NCBI GenBank assembly: GCA_007376205.1 | Contig: VMFU01000003.1 | Span: 62,001-126,000, forward strand | Length of the DNA stretch: 64,000 bases | Source: Candidatus Peregrinibacteria bacterium Gr01-1014_25 | GTDB taxonomy: Bacteria > Patescibacteriota > Gracilibacteria > Peribacterales > Peribacteraceae | Direction: 5' to 3' | Part shown: positions 1 through 64,000 of the stretch, piece after piece | Numbering within the stretch: the first letter of the stretch is position 1 | Layout of the letters: every line of letters begins with the position of its first letter | The notes under the pieces: model-generated | The model's input: the letters and a program-made list of their open reading frames with translations, nothing else | Told to the model about the DNA's origin: nothing | Database searches by the model: none | Position numbers and translations under genes: made by a program

Positions 1-562
1 CAGGACCATAACCAGGAGTTTCAAGTAAGAAGCTCCGGCCATGTATACCAGAGTTCTGCTGAACCAGCAGTTTTATAGATCCGACAAAATAGTCTGCTGC
101 CTGCAAGCCAATACTGCTGGAGGAGTTCGCAAAGGTCCATGGCACCTTTCGGCACATCTTCTGCAGGCATTGCGGATCCTCAATTAGATCTTCATCAAAT
201 ACATATCTACATCGCTTTCGTAATTTTTGCTGACGCAGTAGTAAGAGAAGAGCATCATTCTTTGATTCTTGAGATACCCCGATGTATCCCAAGAAGTGCT
301 CAATCACAATCCCCAAGAAGTCGCTCTTGTATTCATTGTAAGCATCGGCACCAATTCGCTCTCGTATAGAGGAATCGAGGTTCCATTTGATTTCAACACC
401 TTCAGGAAGACCCAGCCTACTGCGAAGCTCCTGCTCTTTTCGGGCAACAGCGGCTTCATCACTCGAAAATACTCCACCAATCATATTCACATCATCTCTG
501 TCCCTTGCTATTTGGAATGTGGTGTCATCGAAATAGCCAACAGTGAGGGGCTGTAATGTCAT
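1..562 (-). CDS. DUF3800-like protein, partial (C-terminus off the window)
   Basis: Reverse-strand reading from the ATG at 562 is open to base 1, giving 187 codons without a stop. The N-terminus contains GYFDDTTFQIARDRDD followed by MIGGVF, and the far end contains GLQAADYFVGSI. This layout (early Y-x-D-[ED] strand, GG-[VI]-[FV] strand, late LQxAD helix) is that of DUF3800 proteins, a family of unknown function with an RNase H-like fold often found in mobile or defence contexts. Family assignment is by pattern only. A 16-codon ORF (609 to 559) overlaps the start as ATGA and might couple translation. The ClpP-like gene lies upstream on the same strand, 151 bases away. Confidence 0.6.
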   Translation of the reverse strand, partial: MTLQPLTVGYFDDTTFQIARDRDDVNMIGGVFSSDEAAVARKEQELRSRLGLPEGVEIKWNLDSSIRERIGADAYNEYKSDFLGIVIEHFLGYIGVSQESKNDALLLLLRQQKLRKRCRYVFDEDLIEDPQCLQKMCRKVPWTFANSSSSIGLQAADYFVGSIKLLVQQNSGIHGRSFLLETPGYGP

Positions 563-713
563 TCTTGTCGCCGGCAACTGATCGTTACGGCATTCCGAAG
601 TTTTTTCATATCGATTCGAACCGATTGCTGGTCAATCCGCCCAAGAATCGACCCGACTGGATACAGAAGCGGCCAGATAGTTATCATAATAGCTAACTTT
701 GTGGTGTTTTGCT

Positions 714-1394
714 TTAGTCCTCTGCCTTGCGTGGTGAATCATGAATTTGGATGAGACGATGACCCTTGGGTTGTTGGAAAGCACGAATTTCATGCACCAG
801 TCCTTTTTCACGCGCCTGCTCTGGTGTGAAAATAGTGTCACCAATGAGCTGGCGAACCTCCTCGAATTTCATGCTGCTAAATTCGGCGATAGTCCGTGCA
901 ATTCTGTTGTGATCTATTTGTACGGCCGCTAGTGCCTCAGTCAAATCCTTTTCATTTGCCCAGACTATTCCATTTTCGTCTGCACTGCCCATGGATCGTG
1001 CAACGCCATGCATCAAAAACCGGGCATTGTTGTTCGAATATCGTTTGCTGCCAGCCAGATAAATTACGTTTGCGATTGAATCGATATCTCCGACGTTGTG
1101 TGTTGTCACTTCCAGAGGTGCTGCCTTCAGAAAGTTAAATAGTTCGAAGCCGCGCGTAACGTTGCCGCCGGTAGAAGAGATCGCAAAATAAAGCTTTTCC
1201 ACCCCTTCTTCGATCATGTCATCGATGTTATCGAGTACCCGATTTACCGTCTCGGCTCTCACGCCGGCATTGAACAGCATGTAGGCCTGTTGGTTGGGAA
1301 ATTCGGATGAGGGAATCATAAAAAGGGAGCATAAATTGCCATGCATTGTTAAATTAGTCAATTGTGAGGAAGTGCAAAAAGCGATGGACGCCAT
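714..1394 (-). CDS. ClpP-like serine protease (divergent)
   Basis: 226 codons. The ClpP/crotonase fold is visible: YFAISSTGGNVTRGFELFNFL corresponds to the ClpP oxyanion strand, S106 in DIDSIANVIYLAG occupies the nucleophile position, H129 in FLMHG the histidine position, and D186 in GDTIFTPEQA the likely third residue. The usual GxAASMGA nucleophile context is degenerate, so this is a distant paralogue of the canonical ClpP at 10696-11361. The start is uncertain: M27 (1316) or M39 are as likely as the first codon, since none has a clear ribosome site. It is followed on the same strand by the DUF3800-like gene, which may make a two-gene unit. Whether it works with an unfoldase cannot be told here. 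Confidence 0.75.
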   Translation of the reverse strand: MASIAFCTSSQLTNLTMHGNLCSLFMIPSSEFPNQQAYMLFNAGVRAETVNRVLDNIDDMIEEGVEKLYFAISSTGGNVTRGFELFNFLKAAPLEVTTHNVGDIDSIANVIYLAGSKRYSNNNARFLMHGVARSMGSADENGIVWANEKDLTEALAAVQIDHNRIARTIAEFSSMKFEEVRQLIGDTIFTPEQAREKGLVHEIRAFQQPKGHRLIQIHDSPRKAED

Positions 1395-1475
1395 CTGGCG
1401 GTGCCCTTGCTTGCGTCACCCTCCGCTACGCGGAGAATGAGGGCGGATCATGCGGGGTTTGTTTATCGTTTCGTT

Positions 1476-1550
<75 letters not shown>

Positions 1551-1596
1551 ACAGGGCACCATCAGACTACCACATGCTACGATCTTCGAAATCCTG

Positions 1597-1602
1597 TACT
1601 CT
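1597..1602 (+). promoter_or_regulatory. -10 box TACTCT before the copper island
   Basis: TACTCT ends 6 bases before the ATG at 1609, which would place transcription start at the start codon. The surrounding ATCCTGTA is repeated before the next gene (2063-2071, box TATTCT), so both copper genes share a promoter-like motif. Confidence 0.45.
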
Positions 1603-1608
1603 GTTCCC

Positions 1609-2022
1609 ATGCACCTCCGAAGCGTGATCGCCGGAGCATTCGCCGTCCACGCGGTTGTCGGCGGTCTCTGCACGATGCCGATGGTCGTTCTGGCGGAGGA
1701 GATTCCTGTCCCGCACGACGAGCAGATGGAATTGGCGATGACGCCGGTCGTGCCGATGTCGCCCGTGCGCAGCAAAGGGTATACGGCGGTGGAACTGCGA
1801 CGCTCGAGCGTCGCTATGACGCAGACGAGCTGCACGGAACACTGCATCTTCAAGTCGCGCGGCCTGGCGGTTTCGTCCATTCCCTCGCCATTCCACCCAA
1901 TCGCGCCATCGCCCGCTCTTCCGCTTCTCCTCGCCTGGTCCCCGACGGATCACGACGTTTCAATATCATCGCAAGCGCCACCGGGAACGCCGACTATCGA
2001 CACCATCGTCTTGCGATTGTGA
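1609..2022 (+). CDS. small exported protein at the head of the copper island
   Basis: 137 residues from the ATG at 1609. The N-terminus (HLRSVIAGAFAVHAVVGG, then VVLAEE) is a signal peptide with a probable cleavage after LAE. The mature part is short, Pro-rich and low in complexity, with a single TSCTEHC motif that could bind metal. No family is recognised. Its position just before five copper genes, and the promoter motif it shares with the next one, suggest a periplasmic or surface metal-binding role; this is inference. The start was chosen because the upstream extension reads through the tRNA. Confidence 0.55.
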   Translation: MHLRSVIAGAFAVHAVVGGLCTMPMVVLAEEIPVPHDEQMELAMTPVVPMSPVRSKGYTAVELRRSSVAMTQTSCTEHCIFKSRGLAVSSIPSPFHPIAPSPALPLLLAWSPTDHDVSISSQAPPGTPTIDTIVLRL

Positions 2023-2041
2023 AAAGGGAGGCATGATGACG

Positions 2042-2061
2042 CGCCGGCTCTATGGCCGGCG
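2042..2061. promoter_or_regulatory. GC-rich hairpin/palindrome in the copper island
   Basis: Perfect 7-bp arms CGCCGGC and GCCGGCG around a 6-base loop. It lies 20 bases after the stop of the small exported gene and 8 bases before the -10-like TATTCT (2070-2075) of the next gene. It could be a terminator lacking a clean T run, or an operator. Confidence 0.4.
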
Positions 2062-2087
2062 GAATCCTGTATTCTTTTCTCCCTTTC

Positions 2088-3467
2088 ATGCGTATGGCGA
2101 AATTGTCATCGAAATCCGGCAAAGCAGAATGCCAGGCGACCGTCTGCATCGCGGGCATGACCTGCGCCAGCTGCGAAATTCTCCTGGAACGGAAATTAAA
2201 GGCCGTGCCAGGCGTTACGGCCGTCGCCGTTGATCATAAGAAGGGAACGGCCAACATCACGGCGGACGGCAGCCGACTGCCAAGCCGCAGCCGCATCGCC
2301 GCTACCATCCGCGAGGCAGGCTACTCGCTCCTCGACGACGCCCCGACGGCGTCCAGCGTCGCCCCCGGCAAGCGCAAGTGGATGGAGATCGGCGCATCGC
2401 TCATCGTCATCGTCGCGATCTACAAGCTGCTCCAGGCATTCGACCTCGTCTCCCTCGCGCCCTCGACCTCTGGCGCGCTGTCCGTCGGCGGGATTTTCGT
2501 CATCGGCCTCGTCGCTGGCACATCGAGCTGTCTCGCCGTCACGGGCGGTCTGCTCCTCGCACTCGCCGCCAAGCACACGGAGCTCCGGCATGCGGAAAAC
2601 GCATGGCAGAAGTTCCAGCCCCTCCTGCATTTCAACGTCGGACGGCTCGTCTCGTACGCCGTCCTCGGTGGCGTGATCGGCGTCATCGGGCAATCCATCA
2701 CGCTCTCGACGGCGCTGTCGGGGTACATGAGCATCGCCGTGGCGTTCATCATGCTCTGGCTCGCGCTCACGATTCTGCAGATCGTCCCCAAGGGGAGCTT
2801 CCCGATCCGCCCGCCCAAGCGGCTCTCTCATTGGATTCACGACCTGTCCGAGAGCGACCACCCCGCAGCGCCCTTCGCCCTCGGCGCGTTCACGTTCTTC
2901 CTGCCCTGCGGCTTTACGCAGTCGCTCCAGCTCGTCGCCCTCGCATCCGGAAATTTCGCGTCGGGCGCGGTCATCATGGGCACGTTCGCCCTGGGGACGC
3001 TGCCATCCCTCCTCGGTTTGAGCGCCATTTCGTCGACGGCGACAGGCGCGTTCTCACGCCTTTTCCTGCGTTTCTCGGGATCGCTCGTCCTGCTCCTCGC
3101 GCTCTTCAACCTGCAGAGCGGCCTGGCGCTGGCGGGTGTCAATCTCCCCGCTGTCTTTAGCGACGCTCCAACGGCCGTCGGCGACGCACCCGCGGTGCGC
3201 GGCGGCGTGCAGACCGTGGCGATGAAGGTGACACCCCGCGGCTATGAACCGAAGAACCTCACGATCAAGGCGGGCGTTCCCGTCCGATGGGTTGTCGACG
3301 GAACGGGCGCGGCGGGATGCACGAGCGTCATGACGATTCCGGACCTCCGCATTTCCCAGGTTCTGCAAAGCGGAACGAACGTCATCGAATTCACCGCGCC
3401 GAAGCCTGGCCAACTCGCCTTCATGTGCTCGATGGGCATGGTGCGCGGATCCTTCACCGTTATTTGA
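2088..3467 (+). CDS. HMA - SafE/TauE-like membrane - cupredoxin copper exporter
   Basis: 459 residues from the ATG at 2088. Three modules can be read: an N-terminal heavy-metal-associated domain (GMTCASC, Cys 26 and 29); a central six-to-seven-helix membrane region (about 116-346) of the sulfite-exporter TauE/SafE (DsbD-like) type, with GTSSCLAVTGG and FFLPCGFTQ as paired helices with conserved Cys; and a C-terminal cupredoxin-like domain (about 363-459) with GAAGCTS and a ligand loop FMCSMGM. Such proteins occur with CopA in copper-resistance loci. The likely role is copper transfer across or out of the membrane. An in-frame ATG at 2094 is an alternative start. A TATTCT box lies 12 bases upstream. 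Confidence 0.85.
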   Translation: MRMAKLSSKSGKAECQATVCIAGMTCASCEILLERKLKAVPGVTAVAVDHKKGTANITADGSRLPSRSRIAATIREAGYSLLDDAPTASSVAPGKRKWMEIGASLIVIVAIYKLLQAFDLVSLAPSTSGALSVGGIFVIGLVAGTSSCLAVTGGLLLALAAKHTELRHAENAWQKFQPLLHFNVGRLVSYAVLGGVIGVIGQSITLSTALSGYMSIAVAFIMLWLALTILQIVPKGSFPIRPPKRLSHWIHDLSESDHPAAPFALGAFTFFLPCGFTQSLQLVALASGNFASGAVIMGTFALGTLPSLLGLSAISSTATGAFSRLFLRFSGSLVLLLALFNLQSGLALAGVNLPAVFSDAPTAVGDAPAVRGGVQTVAMKVTPRGYEPKNLTIKAGVPVRWVVDGTGAAGCTSVMTIPDLRISQVLQSGTNVIEFTAPKPGQLAFMCSMGMVRGSFTVI

Positions 3468-3500
3468 CCATCGTCTCCTCTATTTTCTTCCCCTCCTTCC

Positions 3501-3716
3501 TTGCAAACGACCGTCTCCATCCCCGGCATTCATTGCGCGAGCTGCGCGGAACTGATCAAGGATGTCAGCGCGGATTTCCCGCAGATCACCGGCGTCGCCG
3601 TCGACATCGACGGCAAGCGCGTGACGCTGGAGCACGCCCCCGACTTGTCGATGGACGAATGGCGAAAGGCCGTCGAGGGCTTGGGCGATCAGTACACGGT
3701 TCATTCTCTCCCATAG
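3501..3716 (+). CDS. HMA-domain copper chaperone
   Basis: 71 residues with a TTG start. It is a single ferredoxin-like HMA domain with the GIHCASC metal site (Cys 12 and 15). It is the size of CopZ-type cytosolic copper chaperones and lies one base before CopA, to which it probably delivers Cu(I). The TTG is the only start that keeps the whole first beta-strand. Upstream TATTTTCTTCCCC resembles the motif before the preceding gene. Confidence 0.82.
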
Positions 3717-3717
3717 C

Positions 3718-6042
3718 ATGCCGCAAACGCGCACCACCCTCTCCATCGACGGCATGCACTGCGCGAGTTGCGCGGCCATCATCACGCGCAAGCTTGCGAA
3801 AACGCCCGGCGTCGCGGAAGCCAACGTGAACTACGCCGCGGCAAAGGGACATATCCTTTTCGATCCCGCGCAGGCGAGCGTCGACAATCTCATCGAGGCG
3901 GTCCGCAAAGCGGGCTATGACGCGCATGTCGCAAGCGAAGCAGATCGAGAAGGAGAGAAGGCACGGCGCGAGGCGGAGATCCTCCGCTACCGCGGCAAGT
4001 TTTTCTGGGGGCTGCTCTTGAGCGCTCCGATGGTGTATTTCATGGCAGGGTCGTTCTTCCCGTCATTGCCCTTCGTCGCGGCACTCGCCCCGTGGATGGG
4101 CATCGCGTCGCTTCTCCTCGCAACGCCCGTCCAATTCTGGCTGGGCGGAGGATTCTACCATAGCGCGTGGTCCGCCCTGCGCATGGGGACATTCAATATG
4201 GACAGCCTCATCGCCATCGGCACCTCGACCGCGTACGTCTACAGCCTCTTCAATGTCGCCGATCACCTGCGCACCGAAGGGACCGTCATCGGGAAAATGC
4301 ACGAGCTCTATTTCGAGGTGGCGGCTCTCCTCATCACGTTCGTCCTGCTTGGGAAGTGGCTGGAGGCGAGGGCGAAGGGAGCGACGTCCGCGGCGATGCA
4401 GAAACTCATGGGACTGCAGGCCAAGACCGCGCGCGTGGAACGCGAGGGACAGACCATCGACATCGCCATCGAGGATGTGCGCATCGGCGACACCGTCGTT
4501 GTGAGGCCTGGTGAAAAGATTCCCGTCGACGGAACCGTGATCCGCGGCCTCTCCTCCGTCGATGAATCGATGCTGACCGGCGAGAGCATCCCCGTGGAGA
4601 AGAAGGAGGGGGACAAGGTCTTCGGCGCGACGATGAACGGGAACGGCAGCCTCACCTTCCGCGCCGAGAAGATCGGCAAGGACACCGTTCTCGCCCAGAT
4701 CATCCGTTTCGTGGAAGAAGCACAGGGCAGCAAGGCGCCGATCCAGGACTTCGCGGACTGGGTGTCGTCATGGTTCGTGCCGGCTGTGCTCGCGGCCGCC
4801 GTCATCACACTCGCGGTGTGGTTAGTTCTCGGCGCGACGCCGACATTCGCGCTCCTCGCGTTCGTCTCCGTGGTCGTCATCGCCTGCCCGTGCGCGCTGG
4901 GGCTGGCGACGCCGACGGCGATCATGGTCGCCACCGGCAAGGGTGCGGAGCTCGGTATTCTGATCCGCGGCGGCGAGCCGCTAGAGGCAGCGAAGCATAT
5001 CGATGCCGTCGTGTTCGATAAGACGGGAACGTTGAGCAAGGGGAAGCCCGAAGTGACGGACGTCATCGTGCTCACTGGCGGAACGCAGGAGGAAATCCTC
5101 CGCATCGCCGCGTCCCTCGAGCAGGGTTCCGAGCACCCGCTCGCGGAGAGCATCGTCGCTCATGCCAAAGCAAAGGGCACCGCTTTGAGCGCTGCCGAGG
5201 GGTTCGCGGCGATCCCCGGCCACGGGGTTGAGGGGAGCGTCGGCGGCGAGCGCTACTACCTCGGAAACCGAAAGCTCATGGCCAAGATCGCCATCCCCAT
5301 GCTGGACGCCGAAGAGCGGATGCACAGGCTCGAGGACGACGGCAAGACCGCCATGCTCCTTGCGGACTCCAACCGCATCCTTGGAATCATCGCCGTCGCC
5401 GACACGCTCAAGGAAACGTCCGCTCAAGCCGTTGAGCAGCTGAAGAAAATGCACATCGACGTGTGGATGATCACCGGTGACAACGCGCGCACGGCCCGGG
5501 CTCTCGCGAAGCAAGCAGGCATCACCAACGTGCTCGCGGAAGTCCTGCCGGAGGACAAGGCAAACGAGGTGAAAAAACTGCAGGCCGCGGGCAGGCGCGT
5601 GGCCATGGTCGGCGACGGCATCAACGACAGCCCCGCCCTGGCGCAGGCCGACTTGGGCATCGCCATGGGCAGCGGAACGGACACCGCCATGGAAACGGGC
5701 GGCATCGTCCTGGTGAAGAGCGACCTGCGCGACGTCGCGACGGCCATCACGCTAAGCCGCGCCGCCGTCGGTAAGATCAAGCAGAACATGTTCTTCGCGC
5801 TTTTCTTCAATGTCATCGGTATTCCCATCGCCGCTCGGGCCTTCGCGTTCGCCGGACTCGTGCTGCGGCCCGAGCTCGCCGGCCTTGCGATGGCCTTCAG
5901 TTCCGTGTCGGTCGTCACGAACTCGCTGCTCCTCAAGGGCTTCCATCCGTCCAGGCGCAACTGGGCATCGGACATCGCTCCTGTCATCATGACCGTCGGC
6001 TTCACGGTCCTGTTCTTCCTCTTCGCACGCATCAGCACATGA
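3718..6042 (+). CDS. copA: Cu(I)-exporting P1B-type ATPase
   Basis: 774 residues, a usual length for CopA with one N-terminal metal domain. In order: HMA domain with GMHCASC (Cys 15 and 18), membrane helices, actuator loop with TGES (287-290), the ion-site CPC (390-392), the phosphorylated aspartate in DKTGT (D434), and the hinge GDGINDSP (from G632). It pumps Cu(I) out of the cytoplasm at the cost of ATP. The start codon follows the chaperone's stop by one base, and the stop overlaps the oxidase gene as ATGA, so these genes form one operon. Confidence 0.97.
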
Positions 6043-7610
6043 TCACCGCTCGCTCTCTCATCGCGCTATCCTGTCTTCTTCTCGTCTCCTGCTCCACAAG
6101 GACGGGCATGCATGGCGGCACGATGAATGACGCTCAATCGCCGCAACAAAGCATTGCTGCGGATCTCTCCGCGCTGTCCGAAGCACAGGCAACGCAAATC
6201 GTCGACGTAGACAACGGAGCAACGATCGACCTCAACCCGCAGATCGTGAAGAAATCGTTGGATGGCAAGCCGTTTGCGCTCTATGCCTACAACGGTCAAT
6301 TCCCCGGGCCTCTCCTGAAAGTAAAGCAGGGTTCGACCTTCACCGTGCGCGTACGCAACGACATCGACCAGCCGACGACCGTGCACTGGCACGGCGTGCG
6401 CCTGCAGAACAAGTTCGACGGCGCGGCGGGTATCACCCAAAAGCCCATCGAACCCGGCGGGAGCTTCACCTACACGGTGACGGTGCCGGACAGCGGCATG
6501 TTCTGGTACCACCCGCACGTCCGCGAGGACATGCAGCAGGACATGGGGCTCTACGGCAATCTCTGGGTCACGCCGAGGGACGCTGCTCCCACACCCGTCA
6601 ATCGCGAGGAGGCATTGATGCTTGACGATCTGCTCATGCGCAGAGGTCTGCCCGTGCCCTACGGCGAGACGGAGGCCGATTTCGCGCTCATGGGGCGCTT
6701 CGGGAACACGATGCTCGTCAACGGCTCTGCCGCCTACGCCTTAAACGTGAGGCGCGGTGACGTCGTGCGCTTTTCTCTGACGAATGCGGCGAACACGCGC
6801 ACGTTCAATATTCACTTCGGCGGCGCGCGCATGAAACTCATCGGTAGCGATGCGGGAAGGAGCGAACGGGAGGAGTTCGTCGATGCCGTCCGGCTCTCGC
6901 CCTCCGAGCGCGCGACGGTGGACGTCCTCTTCGACAAATCCGGAACGTACAAGTTCGTCCACGAAAGTCCCGAGACCAGGATCACACTGGGGTCCGTCAC
7001 CGTGAGTGATGAAGCGGCTTCGCCGAGTTACGCCTCTGCGTTCGATGAGGAGAGCCGAAACACAGACGTCGTCGCGGACATCGACGCGTACCGTGCGTTC
7101 TTCGATGCGCCGGTTGACGAGATGATCCACCTCACCGTCAAGCAGGACATGATGGGGGGCATGGGACATGGCGGTATGGCGATGGATCACGGCGTCGGCG
7201 AGGACGGCATCGAGTGGGAGGATTCCATGCCGATGATGAACGCGATGGCGACGAAGGCGAACACGCAGTGGAAGCTGGTCGATGAACGGTCGGGAAAGGA
7301 GAACATGGATATCCGCTACGCGTTTACGAGAGGGGACAAGGTGAAGATCCGGCTGGTGAACGATCGCGCCGAGGACGGGTCCGACCATCCGATGCAGCAC
7401 CCGATCCACTTCCACGGACAGCGGTTCCTCGTCCTCGCCTTCAATGGAAAGCGCAACGAGAACCTCGTCTGGAAGGACACGGTGCTCGTTCCCAAGGACG
7501 CGACCGTCGACATCCTCCTCGACGTCACGAATCCCGGTGATTGGATGATCCACTGCCACATCGCGGAGCACTTGAGTAACGGAATGATGGGGTCGATGCG
7601 CGTGAAGTAG
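6039..7610 (+). CDS. multicopper oxidase, lipoprotein (CueO/CopA-like)
   Basis: 523 residues. A lipobox (LLLVSC, Cys 18) follows the signal helix, so it is probably tethered outside the cytoplasmic membrane. All four copper-site motifs are present: HWHG (H116, H118), WYHPH (H158, H160), HPIHFHG (H454, H457, H459) and [12 protein letters not shown] (H505 to M516, with Met as the type-1 axial ligand). A Met/His-rich insert (about 369-405) resembles the cuprous-oxidase loop of CueO/PcoA. The likely role is oxidation of Cu(I) to Cu(II) in the cell envelope. It is translationally coupled to copA. Confidence 0.95.
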
Positions 7611-7659
7611 CGAGTGATCGCGTTGCTAAAGCTGCATCGTTGCACATACAGTACGGCTC

Positions 7660-8436
7660 GTGCCCGTGACCTTCTTCATATTCGGCAGCGTCCTCCTCGT
7701 CAGCGCCGTTTCGCTGACCGGGGTATTCCTCCTCTCGCTGCGGCACGAGATGCTGCAGAGAATTCTCCTCAATCTCGTCAGCTTTTCAACGGGTGCGCTC
7801 CTAGGGAACACCTTCATCCACCTGCTGCCCGAAGTCATTGAGCACAGCGATCCGTCGCAGGGGATGCTCCTTGTCCTCGCAGGAATCGTTGTTTCTTTCG
7901 TGATCGAGAAAGTTATCCACTGGCGTCATTGCCACACCACGGACTGTCATGACCACACGCGTCCGGTCGGCACGCTCGTGCTGGTGGGCGACGCCGCCCA
8001 CAACATTTTGGATGGCATCCTCATTGCGGCGACGTACTTGGTCAGCATTCCTCTCGGCATCGCGGCGACGATCGCGGTGATCCTGCACGAAGTGCCGCAG
8101 GAAATCGGCGACTTCGCGATCATGCTGCACAGCGGCTTTTCGCGCGCCAGGGCGCTGCTGATGAATTTTCTGACTGCGCTGACGGCGCTCATAGGCGCGG
8201 GACTCGTCCTGCTCCTCGCGGGGAAAGTGGAGGGGTTGGAATCAATCCTCCTGCCGATCACCGCCGGGAACTTCCTCTACATCGCCGGCGCCGACCTGCT
8301 TCCAGAGCTGCACCGCGAAACGCGCATCGCCAAAACCATCCAGCAACTCGTCCTCCTACTCGCGGGCATCGCGCTGATGTACGCACTCTCCGTCGTCGCC
8401 GAGCCGCACACAGCGGAGGCAACGCTAGTTCCTTGA
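7660..8436 (+). CDS. ZIP-family metal transporter
   Basis: 258 residues, GTG start (GTG at 7666 also possible). About eight membrane helices, with the ZIP signature HNILDGILIA in one helix and HEVPQEIGD in the next; these His/Asp/Glu residues form the metal channel. A His-rich loop (HWRHCHTTDCHDH) lies between early helices. ZIP proteins import Zn or other divalent metals, some being broad. At the end of a copper operon it may balance zinc, or move copper or iron; the substrate cannot be read from sequence. Confidence 0.9.
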   Translation: MPVTFFIFGSVLLVSAVSLTGVFLLSLRHEMLQRILLNLVSFSTGALLGNTFIHLLPEVIEHSDPSQGMLLVLAGIVVSFVIEKVIHWRHCHTTDCHDHTRPVGTLVLVGDAAHNILDGILIAATYLVSIPLGIAATIAVILHEVPQEIGDFAIMLHSGFSRARALLMNFLTALTALIGAGLVLLLAGKVEGLESILLPITAGNFLYIAGADLLPELHRETRIAKTIQQLVLLLAGIALMYALSVVAEPHTAEATLVP

Positions 8437-8748
8437 GGGTTCCGCCCGAACATAATTCTGTTGGGCGAGCCGTTGGTGCACGCGCTCAATATCGCTTCCC
8501 AGACCATGTGCAAGGTCTGTGTCGGGAAAACAGCGGAATTCATCGCCCTCGGCGATGACGCCGGGTCCGCCCCCCGGATCCTCGTATGCCATTGTGAGCA
8601 TCTGATCCAGCACCGCCTGGATTTCCGCGATGCGCCTGCGGATTCTTTTGCTTGTCCGTACATCGGCATTTTCCAATGCACGTTTTGCCTCTGCGCTAAG
8701 CCCATAGAGACGCTCGTAGAGATCGCCCAAGCTGATCGGTTCGTTCAT
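8425..8748 (-). CDS. hypothetical helical protein
   Basis: 107 residues if started at the ATG at 8748 (MNEPISLGDLYERLYGL); an upstream ATG at 8790 adds 14 residues. It is mostly charged helix (SAEAKRALENADVRTSKRIRRRIAE) with a short C-terminal tail. No family is recognised. It converges on, and overlaps by 12 bases, the 3' end of the ZIP gene. Confidence 0.5.
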   Translation of the reverse strand: MNEPISLGDLYERLYGLSAEAKRALENADVRTSKRIRRRIAEIQAVLDQMLTMAYEDPGGGPGVIAEGDEFRCFPDTDLAHGLGSDIERVHQRLAQQNYVRAEPSRN

Positions 8749-8862
8749 AGCGTTCGAGAAACTACCCAGATTCACGGGTAAGTCAAGCACTGGCGTTGTT
8801 TTCCGTAATTGCTTGTTTCCGTTCCGTCATCTGCTACCATCTGCGGGCTTCGTCAAAAGCAG

Positions 8863-9174
8863 ATGTTCGCCGTTGTCGACATGGTCGGCTTTCAGGAGAT
8901 CGCCCGTGAGGGCGAAAAGCTCCACATTCCGCACCTCTCCGCAAAGGAGGGGGCAACGGTCGTGTTCGACAAGGTGTACCTCATCGCCAAGGACGAAACG
9001 GTCCGGGTCGGCGATCCGCTCATTGTGGGCGCGGCCGTCGAGGTGACGGTCCTGGGCCACGGCAAGGATGACAAGGTCCGCACGGTGAAATTCCGCCGAC
9101 GCAAGCGGCGCCTGAAAATGCAGGGGCACCGCCAGCAGTACACGGAGGTGGAGGTAAAGAAAATCAGGGCGTGA
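8863..9174 (+). CDS. rplU: 50S ribosomal protein L21
   Basis: 103 residues, the usual length. It starts MFAVVDMVGFQEIAREGEK, matching the L21 opening strand (YAVI..GGKQ..V.EG), and has the KDDKVRTVKFRRRKRRLKMQGHRQ stretch (shown in parts: KVRTVKFRRRK, then GHRQQYTEV) that binds 23S rRNA. The longer ORF from 8809 is rejected because the family begins at this Met. A TACCAT box lies 22 bases upstream. The usual partner rpmA (L27) is not adjacent. Confidence 0.93.
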   Translation: MFAVVDMVGFQEIAREGEKLHIPHLSAKEGATVVFDKVYLIAKDETVRVGDPLIVGAAVEVTVLGHGKDDKVRTVKFRRRKRRLKMQGHRQQYTEVEVKKIRA

Positions 9175-10231
9175 GCTGTTCTCGCAATGTCCTCATCATC
9201 TCTAACGTCACCCCCAAGTTCTGGAGGCACGCGAGGGTTTCGCCGTAGCGCTCGTCGGCGCGCAGGAGGTAGTTCAGGTAGCTCCTTGCGTGCGTGCGAC
9301 TAGACGGCACGGGGGAATCGGGATCAATGGGGGAGTGGTCGCGCATGTACGGATTGCTCGTGATGCGGATACGCTCACCCGAGGAGAGGTAGATCGTACC
9401 GTGGCGCGCCTCGCGCATGGGTAGCACACAATCGAACATATCAACGCCGCGTTTGACGGCCTGCCGCATCTGCTCCAGCCTGCCGACGCCCATCAGGTAG
9501 CGCGGCTTCTGCGCCGGGAGCAGAGGGCAGACGACGTCGAGAATGTCCATCATCTCCGCCTCGGTCTCGCCCACGGCGAGTCCACCGATCGCGTAGCCGT
9601 CGAAATCCATGGCGACGAGTTCCTGAACGCAGCGTTCGCGCAGATCCCGCTCCAAGCCGCCTTGGACGATGGCGAAGAGGGACGGCGGCGACGGGGATGT
9701 TGCTTTCAGTTCGTCATGGACTTCCTTGCATCGCTTCGCCCAGCGGAGGGTGCGCTCGACGGCCGCGATTTGGACTTCCCTCGGCGCCGTCGACGGCGGG
9801 CATTCGTCGAAGCAGAGGATGATGTCCGCGCCGAGCGTGTGCTGAATGCGGATCGATTCCTCCGGCCCGAGGAAGAGCGCAGTACCGTCGAGGTGCGACT
9901 GGAAATGCACGCCCGCGTCGGTCACGTCCCGCAGGTCCGTGAGCGAAAACACTTGAAAACCGCCCGAATCCGTGATGATCGGCTTGCGCCACCCCGTGAA
10001 GGCGTGCAGACCTCCGGCGTCTCGCACGACCGTCTCGCCGGGACGGATGTGCAGGTGATAGGTATTGCAGAGCAGGATGTCCGCGCCGAGGGATTCCAAG
10101 TCCTCCAGTGTGATCCCGCGCATCGCTCCGCCGGTGCCGACGGGCATGAAGCACGGCGTTGGAATGTCGCCGTGAGCGGTGCGGATGATTCCGCGCCGGC
10201 CAAGAGGGGAGGATGCGAGGAGGGAGAACAT
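9164..10231 (-). CDS. tgt: tRNA-guanine transglycosylase lacking the zinc site
   Basis: 355 residues. It exchanges G34 for a 7-deazaguanine base in tRNAs with GUN anticodons. Catalytic motifs are present: TDSGGFQVFSL, GGLAVGE and the nucleophile region GVDMFDCVLPMREARHG. In the C-terminal zinc site, where the family has CxCxxC and a His about 25 residues on, this protein reads DPDSPVPSSRTHARSYL and CLQNLG, so all four ligands are replaced (Ser, Val, Ser and Gln by my alignment). A TATCGT box (10240-10245, reverse) ends 8 bases from the start. It overlaps the 3' end of rplU by 11 bases, convergent. Confidence 0.93.
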   Translation of the reverse strand: MFSLLASSPLGRRGIIRTAHGDIPTPCFMPVGTGGAMRGITLEDLESLGADILLCNTYHLHIRPGETVVRDAGGLHAFTGWRKPIITDSGGFQVFSLTDLRDVTDAGVHFQSHLDGTALFLGPEESIRIQHTLGADIILCFDECPPSTAPREVQIAAVERTLRWAKRCKEVHDELKATSPSPPSLFAIVQGGLERDLRERCVQELVAMDFDGYAIGGLAVGETEAEMMDILDVVCPLLPAQKPRYLMGVGRLEQMRQAVKRGVDMFDCVLPMREARHGTIYLSSGERIRITSNPYMRDHSPIDPDSPVPSSRTHARSYLNYLLRADERYGETLACLQNLGVTLEMMRTLREQLTP

Positions 10232-10284
10232 GCGACGAGACGATACCTTGTATCCCGCATCTTGTATCTTGTATCGTCGTGGCC

Positions 10285-10692
10285 ATGCTTCTCAAACTCC
10301 CCCAGGAACCCTCGCAGATCGCTACGACGATCGTGCGCATTTCGTTCGGCGTTTCGCTGATGTTCGTCGCGCTCGCGCATTTCAGCGATCTGCAGTCCTT
10401 CTCCCTCGTCGTGAGCGACGGATTGGAATTCCTCGGACCCCTGCCGCGACTGTGGGCCTATATCCAGCCGAGCCTCATGCTCTTCGGCGGCGCCCTGCTC
10501 GCCATCAACCGCTTTCCGATTCTCGCGACGTGGTGCGCGGGCGTCGCGCTCGCCGTCATTCCCGTGGGCATGCTCTCGAAAACCATCTTCGGTCTGGACT
10601 TGGCCGACATGATGGCATCGGCGATCAACGCGTGGATCTGGCTGCTCATCTTCCTGGCGATCGTGAAGATGACAGCGCCGGCGAAGAGCTAA
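10285..10692 (+). CDS. small membrane protein, DoxX-like
   Basis: 135 residues from the ATG at 10285 (MLLKLPQEPSQ). Four hydrophobic segments alternate with short loops, and FGVSLMFVALAHFSD plus a PSLMLFGGALL helix resemble the DoxX/SURF4 fold; the assignment is weak. It diverges from tgt: TATCGT boxes on both strands lie in a short region of TTGTATC repeats (10247-10277). Confidence 0.65.
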   Translation: MLLKLPQEPSQIATTIVRISFGVSLMFVALAHFSDLQSFSLVVSDGLEFLGPLPRLWAYIQPSLMLFGGALLAINRFPILATWCAGVALAVIPVGMLSKTIFGLDLADMMASAINAWIWLLIFLAIVKMTAPAKS

Positions 10693-10695
10693 ACG

Positions 10696-11361
10696 TCACT
10701 TCGCCTTCTTCTCCGTGCCGTCGTGCTTGAGCACGATCCGGTCGATGAGACCGTAGTCGAGCGCCTCCTTCGCGGTCATGAACTTGTCGCGCTCGGTGTC
10801 GTTGATGACCTTGTCCAGCGGCTTGCCCGTGTGCTTCGCGATGAGCTGGTTGAGCAACTGCTTCGTTTTGATGATGTGATCCGCGTGGATGGCGATATCC
10901 GTCGCTTGACCCTCCGTTCCACCGAGCGGTTGGTGAATCATGATCTCGGCGTGTTCGAGCGCGAACCGCTTACCCTTGGCGCCCCCCATCAGGATGATCG
11001 CCCCACCGCTCGCCGCCATGCCGAGACACACCGTCGAGATGTCGGGCTGCACATACTGCATCGTGTCGTACATCGCGAGCGTGGAACTGACCTGCCCGCC
11101 CGGCGAATTCACGTAGAGCGTGATGTCCTGCTTGGCGTCTTCTTTCTCCAGGAAGAGGAGTTGCGCGATGATGGAATTCGCGATGTCGTCGTTGATCGGC
11201 GTTCCGAGGAACACGATCCGTTCTTCGAGCAGACGGGAGTAGATGTCGTAGACGCGCTCGCCGAATTGCGTCTTTTCGATGACCGTCGGAATCAGCGTGC
11301 TGTGCGGCGTCAGCCGTCCGAGGGAGATCTGCTTGGCGACGGACTGGATGGTGGGATGCAT
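10696..11361 (-). CDS. clpP: ATP-dependent Clp protease proteolytic subunit
   Basis: 221 residues. Canonical ClpP: S118 in [10 protein letters not shown]143 in MIHQPLGG and D192 in [12 protein letters not shown] form the triad; [19 protein letters not shown] is the oxyanion strand. The N-terminal [15 protein letters not shown] contacts the ATPase. It degrades proteins unfolded by ClpX or ClpC, neither of which is in the window. The nucleophile context is AASGG rather than the commoner AASMG. A copy of the dispersed TCCGATTCCC repeat lies directly upstream of its start (11365-11397). Confidence 0.97.
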
Positions 11362-11364
11362 AAT

Positions 11365-11397
11365 GAGGGATTCGGGAAGAGGGAATCGGACGGGGAG
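11365..11397 (-). repeat. dispersed repeat A, copy 1 (leader of clpP)
   Basis: On the reverse strand the element reads GTCCGATTCCCTC then TTCCCGAATCCCTC, ending 3 bases before the clpP start. Related copies: 12846-12881, 19083-19110, 50741-50781 and 60911-60954. Confidence 0.6.
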
Positions 11398-11486
11398 ACC
11401 TAACTGTAGTGAGTCGCATCTATTCTACACCAACAGCATGGTCCGCAGCAGTAGGCATGACGAAAGAATGTTGTCGTGTAGACATG

Positions 11487-11492
11487 TAGACT
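11487..11492 (+). promoter_or_regulatory. -10 box TAGACT of miaA
   Basis: TAGACT ends 9 bases before the miaA ATG (11502). No Shine-Dalgarno is present in the remaining gap. Confidence 0.5.
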
Positions 11493-11501
11493 TCCCCCGA
11501 C

Positions 11502-12452
11502 ATGACGGTGGAATCCTGGCAACGGCTCGTCGAGCGGCACCTTGTGTCCTCACGCAATCCGCTCATCGTGATCCTAGGGCCAACCGCGAGCGGGAAGACC
11601 GCCTTCTCATTGCGGGTTTGCGAACAGATACGGAACGGCAGCCACGGATGGTGCGGTGCGGAGGTGGTGAACGCCGATTCACGCCAGCTCTTCCGCCACC
11701 TCGATATCGGCACGGCGAAAATTGCCGCATCCGAGATGCAGGGCATCCCCCACCATCTCATCGACGTCCGCGATCCGCGCGAGCCAGTATCGGTCGGCTG
11801 GTACCAGGAGCAGGCGACTGCGGCCATTGACGATATCCTTAAGCGCCAGAGCGTCCCCGTGCTCGTCGGCGGTTCCATGCTGTACATCAGCGCGATCGTT
11901 GACGGCCTCAAGCCCCTGCCGCCCGCCGATCCCGCTCTGCGAAAGCGCTTGAGCGGGGAATATGACCGCGACGGCGGCGCTTCACTTCTACGGCGGCTCG
12001 CCTCACTCGATCCCGAATCGGCCCGCGCGATCGACCAGCGCAACAAGGTGTACCTCGTTCGCGCGATGGAGCTGTGCGAATCCGCTGGTATGCCGGCTTC
12101 CCGCCAGAAAGTGACTGCACAAGCACCGTACGACTTGTTGATGCTTGGCATGGATTGGCCGCGTGCAGAGCTGCATCACAGGATCAACGAACGGACGCAC
12201 CAGCTCTTTGCTGCGGGATGGGTGGAAGAAGTCGAAGGATTGCTGCGCAGGGGATACGGCGCGGACGATCCGGGCATGATCAGTCATGGGTACCGGGAGA
12301 TAGCGAATGCGATGGTGGATGGTAGATGGCAGATGACGGCAGAAGACGCCAATGCACTGGCCTCCGCTGTCGCGGCAAAAACTCGACAGTACGCCAAGCG
12401 GCAGATGACGTGGTGGAGGAACGATGCGAGAATCTCTTGGGTCAAAGGATAA
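11502..12452 (+). CDS. miaA: tRNA dimethylallyltransferase
   Basis: 316 residues, typical. It transfers a dimethylallyl group to A37 of tRNAs reading UNN codons. Visible: P-loop GPTASGKTAF, the NADSRQLFRHLDIGTAK substrate region, HHLIDVRDP, VGGSMLYISAIVDGL and YAKRQMTWWRND near the C-terminus. The segment NAMVDGRWQMTAED (about 269-282) is encoded by a 15-mer that recurs exactly at 59789-59803, so a short repeat may have entered the gene in frame. It faces clpP across a shared 140-base promoter region. Confidence 0.96.
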   Translation: MTVESWQRLVERHLVSSRNPLIVILGPTASGKTAFSLRVCEQIRNGSHGWCGAEVVNADSRQLFRHLDIGTAKIAASEMQGIPHHLIDVRDPREPVSVGWYQEQATAAIDDILKRQSVPVLVGGSMLYISAIVDGLKPLPPADPALRKRLSGEYDRDGGASLLRRLASLDPESARAIDQRNKVYLVRAMELCESAGMPASRQKVTAQAPYDLLMLGMDWPRAELHHRINERTHQLFAAGWVEEVEGLLRRGYGADDPGMISHGYREIANAMVDGRWQMTAEDANALASAVAAKTRQYAKRQMTWWRNDARISWVKG

Positions 12453-12524
12453 ATCCGAATTTCGAAAATCGAACAATGCTGAAATTCGAATATTCGAATT
12501 TGTTCGGATTTCGAGCTTGGATTT
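12453..12524. repeat. AT-rich TTCGAATTT/TTCGGATTT repeat (family B)
   Basis: The intergenic stretch after miaA consists of variants of GAATTTCGAAA, ATTCGAATATTCGAAT and TTCGGATTTCGAG, far more AT-rich than its surroundings. Related sequence lies at 29550-29580 inside transketolase and at 32930-32952 before gnd. Confidence 0.6.
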
Positions 12525-12845
12525 TCACCCTTGCATCCCTGCCTTCAGTGATTCCAGCCTGCTGCGCGTCGGATCGATGACAAGGCGCTCCTCGATGCTG
12601 GCGACCGTCGCGGCAGCCTGCTCCGTCGCGCTTGCGATCGTCGCGGCGTCCCTCGACTTCAGGGCGTCATTGAGGATCTGCACCTGCTGATCGGCCCGTG
12701 CCTCGGTCGCGGCCAGTTCGGCTCCCTGGCGCTGTGAAGCCAGAATTTCCGCGCGCAGCGCATCGAGTTGCCTTTGCGCGTCCAGAACGTTCTGCGGCAG
12801 GGATTCCTTCTGCGTGAGGCCGCGTTCAATGGGAGGAGTTGGCAT
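12525..12845 (-). CDS. coiled-coil hypothetical protein
   Basis: 106 residues. Almost entirely predicted helix with heptad-like Leu/Ala spacing (LDAQRQLDALRAEILASQRQ) and Ala-rich repeats. No signal peptide or known domain. First of three small reverse-strand genes (with 12894-13283 and 13335-13613) between miaA and recG. A repeat-A copy sits against its start codon. Confidence 0.55.
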   Translation of the reverse strand: MPTPPIERGLTQKESLPQNVLDAQRQLDALRAEILASQRQGAELAATEARADQQVQILNDALKSRDAATIASATEQAAATVASIEERLVIDPTRSRLESLKAGMQG

Positions 12846-12881
12846 GAGGGATTCGGGAATGGGGAATCGGACAGGAGGGAC
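12846..12881 (-). repeat. dispersed repeat A, copy 2
   Basis: The reverse strand reads GTCCGATTCCCCATTCCCG then AATCCCTC, ending directly at the ATG of the 106-residue gene. Same placement relative to a start codon as copies 1 and 3. Confidence 0.6.
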
Positions 12882-12893
12882 GGAAGAAGCTGT

Positions 12894-13283
12894 TTAGAAC
12901 TTGAAGACGTCGTAGCCGTTGGATTCGATGCGCTCTTTCATGTTCCAGAGCTGCTCGATCATGGTTTCCAGATGGGGGGAGGAATTCGGGGTCTTCGTGC
13001 TGCGGTAGAATTCTTCGATGAGGCGGAGCTGGTCCGCGAGGTTGATGAGAGCGAGGTTCGTCTTGTCCTTCCACTCCTGCGGTAATGCGTCGTATACGCT
13101 CGCGTTCAGAAGGCTTTCGGGCTTGGACGAGTCGATCTCCTTGCTGTCCAGAAGCTCCATGACACGCTTGAGAAAGGTTGCATGCTCGTCGCGCATCCCT
13201 CCAGCGATCGCCTGCCCGGCCTTGACCTGCTTGGCCTCGGAGAGGTCCTGATGCTGCGCGATGGACTGGGAGAACGTCGGCAT
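12894..13283 (-). CDS. hypothetical soluble helical protein
   Basis: 129 residues, no signal peptide or membrane segment. Charged helices (EHATFLKRVMELLDSKEID, LALINLADQLRLIEEFYRS) and a C-terminal NGYDVFKF tail. No family recognised. The clean reading frame among small co-oriented genes supports it being real. Confidence 0.6.
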   Translation of the reverse strand: MPTFSQSIAQHQDLSEAKQVKAGQAIAGGMRDEHATFLKRVMELLDSKEIDSSKPESLLNASVYDALPQEWKDKTNLALINLADQLRLIEEFYRSTKTPNSSPHLETMIEQLWNMKERIESNGYDVFKF

Positions 13284-13334
13284 GTCGTCAGTGTAGCACC
13301 GTTGCCGGTACCAAAGAGCGGGTGGGAAGCGGAA

Positions 13335-13613
13335 TTACCGAACACGGTTCTCTTTGACTTCCTTCTCGCTCTCCCGCACGCGCTCCAACTGGCGTTCCAT
13401 GCGCTCGCGCTTGGCGGTCTTGCTCACCGTGCGGCGGCTCGGGTGCATCATGTTGCGCACCCAGGCCTGCCTCGTCGTCGATTCGAGCAGGGCGGCCGTC
13501 TGCTCCGCGGCCTCAATCGTGACCGTGTGCGTCTGGTACGCAAGAGCAAGGAACCCTGCGACGGCGACGCCGAAGAGGGCAAGGGCACGCCGATGTTTCT
13601 TGGCGGTGTTCAT
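13335..13613 (-). CDS. small single-pass membrane protein
   Basis: 92 residues: a basic start (MNTAKKHRR), one hydrophobic helix (ALALFGVAVAGFLALAY), then a charged, largely helical tail (KRERMERQLERVRESEKEV). Topology suggests N-in with the tail outside. A reverse-strand TATACT lies about 25 bases upstream in an imperfect palindrome (TTATGC/GCATAA, 13633-13654). Function unknown. Confidence 0.55.
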   Translation of the reverse strand: MNTAKKHRRALALFGVAVAGFLALAYQTHTVTIEAAEQTAALLESTTRQAWVRNMMHPSRRTVSKTAKRERMERQLERVRESEKEVKENRVR

Positions 13614-13749
13614 ACCGGGAAGGGGAATGGGTGTTATGCAATAAGTATAGCATAAAACGTCGAGAAAGCCAAAGAGAGCGGAGAAATGGGACTTCCAAGG
13701 CCTCCGACTCCGGTTGCCTTGGCTGCCGTGTTTGCCTCATCCTCTCCGT

Positions 13750-15786
13750 GTGGTCGCGTTGGATACCCCCGTCGGCAAAGTTCTGCGGACGACGACGGCT
13801 TTCCTGCAGGCGCTGGAGGCCATGGAGATCCGGACCGTGAAAGAGCTGCTTCTCTACCTGCCGCGCGCGCACGAGGATTTGAGTGATCTGCAGACCCTCG
13901 CCAACGCTCCGCTCGGCGAAAAAGTCGTCATCCGCGGAACGATATCACGCCTGAAGGCCGTGCGGATTCGCGGTCGCAGAACCCTCGTGACGGCGCTGTT
14001 CACCGACGAGGAGGGCGGCCAGGCCGAGGCGGTATGGTTCAACCAGCCGCACGTCAAACGCATGCTCGCGGACGATGAACCCGTCGTGCTCACGGGCAAG
14101 CTGCGCGAGGAGCGGGCGAAGCTGCAGTTCATGAGTCCGCAATTCGAGCGAGCGGGGACCAGGCCGCTCGTGCACTCCGGGCGGCTCGTTCCCGTCTATC
14201 CGCAACACGACGTCATCACGAGCCGCTGGCTCCGCGAAAAGATGGTTCTGGTCCGCGACGCCATTCCGCTCCTGCCCGAAACGCTGCCGGAGGATGTTCT
14301 GCGCGACGAAAACCTGCCGTCGAGGGCGGTGGCCATCGATGCGTTGCATTTTCCGGACGATGTCGATGCCGTGGAGCGCGCCCGCGGGCGCATGGCGTTT
14401 GAGGAGCTCTTCATGTTCCAGCGCGCCGCCCTTGAACGCAAGCGCGACTGGCAGGGGGTTTCGCAGGAGCGGCTGCGCATTCCGATGGAGCCGCAGTTCG
14501 TCCGGCAGTTTTTCGCCTCGCTGAAGTTCACGCCGACCGCCAGCCAGAAGATCGCCATCTACGAAATTCTCAAGGACATGGAGAAGGACGTGCCGATGTC
14601 GCGACTCCTCGAAGGGGATGTCGGATCCGGCAAGACGCTCGTTGCCGTCGTCGTTATGGCGAGCGCCCTGCGGGCTGGCGGCCAATGCGCGCTCATGGTG
14701 CCGACGGAGGTCCTCGCCCGGCAGCATGCGGAGACTGTCACGCGTCTCCTCGTGACGTTCCATGCGCACATGCAGCGGGAGGGCGTGACGTCGTTCCTCC
14801 TGCCTCGCGTGCAGCTGCTCACCGGCTCGACGCCGGCATCGGAAGCCACGGGTATTCGCACGGCAGCCGCTGCGGGGACGATCGATATTCTCATCGGAAC
14901 CCATGCACTCATCGAAGACGGCGTGCGCTTCCGGGACCTAAAGCTCGCCATCGTCGACGAGCAGCACCGCTTCGGCGTCGTTCAGCGGGCAAGACTCAAG
15001 GACAAGGGATCGCCGCACTTCCTGGCGATGACGGCGACGCCGATTCCCCGCACGTTGGCTCTCACCGCATTCGGCGATCACGACCTCTCCGTACTCCTCG
15101 AGAAACCCGGGAATCGCCGCGCGATCGCGACGCGTGTCGTCCCGCCCGCCGATCGCGCAACCGTTGAGCGTTTCATCGACCGCGAGATCACCTCCGGCAG
15201 GCAGGCGTTCGTCATCTGCCCGCTGATCGACGCATCGTCGGCGGACGAACTTCAGGAAGTGACGAACGTCGCGCAGGAGGTGGAACGCCTTCGCACCGCG
15301 TTTCCGCGCCGGCGCATCACCAGTCTGCACGGGCGCATGCGGCCGCAGGAGAAAGAGGAGACGATGCGGCAATTCAAGGCGGGCGCATTCGACATCCTCG
15401 TCTCCACGGCGGTCATCGAAGTCGGCATCGACGTGCCCAACAGCACGGTCATCGTCATCGAAGGGGCCGAACGCTTCGGCCTGGCGCAGCTGCATCAATT
15501 CCGCGGTCGCGTCGGACGTGCGGAACACAAGAGCCACTGCTTCCTCTTCACGACGACACCGGCGCAGGCGCTGTCGCCACGGCTCAAGGCGATGGAGGAA
15601 TACGACTCCGGATTCCATCTGGCGGAGATCGATCTGAAGCTGCGCGGCCCGGGGGATATGTTCGGCATCCGCCAGAGCGGCATTCCCGAAGGCCTCGCCC
15701 CCCTGCTGCTCTCGCCCGAACTCGTCATGCGTGCCCGGCGCGCTGCGGAGCGCACGATGGGGATGGCATCGGAACGAGGCGCGTGA
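13750..15786 (+). CDS. recG: ATP-dependent DNA helicase RecG
   Basis: 678 residues if started at the GTG at 13750; an ATG at 13714 adds 12 residues that look unlike the family start, and TTG 13759 is also possible. The protein begins with the conserved LDTPVGKV, followed by the wedge/OB region (VVIRGTISRLKAVRIRGRRT) and the helicase core: Walker A GDVGSGKTLVA, DEQHRFGV (DExH), TATPIPRTL and QLHQFRGRVGRAEHKSHC. RecG remodels stalled forks and Holliday junctions. Length is normal. Confidence 0.96.
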   Translation: MVALDTPVGKVLRTTTAFLQALEAMEIRTVKELLLYLPRAHEDLSDLQTLANAPLGEKVVIRGTISRLKAVRIRGRRTLVTALFTDEEGGQAEAVWFNQPHVKRMLADDEPVVLTGKLREERAKLQFMSPQFERAGTRPLVHSGRLVPVYPQHDVITSRWLREKMVLVRDAIPLLPETLPEDVLRDENLPSRAVAIDALHFPDDVDAVERARGRMAFEELFMFQRAALERKRDWQGVSQERLRIPMEPQFVRQFFASLKFTPTASQKIAIYEILKDMEKDVPMSRLLEGDVGSGKTLVAVVVMASALRAGGQCALMVPTEVLARQHAETVTRLLVTFHAHMQREGVTSFLLPRVQLLTGSTPASEATGIRTAAAAGTIDILIGTHALIEDGVRFRDLKLAIVDEQHRFGVVQRARLKDKGSPHFLAMTATPIPRTLALTAFGDHDLSVLLEKPGNRRAIATRVVPPADRATVERFIDREITSGRQAFVICPLIDASSADELQEVTNVAQEVERLRTAFPRRRITSLHGRMRPQEKEETMRQFKAGAFDILVSTAVIEVGIDVPNSTVIVIEGAERFGLAQLHQFRGRVGRAEHKSHCFLFTTTPAQALSPRLKAMEEYDSGFHLAEIDLKLRGPGDMFGIRQSGIPEGLAPLLLSPELVMRARRAAERTMGMASERGA

Positions 15787-15858
15787 GCCCGTCTGATCGC
15801 GCCACGAACCACACTTTGCACTTTGCATTCTTCTTTTTTGATCTACAATCTCCTCACT

Positions 15859-16500
15859 ATGGCCGATCCGCAGCCACCGGCAGGAGGAACCCAGCCCCCG
15901 CGTCCCGGCGATCCCGTCCCCACAGGGGGACTTGACCCCACGCAGGTCTTCTCGGCTCCGCCTCCGCCGCCTCCCCAGTCCGGTCAGACCGGAGGGCGGG
16001 GCGACGATGATGCCATTCCACAAGATTCCGGCCCGCCACCGCCACCTCCGGGTGTCACGGCGACGAAGGAGATGGGATATGACGACGAGGACCTGCGGGT
16101 GCTCGGCGAGGTGGGCAATTATCGCTTCGGCTCCATTACCTCCGGGCTCACAAACGAGAACATCCGCGTCCCCGCGCACGAGGGGGCGACGTTTAATGAG
16201 CAGCAGTTCCTCACATTGCTCCGCGGAAGCATTTCCCTCACGCGCGACGAAAAGTGGCGCATCATCCAGGCCGTGCCGAAATTGAGCCAGTTTCAGGTCG
16301 ACGAGCTGCAGAAGATTCTCGAGGAGGAAAAGCGCAAGTTCGGCGAACTGTCGCCCAAGCACCTGTCGCAGCTCATGAAACTGGAGCAGAAGCATGCGGA
16401 GGATTGGAAGGATCTGCAGACCATCTCGGTCCAGGAGGGTGTCCGGTCCAAGGAGCAGGGCGAAGCCGAGCAGATTCGCAAACAGCTGGGGTTGTCGTAA
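15859..16500 (+). CDS. proline-rich hypothetical protein with C-terminal helices
   Basis: 213 residues from the ATG at 15859. The first 80 residues are Pro/Gly-rich and likely disordered (PPPPPPQSG, GPPPPPPGV). The C-terminal half is helical, with an acidic LTRDEKWRIIQAVPKLSQFQ block and a long charged helix. No signal peptide. A -10 box TACAAT (15844-15849) ends 9 bases from the start, which favours this ATG over the one 36 bases upstream. Function unknown. Confidence 0.65.
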   Translation: MADPQPPAGGTQPPRPGDPVPTGGLDPTQVFSAPPPPPPQSGQTGGRGDDDAIPQDSGPPPPPPGVTATKEMGYDDEDLRVLGEVGNYRFGSITSGLTNENIRVPAHEGATFNEQQFLTLLRGSISLTRDEKWRIIQAVPKLSQFQVDELQKILEEEKRKFGELSPKHLSQLMKLEQKHAEDWKDLQTISVQEGVRSKEQGEAEQIRKQLGLS

Positions 16501-16513
16501 GTGACGAGCAGAA

Positions 16514-16604
16514 TGGCGGTGGGAGTGGGATTCGAACCCACGAGACCCTTGAGGGGCCTACCTGATTTCAAGTCAGGCGCCTTCAACCACTCGGCCATCC
16601 CACC
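16514..16604 (-). tRNA. tRNA-Ser (UGA)
   Basis: Class II tRNA on the reverse strand: acceptor GGTGGGA/TCCCACC, anticodon loop CTTGAAA (TGA) on a CCTGA/TCAGG stem, a long variable arm (GGCCCCTCAAGGGTCT), TTCGAAT loop, discriminator G and an encoded CCA. Confidence 0.94.
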
Positions 16605-16627
16605 GTGAAAAGTATACCACGCGTTTC

Positions 16628-16655
16628 TTGCCACTCTCTCGACGCCTGCTAGACT
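16628..16655 (+). promoter_or_regulatory. promoter TTGCCA - 16 - TAGACT
   Basis: -35-like TTGCCA (16628-16633) and -10 TAGACT (16650-16655) with a 16-base spacer; the -10 ends 8 bases before the lipoprotein ATG at 16664. Confidence 0.6.
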
Positions 16656-16663
16656 CCCGGCAC

Positions 16664-17632
16664 ATGCGAAACCTCCTCCAACATCTTCCAGCACTCCTCT
16701 GTGTCATGGTGTTGAGCGGTTGCTCCTGGCTCACGCAGAGCACGAGTGATTTTGTCGTTGAAACATCCTCCTCCGCAGCCTCCATTCCCGCATCAGCCAT
16801 GGAGACGCGGCACGTTTCCTTCCGCGGCGTCGTGGAGGAGGCGGGCATCAGCGTATACATGGAGGGAACACACCGCCTGAAGGTGTCCGATGGGCAGTTC
16901 ATCCTCCTGCAAAGCGAGGAAATCGATCTCGATGCGTACGTCGGCAAGACCGTCGAAGTGTTCGGCGCCGTCCGTCCGACCGTTGAAGCGGGCGGATCCA
17001 TCATGCGCGTCGATCAGATCGCCGAGGTGGGCGTGGCGGTATCGAGCGTCTCAAGCACGGAGCCGTCGACATCATCGTTGGCCCTCTCTTCGTCTTCCAG
17101 TATCCCGCCGGTCGTGCCGCCCAAGAGCGCGCCCGCTCCCGTGCCTCAAACGAGTAAACAACCTGCCCAACCGCCCGCACCCGCTACGACGTCCAGCGCC
17201 TCGGCGATCCGTGATGAGCTCTCCTTGAGCGAAGAGCAGCGGCGACAGCTGACCGTCATGGCACGCGAGGACATCAGCGCGCACCGCTGGACGCAACAGT
17301 ACTGCTCCTCCCACATCAGCTTCTGCGTCCCCGTGCACAAGAACTGGTGGTTCAAATCCTTCAGCGCCGGAACGGACGCCCTTTGGTACGTCGAAATCGG
17401 GTCGGCGCCGATCGAATCCATCGGCACGGGGCCCATCACCGTCCGCCTGCTCTCCGGAAGCGTCGAGAGCCGCAAGGCGACGGACGGCCAAGTGCGCGTG
17501 CAGGGCGAGCTCGTTGTCGGATTCCGCAGCTGGACGGATAACCGCCACTTCGAGATCAGTGCGCCCAAGGAGCTCGAAGCAGCCGTCCGCTTCATGATCC
17601 AGGGATTGAGCGTGCCGAACACCCCCGCATGA
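16664..17632 (+). CDS. lipoprotein of unknown function
   Basis: 322 residues from the ATG at 16664. Signal helix and lipobox VLSGC (Cys 20). An OB-like beta segment follows (RHVSFRGVVEEAGISVYMEG, then DAYVGKTVEVFGAVRP), then a Ser/Pro linker (about 140-190) and a C-terminal domain with a Cys pair (YCSSHISFC) and WWFKSF. No family recognised. It overlaps the next membrane-protein gene by 4 bases (ATGA), so they are probably co-translated. Confidence 0.75.
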   Translation: MRNLLQHLPALLCVMVLSGCSWLTQSTSDFVVETSSSAASIPASAMETRHVSFRGVVEEAGISVYMEGTHRLKVSDGQFILLQSEEIDLDAYVGKTVEVFGAVRPTVEAGGSIMRVDQIAEVGVAVSSVSSTEPSTSSLALSSSSSIPPVVPPKSAPAPVPQTSKQPAQPPAPATTSSASAIRDELSLSEEQRRQLTVMAREDISAHRWTQQYCSSHISFCVPVHKNWWFKSFSAGTDALWYVEIGSAPIESIGTGPITVRLLSGSVESRKATDGQVRVQGELVVGFRSWTDNRHFEISAPKELEAAVRFMIQGLSVPNTPA

Positions 17633-17946
17633 CCATCCCATCAACGCCGCCGTCCCCCTACACTCCGCTCATCGCGACGGCCCGCCTGTACGCCGGCTGG
17701 CTCCTCGCTTGGTACGCGCTCGTCTTCGTCTTGGGAGGCTATCAGGCAACGGGCCTTCTTCCGCTCGACGTGTCGTGGCTGGAGGGGATCTACCGCTCGC
17801 CACTCGTCCTCCTCTGCGCGGCCGGAACGTTCCTGTTCCTCCTCTTAAGTGACCTGCGAAAGTTGGTCGGGCCGGGGAGCCTGCGGTCCGTCATGTTCGT
17901 CGCAATCTGGATCGGCCTCGTCTTGAGCTTTGCGCGGATGACGTAA
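17629..17946 (+). CDS. small integral membrane protein
   Basis: 105 residues with three hydrophobic segments (WLLAWYALVFVLGGY, PLVLLCAAGTFLFLLL, VMFVAIWIGLVLSFA). Coupled by ATGA to the preceding lipoprotein. No known family. Confidence 0.7.
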   Translation: MTIPSTPPSPYTPLIATARLYAGWLLAWYALVFVLGGYQATGLLPLDVSWLEGIYRSPLVLLCAAGTFLFLLLSDLRKLVGPGSLRSVMFVAIWIGLVLSFARMT

Positions 17947-18023
17947 CATCGAGTGTCATGGTGAGGTGCGAGCGATGACAAAGCTGGAAAGCTGTGAGCC
18001 ATGAACCATCACGCGATAGAACG

Positions 18024-19082
18024 TTACTTCTTCTCCAACGCCGCACGCGCTTGATCCGCCATCGTCTTCGCGATCTGCTGCATTTGCGAAGCGAGCGTTC
18101 CCAGTGCCGAGGAAAATTCCTTGGCTTTCTCCGCAAGATGCCATGCATCCGATGCGCGCGCGAGGACCGTCTGCAGGTCGCCCTTCGCCCCCGCTTCGTA
18201 GGCGTCGACGAGAGCGACGAATCCTTCCGATGTCTTCACGGCACCCTTGATGATCCCTTCCTCATCCGCATCGTGCTTGCTCGCCAGAGCTCCGCGTGAT
18301 GCGATGTAGGCGCGGTTACTGGCGAAATCCGCCTCGGCGATGCTTGAGGCGTCCAGGAGGCGAAGAATATTCACGATTTCACTTTCCGCGAGTGACAGGA
18401 GCGCCTGCTTGCGGACACCCTGCCTGTACATGAGGAAGCGGTAGTGAAGGACGGCGACTTCCCCGCGCGACAGGTCCTTCCCGGGAACGAGCTTGCCCTG
18501 ACTGTCCGCCATCGTCATGGACGAAGCCAGCGCGTAGCGCATGTACGGATAGAACCAGGCATTCGGATCCGCGACGTCGGAAGAAAGTGGCATGCGAATT
18601 TCGCTGAACATCGAGAGCGGATCGACGGGATCCGTCTGCACGCTCCTGTAGGCAAGCTCAAGCATCTTCAGGAATTCCGCCTTTTTGACGGGATCCCCGG
18701 GACGAAATTTGTCCGTCTTTGGGGGTCCATCGATGATGGCGAGCGGCCCGCGGGCGACCTCGAGGTACGGAGCTGCCCAATCGGCAACCCCGCGGACATC
18801 GGCGAATCCCGTTCCGTCAATCTTCACGAGCGCCTCCGCCTGGACGAGCGGGGCAACGATGATTTTCACCGCCTCGGCGCGTGTCACGGTCTTGCTCGGC
18901 TTGAACGTCCCATCCGCATATCCCTGAACGATGTTGTTCTGTTTGAGAAATTCTACCGCCGAAAATGCGAAGTGATCGGAGGGGACATCCGTAAACGATG
19001 GCGTCTGCGCAGAAGCGGCGAAGGGGGAGAAGGCGCCGGCGATTGCAAGGAGGGACAGCGTCGTGCGGCGCGCGGGCGTCAT
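18024..19082 (-). CDS. S-layer homology (SLH) domain protein
   Basis: 352 residues with a signal peptide (LSLLAIAGAFSPFAASAQ). Three SLH-type repeats are visible: FTDVPSDHFAFSAVEFLKQ with GTFKPSKTVTRAEAVKI; FADVRGVADWAAPYLEVA with KFRPGDPVKKAEFLKML; and a third ending in DLSRGEVAVLHYRF. The C-terminal 130 residues are helical. SLH domains bind secondary cell-wall polymers, so this is likely a surface-anchored structural protein. Copy 3 of repeat A lies directly upstream of its start. Confidence 0.9.
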   Translation of the reverse strand: MTPARRTTLSLLAIAGAFSPFAASAQTPSFTDVPSDHFAFSAVEFLKQNNIVQGYADGTFKPSKTVTRAEAVKIIVAPLVQAEALVKIDGTGFADVRGVADWAAPYLEVARGPLAIIDGPPKTDKFRPGDPVKKAEFLKMLELAYRSVQTDPVDPLSMFSEIRMPLSSDVADPNAWFYPYMRYALASSMTMADSQGKLVPGKDLSRGEVAVLHYRFLMYRQGVRKQALLSLAESEIVNILRLLDASSIAEADFASNRAYIASRGALASKHDADEEGIIKGAVKTSEGFVALVDAYEAGAKGDLQTVLARASDAWHLAEKAKEFSSALGTLASQMQQIAKTMADQARAALEKK

Positions 19083-19110
19083 GGAGAAGGGGAGGGAATC
19101 GGACGAAGCC
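19083..19110 (-). repeat. dispersed repeat A, copy 3 (short)
   Basis: The reverse strand reads CTTCGTCCGATTCCCTCC ending against the SLH gene's ATG. It keeps the GTCCGATTCCC core but lacks the second half. Confidence 0.45.
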
Positions 19111-19592
19111 TAACAAGAACAATCCTTGTGTTCAAGCCCTTGCGGAAAGTTCAGAGAGATCCTCGACAGAAACTGGCCTAAGCCTCATGGACATTTGATG
19201 AGTCCTGATCGTAATATCAGGAGGTTTCATTGCACAGGCGCCTCAATGCATCCCCCGGGGCAAAGCTCATATCCGCCGAGCACAGTGAAACATGACAGCA
19301 TGCTTGAGTATTGTATGCATAAACATGCAGGAGGTTCCGATACGTACGCACCATGGTTCTCATGCACGGGTTCTCTCAGGAAGAACCCGGCTTGCATCTG
19401 CAAAAAGTTCGAAAAGATCACGACATACATGGGCCAATCTACCGACCGAAAGGACTGGTAAGCATCATGGACCGACGCGATAAGCTCACGGAGATCCAGC
19501 CAACCTAGTCAGACATTTTTCGAGCGTGCGTGCGATCGAATCACAGAGCAAAGCTCACAGGCATACGCGACAGGAGATAGACAGAAAGACCA
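19111..19592. other. 480-base region without a convincing gene
   Basis: Lower GC than its surroundings. It holds two CAGGAGGTT motifs (near 19218 and 19328), each followed only by short ORFs (the second precedes a 51-codon ORF at 19353-19508, spacing too long), and a hairpin with arms CGGGTTCT (19367-19374) and AGAACCCG (19382-19389) around CTCAGGA. It could be a long untranslated region, a structured RNA or decayed sequence. An ORF at 19126-19461 has an unconvincing composition. Confidence 0.35.
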
Positions 19593-19614
19593 TTCTCTGA
19601 TACAATACAGAGAA
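19593..19614. promoter_or_regulatory. perfect palindrome enclosing the -10 box of the HTH-surface gene
   Basis: Arms TTCTCTG (19593-19599) and CAGAGAA (19608-19614) flank ATACAATA, which contains the -10 hexamer TACAAT (19601-19606). The ATG follows at 19631. A dimeric repressor bound here would block the promoter. Confidence 0.55.
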
Positions 19615-19630
19615 ATACACACCCCAATCC

Positions 19631-22600
19631 ATGTCGTCGCTCCGCGCGACACTCCAGGAATGCAGGCGTCTTCTCGCACGCGCGCACGCGCTGGAGTTGA
19701 GTGATGGCGCGCGACAACGACTGAAGTGGTTCATCTACGCGCTGGAGCACGGAGGCAACGTGAGCAGGACATGCCGTCACTTCGGCATCTCGCGTTCGAC
19801 GTATCTGCGATGGGCGCAGCGCTTCAATTCCCAGCATCCCTCGACGCTCGAGGAAGCTTCCCGTCGCCCGCATACCGTCCGGAAGCCGGAGACGGATGCG
19901 CACACGATCGCAATGATCAAGGCCTGCCGTGAGCATGACCCGCGCTGCCCCAAGGAGGCCATCGCTCGTCAGCTTCATGACGAGCATGGCATCGCCATTT
20001 CCGCGTCCACCATCGGTCGCATCATTCGTCGCGAGAACTTCTTCTTCGCCGATACGCCGGCACACCGGAGCAAGCGGGGAGTTGATGCCGAAGCCTCGGT
20101 AGCACAACTCGAGCTCTTTCCTGAGACAGCATCTGCGCCCGCTCCGGCACCATCGCCACAATCCAAGTCCGGTGAGGAGAGCGCAGGCGGACTGGCAGCC
20201 TTGCCGCTCGCGGTCATTCTGCTTCTGGGACTGGGCGGACTATGCATGCCGGTCCGCGTCGATGCCGTCGGCACGAGCACTTCCTACCGACTGGTGGATG
20301 ACATGCCGAATGATGGCGAGGGGGATGTCGCCACGTCGACGACCTATCGCTTGCGTGGAATGATGACCTGGGGACAGCAGCCTGTCGCCAGTGGCACGTA
20401 TCAAATCCAGTTTGCGCCGCCTGTTGCCGAAGGCGGGAGTTCCGGAGGGACGACCGGAGGTGGAACAACGGGCGGCGGCTCGACAGCTGCGGCGGCGAGC
20501 GGCGGAGGCGGAGGTAGGGGGTCGGGCGGAAGAGCAAAGGGGAATGCAGCAAAAGCCCCCAAGCAAAGCGCCAAGCCTGCAGCGCCGAAGGCGCCAAAGA
20601 ACGTGCAGCCAAAAACAGGGGTGCCTGCGGCGGGAACAGCAAAGCCCGGCACCGCCGGTCCCGCGGGGGCTACGATCACCCGAAAGCCGCTGCAGAAAGT
20701 CGCAAGACCCGGGCCGCTGGCGGGCAGACCCCGCCCATCGAACAGACACCACCTGATAGGTTCGGCGACGTATCAGCGACTTGTCAGCATGTGGCGTCCA
20801 AGCAGTGCATGCCTCACGGCCCTCCGCTGCAGCAGTGAGATGGTTCCTCTTGAGACGTCGCGGCCCATGCGTTTCGTCGCGTCACTCGTCACCGAAAACG
20901 GCGTTGCGGCCGAGCAGAGTCACATGGCCCTGCTCCTGCTTTTCGCCGCTGTCGCCCTGCTGCTGTGGGTTTGCTATCGAAAAGAGCACTTCAAGGCTGT
21001 CTTCGTTGGAGCATGGACCTTCGCTCATCCGCGGAACGAACAGCGCGGTTCTGCTCGAGAACGGAGCCGGCATTTCCGCAGGTACACGCTCTACCTCATT
21101 GCGGCCTTCCTCGTGATGACGGCATCACTTTCAACAAGGAGCGTTCTTGCCGCTACATCCGCGCCTCTCCAGCACGCCTACAACGGGCACCTGCTCGACA
21201 GCTCGGGGAACGCCGTGACGTCGAACGTCAGCATCCGCTTCAGCTACTGGAAGAGCACCGATTACCAATCCGGCGATGTGAGCGGCGCCGGTGCCATCAA
21301 CACTTCCGCGACGAATTATGCGGGATGGTACGAGGTGCACAGCGTCACACCGAATAGCAAAGGAGCGTTCTCGGTCCGCCTTGGCAGCGGCACCAGCCTC
21401 CCGAGCATGAGCGGGTACAGCCTCGCTGATCTCATCAACCTCCATCTGCAAGTTGAGGTAAAGCCTGCATCGTCTGCGGACACCGCGTACGAGCTGCTCG
21501 ATCCGAATAGCAGCAGCGCAGTCATCGACCGCTCGCCTCTGCTCTCCGTGCCGTTCGCGCTGAACGCGGACATGCTCGACCAGCACGATACCGGTTCCGC
21601 AAGCGGCAACATCCTCATCATCGGCAGCGGCGGCACAATCGCCAAGAGCCAGGTGCCGTCGGGCATGACGCGCGATACATTCACCATCGACAGCGACAAC
21701 ACCGCGGCATCCTCCATCGCTCTGCAGTTCGGTCAGAACCTTGCCGAGCAATTGAGTTTCGATGTCAGTGGCGGATTCTTCAACTTCAGCGACGACCTGC
21801 GCGTGCAGGGAGATCTGACGGTGACGGGTCTCGTGAACGGCGTGGACATTACCAACCTTACAAGCTCGACGGGCGCCCTGAAGGCGTTCTCGGGAGGTGG
21901 CCTGACCATCAAGGTTTCCGGCGGCAGCTATCGCCTGAACGGCACTACCACCAACTACGCCGGGGCCAGTGGCATCGCCGTGGCAGCGAGTGCCACGAAC
22001 TACGTCTTCTTCGGCTCTGGAGGACTGACGGTGCGGACACTCGCATTCCCGACGGATGAATCGTACATCCCCGTCGCCGTCGTCACGACGAGCGCCGGCT
22101 CCGTGACGAACGTTGCCGATCGGCGCGTGCTGAATGCCGACGACCGAGAACAGACGGTGAAGGACGTCCTGCATCCGGAGTATCCGGGCGCAAGCTACGT
22201 CGAGGACGGCAGCGACAACATCGGCCAGCTCTCCGTCGAAAAAGATGGCACGACCCTCTACAACTACTACGAATGGACGTCGACACGATCGTCTTTGCAG
22301 GACTACCAGATCTCCGCGCGCGTCACCCTGTCGCCGGACTTCGTCCGGTGGGGCACGGGCATCACCATTGCGTACCGTACTTCCTCCGGAAGCGCGACGG
22401 CCAACAAGCTCAATGTGAGCGTCTACGATACCGCGGGCAACGCGGTGACACTGGCAGGGACGGCGACGGAGCTGACGTCAACGAGCTGGAAAACCCTGTC
22501 CCTCGGTTTCAGCGGTTCGCCGACATGGACACCCGGCCAGGAAATCGTCGTCGTTCTGAAGGCCTATGCTAAAGACGGCGCGAGCGTCGACATCGGCGAT

Positions 22601-22636
22601 CTCGAATTGCGCTACGTGACCCTTAGCAGTGAATAA
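19631..22636 (+). CDS. membrane-spanning fusion of a transposase-type HTH module and a large surface domain
   Basis: 1001 residues. Residues 20-145 form a winged/HTH module like those at the N-terminus of integrase-type transposases: HTH at 43-66 (NVSRTCRHFGISRSTYLRWA) and a second helical unit at 108-135. Then a hydrophobic helix (190-207), a Gly/Ala/Lys/Pro linker (264-375), a second helix (431-448), a strongly basic loop (450-484), a third helix (485-507) ending in a signal-like SVLAATS, and about 490 residues of beta-rich, Ser/Thr/Gly-rich sequence. The basic loop predicts N-in and C-out. The last 150 residues resemble the C-terminus of the next protein. No transposase DDE core is present. 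A gene fusion is an alternative to a true signalling protein. Confidence 0.8.
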   Translation: MSSLRATLQECRRLLARAHALELSDGARQRLKWFIYALEHGGNVSRTCRHFGISRSTYLRWAQRFNSQHPSTLEEASRRPHTVRKPETDAHTIAMIKACREHDPRCPKEAIARQLHDEHGIAISASTIGRIIRRENFFFADTPAHRSKRGVDAEASVAQLELFPETASAPAPAPSPQSKSGEESAGGLAALPLAVILLLGLGGLCMPVRVDAVGTSTSYRLVDDMPNDGEGDVATSTTYRLRGMMTWGQQPVASGTYQIQFAPPVAEGGSSGGTTGGGTTGGGSTAAAASGGGGGRGSGGRAKGNAAKAPKQSAKPAAPKAPKNVQPKTGVPAAGTAKPGTAGPAGATITRKPLQKVARPGPLAGRPRPSNRHHLIGSATYQRLVSMWRPSSACLTALRCSSEMVPLETSRPMRFVASLVTENGVAAEQSHMALLLLFAAVALLLWVCYRKEHFKAVFVGAWTFAHPRNEQRGSARERSRHFRRYTLYLIAAFLVMTASLSTRSVLAATSAPLQHAYNGHLLDSSGNAVTSNVSIRFSYWKSTDYQSGDVSGAGAINTSATNYAGWYEVHSVTPNSKGAFSVRLGSGTSLPSMSGYSLADLINLHLQVEVKPASSADTAYELLDPNSSSAVIDRSPLLSVPFALNADMLDQHDTGSASGNILIIGSGGTIAKSQVPSGMTRDTFTIDSDNTAASSIALQFGQNLAEQLSFDVSGGFFNFSDDLRVQGDLTVTGLVNGVDITNLTSSTGALKAFSGGGLTIKVSGGSYRLNGTTTNYAGASGIAVAASATNYVFFGSGGLTVRTLAFPTDESYIPVAVVTTSAGSVTNVADRRVLNADDREQTVKDVLHPEYPGASYVEDGSDNIGQLSVEKDGTTLYNYYEWTSTRSSLQDYQISARVTLSPDFVRWGTGITIAYRTSSGSATANKLNVSVYDTAGNAVTLAGTATELTSTSWKTLSLGFSGSPTWTPGQEIVVVLKAYAKDGASVDIGDLELRYVTLSSE

Positions 22637-22639
22637 CCC

Positions 22640-22668
22640 TTGTACATTTTTCCCCATTATGGTATGAT
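22640..22668 (+). promoter_or_regulatory. promoter TTGTAC - 17 - TATGAT
   Basis: -35 TTGTAC (22640-22645), exactly 17 bases, -10 TATGAT (22663-22668). This predicts a start near 22675, so upstream in-frame ATGs are excluded and translation begins at 22691. Confidence 0.75.
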
Positions 22669-22690
22669 GTCCCGATACCCACACACATTC

Positions 22691-24262
22691 ATGCGATCCC
22701 GCAGACTCCACCGGACGCTCGTTCGCGGCATTGCGGTCGTGACGGGCATTGCCCTGTTCGTCCCGAATGCGGCGGCATCGAGCTGGGATCCCACCCTCCT
22801 CGTGAACACGGAGTCTTTCCAGACGATCGACTCCGGCGACGGGACATCGGATCGCGAATTGCGCTTCGGCGACGCCTCGGGAACGGAGCGCCTCCTCTAC
22901 GAAGTGAGCAATTTGCGCTTCCGCCTGACACGCAGCCTGCAAGTCGGCGGGAACATTACGGCCACGGGATCCATTTTCGCTACGACGACGCTTGCCTCCT
23001 CTGGCACCCTCGTCTTTGAAGGGGCCGCATCAGGATCCTCGCTCTTCCTCGGGACGTCGCTCAAAGGAGCCGGTCTTACGGATTGTGATACCGAGGCGAC
23101 ATCGAAACTCATGTGGGATGCCACGACGGGCCGATTCAGCTGCGGAGCGGATCAAACAGGCGGAGCCGCGACCCCCGAAGTCGGCACCTCCTCCTTCTCC
23201 GGAGGCGTTCTCCGGTTGGGCGACTCGCGCTACGTCAACACCTCCGGCGACAGCATGACCGGAGCGCTCACGATCAACCTGACGAGCGGCAACCTTGGCA
23301 TCGACGTAAAGCAGACCGCTTCGGCATCGATTCTTCGCGTGAGCAAGGGGGCGGACATCCAGGGACCCCTGGCCCTCTCCGGCGCGCTTCGCACGGATGC
23401 CAACACCCTGACGATCAACGACGACATCGACTCTTCGGACGTGACGCTTACGTTCGGCAGCGACTCGGCGAGCGAGACGCTGAAGTGGCTCAACACTGCG
23501 GATAAATTCCAGTTCTCCGATGACGTCAGCGTTGTCGGTCACCTCTCCGGCTCCACCCTGCGCATCGACGGCCTCGCGGAAGTCCAGGGCGCGCTTTCGG
23601 CGTCGGGCACGATCCGCACCGAGGGTTCGCTCTCCGGCAATACCTTGAGCGTCGATGGCAACGTCACATTGCGCGGTGAAACGTACACCTTCCCGGCGAA
23701 CCAGCCCTCCACCGGCGGAATTCTCAAAACTGACGGTGCCGGTAACCTGACGTGGGCAACGTCCGCCGGCGACGGCAGCGGCGAGATTCTGTCACTCCAT
23801 CCGGAATACCCGAATGCCATCTACTTCGGCAGCGGTTCGGCGCAGGTCGGCCAGCTGACGATGTCCGGTGGAACGACGGACGTGGAGAACGCGTACGTCT
23901 GGACGTCGACGAAGAGCGCAATCCAGGATTATTGGATGTCCGTCCGCGTGCGCATCCCCGACAACTTCCTGCGCTGGGATCCCACGAGGCCGATTCAGTT
24001 CCGTTACAAGACCGCCGTCAACGGCGTGACGAACAACCATCTGACATTGCGGATGAAGGACACAGCCAATGGGAACGTGACCTTGAGCAGCACGGGCGGA
24101 CTGATGAGCAATGCCTGGACGACGAAGACGATCACCGGTCCCGAGTCCTCGGGGACGTGGACGCCGAAGGGCTACGCGACGGTCTACATCAAGACCGCCG
24201 CGAATAACACGGGCAACGCCGCGGCGGGGTTCCTGAACCTGAACTTCGAGACGGCGAAGTAA
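22691..24262 (+). CDS. repetitive surface protein (tail-fibre-like)
   Basis: 523 residues from the ATG at 22691, chosen because the promoter ends at 22668. Signal peptide (RGIAVVTGIALFVPNAAAS). The mature part begins SSWDPTLLVNTESFQTID, then carries beta-rich short repeats typical of trimeric fibre-like proteins (LASSGTLVFEGAASGSSLFL, GDSRYVNTSGDSMTGALTI). The last 150 residues (LHPEYPNAIYFG to the end) share a domain with the preceding HTH fusion. Its N-terminal half is a close paralogue of the 653-residue protein at 27000-28961. Probably exposed on the cell. Confidence 0.85.
   Translation: MRSRRLHRTLVRGIAVVTGIALFVPNAAASSWDPTLLVNTESFQTIDSGDGTSDRELRFGDASGTERLLYEVSNLRFRLTRSLQVGGNITATGSIFATTTLASSGTLVFEGAASGSSLFLGTSLKGAGLTDCDTEATSKLMWDATTGRFSCGADQTGGAATPEVGTSSFSGGVLRLGDSRYVNTSGDSMTGALTINLTSGNLGIDVKQTASASILRVSKGADIQGPLALSGALRTDANTLTINDDIDSSDVTLTFGSDSASETLKWLNTADKFQFSDDVSVVGHLSGSTLRIDGLAEVQGALSASGTIRTEGSLSGNTLSVDGNVTLRGETYTFPANQPSTGGILKTDGAGNLTWATSAGDGSGEILSLHPEYPNAIYFGSGSAQVGQLTMSGGTTDVENAYVWTSTKSAIQDYWMSVRVRIPDNFLRWDPTRPIQFRYKTAVNGVTNNHLTLRMKDTANGNVTLSSTGGLMSNAWTTKTITGPESSGTWTPKGYATVYIKTAANNTGNAAAGFLNLNFETAK
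23081..23262 (+). repeat. 182-bp inverted repeat, left copy
   Basis: The reverse complement of 28378-28559 matches with about nine mismatches by hand alignment. Both copies encode the same segment (TEATSKLMWDAT and onwards) of the two paralogous surface genes, in opposite orientation. Confidence 0.75.
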
Positions 24263-24287
24263 GTCCGTCATCACTGCGACGACATAT

Positions 24288-24308
24288 GCGGCGGCCCGAG
24301 GCCGCCGC
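24288..24308. terminator. terminator between convergent genes
   Basis: GC-rich 9-bp stem GCGGCGGCC/GGCCGCCGC with a 3-base loop, followed on the + strand by ATTGTTATT. It separates the surface-protein gene from the convergent serine hydrolase. Confidence 0.7.
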
Positions 24309-24312
24309 ATTG

Positions 24313-25272
24313 TTATTCGGCCTTCGAGCGGGCGTCAACCTCCGCGTACACCATCGACGAAATCCTGCGGATGATGGCCGACAGCTCCTGCGCATCCTTT
24401 CCCTTCGTCATGACGCAGAGGATGTAGTGGCCACCCGGGTGGTACACGATGCCACAGTCGTGAAGTTGCAGGGAGCCTGGTTGCTCGCGGATGCCGAACT
24501 TGTGCGCCACGGGTGTGCCTGCCGGCACGCCATCATCGATTCCCTGGGGGGACTCCGTCTGTGTGAGAAGGTCCAAGGCCCGCTGGGACATCTCCTTACT
24601 CAAGAAGGACGCGTTGTAGAGCATGCGGTAAATGGATGCATAGCGCTTCACGGTGAGAAAATCGCCCTCGCTGCCCTCGCTCGCGGCAAGACCCATCGCT
24701 GTAATCGTTTCGCTGAAGACATCCTCTTCGGGGTAGAACTTCTGGAGGTACGAGAAGAGAATGGGGAGTGCATCGTTGCTTGAATCGATGATCGTGCTCC
24801 GGAGCAGGTCGTCGATAACATATGCGCCGCTTGGCAGCGTCGAACCCTGAACGCCAACCCTCTGCTTCAACACATCAGGGTCAACTTCCGCACGTTTGTA
24901 GTAGGCAACGAGGAGAGGCAGCTTGATCATGCTCGCCGGCGAGAAGAGCGCTTGCTCGTCGATGCCGAACCACGGACCGTTCTCCAGATCTCGGAAGTAC
25001 ACGGAAACGGATTTTGCGTTGCCGCTGGCGATGCTCGTCTGGATGAAGGACTCCAACTCCTTCTTGAATGCGACGAATTCCTGCTTCTGTGGCACGTCGG
25101 AATCGCATCGCAGGAATGGGTTGAGGAATGAGTAACGCGCATCGCAGGAAATGCGAAAGGGAACGGACACCCAAGAATGGGCGACATATCCTAGACCGAA
25201 TGCCAGTAGCGCAACACAGGCGATGAGGCTCCAGCGCACGTAACTGCCAAAAGAAAACTGCACAATGTTCAT
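24313..25272 (-). CDS. membrane-anchored serine hydrolase (class A beta-lactamase/PBP-like)
   Basis: 319 residues from the ATG at 25272. An N-terminal anchor helix (WSLIACVALLAFGLGYVA) is followed by a beta-lactamase-like domain: SxxK in SPASMIK (S114, K117), S-S-N (164-166) as the SxN motif, and HKFG (K258) where the family has K-T/S-G. No ExxLN general-base motif is visible, so a peptidoglycan peptidase or other acyl-serine hydrolase is more likely than antibiotic hydrolysis. It lies among surface-protein genes and may act on the wall or on surface proteins. Confidence 0.8.
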   Translation of the reverse strand: MNIVQFSFGSYVRWSLIACVALLAFGLGYVAHSWVSVPFRISCDARYSFLNPFLRCDSDVPQKQEFVAFKKELESFIQTSIASGNAKSVSVYFRDLENGPWFGIDEQALFSPASMIKLPLLVAYYKRAEVDPDVLKQRVGVQGSTLPSGAYVIDDLLRSTIIDSSNDALPILFSYLQKFYPEEDVFSETITAMGLAASEGSEGDFLTVKRYASIYRMLYNASFLSKEMSQRALDLLTQTESPQGIDDGVPAGTPVAHKFGIREQPGSLQLHDCGIVYHPGGHYILCVMTKGKDAQELSAIIRRISSMVYAEVDARSKAE

Positions 25273-25340
25273 AGACATTCCGTTAGGGGCGATATTACGC
25301 ATCCCACAGCACGCGAGCAAGCACGACGCACAAGTGCTGC

Positions 25341-25346
25341 TACACT
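25341..25346 (+). promoter_or_regulatory. -10 box TACACT of the TMTC-like gene
   Basis: TACACT ends 6 bases before the ATG at 25353; transcription would begin at the start codon. Confidence 0.55.
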
Positions 25347-25352
25347 TCTAGC

Positions 25353-26987
25353 ATGCTTCAGCGTCTGTGGCTGTATTGCCAGAAACTTCCGGCTGCCGCA
25401 CTTCTCGGCCTTCTTGTCTTTATGCTCTACAGCCGTGTTCTCTGGTTCCCTTTCGTCTCTTGGGATGATCCTCAATACCTCGTGCTCAATCCAACAATCA
25501 TTGAGTTTTCACCTGCATCACTCTGGAACATTTTTACCTCCCTCGATCCTTTCCATGAGCTCTACGCCCCACTTGCATTCCTGACGTACCAATTTGAGTA
25601 TCAGATTGCAGGATTGCAGCCTTTTCTCTATCACTTCGATAACATCCTCCTGCACGCGGCGAACGCCTATCTTGTCTTCGTATTCCTCGCCCGTATGAGC
25701 CGGTCCAAGGCAGTGGGCTTCGTTTCTGCTGTGATGTTTGCCGTCCATCCGCTCAACGTTGAGGCGGTAGCGTGGGTGAGCGCTCGAAAAGACCTCCTCT
25801 CGGCTGCATGCGCACTGGGTTCTCTCCTATTCTACAAGCAATACCTCGACCATCGGAGGAGATGGACGTTCCTGGGAAGTCTCCTCCTGTTTGCTCTCTC
25901 ACTGTTTTCAAAAATTTCTGCGGTCCTGCTTCCCCTTGTCCTGCTATTGCTGGATTGGATGGGAGGACGACGTCTCAACAAGCGGTGTTTGCTTGAGAAG
26001 ATGCCGTTTTTCCTCATCAGTCTGGCATTCGGTATCGTCGCACTTTTTGGAAAATCCGACGTGCAGGTTGCGCTCTCTCTCGGTGAACGATCCCTGCTCA
26101 CTTTCAAGGGAATCTTCTTCGCAATTGCGAAAATTCTGTGGCCGCACCCTCTCTCCATCGTTTACCCCGTATCCGACGTTTCTCTTTTGAAGCCGTCGAT
26201 CCTCGCCCCGATCATTTTGCTGGGTAGCGTCTACCTGTGGGCCTGGCGGAAAAAACACCTCACCCGGGCAGCAATCACAGGACTCCTGATGGCTTTGTTC
26301 CTCCTGTTCCCCAGCGTCCTCGTACCAAAGCTCGCTGGCGTGTACGCGTTCCCCTCTGATAAATACCTCTACCTCCCGATGATCGGGGTGTTCTTCAGCC
26401 TCGGTGCCATTTACCGGTCATGGGTAACGCATACTCAACCACTCTTTCGACGCACCGCAGTGGCATCCGTCACGCTGATTTGCAGCATCCTGTTCCTCCT
26501 CACATTTCTGCGGTTGCCGGTCTGGAGCGTCAACACACTCCTCTACAGAAATGCACTGGAGCATTTTCCGAATGTCGCACGCATACACTACAACCTCGGC
26601 GTAGAGCTCTCCGGAATTCGGCAGGAGCAACATCAGGTGGAGGAAGCATTCCGGCACGCCATCGCACTGCAACCGGACTATATCAACGCGTATGTGAATC
26701 TGGGCGTTGCACTCATGAAACAGGGGAGAAAGGAGGAGGGAATCACAGCCCTGCGCCAAGCTCTTCTTTTAGATCCCGGCCATGTGACCGCACATGACGT
26801 TCTCGGTTCTGCCTATCTCGACCGCGGTGAGATTGATAAGGCTATTGAGGAGTTCAAGGCCGCTATTTCAACCGATTCCGGTTTCGTTCGCGCGCATTAC
26901 AACCTCATCTCCGCCTACATGAAGAAAGGCATGTTTCAGGAAGCACAGGAGGAAACACGGATGCTGCTAAAGCTGGAAAACAAATGA
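25353..26987 (+). CDS. TMTC-like membrane mannosyltransferase with TPR repeats
   Basis: 544 residues. An N-terminal glycosyltransferase-C-type membrane region has FVSWDDPQYL early (the acidic pair of PMT/GT39-like enzymes), HPLNVEAVAWVSARKDLL and about ten hydrophobic helices. A soluble C-terminal part (about 410-544) has three to four TPR motifs (ARIHYNLGVELSG, INAYVNLGVALMKQG, VTAHDVLGSAYLDRG). This is the layout of TMTC proteins, which O-mannosylate secreted proteins; the activity here is inferred. A second such protein is at 42931-44742. Confidence 0.82.
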   Translation: MLQRLWLYCQKLPAAALLGLLVFMLYSRVLWFPFVSWDDPQYLVLNPTIIEFSPASLWNIFTSLDPFHELYAPLAFLTYQFEYQIAGLQPFLYHFDNILLHAANAYLVFVFLARMSRSKAVGFVSAVMFAVHPLNVEAVAWVSARKDLLSAACALGSLLFYKQYLDHRRRWTFLGSLLLFALSLFSKISAVLLPLVLLLLDWMGGRRLNKRCLLEKMPFFLISLAFGIVALFGKSDVQVALSLGERSLLTFKGIFFAIAKILWPHPLSIVYPVSDVSLLKPSILAPIILLGSVYLWAWRKKHLTRAAITGLLMALFLLFPSVLVPKLAGVYAFPSDKYLYLPMIGVFFSLGAIYRSWVTHTQPLFRRTAVASVTLICSILFLLTFLRLPVWSVNTLLYRNALEHFPNVARIHYNLGVELSGIRQEQHQVEEAFRHAIALQPDYINAYVNLGVALMKQGRKEEGITALRQALLLDPGHVTAHDVLGSAYLDRGEIDKAIEEFKAAISTDSGFVRAHYNLISAYMKKGMFQEAQEETRMLLKLENK

Positions 26988-26999
26988 GGCGAAGTGCGA

Positions 27000-28961
27000 T
27001 CACTCGATCTTCATAAGCTCCAGCGTCGAATCGGCCATAATGCGGACGGCACTGGTAGCGACCTCGGACGCAAGCTTGAGTTGCATATCTCCAGTCGCAG
27101 TCACGACAATGATGCCCTCCAGGACCGCCATGATATCAGTGTTTGCAGCATCAACGCCTACCGAGTACGAACCGATCAGCGTGTTGTCAACGCCCTCGTG
27201 CTTGCCTTCCACGATCTGTCCATCCGCCGTTGACGTATCGCTGTCACCAACGCCGGTATCCTGCGTACCGCCGGTCGTTACGTTGTACCACATATGCTGC
27301 ACTTGCCCGATGGTGCCCGTGTGATCGATGCCGAAACCGATGCCGGTCGTTGTTGCCGCTGTCTGGTATATGAGCGTGTATTTGTACTTCCACGTCCCCG
27401 GCCCGACGCCGGTTGTCGTCATAGCAGCGGTGCAAAGTGCAGTAGTGGTGCAGTCAGCAGAGTTGGCAGTCAGGTTCTGCCAGGTCATGTACGATCCGGC
27501 CGCGCCGGAACTCCCCGTGATGCGCTTGATCATCGGCGTCCAGCTCAATTTGTTCGTAGATGAGCCGCTCAACGTGAGAACAAGGCCGGACCCGTTCGTG
27601 CCGTTCGTCGGCCAGGTGTATCCGACATTGTTGAATGCAGTCTGGCCGGTTTCCACACTCAAGGAGCCCGAACTCGCGAAGCTCTTCGCCGCTTTGACGA
27701 TCGCTCCGGAAACGGTATTGGCCACGTTCAAGCCCAGAGTGCCGTTCGCGCCGCCCGTTATACGCACCTGCAGTGCGCCGGTCATCGTGTCGCCGCCTTG
27801 ATTGACAAACATACCCTCCGCCGCTGCGTACGAGATCCCTCCGCCCGCTCCGCCTTGGTCTGATCCACAACTGAACTTCCCCGAGGCAGAGTCCCAGAGC
27901 AGTTTGTCATTCGTCGCATTGCTGCAACCGGCCGATGGCAGACCGAAGCCGAACAGCGTCGCTCCCGTGAGGCTGCTTTCCAGCTTCACGGCACCGGAGG
28001 CAGAAATGCCGTTTGACGTGGCAAGCGTTGTTCCGGAAATCGTGCCAACCACCGCGAGCTTGGTCTTCGGCGCATTCGTGCCGATTCCTACACGGTCGGT
28101 GGAAGCGTCGAAGAAGACGAGGTTGGCGTCGGTGTCACCCTCGAAGCGAGCGTCGACGTCGATGCCATTCTCGTTGAACACGAGGGCGCCGAGATTGGAG
28201 AAGGTGATGTTGCCGCCGGCGAGATTCAACGCGCGGCCGGAACCCGTGCCCTCGAAGACGAGGGAGCCCGAGGACGAGAGTCCCTGCTCCGCGTGAACGT
28301 GGGAACCGGATGCAGTATTGCTCACACGAAGGCCAAGGGTTCCCTGCGATCCGCCCGTGACGCTGATGGAGAGAGCGCCGGTCATGCTGTCGCCGGAGGT
28401 GTTGACGTAGCGGGAATCGCCCAACCGAAGAACGCCTCCGGAGAAGGAGGAGGTGCCGACTTCGGGGGTCGATGCACCGCCTGTTTGATCCGCTCCGCAG
28501 CTGAATCGACCCTTCGTGGCATCCCACATGAGTTTCGATGTCGCCTCGGTATCGCAATCGGTAAGCCCCACACCCTGCAGCGATGTTCCCAGGTACAGAG
28601 ACGCGCCCGAGCCCGCCCCTTCGAAGACGAGGGTGCCGGAGGAGGCGAGCGTCGACCGCGCAAAGAGCAGTGCCCCCGAGAGCGTGCCATTCACCCACAC
28701 GTCGTCATCGAAGCGGAACACCGTCGCCGTGCGGTCGTACGTCAGGCTCTTGTTGATCGTCGAGCCGAACTTGAGAGCAAGGTTCGCCGTCGAGTCCGCG
28801 TCGTCGATAATCTGAATCGCCTCGGTGTTCACGAGGAGCGTCGGCGACCATGAGGACACGGCGTACGCGGTACCGATGCGCAGGAGCACAACACCCGCAA
28901 TCAGCGCTGGGAGAAGGCGCAAAATTCGGCTTTTGCCGACATGGAATGTGTGTGGGCGCAA
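27000..28961 (-). CDS. repetitive surface protein, paralogue of 22691-24262
   Basis: 653 residues with a TTG start at 28961. Signal peptide LPALIAGVVLLRIGTAYAV. The mature part begins SSWSPTLLVNTEAIQIID, nearly the same as its paralogue, and shares LASSGTLVFEGAGSG and the KLMWDATKGRFSCGADQTGG block. The C-terminal part differs (TTALCTAAMTTTGVGPGTW and a beta-rich end). TATAAT (28971-28976) ends 9 bases before the TTG. The leader contains CCCACACACATTC, also found before its paralogue, where it leads into the ATG; here the matching ATG is out of frame. Confidence 0.83.
   Translation of the reverse strand: MRPHTFHVGKSRILRLLPALIAGVVLLRIGTAYAVSSWSPTLLVNTEAIQIIDDADSTANLALKFGSTINKSLTYDRTATVFRFDDDVWVNGTLSGALLFARSTLASSGTLVFEGAGSGASLYLGTSLQGVGLTDCDTEATSKLMWDATKGRFSCGADQTGGASTPEVGTSSFSGGVLRLGDSRYVNTSGDSMTGALSISVTGGSQGTLGLRVSNTASGSHVHAEQGLSSSGSLVFEGTGSGRALNLAGGNITFSNLGALVFNENGIDVDARFEGDTDANLVFFDASTDRVGIGTNAPKTKLAVVGTISGTTLATSNGISASGAVKLESSLTGATLFGFGLPSAGCSNATNDKLLWDSASGKFSCGSDQGGAGGGISYAAAEGMFVNQGGDTMTGALQVRITGGANGTLGLNVANTVSGAIVKAAKSFASSGSLSVETGQTAFNNVGYTWPTNGTNGSGLVLTLSGSSTNKLSWTPMIKRITGSSGAAGSYMTWQNLTANSADCTTTALCTAAMTTTGVGPGTWKYKYTLIYQTAATTTGIGFGIDHTGTIGQVQHMWYNVTTGGTQDTGVGDSDTSTADGQIVEGKHEGVDNTLIGSYSVGVDAANTDIMAVLEGIIVVTATGDMQLKLASEVATSAVRIMADSTLELMKIE
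28378..28559 (-). repeat. 182-bp inverted repeat, right copy
   Basis: Partner of 23081-23262. The pair brackets the serine hydrolase and the TMTC-like gene, so recombination between the copies would invert about 5.3 kb and exchange the 3' parts of the two surface genes. Confidence 0.75.
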
Positions 28962-28970
28962 AATCTAGTT

Positions 28971-28976
28971 ATTATA
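28971..28976 (-). promoter_or_regulatory. -10 box TATAAT of the 653-residue surface gene
   Basis: Consensus TATAAT on the reverse strand, 9 bases from the TTG start. Confidence 0.6.
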
Positions 28977-29040
28977 GCAGAAAAAGCCCATCACGAGAAG
29001 CGGTTACCAGCGCTCACAACTCGCTGGAATCCCCGTCAGC

Positions 29041-31296
29041 CTACCCCGTCGGAACGTCCTCCAGACCGCGCAGCAGCTGTTCTGTCGACGGCAATTTTTC
29101 CGGTGGGCAGGACGAGGCGCGCCAGAACTTGCGGAGAGCATCGATTTGCTCCGGATGCTCACGCAAAATCCCGATATAGGGCGCAACGGACGCTCCGAAC
29201 CGCGACAGTCGGACCATGTCCGGCATGCGATGGAGCGTCGTGACCAGGACGTCCTCTCCGCCACAGACCTCGGCGCGCAGTTCGTCCTGAATCGAATCGG
29301 CAATGCCTGCTGCATCGATGCCTGCCATGATTTTAAGATCGCCCGCGCTCGCCGACGGGAAGAACTGCGTCAGGCCCAAGCGCCGCAGGGAGCAGGGAAG
29401 TTGGAAATCGGCGATGATATCAGCGACCTGGGTCGCAAGCCCGCCGTCGACATTGTGATCCTCGACGACGATCAGATGCCGCGTTTCCAATGCTGCTTTG
29501 ACGATCGCGCCGGCATCGATGGGACGAACGGAACCGATGGCGAGAATACGGATTTCGGATTTCGGATTTCGGATTTCGAGCGACAGAGAATCTGCCGCCT
29601 CAATCGCATCGTGCACCGACGCCCCCAACGCAATGACCGTCAATGCGTCCCGCGTGTCGCCGTGTCCGCGCACCATGTCTGCGGCACCGGTGAAGCGGTA
29701 ATCGGCGCCGAAGTACGGCGTGCCATCGGGCTTTAGGACCTGCGGATGATTGTCACGTCCACTGAAGAGATACACGCTCTCATGCCCCTCGGCGACAATC
29801 TCCAATGCGCGTTCGACCATCGCCGCCGCCTGGTTGGAATCGACAGGCGCCCACACCCGCGTGTGACGGTAGGGGAGAGCGAGGTAATTCTGCTCCTGAT
29901 GCGTTTCACCGTCTTCGCCGACGCCGATGCCCGCATGCGTGCAGTTATGGAGGACGCCGCACCGCGTGTGTCCGCAGTTGATGTCGATGAGGCGCGCGTT
30001 TGCGCGCGCCTCGTTCGTCCCGAACGCGGCGAAGGTGTACGTCACGGGAAGCAATCCCGTCTGTCGCATCCCCGCGGCCATCATGACCATATTCGCCTCG
30101 GCGACGCCGACGTTGATGACGCGGTCCGGAAACGCCTTGTGCACGGCGTCGAACCCGCCGCTTCCGGCGAGATCCGCGTGGAGCACGATGATGTGCTGAT
30201 CCATTTGCATGAGCGCCTTCAGATGGATCGCGCCGATGTCTTTGCGCGCGGCGCCCTTCTCGGCCGTCACCGCCCGCTTGTACCCCTTGGGACTCCACGG
30301 TAGCTGCACATCCGTGGCCACCCGCTTTTCTGCTCTGGCCGCTTCGCTCTTGCGAATGGGCTCGTACGCCTTGATGAGACCGTCGAGCGGCGGCAGATCC
30401 GCGATGATACGCTCGGCGACATCTTTCTTGAGAGGCGCCCCGTGGTAGTTGGCCGCCCCGGTGTTGGACCCCTCCTCCATCAGCGCAACGCCGTGCCCCA
30501 TCGTCGTGTAGTAGCAAACGAAAACGGGGCGACCATTGCCGCGATGTTGCGCTGCGCTATCGAGGGCCGCGACAACCTGGGCCGGATCGTTGCCGTTCTG
30601 CACTTCGATGACCTGCCATCCGCACGCTGCGGCGATCGCCGCGAGGTCGGCCGCGACGGTTCTCGACGGCATGTCGGAGAGCTGGATGTCATTCAGGTCG
30701 ACGTGAGCAACGAGGTTGTCGAGCCGCAGGCGCGACGCAAGCCGCAGGGCCTCGGCGACCTGTCCTTCCTGCGCATCACCGTCGGCTAGGAGGACATCGA
30801 CCATGCCTGGTTTTTTTTGATACTTCAGCGCAAAGGCAGCGCCGAGCGCATGCGAGAGCCCCTTGCCGAGCGGCCCAGTTCCGAAAGGAATATCCCCGAT
30901 GCCGGCTTCGACGTGACCGGGCAACCCGCTCGCCGTCCGGAAATGCTCGATGATCGCCTGCGGCGACGCAAGGCGCGGATCATCGCCGCTCTTGCCGAAG
31001 AGCCACTGCAACCCGTAGGCGAGGACGGAGAGATGGCCCGCGCTATACCGCAGCGGCTGATCCACGCTCGGATCGCGTCGCTTGGTCACCCAATACGCAA
31101 ATGTGAACGCGGAGAGCGGCCCACCGGGGTGACCTGATGCATGGGCGGTCGGCGCCTGGACCGCGAGGTGGCAGAGAATCTTGTGCGCGCAGTCGTATAC
31201 CTTCCGATCAGTATCATCCAGCGTCACCGCCTGCGTCGGCCCGATCCAGATGGGTTCGACGTGGCTGGCGGACGACGCGACGCGTTGAAGGGACAT
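29041..31296 (-). CDS. tkt: transketolase
   Basis: 751 residues from the ATG at 31296, which has GGAG 8 bases upstream; an ATG at 31350 overlaps the preceding gene. It moves two-carbon units between sugar phosphates with thiamine diphosphate. Visible: ASGHPGGPLSAF, the ThDP site LLADGDAQEGQVAEALRLA (Asp for the commoner Glu), GVAEANMVMMAAGM and the pyrimidine-domain motifs. The segment LEIRNPKSEIRILAIG (about 570-585) is encoded by four tandem GGATTTC units, a family-B repeat carried in frame. Downstream of the C39-like lipoprotein gene. Confidence 0.95.
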   Translation of the reverse strand: MSLQRVASSASHVEPIWIGPTQAVTLDDTDRKVYDCAHKILCHLAVQAPTAHASGHPGGPLSAFTFAYWVTKRRDPSVDQPLRYSAGHLSVLAYGLQWLFGKSGDDPRLASPQAIIEHFRTASGLPGHVEAGIGDIPFGTGPLGKGLSHALGAAFALKYQKKPGMVDVLLADGDAQEGQVAEALRLASRLRLDNLVAHVDLNDIQLSDMPSRTVAADLAAIAAACGWQVIEVQNGNDPAQVVAALDSAAQHRGNGRPVFVCYYTTMGHGVALMEEGSNTGAANYHGAPLKKDVAERIIADLPPLDGLIKAYEPIRKSEAARAEKRVATDVQLPWSPKGYKRAVTAEKGAARKDIGAIHLKALMQMDQHIIVLHADLAGSGGFDAVHKAFPDRVINVGVAEANMVMMAAGMRQTGLLPVTYTFAAFGTNEARANARLIDINCGHTRCGVLHNCTHAGIGVGEDGETHQEQNYLALPYRHTRVWAPVDSNQAAAMVERALEIVAEGHESVYLFSGRDNHPQVLKPDGTPYFGADYRFTGAADMVRGHGDTRDALTVIALGASVHDAIEAADSLSLEIRNPKSEIRILAIGSVRPIDAGAIVKAALETRHLIVVEDHNVDGGLATQVADIIADFQLPCSLRRLGLTQFFPSASAGDLKIMAGIDAAGIADSIQDELRAEVCGGEDVLVTTLHRMPDMVRLSRFGASVAPYIGILREHPEQIDALRKFWRASSCPPEKLPSTEQLLRGLEDVPTG

Positions 31297-31336
31297 CGGA
31301 ACGTCTCCGGGATTCCTGCCGACGAGTGTCGATGCG

Positions 31337-32059
31337 TCAGGGCGAGACACGCGGAGAGTGTAACACCATCATCGCCCTCTCGCCCTCCCGAATCGTCTCC
31401 TTGTCTCCTGTCCAATCGTGGATCGCATCCATCACCGTCGCGTGGGGGTAGCGGTACTCCTCGCCGCGACGCGTTCCCGGATCGTTCGTGATGATGTGTG
31501 TCGCATCGAATCCCGTGAGAACGAGCATGTGGTACGGCGGGCCCTCACCGGAGAAGTACGGATTGCCGAGCATCTGCCCCGCGGCGGGAACGATGACGGG
31601 GGAGCCGTCAGCGATGAGTCGGCGAATGTTCTTGAGTGTCACGTCCCCCCCGCGATAGACGGTCGCATCGTAGCCGTAGTAGTCCTTGGCAATCCGTGCG
31701 AGTTCGTCGATCGTGACATCGACCGCGTACCCGTTGCGCATCTCCCATGCGACCATCGCGAGCAGTTCGCCCTCCGCATCCTCGCGCGTGAGCGGCGCTC
31801 CCGTGAGGAAATGATGCACCATGATCAAGCTCATTTCCTCGCACGTTTCCTCATGCAGCGGATCCCACACGGCGAAGGGTGCCTGGGGGGAGAAGGGGAC
31901 GGGGAGAGGGGGGAACGAGGAAATCGAGGGAACTGAAGAGATTGGGGAAGGAGATGATGAGGGTACGGTAGGTAAGGTAGGTACGGTGGGTGAGTATGGC
32001 TGCGGATTGCATGCAGTCAATTCGAGAAGAATGCCGACAGCGATCAGAAAGCGCTTCAT
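31337..32059 (-). CDS. C39-like cysteine peptidase, lipoprotein
   Basis: 240 residues from the ATG at 32059 (KRFLIAVGILLELTAC, lipobox Cys). A low-complexity linker (SPTVPTLPTVPSSSPSP) follows, then a peptidase_C39_2-type domain: likely nucleophile in HEETCEEMSLIMVHHFL, His in GPPYHMLVLTGFD and Asp in TNDPGTRRGEEYRYP. These papain-fold proteins are usually extracytoplasmic peptidases or peptidase-like. The substrate is unknown. Between transaldolase and transketolase on the same strand. Confidence 0.8.
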   Translation of the reverse strand: MKRFLIAVGILLELTACNPQPYSPTVPTLPTVPSSSPSPISSVPSISSFPPLPVPFSPQAPFAVWDPLHEETCEEMSLIMVHHFLTGAPLTREDAEGELLAMVAWEMRNGYAVDVTIDELARIAKDYYGYDATVYRGGDVTLKNIRRLIADGSPVIVPAAGQMLGNPYFSGEGPPYHMLVLTGFDATHIITNDPGTRRGEEYRYPHATVMDAIHDWTGDKETIREGERAMMVLHSPRVSP

Positions 32060-32066
32060 AAAGAAA

Positions 32067-32107
32067 ATCTCACCTACCGTACACACTGTACCTACCATAC
32101 CTACAAT
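32067..32107. repeat. CCTACCGTA/CCTACCATA microsatellite
   Basis: Short tandem variants of CTACC-GTAC upstream of the C39-like gene; the same simple sequence encodes the Thr/Pro/Val linker inside that gene (31963-31992) and recurs in the Tic20-like gene (46018-46060). Confidence 0.5.
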
Positions 32108-32119
32108 ACATTCGCAGCA

Positions 32120-32803
32120 TTATTTCCCCGCGATCAACCTCCTGCTCTTCATCGGTTGGTTGCGCTTCTGCACAGTGGCCCAATCGTCTAGGAATTTCTT
32201 GAGTCCGGTGTCCGTCAGGGGGTGCTTCGGCAGTTTCTGGAAAACGTCGTAGGGAATGGTGCAGATGTGTGCGCCGATGGCGGCGGCATCGACGACGTGC
32301 CGCGGATGGCGAACGGACGCGACGAGCACCTCCGTCGTGAATCCGTAGTGCGGCCAGATCGCCATGATTTCACCGATCAACGCCATACCGTCCTCCCCGG
32401 CGTCGTCCAGGCGTCCGATGAATGGGCTGATGATGGACGCGCCGGCCTTCGCGGCGAGGATCGCCTGCGGTGCAGAGAACACAAGGGTGGTGTTCGTGCG
32501 GATGCCCTTGCGCTTGCACCATGCAAGCACCTGCAGACCATCGGTCGTCATGGGGACCTTCACGACGACATTGCGGTGCCATCGCGCGTACTCCTTCGCC
32601 TGCGCCTTCATGCCTTCCACGTCCGTCGCCGTCACCTGTGCGGAGACGCACGGAACGAGTTTGCACATTGCAAGAACGGTCTGGCGGAAATCTTTCCCCT
32701 CCTTCGCAACGAGTGACGGATTCGTCGTCACGCCATCGAGCACTCCCCATGCCGCGACCTCGGCGACGTGCGCAACGTTCGCGGTGTCCATGAAGAGTTT
32801 CAT
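32120..32803 (-). CDS. tal: transaldolase, short TalC/FSA type
   Basis: 227 residues from the ATG at 32803. Begins MKLFMDTANVAHVAEVAAWG and GVTTNPSLVAKEGKDF, the signature of the small transaldolase/fructose-6-phosphate aldolase subfamily; the Schiff-base lysine is in VVVKVPMT, and SPFIGRLDDAGEDG is present. It exchanges three-carbon units, completing the non-oxidative pentose phosphate branch with transketolase. The ORF extends to 32917 but the family starts at this Met. Confidence 0.94.
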   Translation of the reverse strand: MKLFMDTANVAHVAEVAAWGVLDGVTTNPSLVAKEGKDFRQTVLAMCKLVPCVSAQVTATDVEGMKAQAKEYARWHRNVVVKVPMTTDGLQVLAWCKRKGIRTNTTLVFSAPQAILAAKAGASIISPFIGRLDDAGEDGMALIGEIMAIWPHYGFTTEVLVASVRHPRHVVDAAAIGAHICTIPYDVFQKLPKHPLTDTGLKKFLDDWATVQKRNQPMKSRRLIAGK

Positions 32804-32965
32804 GGATTCAGCGTACGCCGGAAGGAAAAAAAACGGAAATGCAAAACCGAAATCCGAACAGGCAGTCAAAAACGAATCATCGAAACACTGGTACGATAAT
32901 TTTGCCTCTTGGATCATTGGAGTTTGTTCGAGTTTCGGATTTCAAATTTTTAGCAGGCAAACTGC
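32804..32965. other. AT-rich intergenic region with family-B repeat
   Basis: A divergent promoter region between transaldolase and gnd, much lower in GC than its neighbours. It contains CCGAAATCCGAA, GTTCGAGTTTCGGATTTC and related fragments of repeat family B. Confidence 0.5.
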
Positions 32966-32971
32966 TATGAT
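32966..32971 (+). promoter_or_regulatory. -10 box TATGAT of gnd
   Basis: TGCTATGAT is an extended -10 whose end lies 6 bases from the ATG at 32978, predicting a leaderless transcript. Confidence 0.6.
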
Positions 32972-32977
32972 CGTTGC

Positions 32978-34369
32978 ATGGTCAATCTCGGCGTTATCGG
33001 CCTCGGCACGATGGGAGCGAATCTGGCGCGCAACGCCGCGCGTAACGGAGCGACGGTTGCCGTCTACAACCGGACGACCGAGACGATGTCCGCGTTCATC
33101 AGCGCGCACGGTGGCGAAGAATCGTTCGTCGCGTGCAAAACCCTCAAGGAACTCGTTGCGGCGCTCAAGCCTCCGCGCGCGATTCTCCTCATGGTGAAAG
33201 CCGGAGAGGCCGTCGACGCGATGATCGCCGATCTCCTGCCGCTCCTGGCAAAAAACGACATCCTCATCGATGCCGGCAACAGCCACTACCGCGACACGGA
33301 GCGCCGGCAGCGGGAGCTCGAAAAAAAGGGAATCCGCTTCATCGGCATGGGCGTCAGCGGCGGCGAGGAGGGGGCGCTCAAGGGTCCGAGCATGATGCCC
33401 GGCGGGGACCGGAGCGCGTACGACGTTCTCGAGCCGCTTCTCACAAACATGGCCGCCGATGACGGCGCCCAAGGGAAGTGCGTCGCCTACATCGGCCCGG
33501 GCGGCAGTGGGCATTTCGTGAAGATGGTCCACAACGGCATCGAGTACGGCATCATGCAGCTCATTGCCGAAAGCTACGACCTGCTCAAGAACGCGGGTAT
33601 GACGAATGCGCAGCTTGCCGACGCGTTCGCGTCCTGGAACTCGAACGGAGAGCAGCGGTCTTTCCTCCTCGAGATCACGGCGCAGATTTTCCGCACGAAG
33701 GATCCCGAGACGGGCAAGGATCTCCTCGATGTCATCCGCGACAGAGCCGGGCAAAAAGGGACGGGGAAGTGGACGACGGAAGCCGCGATGAACTACGGAT
33801 TCTGTATTCCAACCATCAATGCCGCGGTTGACGCGCGCATTCTGTCGGGTTGCGCCGGCTGCCGCGAGGGCTGGAAGGGTGTTCCCGCCGAGCTTTCGAA
33901 TGATTCCGCGCCGGCGGACTGGACCGAGCACGTGCGACACGCGCTTTCGCTCTCAACGATCACGGCGTACATGCAGGGGCTGACGCTCCTCGGTTACGCG
34001 AGCGAAGCAGAGAAATGGGATTTGCAGCTGGGGGAGATCGCGCGCATATGGCGCGGGGGATGCATCATCCGATCGGCGCTTCTCCCGATCCTGCAGGATG
34101 CCTACGGAAAGAATCCGGAGAAGGGGACGACGGCCATCCGCAAGCGCTTTGCGGCCGAGGCTCAACGGCAATGGCGATCGGCAGTTGCGCACGGCGTCGG
34201 GCGCGGCGTGCCGCTGCCCGCGATGCTCGCCAGTCTGGCGTTCTACGATGGCATGCGACGCGAACGTCTTCCGCAGAATCTCATCCAGGCCCAGCGCGAC
34301 TTCTTCGGCGCCCACGGCGTCGGGCGTACCGACCGCGAGGGGACATTCCATTATTCGTGGAACGGGTAG
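32978..34369 (+). CDS. gnd: 6-phosphogluconate dehydrogenase (decarboxylating)
   Basis: 463 residues, near the usual 470. It oxidises 6-phosphogluconate to ribulose 5-phosphate and CO2. Visible: dinucleotide fold GVIGLGTMGANLARN, active-site segments VSGGEEGALKGPSMMPGG and HFVKMVHNGIEYG, and the C-terminal helical domain. NVAVYNRTT after the second strand (NRT) suggests NADP+ use. It diverges from the transaldolase/transketolase group. Glucose-6-phosphate dehydrogenase is not in the window. Confidence 0.96.
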   Translation: MVNLGVIGLGTMGANLARNAARNGATVAVYNRTTETMSAFISAHGGEESFVACKTLKELVAALKPPRAILLMVKAGEAVDAMIADLLPLLAKNDILIDAGNSHYRDTERRQRELEKKGIRFIGMGVSGGEEGALKGPSMMPGGDRSAYDVLEPLLTNMAADDGAQGKCVAYIGPGGSGHFVKMVHNGIEYGIMQLIAESYDLLKNAGMTNAQLADAFASWNSNGEQRSFLLEITAQIFRTKDPETGKDLLDVIRDRAGQKGTGKWTTEAAMNYGFCIPTINAAVDARILSGCAGCREGWKGVPAELSNDSAPADWTEHVRHALSLSTITAYMQGLTLLGYASEAEKWDLQLGEIARIWRGGCIIRSALLPILQDAYGKNPEKGTTAIRKRFAAEAQRQWRSAVAHGVGRGVPLPAMLASLAFYDGMRRERLPQNLIQAQRDFFGAHGVGRTDREGTFHYSWNG

Positions 34370-34404
34370 CTTCACATTTGCCACGCAAAGGGTACTCTGA
34401 CGGC

Positions 34405-34953
34405 ATGCTTTCCACATGCTCCCTCGACAGTTTCTGCGGCCTCTGCGAGAAGCGCCGCAGCATTCGCTACTTCGACACGACCCCCGTCTCGCGTGAGGAC
34501 ATCAACGAAGTCATCGAAGCCGCCCGCCTCGCGCCGAGCGTGGAGAACACCCAGCCATGGCGGTTCCATGTCGTACTGCACAAGGGTCTTCTTGAGCAGC
34601 TGACGCGCACCGCGTGCTACGGAAACTTCATCGCGGGAGCGAGTGCGTTCATCCTCGTCACCTGCGATCAGCGCATGACCCCTTCCACCGGCGAAACCCT
34701 ATGGAACCCGCGCGAATTGGAGTTTTCCTGCGTCGCTGCCATGGAGCACCTCGTTCTGGCCGCAACCGCGAAGGGCCTCGGTTCCTGCTGGGTTTCGCTG
34801 CATCACGGTCCAGCGCATGACATCCTCAAACTGCCCACACATGAGACCGTCATCGGAGGGATCATGCTGGGTCATCCCCGCAAGGGCGAGGAGGAGCCAA
34901 GCGGACCCCACGAGCGCCGCCCGCTCTCCGGCGTGGTCACGTTTCACGAGTAG
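34405..34953 (+). CDS. nitroreductase-family flavoprotein
   Basis: 182 residues from the ATG at 34405. RRSIRYFDTTPVSREDINEVIEAARLAPSVENTQPWRF is the classic opening (key parts: RRSIR, PSVENTQPW), with FMN contacts further on (LAATAKGLGSCWVS, GGIMLGHPRK). These FMN enzymes reduce quinones, nitro compounds or serve as flavin reductases; the substrate is unknown. TACTCT ends 6 bases before the ATG, supporting this start over the longer frame from 34015. Confidence 0.9.
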   Translation: MLSTCSLDSFCGLCEKRRSIRYFDTTPVSREDINEVIEAARLAPSVENTQPWRFHVVLHKGLLEQLTRTACYGNFIAGASAFILVTCDQRMTPSTGETLWNPRELEFSCVAAMEHLVLAATAKGLGSCWVSLHHGPAHDILKLPTHETVIGGIMLGHPRKGEEEPSGPHERRPLSGVVTFHE

Positions 34954-34955
34954 TT

Positions 34956-35828
34956 TTACCGTTCACACGTCAGCAGCGCCGCGCCGAGCGTCGCTGCGTG
35001 CTGCGTCCTTTCGATGGCCAGTTCGGGGAGGGGCGTCCCGGGCAAAGCCCACTGACGCAGTTCGTGCTCGATGGCGGAGAGATGGGGCTTGAGCGCCTTG
35101 CCCGCGCTGCCGCCGAACACGATGATGGACGGATCGATGACATGCAGAAGCGAGACGCACATCCACGCGATCTCGCGGAACACCTGGGGCTGGAGGAACG
35201 AACAGACCTCGCCCTCGAGATAATCCTCCGGTCTCTTGGCCGCGCTGCAGCGCTTTCCGAATGCCGTCCCCGAGAGGAATTGCTCGACGTCGCCGCGCTT
35301 GTCGTCCGTGGCGAACGGCGGCTGCCCCGGCTGCAGGAGCATGTGTCCGATTTCGCCCGCGAATCCGTGTGCCCCGCGAAAGACGCGCCCCTCTGCAACG
35401 ATGCCGCCGCCGACACCGGTTCCCATGGTGATGCCGATGACCACGCTGTGTCCCTTGCCCGCGCCCCGCTGCGCCTCGGCCAGAGTGAAGCAGTTCGCAT
35501 CGTTATCGACCGATACCGGCAGGCCGATCCTCTTCTCGAAAATCGCCTTGAGCGGCACATCGTCGGCTCCGGGAATGTTCGGCATTCGCACGACGCTGCC
35601 TTCGGGCTGGCGAACCAGCCCCGGAATGCCGATGCCGATGGCAATGGTATCGGGTCGGCGCACCTTTTCGATGAGCGCCAGGACATCCTCCAGAACGACG
35701 TCCCACCCGCGATGTGCCTGGGTCGGAAGCCGCTCGTGCACGTGCAGTTCCCACGTCTCCGCATCATACCGCGAAACGGAACTCTTCGTGCCGCCGAGAT
35801 CGAACCCGAGAATGGTTCCCGCAGGCAT
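34956..35828 (-). CDS. ROK-family sugar kinase (glucokinase-like)
   Basis: 290 residues from the ATG at 35828; the much longer frame from 37166 reads antisense through the desaturase. Visible: phosphate loop FDLGGTKSS, catalytic Asp in DNDANCFTLAEAQ, GTGVGGGIV and a late adenosine motif IVFGGSAGKAL. The zinc motif of typical ROK kinases (CxxGCxGCxE) is missing: GHMLLQPGQPPFATDDKRG occupies its place. A reverse TACACT (35839-35844) ends 10 bases upstream. It probably phosphorylates glucose or a related sugar. Confidence 0.88.
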   Translation of the reverse strand: MPAGTILGFDLGGTKSSVSRYDAETWELHVHERLPTQAHRGWDVVLEDVLALIEKVRRPDTIAIGIGIPGLVRQPEGSVVRMPNIPGADDVPLKAIFEKRIGLPVSVDNDANCFTLAEAQRGAGKGHSVVIGITMGTGVGGGIVAEGRVFRGAHGFAGEIGHMLLQPGQPPFATDDKRGDVEQFLSGTAFGKRCSAAKRPEDYLEGEVCSFLQPQVFREIAWMCVSLLHVIDPSIIVFGGSAGKALKPHLSAIEHELRQWALPGTPLPELAIERTQHAATLGAALLTCER

Positions 35829-35897
35829 GACGTGACGAGTGTAGCAGAAGCAAGATACTGCCTTGACCGGCACCGGCGAAAGCGCGAAACTTTTGGC

Positions 35898-37052
35898 ATG
35901 TCGCGCGGCCTCCATCCCGATACGGCGCAGAAAATCCGGGCATCGATCATCGTCATCATTCCACTCGTCGCGACACTGCTCGCGATCGTCCTGCTCTGGG
36001 GCAGCTACGTTTTCACGCGGGACATCGTGATCCTCATCGTCATGAATTTCTTCACCTCGATCGGGGTGACCGTCGGCTACCACCGGCTGCTCACGCACGA
36101 GGGGTTCCACTGTCCGGACTGGTTCCGCGCGATCCTCGTGACACTCGGGTGCATGGCATGGGAGGGCACCCCGCTCCAGTGGGCATCGACGCACGTGAAG
36201 CATCACGCGCACTCCGATGAAGAAGAGGATCCCCACACGCCGCTGCACGGCTTCTGGCATGCGCACATGGGCTGGCTGTATCAGAGGAAGAACTTTCCGG
36301 ACCCGCAGGTGTATGTCCCGCACCTGGTCAGCGATCCCGTCATTCGCTGGGTCGACCAGTGGGCTCTGCTCTGGATGGCCATCGCCCTGCTCATCCCGTA
36401 CCTTGCGGGCGGCTGGACGGGGCTGCTCTGGGGCGGATTCGTGCGCATTTTCCTGACGACGCACGTGACGTGGAGCGTCAATTCCGTCTGCCATACGTTC
36501 GGCAAGCGGGCGTTTGAGACGACGGATGAAAGCCGCAACCACTGGGTCATCGGGCTGCTGGGATTCGGCGAGGGGTGGCACAATAACCACCACGCTTTCC
36601 CCCGCAGCGCCTTTCACGGTTTGCACTGGTGGCAGTTCGACCTCTCGGGGTTGCTCATCCGCCTGTGGGAGCGCACCGGCCTGGTCTGGGATGTGCAGCG
36701 GGTCGCCCCCGAGATTCTCGCGCTCCAGCGCGCGCAGCTCCGCAGCACGAGGGAATCTCTTGTCATGATGCGCTCGCAGATCGCCACGGCCGTCATGAAC
36801 GCGGACGTCGAACTGCAGCGGATCTTTTCCGCGTCGGTCGATCGCACGTTGTCCGATGGCGATCGCGCGCGGCTGTCGTCGGTCCACCATTCGGCCCGCC
36901 AGCGCTTGAGCGCCATCCGCGACTCCGTCTCCCAGCGGACGCACGTGAAGAAGGCGAAGCTCCTCGTCCATGCCCGGGAAGTCCACGACGTTGTCCTGCA
37001 CGCAAAGCAGCAGGCTGCCGCACTGCTGCGGTCGAAGGGGTTGGCGGCCTGA
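35898..37052 (+). CDS. membrane fatty-acid desaturase with C-terminal helical extension
   Basis: 384 residues from the ATG at 35898. Four membrane helices and the three histidine boxes of stearoyl-CoA-type desaturases: HRLLTH, HVKHHAHSD and HNNHH, which bind the di-iron centre. It introduces a cis double bond into acyl-CoA or acyl-lipid. After about residue 265 come some 115 residues of charged helix (ALQRAQLRSTRESLVMMRSQ, HAKQQAAALLRSKG) not part of the core enzyme. If the organism imports lipids, the enzyme would remodel them; that is inference. Confidence 0.92.
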   Translation: MSRGLHPDTAQKIRASIIVIIPLVATLLAIVLLWGSYVFTRDIVILIVMNFFTSIGVTVGYHRLLTHEGFHCPDWFRAILVTLGCMAWEGTPLQWASTHVKHHAHSDEEEDPHTPLHGFWHAHMGWLYQRKNFPDPQVYVPHLVSDPVIRWVDQWALLWMAIALLIPYLAGGWTGLLWGGFVRIFLTTHVTWSVNSVCHTFGKRAFETTDESRNHWVIGLLGFGEGWHNNHHAFPRSAFHGLHWWQFDLSGLLIRLWERTGLVWDVQRVAPEILALQRAQLRSTRESLVMMRSQIATAVMNADVELQRIFSASVDRTLSDGDRARLSSVHHSARQRLSAIRDSVSQRTHVKKAKLLVHAREVHDVVLHAKQQAAALLRSKGLAA

Positions 37053-37059
37053 ATATTCT

Positions 37060-38475
37060 CTAGTCCCGTTTCCCGAAGCGCTGCTCCGGCGGTTCAGCCA
37101 TGCGTGAGACCGGCACGGCAATGGGGATTGGTGGCGTCGATGTGCCGAACGCTTCCAGAATCTCACGATTGATCGCCGATATCACCACGCGGCGTTCGCG
37201 GAGCGGAACGAAGGAGCGAAGGCTGAACTGCACGCCCGCCGGCGTCAGATCGACGTACACCATCGGACCGGGAAGATCTTCGCTGATGTAGAGATGGCGG
37301 AGTCGCACCCGCTGCTGGTGCCGCGCCATCTCGCTCGTCGCAGCCGTACGCTCCTCCAGGATTTTCCGGAGCAACGATTCTGCCTTCCGCCAATCGCTGT
37401 CATACGGAACGGTCAGCACGATCTCCATCCGGACAAAGTCGGACACCGCGCTGTAGTTCAGGAGCGGTTGGGTCAAAAACAGCGCGTTGGGCACCGAGAG
37501 GGTTTTGCCGACTCTCGCAACCTCGATGGAACCTCCGGGAACGGGAGGCTGGCCCTGCGCATCGAGCAGAACGGTGCGTAGGAGGCCGATGTCGACGATA
37601 TCACCGGACCACGGACCAACGGCGACACGATCGCCGATCTTGCAATGCCGTCCTTGCACGACAAGGCTCCAGCCGACGATGTCCTTTACGACGTCCTGCA
37701 GTGCGACCGCAAGACCGGCGCCGATGATGGCGAACGACGTGACGATCCCCGGAAAATCATCCGAGAGCTGGTGCAGCACCCACAGAACCAGCACTGCGTA
37801 GATCACCCCGCCGGTGACCTTCCGCACGGTATAGCGCCGCGACGCGTCGGGAATACGGATGAGGACGCGGGCGCGGATGAACCGCTCCAGGGCGATAACG
37901 GCGATGATGACCAGCGCGATCGTGAGCAGCGAGAAGGTAAGCGAGAATTGCGTCCAACGTTCCTGCGCCTCCAGCTTCTGCAGGCGCTCGCGCTGTGGGA
38001 TCAGGAAGAACTCCAAAGATGCGACGCGCTCTTCAAGGAACGCGGAACGCGCGAGGAGCTCCTGATGGCTGCCTGTCAGCACTGTATCCCGCTGCGCGGG
38101 GACGCCGCCTCTCGTGTACACGTCCTCTTCCTCGCGCAGGAGCGACAGGTCGACTTTCGCCTCATTCAACTGGGATTCGAGAGCGTCAACCAGCGTGCGC
38201 TGGCGCGTGATTGCCTGGGCGACGTCGGCGGGATCGCCGCCGGATCGCAGGGACTCGTTGATGAACACGTTCAGTTCGTCGTCGATGAGCGTGCGGACGC
38301 GCGCCCGCTCCTTGGCGATGCGCTGCTCGATAGACGCGGACGGATGGGCGAGCTGTTCCGTGTACAGCTGTTGCAGGCGCGCGATGCTGATGGGACGCTC
38401 CGCCGTCTGCGCAGCGGCGCGGCCCGCGGGGAACAGCGCGATGCAGAGGACGATGCTGGCAAGGATTCTGCGCAT
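37060..38475 (-). CDS. MscS-family mechanosensitive channel with periplasmic coiled coil
   Basis: 471 residues. Signal peptide (LASIVLCIALFPAGRAAAQ), then about 150 residues of helix/coiled coil (EQRIAKERARVRTLIDDEL), membrane helices (FSLLTIALVIIAVIALE, GVIYAVLVLWVLHQL), the pore helix FAIIGAGLAVALQDVVKDIVG, and the beta domain with GDRVAVGPWSGDIVDIGLLR. It opens under membrane tension to release solutes. It converges with the desaturase gene, 7 bases apart. Confidence 0.9.
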   Translation of the reverse strand: MRRILASIVLCIALFPAGRAAAQTAERPISIARLQQLYTEQLAHPSASIEQRIAKERARVRTLIDDELNVFINESLRSGGDPADVAQAITRQRTLVDALESQLNEAKVDLSLLREEEDVYTRGGVPAQRDTVLTGSHQELLARSAFLEERVASLEFFLIPQRERLQKLEAQERWTQFSLTFSLLTIALVIIAVIALERFIRARVLIRIPDASRRYTVRKVTGGVIYAVLVLWVLHQLSDDFPGIVTSFAIIGAGLAVALQDVVKDIVGWSLVVQGRHCKIGDRVAVGPWSGDIVDIGLLRTVLLDAQGQPPVPGGSIEVARVGKTLSVPNALFLTQPLLNYSAVSDFVRMEIVLTVPYDSDWRKAESLLRKILEERTAATSEMARHQQRVRLRHLYISEDLPGPMVYVDLTPAGVQFSLRSFVPLRERRVVISAINREILEAFGTSTPPIPIAVPVSRMAEPPEQRFGKRD

Positions 38476-38561
38476 GGCGAATCGTTACGGTAGCCGTTGT
38501 ACGCCCCGGCGCAAGAGCGAAGCCTTGCCGATTTTTCTCCTTCCTGCCATCGTCCGATGCC

Positions 38562-39281
38562 GTGCACGCCTCTTCTCCGCCGACCGTCATCAGCCGCAGC
38601 AAGCTGCAGCTCTTCCTGGACTGCCCCCGCTGCTTCTACCTGGACCGCCGCTTGGGGATCGGCCGGCCGGACGGCCCGCCCTTCACGCTCAATAACGCCG
38701 TGGATGCTCTCCTCAAGCGTGAGTTCGACGCGTACCGCGCCAGTGGCAAGCCGCATCCGATCATGGTGCGTTTCGGCGTCGATGCCATTCCCTTCGCGCA
38801 CCCCGACATCGATCGATGGCGCGAACCGCTCCGCGGAGGGCTGCAGGCTCTGCACCGTCCTACCGGCATGCAACTCCGCGGCGCCCCCGATGACCTATGG
38901 CTCCATCCCGACGGTTCCATCAGCGTGGTCGATTACAAGGCGACCGGCAGCCAAAAACCCTGGTCACTCGATGATGCCTCGCGCGATGCGTACAAGCGGC
39001 AGATCGAGGTATATCAATGGCTGCTCAAACAAATGGGCTTCCCCGTCCATCCGACGGGATACTTCGTGGTGACGCAGGCGCGACGCGATGAACCCGCGCT
39101 GAATGGCAGTCTCAACTTCACGCTGGTCGTTGTGCCGTATGCGGGAAATGACGACTGGGTCGATGACGCGCTCACCGAAGCGTGCGCCTGCCTGCAGAGC
39201 GACCTGCCGCCGCCATCAACGAATGGCTGTCCCTGGTGCGAGTACCGAAGGGAGGCGGCGATGGCGGAGAAGACGTTATGA
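38562..39281 (+). CDS. PD-(D/E)XK nuclease with Fe-S cysteines (Cas4/RecB-like)
   Basis: 239 residues, GTG start. Nuclease motifs: D111 in DDLWLHPDG, D124-Y-K126 in VVDYKATGS and QIEVYQWLL (147-155). Two Cys pairs at the ends, DCPRCFY (C21, C24) and GCPWCEYR (C223, C226), match the [4Fe-4S]-bearing nucleases of the Cas4/AddB type. No CRISPR array or cas gene is in the window, so a repair role is more likely than CRISPR adaptation. Confidence 0.85.
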   Translation: MHASSPPTVISRSKLQLFLDCPRCFYLDRRLGIGRPDGPPFTLNNAVDALLKREFDAYRASGKPHPIMVRFGVDAIPFAHPDIDRWREPLRGGLQALHRPTGMQLRGAPDDLWLHPDGSISVVDYKATGSQKPWSLDDASRDAYKRQIEVYQWLLKQMGFPVHPTGYFVVTQARRDEPALNGSLNFTLVVVPYAGNDDWVDDALTEACACLQSDLPPPSTNGCPWCEYRREAAMAEKTL

Positions 39282-39312
39282 TACCTGGCGATTCTGCGCA
39301 GCTTGCATAGCA

Positions 39313-39407
<95 letters not shown>

Positions 39408-39433
39408 GTGGCGCGGCGATTGTACCGCGCTCC

Positions 39434-40126
39434 TCACTGCGTCGTCGACCCTCTTGCTAGGCCGTCGCCAAGGAAGGAGATCCAGCTGGGCGCGCGGCCT
39501 GAATCGAACGCCAGAGGATCAACGCCCGCAACGGTCTGCACGTGGAGCATGCCATTGAGCTTCCATGTTTCCTCGATGAGCGTCAGATCCTCTTCGCTCA
39601 CGAGAATGCACCCCATGCTCCGGTGTCCCGTTCCCGTCCTGTCCCAGGCGTTCTTCTCGCGTTTGTCCGCCTGCATGCGCGCGAACGATCTGTGGCTGTG
39701 GAAGCCATATGGCGTACGGCCATCCGGGCCATTGATAGAATATTCATGACCGTCATACAGGCGCAGGAAGCGACCATCGCCGAACGTCACGGATGGCCCC
39801 TTCATTTCGCTGCTTCGCATCTCCCAATCCTGCGCGGGCGTACCCGCGAAGTAGTAGCGCCCGATGTATGACACCATGCGGCGCTGTCCGGTGAGGCCAT
39901 CCACCGCACGGTACGACCCGTCCGGATGCACGAGGTAGACCATGCTGACATTCGTATCGACGACGATGCGATCGCCGATTTCCGGAATCCAGTCATCGCG
40001 CTCCGCCCCTGCGGCGCTCGCGGAGAACGGCAGGAGCAAGACGGCGCCGGAGAAAAGCGCCAGCCGAAGTGGACGGGGGATAAAGCGCAGAGCGAAACAT
40101 AATACGCATTTTGTCATCTTGGTCAA
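39434..40126 (-). CDS. L,D-transpeptidase (YkuD-like)
   Basis: 230 residues with a signal peptide (LALFSGAVLLLPFSASAAG). A YkuD-type domain is recognised by the catalytic GTGHRSMGCILVS (Cys 173 in S-x-G-C) and the upstream PYGFHSHRSF (His 143). Such enzymes make 3-3 peptidoglycan cross-links or attach proteins to the wall. The spacing and context are a little unusual for the family. Faces rsmH from a divergent promoter region. Confidence 0.8.
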   Translation of the reverse strand: MTKMTKCVLCFALRFIPRPLRLALFSGAVLLLPFSASAAGAERDDWIPEIGDRIVVDTNVSMVYLVHPDGSYRAVDGLTGQRRMVSYIGRYYFAGTPAQDWEMRSSEMKGPSVTFGDGRFLRLYDGHEYSINGPDGRTPYGFHSHRSFARMQADKREKNAWDRTGTGHRSMGCILVSEEDLTLIEETWKLNGMLHVQTVAGVDPLAFDSGRAPSWISFLGDGLARGSTTQ

Positions 40127-40230
40127 TCCTTCGGAGCGTCCGTCTGCTGTAAATGAGTGAGAAATCCATATTCTCGCAGGTATTTGTTGTATAAAAAATT
40201 AGTTCAAAGCACCCCTGTAACTAGGTCTTG

Positions 40231-40236
40231 TACACT
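40231..40236 (+). promoter_or_regulatory. -10 box TACACT of rsmH
   Basis: TACACT ends 6 bases before the ATG at 40243. Confidence 0.55.
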
Positions 40237-40242
40237 TCAACC

Positions 40243-41142
40243 ATGTCCGAGCCCTCTCTATTGCACGAGCCTGTCCTGCTGGGCGAAAGCCTGCGCCTGC
40301 TTGCCCCAATCGCCGGCGACACCGTTTTGGACGCGACGGTCGGACTTGGCGGCCACGCGGAGGCGTTTCTAAAGGCCATCGGGCCCTCGGGAACGCTGAT
40401 CGGCCTCGATGCCGACGCGCGACACCTCGCACTCGCGAAGGAGCGACTTGTCCCGTTGCCGGGCACGCTCATCCTACATCATACGAACTTCCGCGACATC
40501 GCCGCGCTGTCACTGCCCCACTGTAACATCGTGTTCGCCGATCTCGGTCTTTGCTCGGCGCACATCGATGATGGTGAACGCGGTTTCTCTTTTCGCACGG
40601 ATGCTCCCCTGGACTTGCGCTTCGATGTCTCAACGGGGCAATCCGCGGCATCGCTCATCGCATCCTCGACCGAGCAACAGCTCATGGACATCCTCCGTCG
40701 CTACGGCGAACTGCAGCATGTCCGCCGCCTTGCCGCGCTCCTCGCGAAGAACACGCCCGCAACGACGGCGCAGCTGCGTGTCTGCGTTGAAGAATCGTAC
40801 GGATGGCGTGCGCCGAGCTTCCTGCCGCAGGTGTTCCAGGCGTTTCGCATCGCCGTCAACGACGAACTCGGAGCGCTCGAAACGTTCTTGAACGCCGTGC
40901 CGTTCCTGCTGGCAGCCGGCGGCCGGTGGGGGATGATCAGTTTCCATTCTCTCGAAGATCGCCTTGTGAAACGACGCTTCCGCGACCTCACGGCGCACGA
41001 TCGCGACACCATCACCGGCAAGCGCATCGGCACCCCGCCATTCACGGCCGTCACGATGAAGCCTGTCCGCGCTTCGCCGGAGGAAGTAGCACGCAATCCC
41101 CGGAGCCGCAGTGCTCTGCTGCGCGTGGTGCAGAGGGTATAA
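40243..41142 (+). CDS. rsmH: 16S rRNA m4C1402 methyltransferase
   Basis: 299 residues. HEPVLLGESLRLL, the SAM site DATVGLGGHAEAFL, FADLGLCSAHID and GERGFSFRTDAPLDLRFD are the family signatures, with ISFHSLEDRLVKRRF near the end. It N4-methylates C1402 of 16S rRNA. It heads the remnant of a division cluster: an FtsL-like gene follows after 9 bases; mraZ is absent. Confidence 0.96.
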   Translation: MSEPSLLHEPVLLGESLRLLAPIAGDTVLDATVGLGGHAEAFLKAIGPSGTLIGLDADARHLALAKERLVPLPGTLILHHTNFRDIAALSLPHCNIVFADLGLCSAHIDDGERGFSFRTDAPLDLRFDVSTGQSAASLIASSTEQQLMDILRRYGELQHVRRLAALLAKNTPATTAQLRVCVEESYGWRAPSFLPQVFQAFRIAVNDELGALETFLNAVPFLLAAGGRWGMISFHSLEDRLVKRRFRDLTAHDRDTITGKRIGTPPFTAVTMKPVRASPEEVARNPRSRSALLRVVQRV

Positions 41143-41151
41143 TCGCTGGCA

Positions 41152-41472
41152 ATGACGACGGAACAGACGCCGACGCGTCGGCGCGGCTCATCCCTTGGGC
41201 ATGTGATCGAACAGAGCACGATGCTGCTGATGATCTGCATCGGCGCGTTGATTCTGCTCCTCGCGGTCCTCATCCTCTTCCACCAGAACGCGAACGCCAC
41301 GAAGGGCTACCGCCTGCGTACGCTGGAGCGCGAACGGTCCGAACTCTTGCTGGAAGAAGAGGTCCTGCGCATGCGCATCGCCCATGAGCAGTCCCTCGAG
41401 TACCTGCAGGAAGACGAGCACATCAAAAGCATGATTCCGCAGACGAAGCCCATCTACGCGCGTCCGAAGTGA
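41152..41472 (+). CDS. FtsL/DivIC-like septum protein
   Basis: 106 residues: short basic cytoplasmic start, one membrane helix (MLLMICIGALILLLAVLILF), then a coiled coil (RLRTLERERSELLLEEEVLRMRI cut here to its parts: RLRTLERERSELLL, EEEVLRMRI). Size, topology and position directly after rsmH fit FtsL or DivIC, which bridge the divisome. Sequence alone cannot separate the two. Confidence 0.75.
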   Translation: MTTEQTPTRRRGSSLGHVIEQSTMLLMICIGALILLLAVLILFHQNANATKGYRLRTLERERSELLLEEEVLRMRIAHEQSLEYLQEDEHIKSMIPQTKPIYARPK

Positions 41473-42873
41473 TCAGTCGACCGTGCGCACTTGCACACTG
41501 CCGATGCGCCCGGACTGGGTCTTCGTATCGGACACCAGAACGATGCGATCGCCAGACTTCAGGAGGTTCTTTGCGCGGAACGCCCGGAACGCCTCCTGGA
41601 CCGTTTGCTCGGGATCCGTGTGGAATTCGACGGCGACGGACTGCACGCCGTACAGGATCTGCATCCGGCGGCGGACATCGTCGGCAGGGGCCGCCGTGAG
41701 GATCGGCATCAGGGGCCGGAGCCGACTCACCGCCGCTGCGGTTTTGCCGCTGCGCGTCAGCACGGCGATGGCCGGAATGCGCAGGGCGTTCGCCATGCTC
41801 ACAGCCGCGCGTGCGCGTGCATCATGCTCGTCGACGCTCATGCCCGTGGGATCGAGAGGGGAGAGATGCGACTCGGTTTCCCGCAGAATCCTGTCCATCG
41901 CCTCAAGCGCGAGGAAGGGGTGCTTGCCTCCCGCGGTCTCGCCGGAGAGCATCGTGCAATCCGTCCGCCCCATCGCCGCATGCGCGACGTCGGTCACCTC
42001 GGCGCGCGTCGGCATGGGATGCTGCGTCATGCTCTCGAGCATGTGCGTCGCCACGATCACCGGTTTGCCCAGCGCGGTGCAGCGCTCGATGATGAAGTGC
42101 TGGATGGCCGGAATGCGCTCGAAGGGAATTTCCGCGCCCAGGTCGCCGCGCGCGATCATGACGCCGTCGGATGCGTCGATAATCGCGTCGAGGTTGTCGA
42201 CTGCCAGTTGCGTTTCGATCTTCGCGATTGCGAGCATGTGACTGCCGCGGTTGCGGATGAATTCCTTCACCTCCGCCATTTCCTTCGCGGTGCGGATGAA
42301 GGACAACGCGACGTAATCCATTCCCTGATCGATGCCGAACGCGATGTCGTCCCAGTCCTTCGCCGTGACGGACGGAAGATCGATGTCGACGCCCGGCAGG
42401 TTGATGTGGCGGCGCGAACCGATGGAACCGTCGTCGTTCGCCCGTGCGACGACGAAGCCCTTCGGGTCGACGCTCACGACTTCGAACACCATTTCGCCGT
42501 TGTCGACGAGGATGCGCGGCGTGTTGCGCACGTCGCTTGCAAAGCCGTCGTAGTTGACGTGGACGACGGGACGCTTCTCTTCGGGCATATCGAACGGCGA
42601 GAACACCAGTTCATCGCCCGCGTGCACTGCCAGGGGAACTTTGCGATCGCCGGTACGGATCTCGGCCCCCTTCGTATCCAGCAGGATGCCGACGGGAATG
42701 CCAAGCGCCTTTCCCGCCTCCTGCACCGCGGCAATCATGGCTGTGTGCTGCTCCCTGCTGCCGTGTGAAAAATTGATGCGCGCGACGTTCATCCCGCGCT
42801 CCAGAAGGCCGCGGATACTCTCCGGACTCGCGGTCGCCGGACCAAGCGTGCAGATGATCTTCGTGAGACGCAT
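41473..42873 (-). CDS. pyk: pyruvate kinase
   Basis: 466 residues from the ATG at 42873. It makes ATP and pyruvate from phosphoenolpyruvate. Visible: TKIICTLGPATAS, VARINFSHG, ILLDTKGAEIRTG, the catalytic IAKIETQLAVDN, MIARGDLGAEIPFE and VATHMLESMTQHPMPTRAE. The C-terminal domain is normal in length. A reverse TATACT (42894-42899) lies 20 bases upstream. The stop abuts that of the FtsL-like gene (convergent, no gap). Confidence 0.97.
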   Translation of the reverse strand: MRLTKIICTLGPATASPESIRGLLERGMNVARINFSHGSREQHTAMIAAVQEAGKALGIPVGILLDTKGAEIRTGDRKVPLAVHAGDELVFSPFDMPEEKRPVVHVNYDGFASDVRNTPRILVDNGEMVFEVVSVDPKGFVVARANDDGSIGSRRHINLPGVDIDLPSVTAKDWDDIAFGIDQGMDYVALSFIRTAKEMAEVKEFIRNRGSHMLAIAKIETQLAVDNLDAIIDASDGVMIARGDLGAEIPFERIPAIQHFIIERCTALGKPVIVATHMLESMTQHPMPTRAEVTDVAHAAMGRTDCTMLSGETAGGKHPFLALEAMDRILRETESHLSPLDPTGMSVDEHDARARAAVSMANALRIPAIAVLTRSGKTAAAVSRLRPLMPILTAAPADDVRRRMQILYGVQSVAVEFHTDPEQTVQEAFRAFRAKNLLKSGDRIVLVSDTKTQSGRIGSVQVRTVD

Positions 42874-42893
42874 GTCTGTGAGAATTCCTTTAT

Positions 42894-42899
42894 AGTATA
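42894..42899 (-). promoter_or_regulatory. -10 box TATACT of pyk
   Basis: Reverse-strand GCTATACT; start predicted near 42887 with a leader of about 14 bases. Confidence 0.5.
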
Positions 42900-42930
42900 G
42901 CGGAAAAATCCTGTTTCCGAAATACGGACT

Positions 42931-44742
42931 ATGTTCCGCCCCCGTCTTCCGCACGTTGCCGCCATCCTCGCAGCTCTCATTGCCGCCGTGTACGGGCCGG
43001 CGATCCTGCATAACGAATTCGTGCTGTTCGACGACACCGTGTTGATTCTCGACAACGACACGATCCGCGAAATTTCCTGGCGGTCGATCCGTCACATCTT
43101 CACCTCGTACGATCCCGAGCTCTACATTCCGCTGACGCTGTTCAGTTTCCAGATCAACCACGCGCTCTCCGGCATGAGCCCCCAGGCGTTCCACGCGACG
43201 AACGCCCTTTTGCATCTGCTCAACACCATGCTGATTTTCCTTCTCGTCCGCCGCATCACCCGCGACGGATGGGTCGCCGCCGCGGTCGCGTCGCTCTTCG
43301 CCGTGCATCCTCTTCATGCGGAGACCGTCCTCTGGGCATCTGCGCGCAAAGACACGCTCTCGACCGCATTTCTTCTCGGCTCGTGGCTGGCGTACTTGCG
43401 GTTTCGGGACGCCGCGTCGCGCCGGTGGCTGCTTGGCAGCGTCGCGCTTCTGCTCTGCGCGCTCCTCGCGAAGGTCACCGCGGTCGTGCTTCTCCCGCTG
43501 CTCTTGCTGATGGATTGGTACGAAGGCCGCCTGCCGCGGGGAAGGGGACTGCTCATCTATCTTCCGCATGCCGTCCTCGCGGTCATCTTCATCCTCATCG
43601 CGCTTCCCGGAAAAACGCTGGCGCTGCCGATACTGGGGCCGCTGGAAACCGCGCTGCTCGCGATGAAGGGATGGGTATTCTACGCCCGCGCGCTCGTCTG
43701 GCCTTCCGGCCTCGCCGTCACGTATTCGCAGCTCACGCCCATCGACATTCTGCGCGTCGAATTCCTGCTGCCGGCTGCAGCGGCCGTTCTCGCCGTCGCG
43801 GCTCTTGTCATCGCCGCCATGCGCGGCCGCGCCAAAGCGATCGTGTTTTGGTCTGCAGCATTCTTTCTTCCTCTCGTGCCGAACGCGCTGAACAACGCGA
43901 AGAATGGTTTCATATTCTTCGCTTCGGACCGGTACGCCTACCTCGCCTCCGTCGGTGTTCTGACGCTCGCCGCACTGGGCGTCGCCCGCCTTCTCCGGAC
44001 GATGCCGTACCGATCCGCCATCGCCGGCATTCTGCTCGCCACGAGCGTCGGCATTCTGGGCTGGCGCGCCAAGGTCCAAGCGAACACCTGGCGCAACACG
44101 GGGACGCTCTTTGAAAACGCCGCACGGCAGTACCCAGACTTCGCTCTCGCATACAACAACATCGGCGGGTACCGGAAGACCATCAAAGACATCGATGGAG
44201 CGTTAGAGATGTTCCTCCGCGCGACGGAGTTGGAACCCGGTTTCTCTCGCCCGTTCCTCAACATCGCCAATATCGAGCGCGAGCGAGGCAACACCGCGGC
44301 GGCTCTGGAGTGGTACGCTCGCGCGGTCGCAGCGATCGGCACGACGATGCCCGTCACGCCGGACGCGCTGACGGCGTACTACGAGTACGGCCAGATGCTC
44401 GACGGCCTCGGACGCGTGGACGACGCGCTGGCGCAGTTCCGCGCGGCCGCGGCTCGTGACCTGCCGCATCCCGAAGCCTTCTACAACCTGGGCGTCATGG
44501 CCCACAAGTACGGGAAGGCGGATGAAGCGATCGTCGCCCTCGAACGCGCCGTCGACCTCGCTCCGGAATTCACCCCCGCGCGCTACCGTCTCGCGTCGCT
44601 CTACGCGGAGAAGGGGAGGCTGCGGGAGGCGTACGAAGCGTTGCTCGACGTGCAGAGTCGCACCCCGGGGTACGAGCAAACGGAGGAGCACCTGCGACAG
44701 CTAGAGGGGATTCTTGGAAACGATGCCGCGCCCGCACGATGA
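42931..44742 (+). CDS. TMTC-like membrane mannosyltransferase with TPR repeats (second copy)
   Basis: 603 residues, same layout as 25353-26987. The acidic pair lies in VLFDDTVLILDND, and AVHPLHAETVLWASARKDTL matches its paralogue almost word for word. About ten membrane helices are followed by four to five TPR units (FALAYNNIGGYRKTIKDIDG, SRPFLNIANIERERGN, PEAFYNLGVMAHKYGKADE). Likely a protein O-glycosyltransferase of the cell surface; the sugar and targets are inferred only. Confidence 0.82.
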   Translation: MFRPRLPHVAAILAALIAAVYGPAILHNEFVLFDDTVLILDNDTIREISWRSIRHIFTSYDPELYIPLTLFSFQINHALSGMSPQAFHATNALLHLLNTMLIFLLVRRITRDGWVAAAVASLFAVHPLHAETVLWASARKDTLSTAFLLGSWLAYLRFRDAASRRWLLGSVALLLCALLAKVTAVVLLPLLLLMDWYEGRLPRGRGLLIYLPHAVLAVIFILIALPGKTLALPILGPLETALLAMKGWVFYARALVWPSGLAVTYSQLTPIDILRVEFLLPAAAAVLAVAALVIAAMRGRAKAIVFWSAAFFLPLVPNALNNAKNGFIFFASDRYAYLASVGVLTLAALGVARLLRTMPYRSAIAGILLATSVGILGWRAKVQANTWRNTGTLFENAARQYPDFALAYNNIGGYRKTIKDIDGALEMFLRATELEPGFSRPFLNIANIERERGNTAAALEWYARAVAAIGTTMPVTPDALTAYYEYGQMLDGLGRVDDALAQFRAAAARDLPHPEAFYNLGVMAHKYGKADEAIVALERAVDLAPEFTPARYRLASLYAEKGRLREAYEALLDVQSRTPGYEQTEEHLRQLEGILGNDAAPAR

Positions 44743-44743
44743 A

Positions 44744-44776
44744 AAACCGGTAGCCACAAGGGCTGGCTACCGGTTT
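44744..44776. terminator. bidirectional terminator
   Basis: A 12-bp stem AAACCGGTAGCC/GGCTACCGGTTT with a 9-base loop. T-rich on both sides (GGTTTCTC forward, GGTTTTTC reverse). It separates the TMTC gene from the convergent unknown gene. Confidence 0.85.
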
Positions 44777-44804
44777 CTCGCTCGCATCGCTGCTGGAGGG
44801 GTTG

Positions 44805-45254
44805 TTAGGCTTTCGCGGTTTCGAGTTCGAGAATGCGCCGGGTAATCCCCCGGCCTGTGGAAGAACGCAGATGCGATTCTTCCTGTTGTGTGACAGGGAC
44901 CACCCGGACGGATTCCGGGTCGATGGTCAATTCTACGTGCCCGTTGGTGAACACGGTGCCGCTCATGAGGGCAACACCGTTCCGACCTCCGAGCTTCTGC
45001 GCGACTTCGTCCGCATTGGTGAAGACGATGTCCCCACCAATGCGCTTCAGGTGGTTCAGAATGGATCCACGCTTGAGAACCTTACCGGCGCGAATCGTCG
45101 CGGAGCAGAAAGCGACATGGGAGCCGCTCTTCGCTCCACCGAATGACGGCATGGTGCCGACGGCGATCTTCACTTCCTGCGTGTCGCCGTGGCGAATTTC
45201 CGCATCCCGCAGTGCATCGTGCGCGGAATTCGGTTGTTCGGACGTGAGACTCAC
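44805..45254 (-). CDS. unknown soluble protein with a strong ribosome site
   Basis: 149 residues from the GTG at 45254, chosen because AAGGAG (45262-45267, reverse) stands 7 bases upstream; an ATG at 45326 would bypass it. Contains VLKRGSILNHLKRIGGDIVF, FTNADEVAQKLGGRNGVALM and a basic tail. Looks like a small alpha/beta protein. No family recognised. Shine-Dalgarno use is rare in this window. Confidence 0.65.
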   Translation of the reverse strand: MSLTSEQPNSAHDALRDAEIRHGDTQEVKIAVGTMPSFGGAKSGSHVAFCSATIRAGKVLKRGSILNHLKRIGGDIVFTNADEVAQKLGGRNGVALMSGTVFTNGHVELTIDPESVRVVPVTQQEESHLRSSTGRGITRRILELETAKA

Positions 45255-45512
45255 GAGATGGCTCCTTATTCCAGCGTTGATGCGAACGAGCTGCGGCCAG
45301 ACTAGGACGCTCAAAGACAAAGTCAATGTGGCTGTGTATAGAGAAATTGACCTTCCCCGGAGCAGGGGTGGTCATTCCGCGATATACTCATAACCGCTCA
45401 CGGATTATTTCTTTCCCCGGCAGCTCGGCTGGCCCAGCCATCGCTTGCGATGGCGTGATACAAGAGCAGCCAGCTCGGTCCGTCCCGTGTTCCTTCCACC
45501 ACAATCATTCTT
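45255..45512. other. intergenic region with a tRNA-like fragment
   Basis: Contains a + strand TATACT (45383-45388), a hairpin GCCATCGC/GCGATGGC (45438-45455) and CCAGCTCGG-type repeats, but no ORF. The segment 45415-45432 matches the 5' end of the tRNA-Arg that follows. Confidence 0.4.
45415..45432 (+). pseudogene. possible 5' fragment of a duplicated tRNA-Arg
   Basis: CCCCGGCAGCTCGGCTGG differs from the tRNA-Arg 5' end (CCCCGGTAGCTCAGTTGG) at three positions, all transitions. No cloverleaf can be completed downstream. Chance similarity cannot be excluded. Confidence 0.3.
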
Positions 45513-45589
45513 GCCCCGGTAGCTCAGTTGGATAGAGCGGCAGTCTTCTAAGCTGCATGTCGTAGGTTCGAATCCTACCCGGGGCACCA
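45513..45589 (+). tRNA. tRNA-Arg (UCU)
   Basis: Acceptor GCCCCGG/CCGGGGC, D-arm AGCTCAGTTGGATAGAGC, anticodon loop CTTCTAA (TCT), TTCGAAT loop, discriminator A, encoded CCA (45587-45589). Confidence 0.95.
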
Positions 45590-45615
45590 TCGCCATTTCT
45601 GCTATACTGGCGAAG

Positions 45616-46110
45616 ATGGACGCGCCGCAGAGCACCGCCGAAACGCCCGACCACGACATCGAACGCAATAAGGATGTCGCCGCGCTTTCGTACGCATGGG
45701 TGCTCTCGGTCATCATGCTGGTGCTGCGCTGGAAGTCGCCGTTCGTCCGGTTCCACGCGCGACAGGGGATTGTCCTCTTCGTCATCAGCCTGCTGCTGTG
45801 GCCCATTCCGGTCATCGGGCAGATCGCCGAAGTGCCCGTGCTCTTCCTCGCGATCTTCGGCTTCGTGATGGCCGCGCAGGGGAAGCGCGTCGACGTTCCG
45901 CTCATTGGTCCGCTCTGCCGCGGGGAATGGTCGATGGTCCGCCAGAGCTGGCGCGCGTTCGTCGAGCAGGTCGCCGCACTCTTCAGCAAAGAATCCACTC
46001 CTTCCGCTCCTCCGCCATCTGCTCCTACCATACCCACTGTACCTTCCGTACCCACAGTGCCCTCCGCTCCTCCCTCACCCCCCTCTCCTCCTTCCTCCCC
46101 GCAGCTATGA
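45616..46110 (+). CDS. Tic20/DUF4870-like membrane protein
   Basis: 164 residues. NKDVAALSYAWVLSVIMLV, RFHARQGIVLFVISLLLW and FLAIFGFVMAAQGKRVDVPLIG give the three-to-four-helix pattern of the DUF4870/Tic20-like family; function in bacteria is not settled. The C-terminal 35 residues are a Ser/Pro/Thr/Val tail (TIPTVPSVPTVPSAPP) from the same microsatellite seen near 32 kb. TATACT (45603-45608) ends 7 bases upstream. The stop overlaps pyrH as ATGA. Confidence 0.8.
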   Translation: MDAPQSTAETPDHDIERNKDVAALSYAWVLSVIMLVLRWKSPFVRFHARQGIVLFVISLLLWPIPVIGQIAEVPVLFLAIFGFVMAAQGKRVDVPLIGPLCRGEWSMVRQSWRAFVEQVAALFSKESTPSAPPPSAPTIPTVPSVPTVPSAPPSPPSPPSSPQL

Positions 46111-46817
46111 CGTACAAACGCATCATGCTCAAACTCTCCGGCGAAGCGCTCTCGAAGGACGGCAAGGGCCAGGGCCTACATCAGCCGACGCTCCACGAGG
46201 TTGCGGACCGCATCGCCCGCGTCGCATCGCGCGGTGTCCAGTGCGTCATCGTCGTCGGAGGCGGGAATATCTGGCGCTACCGTGACACGATGGAGAGCGG
46301 CATCGAGCGCACCGTGAGCGACGCGATGGGGATGCTCGCGACCATTATCAACGCCGTCGCGTTGCAGGCCGCCCTTGAGAAGCACGATGTGCACACGCGC
46401 GTCCTCTCCGCCATAGCGGTCCCGCAGCTCGCCGAGCCCTACATCCGACGCCGCGCCATTCGACATCTGGAGAAAGGACGCGTCATTATCTGCGCGGGCG
46501 GGACGGGTAATCCGTTCTTCACGACAGACTCCGCCGCGGCTCTGCGCGCGCTGGAACTCTCCTGCGATGTCTTCCTCAAAGCGACGAACGTCGACGGCGT
46601 GTACGACAGTGACCCCAAGAAGAATCCGAAGGCCAAGCGCTACGAGCGCCTGACGTACCAGGAAGCGATCGAGAAGAATTTGGGCATCCTGGATCAGGCG
46701 GCGTTCAGCCTGTGCCGCGAGAAGGACCTCCCCATTCGCGTCTTCGATTTCTCCGATGCAACCGCCCTCGATCGTGCTGCGAAAGGAGAGAAAGTGGGAA
46801 CGCTGGTGCAGGGGTGA
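46107..46817 (+). CDS. pyrH: UMP kinase
   Basis: 236 residues from the ATG at 46107. KRIMLKLSGEALSKDGKG, VVGGGNIWRY, SDAMGMLATIINAVALQ, GGTGNPFFTTDSAAALRA and TNVDGVYDSDPKKNP are the bacterial UMP kinase signatures (amino-acid-kinase fold). It phosphorylates UMP to UDP. Translationally coupled to the Tic20-like gene. Confidence 0.96.
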   Translation: MTYKRIMLKLSGEALSKDGKGQGLHQPTLHEVADRIARVASRGVQCVIVVGGGNIWRYRDTMESGIERTVSDAMGMLATIINAVALQAALEKHDVHTRVLSAIAVPQLAEPYIRRRAIRHLEKGRVIICAGGTGNPFFTTDSAAALRALELSCDVFLKATNVDGVYDSDPKKNPKAKRYERLTYQEAIEKNLGILDQAAFSLCREKDLPIRVFDFSDATALDRAAKGEKVGTLVQG

Positions 46818-46848
46818 CAAGGGACGGGACGGGGATGCTGGATGACAG

Positions 46849-48066
46849 ATGGCAGATGCCAGTAACCTTTCCCCGCCGTCGCGCGGCCCGCAGGGTCCCG
46901 AAGGGACCAGCGTGCTTTCCCTACATACACGATGGTTCCCCGTCCTTTCCTTACCTCCCCATGCCCGGCTGGAACGTCAGACGGCGGAGACTTTTCTTTG
47001 GCTACTTTCTTTGTGTGGTGACAAAGAAAGTGGCATTCACACGTCTCCAGAGAAGGGTCGCGTCCGCCTCGAAGTCCGTCTCCACGGCATTCTGGAGGCG
47101 CTCGATCCGATGACGCCGGCCATGTATGAGCAGCTCCTGCGCCGCGTGAAGTTCGTCTCCAAGCTCAAGTTGAACGTCACCAACGTTCCGCAGGACGGCC
47201 AGTACACGTTCGACGTGAAACAGTCCGATGGCGTGGTGAACACCGTCAACGTCCGCGTGGCAACGCTGCCATCGCGTTTCGGTGAATCCATGACACTCCG
47301 TCTGCTCGATCCCAAGCGCGGCATTCTTCCGCTGACGTCACTCGGCTTCCCAGAGGAAATGCAGAAGCAGCTCGAGCAGCTCGCGCGCATGCCCTACGGA
47401 TTGGTCCTCGTCACCGGGCCGACCGGTTCGGGAAAGACGACGACCCTCTACGCGCTTCTCTCCACGCTCATCGGTACCAAGCGCAACATCATCACCCTGG
47501 AAGACCCGGTGGAGTACGAAATCGGCGGCATCGTCCAGAGCGAGATCGACAGCGATCACGGATTCACGTTCGCGTCGGGATTGCGATCGGTTCTGCGCCA
47601 CGACCCGAACGTCGTCCTCGTCGGCGAAATCCGCGACCTCGAGACGGCGCAGACCGCCGTCGACGCCGCACTCACGGGTCACCTCGTGCTCTCCACGCTG
47701 CACACAAACTCCGCGATCGAAGCGATCCCGCGCCTCCTGTCGATGGGTGTCAGTCCCTACACGTTCGCCCCGTCGCTGCGCGCGGTGCTGGCACAGCGTC
47801 TCGTGCGCTACCTCTCCGACGACTGCCGCAAGCAGGGCGCGTCGTGCGACCCGGCATCGCCCGCAAGCTACGGCGGACGGATGGTGTTGCCGGAACTATT
47901 GACGGTGGACGAAGAAATCCGCTCGCTCATCCTGGCCCAGGAGGATGAGGCGGCGATCCGCGCCGCGGCGAAGAAGAAGGGCTTCTCCACGATGCGCGAA
48001 TGGGGCGATGACCTCGTGAAATCGGGTATCACGACGAAACAGGAGGTGGAACGGGTGGCCTTATAA
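46849..48066 (+). CDS. PilB/GspE-type secretion ATPase with replaced N-terminus
   Basis: 405 residues. From about residue 62 (SGIHTSPEKGRVRLEVRLHG) it matches the C-terminal half of PilB/GspE: PQDGQYTFDV, STLPSRFGESMTLRLL-like LPSRFGESMTLRLLDP, Walker A GPTGSGKTTTLY, the Asp box ITLEDPVEYEI, Walker B HDPNVVLVGEIRD and the His box TGHLVLSTLHTNSA. The MshEN-type N-terminal domain is missing, and the CxxC zinc knuckle after QRLVRYL is lost. The first 61 codons have an odd composition, begin inside a dispersed repeat and contain a 20-base inverted repeat. It may be functional with another start, or a 5'-truncated relic. No other pilus genes are adjacent. Confidence 0.8.
   Translation: MADASNLSPPSRGPQGPEGTSVLSLHTRWFPVLSLPPHARLERQTAETFLWLLSLCGDKESGIHTSPEKGRVRLEVRLHGILEALDPMTPAMYEQLLRRVKFVSKLKLNVTNVPQDGQYTFDVKQSDGVVNTVNVRVATLPSRFGESMTLRLLDPKRGILPLTSLGFPEEMQKQLEQLARMPYGLVLVTGPTGSGKTTTLYALLSTLIGTKRNIITLEDPVEYEIGGIVQSEIDSDHGFTFASGLRSVLRHDPNVVLVGEIRDLETAQTAVDAALTGHLVLSTLHTNSAIEAIPRLLSMGVSPYTFAPSLRAVLAQRLVRYLSDDCRKQGASCDPASPASYGGRMVLPELLTVDEEIRSLILAQEDEAAIRAAAKKKGFSTMREWGDDLVKSGITTKQEVERVAL
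47004..47031. repeat. 10-bp inverted repeat at the PilB homology boundary
   Basis: Arms ACTTTCTTTG and CAAAGAAAGT around TGTGGTGA, just before the codons where similarity to PilB/GspE begins. Confidence 0.65.
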
Positions 48067-48137
48067 GGGGCAAAATCCCAGTGCAAAGCAGTCTCATCTT
48101 GCGTACGCACTTCATTCTCACGTACTCTTACTGACCA

Positions 48138-49904
48138 ATGTTTCAACGTCCGCGTCACAGACGGGGGCCCTACGCGCTTGCAACGGAACAGCGTGCGTTC
48201 CCGCGATTGGCGCGCCTGGCACTCCTCATCGTCGTCATGATTCTCGCCTTCAGTGTCGTCCGCTGGGGATTGAGGATTATCGGCGTCGGCGCAATGCGCC
48301 CGGAAGGCGTACAGCTGATCGCAGAAACCACCGGAGCCGTCAGTGTTTCCGTCGATGGCGAGGCGTTGAAAAATCCCGATGAGGATCTGTCGCTCTTCGC
48401 CGATGATCGTGTCGTCACGACAACGAGCGGACGGGCGCGTCTGGTGTTCTTTGACGGCACGGTCGTCCGCCTGGACCGCGACACCGACGTCACGGTCGAG
48501 GAATCTGGCCGGAATGACGAAGAAGGCGCTCTATCGCTGCGCCTCGCCAAGGGCCGCCTCTGGGTGCGCTCGCCGATGGCTGCGGCGTACTCCGGAGCCG
48601 TCATGAGGAGCATCGAGACATCCACGCTGCTCGCCGAACTTCCGGCCGGATCCGAGGTCCTCGTCGGAAACGCCTCGGTGCGCGTTCTCGCGGCGGACGG
48701 TCTCGGCCTCACCGTGACGCCATCGGAAAGCGACGCTGCAACGATCGTCGGAGAGGGGCAGGAATTTCTGCTTCCCGACACGCTTCCGGAAGAAGGCATC
48801 GCCGACGGCTATGCCTTCCGCTCACCGCTCGCCTTGAGCGTCTTCACCGATGCCTTCCTGCTGGAGAGCCGTCTGCGCGCCATTGGCCAGGGAAGAGCCG
48901 CAGGCACCGCTCCACGGCAATCGGATACGCTCGTCGTCACGTCGCCCGTCGAAGGCGAGCGCGTGACGGGATCGGTCGTGACGGTCGCGGGCACGGTGAG
49001 TGACATCGTCGACCGCGTCCGCGTGAACGGGTACATGGCGACGCTCGACCGCACGCGCGGAACATTCCGCCAGGACATCACGCTCCCCGAGCAGGAGAGC
49101 GTCGATATCCGCGTGGAGGCATTGAGCATGGAGGGACTGACGATCGACGATGTCCGCAGAACGGTAAAGCGCGAGCAGGGGACGGTCACCGTCTCCGGCC
49201 TTGCGGCGCCGACGATCACCGCGCCGGCATCCGCCGGATCCGCCTTCCGTTTCCCCGGCGAGGAGATCACGCTGCGTGGTAGCGTCCCCCCGGGCACCGC
49301 CGCCGTTGTCGTGAACGATTACCAGCTGCAACTCTACAAGCCGGGGAATCCGACGTGGAGCTACGTTGCCGGAATTCGCCTGGGGAACCTCCTGCCGGGA
49401 CGGAACATATTCGATGTCTACGCCGTGGACGCCGCGGGCCAGCGCAGCCCGGCCGCGCGGATCACCATCGTTCAAGAAGAAGGCACGGAAGGCGTCATCG
49501 CCTCGGACGGCGCCGCGTCTTCGTCTCCCGTCGCATCATCGGCCACGTCCATTCCGCTCAAGAACAACCCACCACTCCTTCCCGGAACGCTGACCGTGAC
49601 GAGCCCGGAGGGCGGGAGCGCCGTTGTCCAGGAAGCGCTCGTTGTGCTGGAAGGCACTGTTCCCCCGGGCACCGCCGGCGTGTGGGTCAACGACTACCGT
49701 CTGCAATTCTTCGTCGCGTCGCAGTCATCGTGGCGCTTCATCGCCCGCGGCGAATGGGGATCGCTGAAACCGGGGAAGAACGTCTTCCGCATCGTCGCGC
49801 GCAACGCGGCAGGGGATGTCCTCGACGCGCTCGCGTTCCCCGTCGAATGGCAGCAGGCTGCGTCCTCTTCGGCGGGCACCACAAGCGTAACGAACAGTCG
49901 GTAA
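48138..49904 (+). CDS. membrane-anchored FecR-like protein with Ig-like repeats
   Basis: 588 residues. One N-terminal membrane helix (LALLIVVMILAFSVVRWGLR). A FecR-type beta domain follows (about 65-190: ETTGAVSVSVDGEAL, DDRVVTTTSGRARLVFFDGT, SLRLAKGRLWVRSP). Two or three beta-sandwich units come after, each with TVTSPxxG and GTVPPGTAGVWVNDYRLQF or GSVPPGTAAVVVNDYQLQL. Probably extracytoplasmic; FecR domains outside iron regulation often occur in surface proteins. TACTCT (48123-48128) ends 9 bases from the ATG. Confidence 0.8.
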   Translation: MFQRPRHRRGPYALATEQRAFPRLARLALLIVVMILAFSVVRWGLRIIGVGAMRPEGVQLIAETTGAVSVSVDGEALKNPDEDLSLFADDRVVTTTSGRARLVFFDGTVVRLDRDTDVTVEESGRNDEEGALSLRLAKGRLWVRSPMAAAYSGAVMRSIETSTLLAELPAGSEVLVGNASVRVLAADGLGLTVTPSESDAATIVGEGQEFLLPDTLPEEGIADGYAFRSPLALSVFTDAFLLESRLRAIGQGRAAGTAPRQSDTLVVTSPVEGERVTGSVVTVAGTVSDIVDRVRVNGYMATLDRTRGTFRQDITLPEQESVDIRVEALSMEGLTIDDVRRTVKREQGTVTVSGLAAPTITAPASAGSAFRFPGEEITLRGSVPPGTAAVVVNDYQLQLYKPGNPTWSYVAGIRLGNLLPGRNIFDVYAVDAAGQRSPAARITIVQEEGTEGVIASDGAASSSPVASSATSIPLKNNPPLLPGTLTVTSPEGGSAVVQEALVVLEGTVPPGTAGVWVNDYRLQFFVASQSSWRFIARGEWGSLKPGKNVFRIVARNAAGDVLDALAFPVEWQQAASSSAGTTSVTNSR

Positions 49905-49910
49905 TCTTCA

Positions 49911-50005
49911 TGTATGGATTCGCAGCGGTGCCCGCTTTGTCATGGTGAGGGATTGCGCCCTGCGCCATCGTCACGAATCCATACAAAGCGGGGGTAAACC
50001 ATGAC
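49911..50005. repeat. nested inverted repeats between convergent genes
   Basis: Outer arms TGTATGGATTCG (49911-49922) and CGAATCCATACA (49974-49985), perfect over 12 bp. A second pair, CCCGCTTTG (49931-49939) and CAAAGCGGG (49984-49992), overlaps the outer right arm, and GTCATGG/CCATGAC extends it. The two pairings are mutually exclusive. Confidence 0.7.
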
Positions 50006-50016
50006 ATGCAAAGGCT

Positions 50017-50958
50017 CTAGATGTCCTTCGCCGAGAGCCCCAACACTTTCGCCGCTTTCGTGAATTCCTCCGGAGGCGGGGCCTGGATGGTTTCCGCGTG
50101 TCCCGTCGCGGGGGAAGTGAACGTCAATTCCCGCGCATGCAGGCAGATGCGGTCGATGCCGGATGCGGTCGCAACGCGCTCCGCGAACTCGGACGTGTAG
50201 GTATCGTCGCCCAGGATGGGATGACCGATGGCGGACAGGTGCACGCGAAGCTGGTGCGTGCGTCCCGTATGCAGATCGCACGCGAGCAACGACGCCTCGC
50301 GCGACGATGCAACGGTCCGGTATGTCGTCCGCGCCTCGCGCAGCGCGCTCGCGCCGATGATGCCCATCGCCGTGCGATCGGATGAGCTCCGTCCGATGGG
50401 GGCATCGATCACCGCGACCGGGGGATCGGGGACGCCCGCGACGATGGCCAGGTACTTCTTGCGCACTGTGCGCTGCGCAAACTGCTCCTGCAGGGCCATG
50501 TGCGCGGCGGGTGTTTTTGCAAGCAGGAGACATCCCGTCGTCCCGCGGTCGAGACGATGGACGAGGATCGATTCCGGCGAGAAGGGGAGACCCCGCTCTT
50601 TCAGAAGAAATGCCGCACCGTGGAGGATCGTCTTCTCGCGTGCCGTTCCCGCGCCCGGATGGACAGCGATGCCCGCAGGCTTGTTGATGACAATGCACGC
50701 GTCGTCCTCGTACAGCACCGGCAGATGTAAGTCCTCCGGTTCAATCCCTCTGTCCGGATCCCTAATCCCGAATCCCTCGTGTACCTCAACCACATCTCCT
50801 TCCTGCAGCGCAAACGCGGGCTTGCGGATAATACCGTCGTTCACCGTCACCCATCCCGTTTCGATGGCTTCCTGCGCCTTGGCGCGGCTTGGCATCCGGG
50901 CGTCCTTCGCGAGGAAGGTGTCGAGCCGATCGGGGAGCGAGACCGTCCAGAGAGGCAT
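50017..50958 (-). CDS. rluD: RluA/RluD-family pseudouridine synthase
   Basis: 313 residues from the ATG at 50958. An S4 RNA-binding domain (PDRLDTFLAKDARMPSRAKA, GWVTVNDG) precedes the catalytic domain with the Asp motif VHRLDRGTTGCLLLAK and DLHTGRTHQLRVHLSAIGHPI. It isomerises uridines in rRNA; whether RluD or another RluA-type specificity applies is open. The stretch GFGIRDPDRGIEPEDL (about 59-73), between the two domains, is encoded by dispersed repeat A in frame. Confidence 0.9.
   Translation of the reverse strand: MPLWTVSLPDRLDTFLAKDARMPSRAKAQEAIETGWVTVNDGIIRKPAFALQEGDVVEVHEGFGIRDPDRGIEPEDLHLPVLYEDDACIVINKPAGIAVHPGAGTAREKTILHGAAFLLKERGLPFSPESILVHRLDRGTTGCLLLAKTPAAHMALQEQFAQRTVRKKYLAIVAGVPDPPVAVIDAPIGRSSSDRTAMGIIGASALREARTTYRTVASSREASLLACDLHTGRTHQLRVHLSAIGHPILGDDTYTSEFAERVATASGIDRICLHARELTFTSPATGHAETIQAPPPEEFTKAAKVLGLSAKDI
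50741..50781 (+). repeat. dispersed repeat A, copy 4 (inside rluD)
   Basis: The + strand reads TCAATCCCTCTGTCCGGATC then CCTAATCCCGAATCCCTC. The closest relative is copy 5 at 60911-60954. Confidence 0.7.
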
Positions 50959-50984
50959 GATGCGAGCGTATAGGGTATGACGGT

Positions 50985-51016
50985 CTCCGAAAAGAAGCCC
51001 GCGGCGCACCGCGGGC
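50985..51016 (-). terminator. intrinsic terminator of the 49-residue gene
   Basis: Reverse strand: GCCCGCGG, loop TGCG, CCGCGGGC, then TTCTTTTC. It lies 12 bases after the small gene's stop and upstream of rluD on the same strand. Confidence 0.88.
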
Positions 51017-51028
51017 AAGAGGACTTCT

Positions 51029-51178
51029 CTACTTCCCGAATCTGGACCAGAGGATGCACCAGATCCACGCCAGCGCTGTCACGATGCATCCGAGTATTCG
51101 CCTCATGGCTGTTCTCCTTGAGCGGGCGAAGTCCTGCCCGGAACGGTAGGCCCGGATATGCGTGAAGTCCATATCCAT
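51029..51178 (-). CDS. 49-residue single-pass membrane protein
   Basis: ATG at 51178 with GGGAGG (51185-51190, reverse) 6 bases upstream; an internal ATG at 51106 has AAGGAG 7 bases upstream and would give a 25-residue form. The second half is a hydrophobic helix (RRILGCIVTALAWIWCILW) followed by SRFGK. A clean terminator follows. The two strong ribosome sites plus a terminator make a real gene likely despite the size. It is divergent from tyrS. Function unknown; it may be a small membrane regulator. Confidence 0.65.
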   Translation of the reverse strand: MDMDFTHIRAYRSGQDFARSRRTAMRRILGCIVTALAWIWCILWSRFGK

Positions 51179-51258
51179 GGCACACCTCCCTTCGGAAGCG
51201 ACGCCAGACGGAATGTCTGGTGCTGGCGAAATCTTCCTCCGCTACACTTCGCTTGTCC

Positions 51259-52425
51259 ATGGACCCCAAGGAACTCCTCACCCGCGGCGTTGCCAGAGTC
51301 ATTCCGCAAAAGCTGGGGGAGGAGAAGCTCGCGTCCGGCAAGCCGCTGCGCCTGTACTGGGGCATCGACCCGACGGGCAGCAGAATTCATGTGGGCCATA
51401 CCGTTCCGATGCGCAAGCTGCAGGCGTTCGCCGACGCGGGCCACCACGTCATCCTCGTCATCGGGAGCTTCACGGCGATGATCGGCGACCCGTCGGACCG
51501 CGATTCCATCCGACAGCCGCTCACGCGGGAGCAGGTGGAGGCGAACTTCCGCACATACAAGGAGCAGGCGTCGAAGGTGCTCGATTTCTCGACAATCGAA
51601 GTCCGCTACAACCACGAGTGGCTGGAGAAGCTGACGTATCGCGATATCGTCGAGCACGCGAGCAAATTCACCGTGCAGCAGATGGAGGAGCGCGCGATGT
51701 TCGCCGAGCGCATGGCCAAAGACAAGCCCGTGAGCGTCCATGAGTTCCTCTACCCGCTCATGGTCGGCTACGACTCCGTCGTCCTCGACGTCGATTGCGA
51801 ACTGGGCGGCACGGATCAGGAATTCAACATGCTCGCCGGCCGCACGATGCAGAAGGCGTTCGGCAAGCGCGAGAAGTTCGTGCTGACGATGAGGCTGATC
51901 GAAGGGACGGACGGCCGGAAGATGAGCAAGACTTACGACAACTGCGTCTACCTCGACGACGCGCCCGCGGATATGTACGGCAAGCTGATGTCGCTGAAGG
52001 ACGAACTGATCGCGACGTACTTCGAGTGCTGCACGAGCGTGCCGATGGACGAGATCAAGGACATGGAGAAGCACATGAAGAAGGGGGCGAACCCGAAGGA
52101 GTTCAAGATGCGCCTCTCGACGGAGATCGTGACGATGTACCACGGCGCCGACGCGGCAAAGCACGCGGCGTCGGCGTTCGCGAGCGTGTTCACGAAAGGG
52201 GAGGCCCCCGAGGACATGCCCGAAATCCGCGCGAAGAAGGGGAGCGCTCTGATCGATGTCCTCGTCGATGCAAGGCTTGTCGCCTCCAAGTCAGAGGCCC
52301 GAAGATTGATCGAGCAGAAGGGCATAACTCTGAACAACAAAGTTGTTCAAAGTACGGATGCCATCGTTGAAGAGGGGGTGGTGAAAGTGGGGAAGAGAAG
52401 GTTTGCGAGGTTTGTCCTGCGATAA
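51259..52425 (+). CDS. tyrS: tyrosyl-tRNA synthetase
   Basis: 388 residues from the ATG at 51259. Class I motifs: GIDPTGSRIHVGHTVPM (HIGH variant HVGH), GTDQEFNMLAGR and KMSKT. The C-terminal S4 domain runs from SALIDVLVDARLVASKSEARRLI. It charges tRNA-Tyr. TACACT (51243-51248) ends 10 bases upstream. Sequence belongs to the TyrRS branch with YWG-ID-PTG and HVGH. Confidence 0.96.
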   Translation: MDPKELLTRGVARVIPQKLGEEKLASGKPLRLYWGIDPTGSRIHVGHTVPMRKLQAFADAGHHVILVIGSFTAMIGDPSDRDSIRQPLTREQVEANFRTYKEQASKVLDFSTIEVRYNHEWLEKLTYRDIVEHASKFTVQQMEERAMFAERMAKDKPVSVHEFLYPLMVGYDSVVLDVDCELGGTDQEFNMLAGRTMQKAFGKREKFVLTMRLIEGTDGRKMSKTYDNCVYLDDAPADMYGKLMSLKDELIATYFECCTSVPMDEIKDMEKHMKKGANPKEFKMRLSTEIVTMYHGADAAKHAASAFASVFTKGEAPEDMPEIRAKKGSALIDVLVDARLVASKSEARRLIEQKGITLNNKVVQSTDAIVEEGVVKVGKRRFARFVLR

Positions 52426-52480
52426 TTCAGGGATCACGAAAGCCATTGCCTCAAGCATGCCCTCCTGCTTTCCTGTCCCC

Positions 52481-52918
52481 ATGCAGAAGCCGAGGCCGCG
52501 TGTCGAAGAACAGGAGACGAATGGGAAGCCGGTGAACCGCCTCCTGGCGTATTTTCCCGTCGAGCACGTGGACGCGTCGCAGCAAAGCGAGGAGCAGCGC
52601 CTGATCGAGGAATCGTTCTGTGTCATGCACCGCGACATCGCACGGGCGCAGCAGGAGTTCGTCGAGCACCTACGCAATGAAACGCAGCGATGTTTCCTGT
52701 ACGCCTTGCAGTTGAATATGCATACCGAGCAGGCGAAAGGGTGCGCTGACTATCGCCGCCGGGCCCTTGAGCTGGAGACGCGACCGGATCTAGAGATGCG
52801 CATTGCCTTCGCCCGCAATAATCACGAGATCCGCGTGCAGAGGATCCACGAATACCTTGCGGACAAGCAGCGGCAGCAGGAATACAACCGTCAGAATCCC
52901 TTTCCGCAGAAAGCGTGA
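52481..52918 (+). CDS. hypothetical helical protein
   Basis: 145 residues from the ATG at 52481; ATG 52457 is an alternative. Highly charged helix throughout (SQQSEEQRLIEESFCVMHRD, NNHEIRVQRIHEYLADKQRQ), no membrane segment. Its stop overlaps the DCoH start (GTGA), so the two are coupled. No known family. Confidence 0.6.
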   Translation: MQKPRPRVEEQETNGKPVNRLLAYFPVEHVDASQQSEEQRLIEESFCVMHRDIARAQQEFVEHLRNETQRCFLYALQLNMHTEQAKGCADYRRRALELETRPDLEMRIAFARNNHEIRVQRIHEYLADKQRQQEYNRQNPFPQKA

Positions 52919-53256
52919 GCGACCTCCCTCTGCAGAAACGGACGTGCATTCCCTGTGAAGGAGGCGTGCCGTCGCTGACGCGCGAGCAGGCGGCTGCGCT
53001 GCTGCGCGATATCCCGGGATGGGGATTGGCGGAAGGCGAGCCGCTCAAGATCGAGAGGAAATGGAAATTCAAAGACTTCACGCAAGCCATCGCATTCGTG
53101 AACGCCGTCGCGCGGATCGCCGATGCCGAGGACCACCACCCGGACATCGCCATCAACTACAGCCGCGTCACGTTGACGCTGTGGACGCACGCGATCGGGG
53201 GGCTGTCGGAGAACGATTTCATCGTCGCGGCGAAGGTGAATGCGGTGTCGCCATAG
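52915..53256 (+). CDS. pterin-4a-carbinolamine dehydratase (DCoH/PhhB)
   Basis: 113 residues, GTG start. LLRDIPGWGLAEGEPLKIER, KWKFKDFTQAIAFVNAVA, and the catalytic EDHHPDIAINYSRVTLTLWTHAIGGLSENDF (key parts: HHPDI, THAIGGLS) define the family. It dehydrates 4a-hydroxytetrahydropterins. An aromatic hydroxylase is not in the window, so the bacterial role may be in folate/pterin recycling. Confidence 0.94.
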   Translation: MSDLPLQKRTCIPCEGGVPSLTREQAAALLRDIPGWGLAEGEPLKIERKWKFKDFTQAIAFVNAVARIADAEDHHPDIAINYSRVTLTLWTHAIGGLSENDFIVAAKVNAVSP

Positions 53257-53282
53257 CAAAAAGGGCGGCCGAAGCCGCCCTT
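53257..53282. terminator. terminator between DCoH and DsbA
   Basis: Stem AAGGGCGGC/GCCGCCCTT, loop CGAA. On the reverse strand it is followed by TTTTTG, so it best serves dsbA; it may also act for DCoH. Confidence 0.8.
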
Positions 53283-53304
53283 GTGCGGTTCATCGAGAAT
53301 CTTC

Positions 53305-54024
53305 TCAAAGCATTTTGTCGATCACCGACGCGAAGTTCTGGTAGGGCTGCGCGCCGCTGATTTGCTCGCCCTTACCGTCCGGACCGATGACCCAGAATCC
53401 CGGCGTGCCGTCGATGCCGGCGCTGGAACCGTCGGCCATGTCCTTCTGGACCTCGTCGGCGTAGGTGTCCTCGTCCATGCAGGTCTGGAACGCGGCCGCG
53501 TTCATCTTCAGATCGCGCGCATACTTCGCGAACGTCTTGGTCGCGTCGCTCTCGCTGGACCACTCGTCCTGCTTGCTGAACAGCAGGTCGTGCATCTCCC
53601 AGAAGTTGTCCTGATCACCCGCGCACTCCGTCGCCTCGGCGGCCTTCTGCGCGTTCTGGTGGAAGCTCAATGGGAAATCGCGCACCACGTACTTCACCTT
53701 ACCCGTATCGATGTAGTTCTTCTTGATCTCCCCGAACGTCTGCGAGTAGTGGCGGCCGCAGAAGGGGCACTGATAGTCCGTGAACTCGATGATCGTCACG
53801 GTGGCGGAATCGCCGCCCAGCACGGCATCGTCATCGACAGTCGCCGGTGTCGAAGGCGCGGCAGGTTCACCCGGAGCGGACGGCGCAGCGGGGGCGTTGC
53901 CCTGGAGTTGCGGGATGGTGATGCCACCCTGCACGCCAGCGGCCAAACCGTAACCGACGATCAGCCCGAGAAGGCCCATCGATACGGCGAACCAAGGATT
54001 CGATTTCGAAGTGGACGGTGCCAT
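53305..54024 (-). CDS. DsbA-family thiol oxidoreductase, membrane-anchored
   Basis: 239 residues. Membrane anchor (WFAVSMGLLGLIVGYGLAAG), Pro/Ala linker (about 40-62), then a thioredoxin-like domain with the CPFC active site (C86, C89) in EFTDYQCPFCGRHY, an inserted helical region and the cis-Pro loop GIDGTPGFWV. It introduces or isomerises disulfides in exported proteins, fitting the Cys pairs in several exported proteins here. DsbB/VKOR is not in the window. Confidence 0.92.
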   Translation of the reverse strand: MAPSTSKSNPWFAVSMGLLGLIVGYGLAAGVQGGITIPQLQGNAPAAPSAPGEPAAPSTPATVDDDAVLGGDSATVTIIEFTDYQCPFCGRHYSQTFGEIKKNYIDTGKVKYVVRDFPLSFHQNAQKAAEATECAGDQDNFWEMHDLLFSKQDEWSSESDATKTFAKYARDLKMNAAAFQTCMDEDTYADEVQKDMADGSSAGIDGTPGFWVIGPDGKGEQISGAQPYQNFASVIDKML

Positions 54025-54098
54025 ACGGTAAAAGAGGGAAAAGAAAACAGGTGAACACTATAACGAATGAAATGCGTCAGGCCAATGCCAATTTTCCC

Positions 54099-54311
54099 TC
54101 ATTTCCGCATCACCGTGCAGCCGCTGCCCAGCAGGCCGCGCTGCGCCCGGATGACGAGCGAGGACCGCTGGCTGCGAGGCAAAACGACCCGAAGCGCCTG
54201 CGGAGCAGGGGACAGGCGAACCCACTCCACCAGCGCCTGGATGCTCTGCTCGGTCGCGCCGGATGCCGTGAGAAGGCCGGACCAATCGAGGGTGATGGCG
54301 GGTGGGGTCAT
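54099..54311 (-). CDS. small hypothetical protein
   Basis: 70 residues from the ATG at 54311 (MTPPAITLDWSGLLTASGAT). A reverse TACACT (54318-54323) ends 6 bases upstream, supporting this start over longer frames. Basic C-terminus. A GTGTAC/GTACAC palindrome overlaps the promoter. No family recognised. Confidence 0.5.
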   Translation of the reverse strand: MTPPAITLDWSGLLTASGATEQSIQALVEWVRLSPAPQALRVVLPRSQRSSLVIRAQRGLLGSGCTVMRK

Positions 54312-54318
54312 GCAGGAA

Positions 54319-54334
54319 GTGTACACTCGTACAC
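54319..54334. promoter_or_regulatory. palindrome over a -10 box
   Basis: Arms GTGTAC (54319-54324) and GTACAC (54329-54334), 4-base spacer, overlapping the reverse TACACT of the 70-residue gene. Possible operator. Confidence 0.4.
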
Positions 54335-54394
54335 CTATCATGCAAGAGGTTGGTGATGCGCGATATGCCAACTGTTGTGTGAAAACACACATGC

Positions 54395-54421
54395 AAAAAA
54401 TACACCCCCGAAGGGGGTGTA
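54395..54421 (-). terminator. intrinsic terminator of the 87-residue gene
   Basis: Reverse strand: stem TACACCCCC/GGGGGTGTA with a 3-base loop followed by TTTTTT. It lies 20 bases after the stop at 54442. Confidence 0.9.
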
Positions 54422-54441
54422 CCTGTGATGCCACGAAGACA

Positions 54442-54705
54442 TCACTTTGTTGCGAGTTCCTTCTTTCTCCTGCGCTTGGCAGCTGATTCCGCACGGCGGC
54501 GCTTGATGTCTTCTATGACACCGGCAGCCGCAGATTCGACCGTGCTCTGCAGCATGCTTGAGACGTTCGGGAGGTCTTGTTTGATCTCCGTGAGGAGGGA
54601 AATCAGGAGTTCCTCCGGGTTATCCCGCAGCTTCTGCCGCACCTCCGTGTTGCGCTCCTCGGCATAAATTTCCTGGAGCAGTTGGACGACTGGTTCGGGT
54701 AGCAT
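54442..54705 (-). CDS. hypothetical coiled-coil protein
   Basis: 87 residues, helical, with a Lys/Arg-rich end (DIKRRRAESAAKRRRKKE). It follows the 271-residue gene by 21 bases on the same strand and ends at a strong terminator, so the two form an operon. Function unknown. Confidence 0.65.
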   Translation of the reverse strand: MLPEPVVQLLQEIYAEERNTEVRQKLRDNPEELLISLLTEIKQDLPNVSSMLQSTVESAAAGVIEDIKRRRAESAAKRRRKKELATK

Positions 54706-54726
54706 GGTTGCCTCTTGTGTTGGAGT

Positions 54727-55542
54727 TCAGTTTTCGACGCGGCGAACGATATTGAGCTGCAGAGCAACGAGCCCCGTCGCCCAGATTTCTTCTTCGTGGT
54801 ATTCCCTGGCAAGAACCTTATCGGAGAACTTTCGCACAAGGTATCCGAAGAGGAACAGGGCAATATCATCGACTGCTTTTTGCGCCTCCTTGGCGATTGC
54901 GGTGAAGTGCCGCTTCACGAAGGTCAGCTTCTTCTTGGCCCAGGGAGCATGCTCCCCAATGAAGCGCGCCCGTTCAGCCTTGCTCCAGACCATCGCCTCG
55001 TTGAGGCGCCCACGGCGAGCGACGACCCAGAAAAGAACGGCCCGAAGGACGTCGGTGCAGCCTTCATCCTTCGCCTGTTGCAGGATGGCCTTGAGGGCAT
55101 CACTGTAACCGGCATCCCTTCCTTCCTCTTCCTCCTTCCGCGTAAGCACGTTGGGGAAGCGGTGAATGAGACGCACGACTTGCGTGGACTCTTCGTACAT
55201 CTTGTCGTCTGATCCAAAGAACACACCGTCAACGCTATACGTTGACCATCCACGGAAGGATGACTGGTACATCTCGATACGGGTTTTTGCATCCGTGATT
55301 GTGAGAGCTCTGTCCTGCAGAATCTCGGCATCGTATTTTCGCGGATCAAGAAGACCAGGGTATTCGCGCAATTCTTCGAGGAGCGCTTCTGCATTTCTAT
55401 GCAGATAGTCCTTGACCTCATCCTCACTATAACCCTTCTCGAGCGCCCCGAAGATCGCGCCGTAGTAGGCCGCTCGCTTCGGGAAGTAGATCTCGGTGAA
55501 GATCCCCCGTTCACTCCGCGTGAACTGATAGGCAATCGGCAT
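54727..55542 (-). CDS. hypothetical protein with consensus ribosome site
   Basis: 271 residues, soluble, rich in charged residues. Contains SERGIFTEIYFPKRAAYYGA, a mid segment FRGWSTYSVDGVFFGSDDKM and WVVARRGRLNEAMVWSKAER. AAAGGAGG (55550-55557, reverse) stands 7 bases before the ATG, the best Shine-Dalgarno in the window. That, and the terminator-bounded pair with the 87-residue gene, sets it apart from most neighbours and may mark an acquired unit. No family recognised. Confidence 0.7.
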   Translation of the reverse strand: MPIAYQFTRSERGIFTEIYFPKRAAYYGAIFGALEKGYSEDEVKDYLHRNAEALLEELREYPGLLDPRKYDAEILQDRALTITDAKTRIEMYQSSFRGWSTYSVDGVFFGSDDKMYEESTQVVRLIHRFPNVLTRKEEEEGRDAGYSDALKAILQQAKDEGCTDVLRAVLFWVVARRGRLNEAMVWSKAERARFIGEHAPWAKKKLTFVKRHFTAIAKEAQKAVDDIALFLFGYLVRKFSDKVLAREYHEEEIWATGLVALQLNIVRRVEN

Positions 55543-55634
55543 GCGTTCGCCTCCTTTCCGGTGGTGTAAGGAACGCGCTGTTTGACTGTGGAAAAAGGCG
55601 GGGAAAATGTCAATGAAGTACCCGACAATCCGCG

Positions 55635-56570
55635 CTATTTCCCATGAAACTTCCGATGCACCTCCTTGAGCTGCGGATTCGTGACGTGCGTGTAAATCTG
55701 CGTCGTGGAGAGATCCTTATGCCCGAGCATTTCCTGCACGGAACGCAGGTCCGCGCCGTTCATGAGCAGGTCCGTTGCGAACGAGTGGCGCAGCGTGTGC
55801 GGCGAGGGATCGGTGACGATGCCGGCGGCGAGAGCGTACTTCTTCACGATACCGTAGATGGAGATGCGCGACAGGCGAAACTCTTCACCGGGCGGCATGG
55901 CCAGCCCCGCGCGCTCGGGGTTGCGGATGAAGAGAGGGGAGAGGTGATCGACGCGCCCGTCGAGGTAGAGCCGCAGGGCGTCCGCCGCGCGGTCGGAGAC
56001 GAAGACCACCCGGACTTTGCCGCGCTTGCCGCGGACGGAGATCTCGCGTGTGTCGAAGTTCACATCCTTGCGGTTGAGGCTCCGCAGCTCCGCGAGGCGC
56101 AGGCCCGTCGAGAAGAAGAGGTGCAGGATGGCGCTGTCGCGCTTGCCCGTGCGCGTCGACGTATCGGGTGCCGCCAACAGCCGTTCGAGATCGTCGTGGA
56201 ACAGCACCTTCACCTTGCGCTGCTCCTCCTTGAAACGGCTGACGCGGTCGGGCGGATAGACGTCCAGCTCCTCTTCCTGCAGCAGGTAGCGCAGAAAAGC
56301 CCGCAGGATCGTCAGGTGGTGGTTCTTCGTCCTGATGGAGAGCTCGGAACCCCGCTTCGTGCGGTATTCATGCAGCGCGGACTTGTAGACGCGGATCGTC
56401 TGCTTGGTGACCAGGTGGGGATCGGTCACGCCCGAAAGTTGACACAGAAGTTGAAGTGACTGGGTATAGGCGCTGATCGTCAGCGGCGACTTGTTCTGCT
56501 CGGCACGCAGGAATTCCAGATAGCGTTTGATTGCAGCGCGCAGGGGATTAGATGCTTGAGAATCAATCAT
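55635..56570 (-). CDS. xerD: Xer-type tyrosine recombinase
   Basis: 311 residues from the ATG at 56570. N-terminal SAM-like domain (YLEFLRAEQNKSPLTISAY), then the catalytic domain: Arg in FFSTGLRLAELRSL, Lys in the KRGKVR hairpin, HTLRHSFATDLL, LGHKDLSTTQIYTH with the Tyr nucleophile. A dif-like sequence lies 38 bases upstream. It likely resolves chromosome dimers as a single Xer enzyme. C or D assignment is not possible from sequence alone. Confidence 0.92.
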   Translation of the reverse strand: MIDSQASNPLRAAIKRYLEFLRAEQNKSPLTISAYTQSLQLLCQLSGVTDPHLVTKQTIRVYKSALHEYRTKRGSELSIRTKNHHLTILRAFLRYLLQEEELDVYPPDRVSRFKEEQRKVKVLFHDDLERLLAAPDTSTRTGKRDSAILHLFFSTGLRLAELRSLNRKDVNFDTREISVRGKRGKVRVVFVSDRAADALRLYLDGRVDHLSPLFIRNPERAGLAMPPGEEFRLSRISIYGIVKKYALAAGIVTDPSPHTLRHSFATDLLMNGADLRSVQEMLGHKDLSTTQIYTHVTNPQLKEVHRKFHGK

Positions 56571-56606
56571 AGGGGCGTGGGGGAGAGCTTTTCCACATAA
56601 TCCACT

Positions 56607-56634
56607 GATTAACATAATGCATTTTATGTTTACC
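56607..56634. other. dif-like recombination site
   Basis: Near-symmetric arms TTAACATAA (56609-56617) and TTATGTTTA (56624-56632) flank a 6-base centre TGCATT. This matches the spacing of dif (11-6-11) and the XerD arm TTATGTTAA of E. coli dif with one change. It lies directly before the Xer gene and touches the YdcF stop codon. Confidence 0.65.
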
Positions 56635-57244
56635 TTTCAATTGACAGGGATGCTTCGGGGCTTCCTCTATATACGTACGGAACGACGTAATAAAGATACG
56701 CAGCCGTCTCACGGGCGATGTTGCGCAGGTGGGAGGCGACAGGCGAGGGGTCGTCCGCGGGGTAGGTGGGGAGGCTCCCCCACCCTTGCCGCCAGGCCAG
56801 CAGGCGGATGCGGGCCAGGTGGTAGCCATCGCTGACGGCGATCACGCTTTCGCAGTCCTGCAGCAGCGGCTTGGAGAGGACGAGGTTCTCCCACGTCGAC
56901 CGCGCCGCCATTTCCGTGCGTATCGCTCCTGCGGGAACCTGGCGCGCGTGCAATCTCTCGGCCATGGCCTCGGCCTCGCTGATGGCGGCTCCGTCGGGAC
57001 GGCCGCCGGTCACGACGAGCGTGCGCACCTGCTTTTCGTTCCAGAGGCGCGCGGCGGTCGCGATGCGCCGCTGCAGCCCCGGCCCCGGTTCGCCGCTCTT
57101 GAGGAGCGCGCTGCCGAAAACCAATGCGCAGTCGGCGGGCAGCGTCCCGCTCCCCTCAATGCCAGCGATGATGATCGTCGCAGCCGCAAGCGGTGGCGCC
57201 ACCGTAAACAGCACGACGATGCCGATGGCGCGGCGTGCGCTCAC
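56630..57244 (-). CDS. YdcF/SanA-family (DUF218) protein
   Basis: 204 residues, GTG start. Membrane helix (IVVLFTVAPPLAAATIII), then the DUF218 core: DCALVFGSALLKSGEPG, RTLVVTGGRPDGAAISEAEAM, ARSTWENLVLSKPLL and SVIAVSDGYHLARIRLLAW. These proteins act at the envelope (SanA affects barrier function) but their reaction is unknown. It overlaps the preceding gene by 4 bases (GTGA). Confidence 0.88.
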   Translation of the reverse strand: MSARRAIGIVVLFTVAPPLAAATIIIAGIEGSGTLPADCALVFGSALLKSGEPGPGLQRRIATAARLWNEKQVRTLVVTGGRPDGAAISEAEAMAERLHARQVPAGAIRTEMAARSTWENLVLSKPLLQDCESVIAVSDGYHLARIRLLAWRQGWGSLPTYPADDPSPVASHLRNIARETAAYLYYVVPYVYRGSPEASLSIER

Positions 57245-58527
57245 TGCGGGGAGATGGAAATGTGGGCGGGAATCGTCGGGAGCGTGCGGGCCCAGGGCGG
57301 CCAGAACACGACGCGCACCTGCTCGACCTCGCTCATGTTCTTAACGATACGCAGCGCGTCATCGCGGGACTTGCCCGCGACGCTCTCGCGCACGCGCTTG
57401 GCGAAGAGGGCTCCGGCGGGAGACAGGGGGTCGATGATGAACCGGTCGGTGCCCGTAAGGTCCGCGGTGATCTTGATCCAGTGGTAATCGTCGTCGGCGA
57501 ATCCGATGACGCGGATGTCGAGGCGCTCCAGCACGAGAGAGTCGGCGAGCAACTCCTTCCCCTCACGCACATGGGATTGCAGCTCATCGCTCAAAAGCTG
57601 CAGAATCGCCGCCGCGTCGTAGGCAAACGCCGTGAACGTGATCGTCCCCTCCACGGGGATCGACGACACCGGCGTGCCCACGAGCTCCGCAGGGAGGAGG
57701 ATGTCGCTGAATGCCGCAAGCGACAGGTCGCTGTGCTGCGGCCGCAGGATCTCCAGGGCCTTCTCCGGCTGCGCCTCGTTGCGCATCAGGCGTTCCTCCT
57801 CCGCGGAGCGGTGCGCGTCCGCCAGGAGGATTTTCTTGAGCTGCTCCTCGGCCCTTTGCAAATCGTCCGGCGTCAGGATGGTGCGGGTCGACGTGGTGCC
57901 GCCCGTCGCGGGCTCCTTGTTGACGCCGTACACGAGCGCCCGTTCCTCGGGCGTGATGCCCAGGACGTCCCACCGTACGTCCGCGGGAACGTTGCCGCGT
58001 TCGCCGATGATCGCGCCGTACAGATCCTTATCCGCCGCCGTCGCGCCGATCGTCACTTCGCCCTGCGCCTCAATGGTCACTCCGCGGTCGAGCGTGAAGA
58101 TCATGCCGGCCTGATTCACAAGCCGCGTCCCCTTGCGGAACGCGTACGCCTCCGCCGCGGCGTTCACGAACGTGACGCGCGTCTTCGACGCCGTCCCCAG
58201 GAACTCCTGCGAAACCTGGTCGTACGTGATCGCCTTGCGCAGCGTCACGGTGATCGGCACCAAGGGCATCGTGCGCACGTGCATGGTGTCGAGTTGTGCA
58301 CCCGACTGCACGAGGAAGATGTTCGTCGTCTGGCTGACCGTATCGCGGCGGGGCCAGATGCGGATATCCGCGGACGGAAGCAGACGGAACAGGATGAACC
58401 CCAAGAGCAGCACGCTGACGACAAGGAGCGCTGCGACCCGCAGGCGCGGCAGCGACAGCAATCCCAGCCGCCGCATGACGTCGCGCGGCGTCGTCGATGA
58501 GCCGTCGAGCAGAGGGGGCTCCGCCAT
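57241..58527 (-). CDS. membrane-anchored baseplate-J/gp47-like protein
   Basis: 428 residues: one N-terminal membrane helix (VAALLVVSVLLLGFILFRLL) then a large exported region with repeated beta modules (VTLRKAITYDQVSQEFLG, GTRLVNQAGMIFTLDRGV, GAIIGERGNVPAD). CPR genomes commonly carry such proteins labelled baseplate J-like; I see this resemblance but no other phage gene. Co-translated with the YdcF gene and 12 bases after pgk, so pgk, this gene and ydcF may form an operon. Confidence 0.7.
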   Translation of the reverse strand: MAEPPLLDGSSTTPRDVMRRLGLLSLPRLRVAALLVVSVLLLGFILFRLLPSADIRIWPRRDTVSQTTNIFLVQSGAQLDTMHVRTMPLVPITVTLRKAITYDQVSQEFLGTASKTRVTFVNAAAEAYAFRKGTRLVNQAGMIFTLDRGVTIEAQGEVTIGATAADKDLYGAIIGERGNVPADVRWDVLGITPEERALVYGVNKEPATGGTTSTRTILTPDDLQRAEEQLKKILLADAHRSAEEERLMRNEAQPEKALEILRPQHSDLSLAAFSDILLPAELVGTPVSSIPVEGTITFTAFAYDAAAILQLLSDELQSHVREGKELLADSLVLERLDIRVIGFADDDYHWIKITADLTGTDRFIIDPLSPAGALFAKRVRESVAGKSRDDALRIVKNMSEVEQVRVVFWPPWARTLPTIPAHISISPQ

Positions 58528-58539
58528 GGGACGAATGCA

Positions 58540-59763
58540 TTACGCTTTCAGGGCTTCGAGCGCGATGAAGCGTTCGCCGGCGAGGAACTCCAGCATCGCT
58601 CCGCCCGCCGTGCTCGCGAACGTGTAGGCCTCGAGCGGCAGTCCGTACCGGACGTGGAAGTCCAGCGTATCGCCGCCACCGACGACGGACGTCGCGCCGC
58701 CGCGGGTCGCATCGGCGACGGCGGCCGCGATGCGCTTACTGGCGTTCGCGAAGTGCGGGACCTCGAAGAGTCCCAGCGGACCGTTCCACACGATCGTGCC
58801 GGACTTGCGGATGATCGCCTCATAACGCTCCGCGCTCACCGTGCCGATATCGAGAATCTGCATGTCTCCTTCGATATCCTCCAACGGCAGATCCATCGCA
58901 ATTGAATCACTCGATGGCGCGCTGGCGACGACCGCGTCGCGCGGAACGTGGATGTCGGCCTTCTCCGGCTTCTCCGCCTCCAGCATCAGCTCGCGGCATT
59001 GTTCGACAAAGTCCGGTTCGTAGCGCGACGCGCCGACGTCGAATCCGCGGGCGGCGAGAAACGTGTTGGCGATGCATCCGCCGAGGAGGATGTCGTCTCC
59101 CCTATCGAGGAAGTTGCGAATGACGGGAATCTTCGTCTCCATTTTCGCCCCGCTGATGATCAGCGTCGTCGGACGGCGCGGATCTCCCAGAATCGGCGCG
59201 AGGTGCCGCACTTCCCTCTCCAACTGCAGACCCATGAACGACGGCAGCAACGCCGGAACGCCGACCATGCTCGCGTGCTTGCGGTGGCAGTTCGTGAAGG
59301 CGTCGTTGACGTAGATGTCCGCGAGCGAGGCGAGGTCACGCGCAAGCGAGGGGTCGTTCTTCTTCTCACGCGGATCGAAGCGGAGGTTCTCCAGGAGCAA
59401 CACGTCACCGGGCTGCAGTTTCCCCGAGAGCGACACAGCGTCAGAGCCCGTGCAGGACGGCGCAAAATGCACGGTCGCCTTCAGCAACTTCTCGAGAACC
59501 GGCACGAGGGGCTTTTGGCTGAACGCGGGATCGGGCGCGTCCTTCGGACGTCCCTGGTGCGCCATGATCACGAGCGATGCCCCGTGATCGAGGATGAAAC
59601 GCATGGTTGGCAGGATCGCCTCGATGCGCGAGGTATCCGTGACGACGCCACCCTCCACCGGCACATCGAAACCCGCCCGCAAAAGGACGCGCTTGCCGCC
59701 GAGTTGAGCCTGGTCAAGCGTGCGGTAAGGAAACGATGTCGGTGGCGTTTTCGTCGTGGGCAT
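58540..59763 (-). CDS. pgk: phosphoglycerate kinase
   Basis: 407 residues from the ATG at 59763. GKRVLLRAGFDVPVEGG, AHQGRPKD (for AHLGRPKG), LLENLRFDPREKKND, VNDAFTNCHRKHASMVG, ISGAKMETKIPVI and GGGDTLDFHV are the PGK signatures. It makes ATP from 1,3-bisphosphoglycerate. VRAGFDVP for VRVDFNVP is a variant opening. A reverse TACACT (59772-59777) ends 8 bases upstream. Confidence 0.97.
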   Translation of the reverse strand: MPTTKTPPTSFPYRTLDQAQLGGKRVLLRAGFDVPVEGGVVTDTSRIEAILPTMRFILDHGASLVIMAHQGRPKDAPDPAFSQKPLVPVLEKLLKATVHFAPSCTGSDAVSLSGKLQPGDVLLLENLRFDPREKKNDPSLARDLASLADIYVNDAFTNCHRKHASMVGVPALLPSFMGLQLEREVRHLAPILGDPRRPTTLIISGAKMETKIPVIRNFLDRGDDILLGGCIANTFLAARGFDVGASRYEPDFVEQCRELMLEAEKPEKADIHVPRDAVVASAPSSDSIAMDLPLEDIEGDMQILDIGTVSAERYEAIIRKSGTIVWNGPLGLFEVPHFANASKRIAAAVADATRGGATSVVGGGDTLDFHVRYGLPLEAYTFASTAGGAMLEFLAGERFIALEALKA

Positions 59764-59771
59764 CGCCGCAG

Positions 59772-59777
59772 AGTGTA
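59772..59777 (-). promoter_or_regulatory. -10 box TACACT of pgk
   Basis: Reverse GCTACACT ending 8 bases from the pgk ATG. Confidence 0.55.
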
Positions 59778-59788
59778 GCACGGATGAC

Positions 59789-59870
59789 GATGGTGGATGG
59801 TAGGTGATGGATGATAGAAATCATCTCCAGCATCAAACATCTAGCATCCAGCATCCAATATCTCCCGTAT
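59789..59870. repeat. GATGG/CATCC repeat cluster (family C)
   Basis: GATGGTGGATGGTAG (also exact in miaA, 12311-12325) followed by several copies of GATGGATGATAG and, inverted, of CATCTAGCATCCAGCATCC. AGATGGCAGATG of the same family lies at 46847-46858. Confidence 0.6.
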
Positions 59871-59884
59871 GCTACGCTCTCGCG

Positions 59885-60922
59885 GTGGACTCCCGTGCGA
59901 TCATCGCCGCTCCCCTGCTCGCCGCCGCGAGCACCGTCGCGCTTCATCTCCTCGCGCTGCGGAGGTTTCCGCGGTGGGGTCTGCTCGATTTTCCCGAGCG
60001 CTACGGCCTGAAGCGCGCAAGACTCCCCTACCCCGCCGGCATCATCACCCTGCTCGTCGCGGTCGCCTTCTTCCTCGCGCTGGAAGGCGTGCAACAGCGA
60101 AGTGTTGGTGTTGCCGCGGCGCTGATCCTGCTGGGGGCGACGGCGTTCATCGATGACCGCAGGCCGCTCCCCGCGCTGCTTCGCCTCGTGATGCAAGTCG
60201 TCTGCGCGGGCATCATCGTCGCATCGGGCGACTGCGTCGGCGGGCGCATCTGTTCGCTGACGAACCCGCTGGAGGGGTGGGTGGGCGGACCGATCCTGGA
60301 GCTCAACGGTTCGCTGCCGCTGCTCGGCATCGCCGTGACCGCGCTCTGGCTGCTCCTCACGACGAACATGCTCAACTGGAGCGACGGCGTTCCCGGCCAG
60401 ATGCACGCGGTGGCCTGCCTCGCCTTCGCGATCACCGGCGCGCTGGCCATGAGCGCGCGCGTTGAGCAGCCGGACATCGCCCTGCTCGCCTTCACCTTCG
60501 CCGGCATCGCCTTCGGCGCGCTCTTGTTCGACTTCCCTCCCCCGCGCGTCATCGCCGGCGACACGGGCGCAATGACGCTCGGTCTGCTCCTCGGCATCCT
60601 CACCGTCTACGCCGGAGGAAAAGTCGCCACCGCCTTCCTCGCCCTCGGCGTTCCCCTCGTCGACGGCATGATCGTCACACTGCAGCGGCTGCAACAGGGC
60701 CGCAACCCTTTCCATGGGAGTATCGCGGGCGAGCATCTGCACCATCGCCTCCTCGCGCGGGGATGGTCGCCGCGGCAGGTCATCCTGCTCACCGTCGGCA
60801 CCGGCGCGCTCTTCGGCACAACAGCGCTCTTCTTGAGCACGACGGGCAAAGTGATCGCGGCCATCGCGCTCACGCTGGTCGTTCTCCTCCTGCGTTTCCT
60901 CTCCCGCCGTCCCAATCCCTAA
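59885..60922 (+). CDS. MraY/WecA-type polyprenyl-phosphate sugar-1-phosphate transferase
   Basis: 345 residues, GTG start at 59885, set by TACGCT (59873-59878) 6 bases upstream; a longer frame runs back through the repeat cluster. Ten or so membrane helices. Signatures: DFPERYGLKRARLPYPAG, ATAFIDDRRPL (DDR for DDxxD), TTNMLNWSDGVPG (NxxNxxDG), AGDTGAMTLG and HLHHRLLARGWSPRQ (HHH). The WecA-like HLHHRLL favours a lipid-linked GlcNAc carrier for wall or surface polymers over MraY. Confidence 0.9.
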   Translation: MDSRAIIAAPLLAAASTVALHLLALRRFPRWGLLDFPERYGLKRARLPYPAGIITLLVAVAFFLALEGVQQRSVGVAAALILLGATAFIDDRRPLPALLRLVMQVVCAGIIVASGDCVGGRICSLTNPLEGWVGGPILELNGSLPLLGIAVTALWLLLTTNMLNWSDGVPGQMHAVACLAFAITGALAMSARVEQPDIALLAFTFAGIAFGALLFDFPPPRVIAGDTGAMTLGLLLGILTVYAGGKVATAFLALGVPLVDGMIVTLQRLQQGRNPFHGSIAGEHLHHRLLARGWSPRQVILLTVGTGALFGTTALFLSTTGKVIAAIALTLVVLLLRFLSRRPNP

Positions 60923-60954
60923 TCCCTCTGTCCGAATCCCTAATCCCTACTCTC
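60911..60954 (+). repeat. dispersed repeat A, copy 5
   Basis: CCCAATCCCTAATCCCTC, TGTCCGAATCCCTAATCCC, between the transferase stop and the convergent M23 peptidase gene. Closest relative of the copy inside rluD. Confidence 0.65.
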
Positions 60955-60964
60955 GACCCTCTCT

Positions 60965-62389
60965 TCACCGTCCCGCGTACTTCAGCGGCTTACTCAAAGC
61001 GTTGAAGGGTTTCACGTCGATGACGACCGTCTGGGTGCCGTGCGCCAGGACCCGCACCTCCGCTTCGCCGTCACGGAAATCCGCCGCCTGCAGGACGGGA
61101 GGGTCGAACGTCGCCGAACCGAACGCCGTGCGCAGGTAGAGCGCGCCCTTCAGGCTGTCAGCCGTCGCGCGATGGCCGTTGGCATCGAGCAAAGAGACCC
61201 GCACCGTCTGCCAGTCACGCGGCGAGAATGAGCCCGCATGCTGGATCTCGACGCCGGCAACCGCCCCCGCGTTAGCGACGGTCGTCGGTTGGGCGGCGAT
61301 CGTCACCGGCTTGGGGGCGAACCGCTGGAGCGCGGCGCGCTGCAGCAGGCGCTGCTCCCGCCGCTGTACGGTCAGAGATCGCAGCGTGACGGCCTGCGGC
61401 GGCGCATCCGGCGACGTCGTTGCATCGGCAACGGTGCGCGGGATCGTCTGTCCCGCCACCAGCATCGCGCTCGGCGTGTAGTTCGCCTGGACGTACTTCA
61501 TCGGATGAATCGTGAATGCGTAGCCATTCGAACTCTGAAAACCGCTATTCACCGCCTGTTCAAACGTGAGTCCCGCGGCGCGCATTTCGCTCGACGTGAA
61601 CGGCCAGTACGGATGCCACGGCGTCTCATCGCCCGTCCGCGACTTCTCGCGGTCGATCTGGAAATGCAGGTGCGCTCCGTCGGCGAAGCCCGTCCTCCCC
61701 GAGAGCGCGATCTCCTGCCCCTTGTCGACGATCTGGCCCTCGCTCACGAGCTGGGCGCTCAAGTGCGCGTACGCCGAGAAGAGTGTCGTGGTCTTCTTCG
61801 GATTCTCGGGATCGGGCACATTGGGATGTCGCAGCACGACGTACCTGCCGAAGCCTCCGGCATTCTCGCCGACCGCCGTGACGATACCCGTGGCGATTGC
61901 ACGGACCGGTGTCCCGACGGGCATGCGGATGTCGATGCCGGGATGCGTCCCCTTCCCTTCCTCACCGCTGTACGGTCCCATATAGCCAACGGAGTAGATC
62001 GCATCCGTCGGATGCCCCTGTGCGTCGACCGCATAGGGCGGGAGCGGAACGCGGCACGCTTCCGGAACTTGCCGCCAGGTGTGATCATCGGTTTGCCCCG
62101 CGTAACGCTGCCAGCACGCGGGATCCGCGACCTGCACCGCAGGCGTCACTGTGCCCGTGTACACGATGACGCTATCATCGACGGCGCCGAGCACGGACTT
62201 CCAGAACACATACCACCCGTGCGTGCCCATCATGTTCCCTGCCACGAACGCCAGCAGCGCGAGAGACGCTATAAGGAAGGATGAACGGTGGCGCAGGAAA
62301 GGGCCCGTCACCGGCCGTTCGTACGGACGCCAGAGAGCCGTCTGTCGGAAACCCGCGCGGTGTGCCGATTGGAGGCGTGCGAGGTACAT
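60965..62389 (-). CDS. M23-family (LytM) peptidase, membrane-anchored
   Basis: 474 residues. An N-terminal membrane helix (FLIASLALLAFVAGNMMG) precedes a LytM domain with zinc ligands in HPGIDIRMPVGTPV and GAHLHFQIDRE, then a C-terminal beta-rich domain (AGSFSPRDWQTVRVSLLD). Full ligands suggest a true peptidoglycan endopeptidase. It is divergent from tsaE, whose TATAAT overlaps its own promoter region. Confidence 0.92.
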   Translation of the reverse strand: MYLARLQSAHRAGFRQTALWRPYERPVTGPFLRHRSSFLIASLALLAFVAGNMMGTHGWYVFWKSVLGAVDDSVIVYTGTVTPAVQVADPACWQRYAGQTDDHTWRQVPEACRVPLPPYAVDAQGHPTDAIYSVGYMGPYSGEEGKGTHPGIDIRMPVGTPVRAIATGIVTAVGENAGGFGRYVVLRHPNVPDPENPKKTTTLFSAYAHLSAQLVSEGQIVDKGQEIALSGRTGFADGAHLHFQIDREKSRTGDETPWHPYWPFTSSEMRAAGLTFEQAVNSGFQSSNGYAFTIHPMKYVQANYTPSAMLVAGQTIPRTVADATTSPDAPPQAVTLRSLTVQRREQRLLQRAALQRFAPKPVTIAAQPTTVANAGAVAGVEIQHAGSFSPRDWQTVRVSLLDANGHRATADSLKGALYLRTAFGSATFDPPVLQAADFRDGEAEVRVLAHGTQTVVIDVKPFNALSKPLKYAGR

Positions 62390-62414
62390 GGAGTCGGGTG
62401 TTTGTCCTTTGTAC

Positions 62415-62420
62415 TATAAT
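62415..62420 (+). promoter_or_regulatory. -10 box TATAAT of the TsaE-HD gene
   Basis: Consensus TATAAT 11 bases before the ATG at 62432, inside the 42-base divergent region shared with the M23 gene. Confidence 0.6.
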
Positions 62421-62431
62421 ATCATTTTTGC

Positions 62432-63457
62432 ATGATTACGTCAATTTCCGACACCGTCCAGTGCCCTCTGGAAACCGCGGAGAAAACGCGGTTTGCAGGT
62501 GGTTCTCTGCGGGAGACGCTCTACGCATTCCCGGTCGATATTCTCCTCGAGGGTGAGCTTGGGGCCGGTAAAACGACATTTCTGCAGGCGTTTGCTGCGT
62601 CCCTGGGTATCCGCGACCCCATCAGCAGCCCAACCTTCACCCTGGAACAGCGCATGACGACGGCGGACAGCCGCTCGTTCGTGCACCTCGACCTGTATCG
62701 CCTCGCGCCCGCGGAGGCCGCAGCTTTCCTCCATGCGACCGAGGAGGCCGTGGATATCCGCTGCATCGAGTGGCCGGGAAATGCGAAAGAGTATGCCTGG
62801 CCGCGTCCGCGCATCACCATCCGCCTGGACGATGCGGCGGGCGGCGGGCGCATTCTGCAGGCTGCGTTCGCGGATATTCCCCTGCCCACGGGCGAGCAGA
62901 TCGCGGAATGGCGTTCCCTCGTACACCTCCCGCAGCATGTCGTCACGCACTGCGACACGGTTGCTGCGCTCGCCTCGGATCTCGCCGCATATCTCGCGCT
63001 CCGCGGCACGATCCTTCGGCCCGCGGCGTTGCGGGCGGCGGGGCTTCTGCACGATCTGCTTCGCTACATCGATTTCCGCGACGGCGTGGAGCCGGCGAAC
63101 GCGCCGTCGGAAACGACGAAGAAGGCATGGGCTCCGTGGAAGGACCGGTATGCCGACTGTCGTCACGAGGAGGCATGCGCGCGGTTCCTGCGGGAGCGCG
63201 GTTTCGATGCCCTCGCCGAGATCATCGTCACCCACGGCCTGCGCCTTCCGCCGGGACGCGACGCGCGCATCGAACAGAAATTGCTCTACTACGCGGACAA
63301 GCGCGTCATCGGCAGCTGCGTCGCAACGCTCGACGAGCGGTTTGCGGATTTCCACAAACGCTACGGAGCGACGCCGTTTTCGAGCGACGGCGCGGTGTGG
63401 TACGAGCAATCGAAGGCGGTCGAACGGGAACTGTTTCCGGACGGTGTTCCCCTGTGA
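62432..63457 (+). CDS. tsaE: fusion of TsaE (t6A ATPase) and an HD-domain hydrolase
   Basis: 341 residues; TsaE alone is about 150. Residues 1-150 are TsaE: Walker A GELGAGKTTF (41-50), SSPTFTLEQ, FVHLDLYRL and IEWPGNAKEY. Residues 165-320 are an HD domain: H173, H207-D208 in LLHDLLRYID, H245, H268 and D289 in LLYYADKRV. TsaE supports threonylcarbamoylation of A37 in ANN-decoding tRNAs; HD enzymes hydrolyse nucleotides or phosphates. Both active sites look intact. The frame is continuous with no sign of a stop or shift between them. Confidence 0.92.
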   Translation: MITSISDTVQCPLETAEKTRFAGGSLRETLYAFPVDILLEGELGAGKTTFLQAFAASLGIRDPISSPTFTLEQRMTTADSRSFVHLDLYRLAPAEAAAFLHATEEAVDIRCIEWPGNAKEYAWPRPRITIRLDDAAGGGRILQAAFADIPLPTGEQIAEWRSLVHLPQHVVTHCDTVAALASDLAAYLALRGTILRPAALRAAGLLHDLLRYIDFRDGVEPANAPSETTKKAWAPWKDRYADCRHEEACARFLRERGFDALAEIIVTHGLRLPPGRDARIEQKLLYYADKRVIGSCVATLDERFADFHKRYGATPFSSDGAVWYEQSKAVERELFPDGVPL

Positions 63458-63489
63458 CGTCCCCGCCCGCAATAGCCAGCTATTGACGC

Positions 63490-63660
63490 ATGCGCTATAC
63501 TTCCGGGTTGGTGCGTACCTGTCCGTACTGTGACGACGAACTCACCGGCCGCTGTGACTGCGGCAGCCCCGCATGCGTCTGCGGATTCTGCCCGCAGTGC
63601 GAGAGTGAAACCGAGCGCGACGACACGGAGGAAGGAGACTTGGAGCCGGAGGATGCATAA
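63490..63660 (+). CDS. small cysteine-rich zinc-ribbon-like protein
   Basis: 56 residues from the ATG at 63490, but GCTATACT (-10 at 63496-63501) overlaps it, so TTG 63508 or GTG 63511 (49-50 residues) is more likely the true start. Eight Cys in CPYCDDE, CDCG and CVCGFCPQC, then an acidic tail (SETERDDTEEGDLEPEDA). Probably binds one or two zinc ions. Function unknown. Confidence 0.6.
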   Translation: MRYTSGLVRTCPYCDDELTGRCDCGSPACVCGFCPQCESETERDDTEEGDLEPEDA

Positions 63661-63767
63661 GGGCTTGTCCGCCCATGATTTGTCTTGAAGAAAAGTCGAA
63701 TGATGAGCAAATATATTGTTCGACTGCTACAGTGATGCTGTTTTCCTCCCCCCTTCCCCATCCTTCT

Positions 63768-64000
63768 ATGAACAAGCTCGGTCAGAACCTCTGCTGGTTG
63801 CTGGGCATCGTCTTGGTCGCCGTCGGCGTCCTTGGTTTCGTGCTCCCCAGCCCGCTCCTCGGCTATTTCGAGGTCGACACCCTCCACAACGTGGTCCACC
63901 TCGTCAGCGGTCTTATCGGCCTGTGGGCGGCTTCGCAAGGTGTCGCCACGTCCCGCCTGTTCCTCCTGATCTTCGGCGTGGTCTACGGCGCGGTGACGGT
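63768..64000 (+). CDS. small membrane protein, DUF4383-like (C-terminus off the window)
   Basis: 77 codons visible, open at the window edge. NLCWLLGIVLVAVGVLGFVL, then VDTLHNVVHLVSGLIGLWAA and a third hydrophobic run. The hydrophobic-loop-HN-x-x-H pattern resembles DUF4383 membrane proteins of unknown function. Weak assignment. Confidence 0.6.
   Translation, partial: MNKLGQNLCWLLGIVLVAVGVLGFVLPSPLLGYFEVDTLHNVVHLVSGLIGLWAASQGVATSRLFLLIFGVVYGAVT

Follow-up and report, generated by a model that had tools for sequence, protein, structure and literature searches.

In tRNA-guanine transglycosylase (Tgt), zinc ties the CxCxxC loop to a histidine on the following helix. The zinc domain has been called a hallmark of Tgt (PMC6165067), its zinc residues have been described as highly conserved (PMC4425180), and E. 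coli Tgt is stated to need zinc for activity, a statement for which the mutagenesis of Chong et al. 1995 is cited (PMC9508795). In the established queuosine pathway, the product of Tgt, preQ1-tRNA, is the substrate of QueA (PMC11130926). Within the open-access literature, which defined the scope of our search and excluded subscription papers and preprints, we found no paper on a zinc-less Tgt.

The window analyzed here is a stretch of 64,000 nucleotides from Candidatus Peregrinibacteria bacterium Gr01-1014_25. It contains a tgt gene (9164..10231, minus strand), recognized as an open reading frame with an ATG start and profile matches, that encodes a tRNA-guanine(34) transglycosylase of 355 amino acids without zinc ligands. 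The sequence-only reading of this DNA had reported, at the same coordinates, a Tgt with all four ligands replaced and with the catalytic motifs DSGGFQVF and DMFDC kept; both statements proved correct. In alignment to PDB entries 10fb and 1ozm, the ligands C, C, C, and H are replaced by S306, V308, S311, and Q337 (codons at 9314-9316, 9308-9310, 9299-9301, and 9221-9223, respectively). The former CxCxxC segment corresponds to residues 306-311 (S306-P-V308-P-S-S311; 9299..9316, minus strand), in which S306 is invariant across 58 of 58 members of the Peribacteria family described below, and the former position of the ligand histidine is occupied by Q337 (9221..9223, minus strand), which is also a glutamine in 58 of 58 members. 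The protein aligns end to end with Tgts of known structure, scoring 424 bits against the Pfam TGT model and 428.1 bits against NCBIfam TIGR00430, above the curated equivalog cut-off of 306.75. Matches to the archaeosine TgtA model (TIGR00432; 107.9 bits, cut-off 350) and to the DpdA model (28.1 bits, cut-off 200) are weak and fall below the respective cut-offs. Because the protein lacks the CxCxxC...H feature, and because the zinc site lies outside what the curated cut-off covers, we classify it as a zinc-site-less variant of Tgt.

Neither a Cys motif elsewhere in the protein nor a sequencing error accounts for the missing ligands, so their loss holds. Cysteines of the window Tgt are found at positions 27, 55, 140, 144, 168, 201, 235, 268, and 335. 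The last of these, the sole cysteine of the C-terminal subdomain, is a cysteine in 43 of 58 family members. We found no relocated Cys motif and no alternative Cys/His cluster in the protein that might take over the role, and its C-terminal subdomain has no CxxC-type motif. Sequencing error or a frameshift is ruled out because all 58 distinct sequences of the family, which come from many assemblies, show the same ligand-less state. A zinc-bearing second Tgt elsewhere in the genome is also ruled out: a search of this genome (1.12 Mb, 99.9% complete) revealed no second Tgt, and the gene is single-copy. A scan of the open reading frames of the window for further zinc motifs returned hits at chance level.

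We take the roles of the active-site, pocket, and tRNA-contact residues to be those of the Zymomonas enzyme, partly following PMC3660597 and PMC4425180. The catalytic aspartates are kept as D88 and D267 (Zymomonas D102 and D280). The segment from the nucleophile D267 to R273 and R276 (residues 267-276; 9404..9433, minus strand) has all three of these residues conserved, the two tRNA-contact arginines being unchanged. The base-pocket residues D142, C144, Q190, G217, and V220, each found in 58 of 58 family members, form a preQ1-type pocket as in bacterial Tgt (Zymomonas D156, C158, Q203, G230, and V233) and not a eukaryotic one; C158V and V233G are described as the exchanges of the eukaryotic enzyme (PMC3660597).

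Relatives of the window Tgt were collected by genome searches and from named records, the latter nearly all assigned to Candidatus Peribacteria or Peregrinibacteria. All four ligands are absent from all 58 distinct full-length Tgts of this family. The first ligand position is serine in all 58 sequences, the second is serine (47), alanine (9), or valine (2), the third is serine (52) or glycine (6), and the fourth is glutamine in all 58. P307 (55/58), R312 (54/58), R328 (58/58), and E331 (56/58) are near-fixed as well. R328 and E331, which are typical of the family and rare among zinc-bearing Tgts, lie in a segment (residues 328-331; 9239..9250, minus strand, as placed by codon position from the start of the open reading frame) that we propose as part of a putative replacement network. 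The ex-zinc subdomain and the barrel are conserved to the same degree, with mean pairwise identities of 0.64 and 0.66, respectively. The dN/dS values of the 25 closest family pairs, where computable, range from 0.03 to 0.23, and these sequence-based estimates show purifying selection on the family Tgt. As judged from the sequences, the ligand-less state is a fixed alternative, not decay. On the best explanation, the ancestor of the Peribacteria family lost the zinc tie in a single event.

Several family loci depart from the common gene structure. Two tgt genes are split between frames, one near residue 216 (L084/L137 in genome G002) and the other between residues 181 and 210 (L093/L148 in G031); they look frameshifted, as pseudogenes or assembly errors. 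An in-frame insertion of variable length is present near residue 177 in L138-L146 (genomes G012, G013, G015, G016, G022, G024, G038, G049, and G054), and the window Tgt has a Ser/Pro-rich stretch at this location. Finally, a record titled Kiritimatiellales (L047, JAIPIN010000006.1) contains a Peribacteria-type Tgt together with the neighbors MiaA and ClpP and is probably a mis-binned contig.

The AlphaFold2 model of the window Tgt has a mean pLDDT of 94.5, with about 97 in the C-terminal subdomain. It shows a TIM barrel with a C-terminal subdomain that is predicted to form the same helix-loop-helix as in Tgt (residues 309-352), and the Akkermansia-type Tgt, which lost the site independently, is predicted to have the same order of elements. 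The model matches Zymomonas Tgt (4dxx) with a Z score of 50.2 and 1.6 A over 351 residues, a match to which we give low weight because AlphaFold2, having been trained on zinc-bound Tgts, may favor or even impose the known fold. The earlier suggestion of a zinc-free fold variant therefore stands in part: the site is absent, the catalytic machinery is kept, and the predicted fold agrees with that of Zymomonas Tgt, whereas the absence of metal from the protein is something we infer. The aromatic hot spot of the dimer interface in Zymomonas Tgt is described as F92, W326, Y330, and H333 (PMC5395182), and the equivalents in the window Tgt are F78, H314, Y318, and Y321. Across the family, F78 is found in 56 of 58 sequences and Y318 in 57 of 58, position 321 is His (54) or Tyr (4), and the equivalent of W326 is His in 51. 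Such retention of the hot-spot aromatics would argue against a lost dimer interface, and the proposal of a changed partner surface is not borne out.

We consider it probable that the window encodes a true bacterial Tgt that is active and folds without zinc, with a polar network in place of the metal cross-link. The contact between loop and helix would be held by the fixed polar residues S306, Q337, S308/S311, R312, R328, and E331, which most likely act through hydrogen bonds and a salt bridge. Since the TIM barrel, the active site, the tRNA-contact arginines, and the dimer aromatics are unchanged, the same chemistry is expected, that is, replacement of G34 by preQ1 in tRNAs that carry a GUN anticodon. 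The zinc requirement stated for the E. coli enzyme counts against an active zinc-free Tgt.

The distribution of QueA bears on activity. The genome that contains the window encodes an intact QueA (C7:6228-7235, minus strand). In the family, QueA is present in 22 of 74 genomes and absent from the other 52. Among the 68 family genomes searched for both proteins, it was found in 22 and in none of the nine that lack Tgt (Fisher 0.026, a value that ignores kinship). In the Candidate Phyla Radiation (CPR), QueA is equally frequent beside zinc-less Tgts (16/31) and beside zinc-bearing ones (55/107), and 29 of the 31 Verrucomicrobiota genomes with a zinc-less Tgt encode it. No QueA match was found in G439, an apparent A. 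muciniphila genome, though its near relatives have one. Taken as sequence evidence, the co-occurrence with QueA points to the zinc-less Tgt being an active enzyme; the many family genomes that lack QueA, the missing match in G439, and the pathway gaps described next count against it.

Our profile searches for the queuosine pathway covered QueA, QueG, QueC, and PF02592, but not QueH, QueF, QueD, QueE, or QueT. In its own genome, the window Tgt is accompanied by QueA with no match to QueG (TIGR00276), QueC (PF06508), or the preQ0/preQ1 transporter family (PF02592), which amounts to a truncated queuosine pathway. The base is therefore probably imported, or made by genes beyond those searched, and the tRNA may end up with preQ1 or epoxyqueuosine as its final modification.

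The original observation is thus confirmed and turns out to be larger than first claimed: a Tgt that is intact in other respects has lost its zinc site recurrently. Of 283 distinct full-length Tgts, 120 lack the site, a proportion that is not a frequency because the Verrucomicrobiota sequences were enriched for loss, and in 85 of these 120 all four ligands are absent. The set was reduced from 323 to 283 by merging sequences identical over the compared part, and nine short or broken ones (L084, L085, L093, L094, L095, L137, L147, L148, and L149) were left out of the counts. Both catalytic aspartates are kept in all 120 zinc-less Tgts, as they are in all 58 of the family. On a quick LG+G4 tree, built after removal of the zinc-site alignment columns (650-730), the zinc-less Tgts fall into 19 clades with 19 changes, and 18, 17, 14, and 9 changes remain when branches with SH-aLRT below 50, 80, 90, and 95, respectively, are collapsed; such counts do not separate loss from gain, and we infer loss because the zinc form is found in E. 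coli, in eukaryotes, and in most lineages.

Within CPR, 176 genomes had a Tgt match, and the sequences of 138 were read, the other 38 being unlisted, fragmentary, or low-scoring. The zinc site is absent in 24 of 131 genomes outside the family and in 31 of 138 when the family is included. These further losses are scattered over roughly a dozen CPR lineages, many of which have relatives with the site intact; family f81, for instance, is mixed, with the site present in L169 and absent from L193 and L200. The zinc site is likewise missing from the Tgts of a Dictyoglomota record and of a MAG related to it. For comparison outside CPR we used Verrucomicrobiota, the phylum of the L070 genome, where Tgt was found in 137 of 144 genomes. 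The exact zinc motif is present in the Tgt of 96 of these 137 genomes (the pattern matched 97 genomes, but in G422 the match lies outside its tgt). All but one (G468) of the 41 motif-less genomes were fetched, and of these 40, 31 lacked the site and 9 had it. Thus, 31 of the 136 Verrucomicrobiota genomes examined have no zinc site, a count in which 96 genomes were scored as intact from the motif alone, at least seven of them with a second, unread Tgt. Two of the zinc-less Tgts appear to come from well-known organisms, namely Akkermansia muciniphila ATCC BAA-835 (G439, L330) and Opitutus terrae PB90-1 (G425, L325). The sequence-only reading had called the zinc site near-universal, a description that cannot be maintained given its absence from 24 of 131 non-family CPR genomes and from 31 of 136 Verrucomicrobiota genomes.

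Two Tgts each were observed in the Verrucomicrobiota genomes G371, G401, G411, G414, G424, G428, and G466. In these pairs, a frame of about 680-730 codons with the zinc motif occurs together with a shorter one that has no exact motif match; they are possibly C+/C- paralogues. The longer frame is similar to the Tgt-transporter fusions described in PMC11130926.

The neighbors of tgt that are conserved in the family are the genes for ribosomal protein bL21 (8809..9174, plus strand; 40 of 43 family loci), the ClpP protease subunit (10696..11361, minus strand; 39 of 43), and MiaA, the IPP transferase responsible for i6A37 (11502..12452, plus strand; 39 of 43). MiaA works on the same anticodon loops as Tgt. 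In 29 of 43 loci tgt lies beside the gene for a small membrane protein (10213-10692, plus strand) that matches MauE below the threshold, and a 129-aa protein without a Pfam match (12894-13283, minus strand) is encoded near it in 32 of 43. A copper exporter ATPase (CopA), a multicopper oxidase, and a ZIP-family transporter are encoded in a row at 3718-8436 on the plus strand. Of the 43 family loci, four have CopA within about 5 kb of tgt, two have the multicopper oxidase within this distance, and none has the ZIP transporter. The copper/zinc island is a local neighbor of tgt; these counts rule it out as a conserved partner and remove the ground for the earlier idea that metal was saved beside it.

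How might the protein manage without the canonical site, if not as a metal-free enzyme? One answer is that the metal site was rebuilt, with H299, H314, C335, and D303 of the same subdomain holding zinc or another metal. D303 is indeed invariant, and the other positions are often suitable (His at 299 in 52 of 58 sequences, His at 314 in 51, and Cys at 335 in 43); however, unlike S306 and Q337, no candidate sulfur or imidazole ligand is invariant, the subdomain has no CxxC-type motif, and His at the 314 position is also seen in 24 of 163 zinc-bearing Tgts, where it is a dimer-interface position. We find a rebuilt site improbable. Another answer is that the protein has degenerated into a non-catalytic pseudoenzyme like eukaryotic QTRT2, and the disappearance of a hallmark site, the absence of QueA from 52 of 74 family genomes, and the two apparently frameshifted loci (L137 of G002 with its twin L084, and L148 of G031 with its twin L093) would agree with this. 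Yet both catalytic aspartates persist in 58 of 58 family members and in 120 of 120 zinc-less Tgts, dN/dS is well below 1, QueA is always accompanied by Tgt in the family, and QTRT2 is described as the reverse case, in which the aspartates were lost and the zinc ligands kept (PMC6165067, PMC4425180). We rejected the pseudoenzyme on the low dN/dS and the aspartates kept in 120 of 120, and consider it very improbable.

Zinc economy, by which the site was lost through zinc scarcity in parallel to zinc-free ribosomal proteins, addresses why the site went and not how the enzyme works; it is therefore compatible with an active Tgt folded without zinc. On the one hand, Verrucomicrobiae, to which many of our zinc-less Tgts belong, are listed as having exclusively zinc-free (C-) versions of all eight zinc-type ribosomal proteins (PMC3087516, Table 2). 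On the other hand, alphaproteobacteria are nearly all C- in the same table, yet the Tgt of Zymomonas binds zinc, and most family loci do not have the copper/zinc island next to tgt. Genes for S4, L36, S14, L33, and L28 were sought in the window and the searched loci, and none was found (S18, L31, and L32 were outside the query). Zinc thrift is possible as a general cause of the loss, but we regard it as rather unlikely. The alternative is neutral replacement: if zinc is merely a structural cross-link, any lineage that first gains a stabilizing contact can lose it. The substitutes do differ by lineage (SSSQ, GPTQ, LNCH, VHSH, ADLI, and others), a variety that neutral replacement fits as well as zinc economy does, and one or two ligands are retained in 35 of the 62 zinc-less Tgts outside the family, as piecemeal loss predicts. 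That the losses cluster, in CPR and within two large clades of Verrucomicrobiota, speaks instead for lineage-specific causes, although sampling is uneven. Overall, neutral replacement seems to us quite possible, if a little short of probable. A wider proposal would be that Tgt, in CPR, a Dictyoglomota lineage, and Verrucomicrobiota (Akkermansia muciniphila among them), shed its zinc on at least nine and probably at least 14 occasions, always with a different metal-free lock and through zinc economy of the translation apparatus, so that queuosine insertion is zinc-independent widely in bacteria; we offer it tentatively, as somewhat unlikely in this full form.

If zinc-less Tgts work, zinc is a replaceable cross-link that the enzyme does not need for its function, and the link proposed between queuosine and the supply of zinc bypasses Tgt in these organisms. 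The zinc-less Tgts also offer nature's own designs for locking a well-studied enzyme without metal. Two of them apparently derive from type strains in culture, one of which is a common gut bacterium, and this makes the case open to direct test.

The window Tgt is a known enzyme in variant form; what makes it unusual is that the element it lost is regarded as required. With bacterial Tgt (TIGR00430; Zymomonas mobilis 1PUD/4DXX and E. coli 10fb) it shares the fold, the catalytic aspartates, the base pocket, the tRNA-contact arginines, and the dimer aromatics, and it differs from the Z. mobilis and E. coli enzymes in having S, V, S, and Q for the zinc ligands. Eukaryotic QTRT1 and QTRT2 belong to the same superfamily; both are described as keeping the zinc ligands, and QTRT2 as having lost the catalytic aspartates (PMC6165067, PMC4425180), which is the opposite of the window Tgt. 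Recurrent loss of zinc cysteines across phyla is also reported for other translation proteins, the C-/C+ ribosomal proteins such as S4; these often form paralogue pairs tied to zinc supply (PMC3087516), whereas Tgt is single-copy in its own genome. Another parallel is bacterial GluRS, likewise a tRNA enzyme with a zinc domain that is zinc-free in many bacteria: its zinc-free pZBD is reported to keep the fold via hydrogen bonds and cation-pi contacts, with function shown in a chimera (PMC4381286). The fold and the reaction of GluRS are unrelated to those of Tgt, and the GluRS case was established by experiment (PMC4381286), whereas the Tgt case comes from sequences and predictions.

Follow-up and report, generated by a model that had tools for sequence, protein, structure and literature searches.

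A surface-fibre cassette of Candidatus Peribacteria with a transposase-type DNA-binding module and a transposon-end-like candidate operator

The locus and its predicted product

The window, by which we mean the whole 64-kb stretch of DNA that was analysed, carries on its forward strand a single open frame of 1001 aa, with an ATG at 19631 and a stop at 22636 (Table 1). The first-pass annotation had drawn this ORF from 19593, which captured a genuine uninterrupted frame with a start placed 38 nt too early, within the promoter region. Third codon positions are GC-rich over the entire ORF and independent MAGs contain the identical fused order, and no sign was seen of the frameshift or chimeric assembly join that would have refuted the first-pass reading. 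The genome to which the window belongs is 1.12 Mb in size and its named relatives are Candidatus Peribacteria, tiny bacteria that remain uncultured.

Table 1. Features of the locus, with positions in the window and the basis of each assignment
Feature	Position	Strand	Basis
Operator-like site GTTCAGAGAGATCCTCGACA	19149..19168	+	PWM top score of 64 kb, both strands
GTTCGAAAAGATC, two GNTC half-sites 9 bp apart	19407..19419	+	Pattern count; weak alone
GCTCACGGAGATC, two GNTC half-sites 9 bp apart	19484..19496	+	Pattern count; weak alone
GCTCACAGGCATACGCGACA, weak motif copy (6.9 bits) near promoter	19553..19572	+	PWM; not significant alone
Putative promoter TAGACA-17-TACAAT	19578..19606	+	Inferred by reading of the sequence
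Residues 1-150, two-unit transposase-type HTH	19631..20080	+	Pfam, NCBIfam IS481, PHROG transposase, AlphaFold, Foldseek
Residues 188-212, TM1 / internal signal peptide, consensus cleavage VDA/VG after 212	20192..20266	+	Hydropathy; kept AxA-type site
Residues 213-262, small exported M1 module, two short repeats (STSYRL...TW)	20267..20416	+	Conserved in relatives
Residues 263-430, variable Gly/Ser/Pro/Ala-rich exported linker	20417..20920	+	Sequence, relatives
Residues 432-448, TM2, equivalent to C-terminal anchor of M1 protein in split relatives	20924..20974	+	Hydropathy
Residues 449-485, basic cytoplasmic loop	20975..21085	+	Residues 449-484: 10 K/R vs 3 D/E
Residues 486-507, TM3 / second internal signal peptide, consensus cleavage VLA/AT after 507	21086..21151	+	Ala -1 in relatives
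Residues 508-647, N-terminal fibre domain, Bdellovibrio MAT_N-like	21152..21571	+	NF053851; predicted beta fold
About residues 750-840, phage tail-fibre-like section	21878..22150	+	Profile match 8kec_A
Residues 846-1001, beta-sandwich tip, common to downstream gene	22166..22633	+	Foldseek; paralogous stretch
Second fibre gene, own signal peptide, apparent own promoter	22640..24262	+	Start probably ATG near 22692

The two HTH-like units noticed earlier in residues 20-145 are recovered by Pfam, NCBIfam and AlphaFold alike. Pfam places HTH_28 at residues 29-80 (3.6e-9) and HTH_32 at 59-132 (1.3e-10), and the NCBIfam IS481 transposase profile NF033577 aligns to residues 29-137 (1.8e-21) with its N-terminal part only, at 77 bits as against a full-length cut-off of 224. 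The PHROG matches of the module are likewise transposases. With an alignment of relatives, AlphaFold predicts two helical HTH units at a pLDDT of about 93-98, so a DNA-binding fold is predicted in both units. Foldseek ranks the TnsB transposase and the Pax paired domain at the top, though at weak E-values (no lower than 0.025), an effect of the disorder that extends over most of the query. No rve hit, hence no DDE/rve catalytic domain, was obtained in the 1001-aa protein with Pfam or NCBIfam, and RodZ-type HTH_25 is absent among its Pfam hits. This is the only two-unit HTH of this kind in the genome.

Hydropathy and charge count bear out the three hydrophobic segments (188-204, 432-448 and 486-502) and the basic loop between the last two, and the exported-looking stretch after the third segment comes to about 494 residues. 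No internal start codon for a separate protein is found in the ORF sequence between TM2 and the signal peptide of the fibre. The fold of the M1 module is poorly predicted (AlphaFold pLDDT below 60).

Judged by profile matches and predicted structure, the exported half is a phage-like surface fibre. Its middle section matches the solved phage long tail fibre chain 8kec_A (E=7.7e-8), and the tip, whose paralogue in the next gene lies at contig positions 85795-86253, matches carbohydrate-binding modules and phage tailspikes or tail-fibre C-termini in Foldseek (E about 1e-5), the structure having been predicted as a monomer only. Membership in the MAT superfamily is plausible: NF053851 (MAT_N) reaches E=3.5e-5 on the whole protein at a sub-threshold 23.7-24.8 bits (cut-off 60), and it matches eight of 20 relatives, every one sub-threshold. 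Like the Bdellovibrio MAT fibres (PMC10769870), the protein has, immediately after a signal peptide, a beta-rich domain (about 130 aa, here with the sub-threshold MAT_N match) and then a phage-fibre-like body and a beta-sandwich tip. Unlike them, it has a DNA-binding module and a membrane protein preceding the fibre within one ORF, and the S74 chaperone was not found in it.

Cassette architecture in relatives and the internal signal peptides

A search of 74 genomes of the family found a match to the protein in 49. Of two separate scans of genome contigs, the one with a single sequence gave nothing and the one with a profile gave matches. The cassettes are built of three modules, namely the HTH, M1 (signal peptide, short double repeat, variable linker, C-terminal TM and basic tail) and the fibre (signal peptide, MAT_N-like domain, body and tip), which occur in several arrangements. 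Three overlapping or abutting genes are present in L022/L067, L043/L064 and L015/L063, and an HTH gene followed by a fused M1-fibre in L003/L054, L012/L057, L016/L066 and L024/L078; in all seven the separate HTH gene lacks a TM. A single ORF is found in the window and in L005/L053, L014/L060, L033/L084, L035/L087, L034, L036, L037 and L038 (twice), and some relatives have cassettes without an HTH. The HTH-TM-exported order hence recurs in related genomes, whose genes are not always split; the fused relatives L005 and L014 are 49-51% identical to the window protein in the fibre part. In the tree built on the N-terminal domain of the fibre, a fused form (L060) and a split one (L067) pair as sisters (support 100/99), and the fused state changes four times, at least two of the changes being forced by well-supported branches.

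Two further classes combine an HTH with fibres. A one-unit HTH is fused to other fibre parts in L110-L116, L069 and L139-L143, with open frames that reach thousands of residues. In type C loci (L117, L118, L120-L124, L126 and L127) a small HTH gene with its own TM anchor, which looks uncleaved, adjoins a large fibre-like ORF.

The junctions between the modules retain the marks of signal peptides. Before M1, an AxA-type site with Ala at -1 is kept in all six HTH-fused proteins, and before the fibre Ala stands at -1 in 10 of 10. The N-terminal signal peptides of M1 and fibre in split relatives carry an A-x-A motif identical in type to that of the fused junctions, the cleavage motif of the TM3 type being present at the N-terminus of split fibres too, and split M1 genes end in a TM with a basic tail. 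The window genome encodes signal peptidase I and two M50 (site-2 type) proteases. If the internal peptides were plain anchors, decay of the motif would be expected; since it is kept, signal peptidase I probably cleaves after residues 212 and 507 and the fused ORF probably behaves as a polyprotein. Conservation of AxA falls short of proof of cleavage at an internal site, yet such cleavage would explain the interchange of fused and split forms. One ORF giving two proteins in this manner is known from the Bradyrhizobium japonicum fbcH (cytochrome b/c1) precursor, in which signal peptidase cuts an internal signal sequence; unlike the window protein it has no DNA-binding module, and its proteins are unrelated.

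Candidate operators and their likeness to IS481 ends

When a motif was trained on 18 regions that lie upstream of two-unit HTH cassettes, with the window site left out, the de novo motif GTTCAGATACATnnTnGACA reached 15.2 bits, and shuffled sets gave about 10.1. In many two-unit cassettes the motif ends, on its 3' side, in the -35 box; it often lies in 9-bp direct-repeat arrays, and most HTH-bearing cassettes have it. GNTC pairs at spacing 9 number 21 in the 18 upstream regions, with multiples of 9 enriched, and none of 1000 random sets attained this. Among 25 orthologous cassettes without the HTH, the motif exceeded the 99% random level in none, and no spacing-9 GNTC pair was present in any. 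Low operator scores are found in the HTH cassettes L020/L064, L016/L066, L024/L078 and L003/L054, and separately TM-anchored two-unit HTH genes mostly lack the motif.

In the window itself, the PWM scan gave 18.3 bits to the site at 19149-19168, the next scores being 16.0 and 10.7. This site is intergenic, with the ATG 480 nt away, and lies 67 nt upstream of a divergent SLH gene. It is the sole exact match to GNTCAGNNNNATCNTNGACA in the 1.12-Mb genome; that pattern was written after the site had been seen, and the held-out evidence is the PWM scan only. Nearer to the gene, the -10 of the putative promoter falls inside the palindrome TTCTCTG-N8-CAGAGAA (19593-19614). The three upstream GNTC pairs of the window are weak alone because such pairs are not rare window-wide: 108 at spacing 9 were counted on both strands, enriched at the codon period, and the GTTCGAAAAGATC-type motif is common by chance, with 14 on the + strand. 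The operator assignment for the window gene draws its weight from the relatives and from the 19149 site, which is supportive of a role as its operator.

One-unit HTH genes lack the two-unit motif and are instead accompanied by TGTnGCGCnACA, typically 21-22 nt downstream of the -10. This one-unit operator, TGTMGCGCKACA, is present within two mismatches at 11 of 11 one-unit genes and at four of the five fetched afterwards. Exact copies number 0-2 per genome and eight of nine adjoin a one-unit HTH gene, the ninth (G053:C1) lying inside an unrelated coding region and not beside an HTH gene. TGTMGCGCKACA is absent from the window genome, as expected for a genome with only this two-unit HTH. Operator type thus goes with HTH type. 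No TIR counterpart of the one-unit palindrome was demonstrated.

For the two-unit motif, such a counterpart is at hand in IS481 transposon ends. The elements L144 and L148 and at least nine further insertions, all with unrelated flanks, have the common left tip TGCATAGGTTCAGATACAT(A/C)TTGCACTCC, and at least 11 IS copies carry the tip TGCATAGGTTCAGATACAT(A/C)TTGCAC; the fibre-cassette operator of genome G001 is identical to the IS tip over 19 of 19 nt. When the PWM was re-run without the three most TIR-like operators, the IS tip was still top-ranked in most of those loci and second in L148. An IS481 element of a different Patescibacterial family, whose HTH is closer to that of the window, has a 30-bp TIR with GGTTCAGATAGAT, to which the operator PWM gives 16.0 bits versus 6.8 for the next; other IS481 TIRs have GATACAT in common. 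Identity between the window HTH and the transposase of the best-sampled IS is just 28%. Most of the HTH matches listed from outside the family in the phylum sample fall in ORFs with the length of a transposase, about 330-377 aa, and a catalytic part is present in five of six inspected, the sixth being a truncated frame.

On these grounds the candidate operator is a TIR-type sequence, and it is well supported that the HTH derives from a domesticated transposase DNA-binding domain. In principle, the TIR similarity could come from old IS insertions at promoters. The suggestion made at first pass, that a transposase HTH was domesticated to serve as a regulator, emerges as the best reading of the IS481 homology and the fold, and it is preferred because a TIR-type DNA site accompanies the HTH. 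The window protein and IS481 transposases share the bipartite HTH (homologous over residues 29-137), and the Patescibacterial TIRs contain operator-type sequence. Unlike the transposases, the window protein has exported modules instead of a DDE domain, and the motif stands on one side only in the scanned cassettes. In the 15 HTH cassettes scanned with flanks, strong motif sites are upstream on the coding strand and no inverted copy occurs downstream. This missing copy disfavours a reading of the cassette as a present or former mobile element, with the upstream motif as its left end and movement in trans, to which the motif's match with IS481 tips might point; with the DDE domain lacking and the motif position tied to the -35 box, we regard mobility as extremely improbable.

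Proposed circuit and its alternatives

We favour, with moderate confidence, an account in which the domesticated transposase HTH and the TIR-type site form a local autoregulator of a surface-fibre cassette, the ORF being a fused operon of HTH, M1 and fibre. The HTH would bind sites beside the cassette's own promoter, that is the motif adjacent to the -35, often with 9-bp GNTC repeats upstream. The predicted topology has the HTH inside, TM1, M1 outside, TM2, the basic loop inside, TM3 and the fibre outside, and signal peptidase I would then probably cut after 212 and 507. The HTH and the M1 protein would each stay anchored in the membrane, and the putatively glycan-binding fibre would be free or attached to the surface, matching what relatives make from separate genes. 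One HTH would be made per fibre, which fits a product-coupled control of fibre output. A regulatory role of the HTH is well supported by the co-occurrence of the operator. As to the sign of the presumed autoregulation, repression appears likelier for the one-unit class, because its operator sits about 20 nt downstream of the -10.

A role without transcription, in which the HTH would be a docking module like that of RodZ or a tether of chromosome to envelope, has in its favour that a pair of HTH units close to the membrane could keep hold of DNA and that the HTH of RodZ-type HTH-TM proteins binds protein. However, the presence of the HTH is paired with a promoter-proximal DNA motif whose type varies by HTH class, and we consider this role very unlikely. 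Somewhat less remote, though still unlikely, is an intact one-component sensor of the ToxR/CadC kind, in which the fibre or M1 would sense a surface or partner cell and signal to the tethered HTH. The recurring HTH-TM-exported order, the operator that accompanies the HTH and the type C genes with an uncleaved-looking TM directly beside a fibre-like ORF are all consistent with it. However, the HTH of split relatives looks soluble, signal-peptidase sites are conserved between the HTH and the exported parts, and two signal peptides with a long low-complexity linker separate the HTH from the fibre. Since these internal sites are conserved, HTH and fibre probably part after export, and, given also the separate, TM-less HTH genes of several relatives, the earlier proposal of surface sensing by the HTH protein is not supported in the form in which it was made. 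ToxR/CadC-type regulators (PMC10269533, PMC5430869) likewise have a DNA-binding domain inside, a TM and an exported part in one chain. They differ in that their DNA-binding domain is a winged helix (OmpR/PhoB type) in place of the homeodomain-like/transposase two-unit HTH, and in that the window protein has three hydrophobic segments and, between its regulator module and what is exported, consensus cleavage sites. In the survey of such transmembrane regulators, the main text nowhere uses the terms transposase, signal peptide or fiber.

The separate HTH genes and the kept cleavage sites also make the explanation first called the dull alternative, a gene fusion with old signal peptides, right in part, in that signal-peptidase sites are indeed kept at the junctions. 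In a fully neutral version, adjacent genes would fuse in frame, signal peptidase would re-separate the products and the HTH would be an ordinary operon regulator. The fused or split state differs between close relatives and the split genes overlap or abut, both of which, with the kept cleavage sites, agree with this. However, HTH-fibre fusions recur in the one-unit class with other fibre parts, in frames of thousands of residues, and tethered HTHs recur as stand-alone TM proteins. We give neutrality a little less than even weight. Such fusion is compatible with the autoregulator account, save for whether the fusion is selected.

Patescibacteria live by attachment to other microbes, and to our knowledge almost nothing is known of how their attachment proteins are controlled. 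With a DNA-binding module of its own and a candidate operator, the fibre gene offers a concrete circuit for testing. Tentatively, and with considerable doubt, we extend the autoregulator account to the idea that the very export of a fibre (or contact) governs transcription of the fibre's own gene through a captured transposase HTH delivered to the membrane, with a transposon end as operator, and that one lineage repeats this in many independent fibre genes with two operator codes. The individual ingredients are of known kinds and their combination is unusual: here, in bacteria, the DNA-binding domain of a transposase and a transposon-end-like sequence were apparently domesticated together, joined to a likely polyprotein separated by signal peptidase, which would account for the interchanging fused and split forms. 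By our own count, about 22 of the 74 family genomes have at least one HTH-fibre fusion.

Operator-like sites and half-site arrays

The promoters of the one-ORF HTH-fibre cassettes L014, L005, L033 and L038 are preceded by iteron-like arrays in which as many as six GNTC half-sites follow one another at 9-bp intervals, a spacing that is odd for binding on one face. The best operator-like site of the window is 67 nt away from the start of the divergent gene for an S-layer-homology protein (18024-19082, minus strand), and this gene may come under the same control. The second-best motif match of the window (47156-47175, minus strand, 16.0 bits) falls within an ORF and is probably due to chance. A GATACAT core is common to the TIRs of IS481 elements in diverse Patescibacteria (L178, L179, L181, L182 and L184).

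One-unit HTH proteins

Very long open frames with fibre repeats and a one-unit HTH at their start are present at L140 (G070:C5:147861; 4126 aa) and L139 (G071:C33:97705; 2907 aa). In the one-unit HTH-fibre proteins L110, L113, L116, L119, L142 and L143, a CPxC-like cysteine motif directly precedes the TM segment N-terminally, on the cytoplasmic side.

Interrupted fibre genes

In several genomes, the fibre gene comprises two same-frame ORFs with exactly one stop codon between them, which could represent a split gene, decay or readthrough.

Fibre genes interrupted by a single stop codon
Locus	Coordinates	Strand	Interruption
L046	7786-11322	-	stop after about 430 residues
L082	2801-5995		stop after about 430 residues
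L088	7896-9467		two same-frame ORFs, one stop codon
L040	3456-6896		two same-frame ORFs, one stop codon
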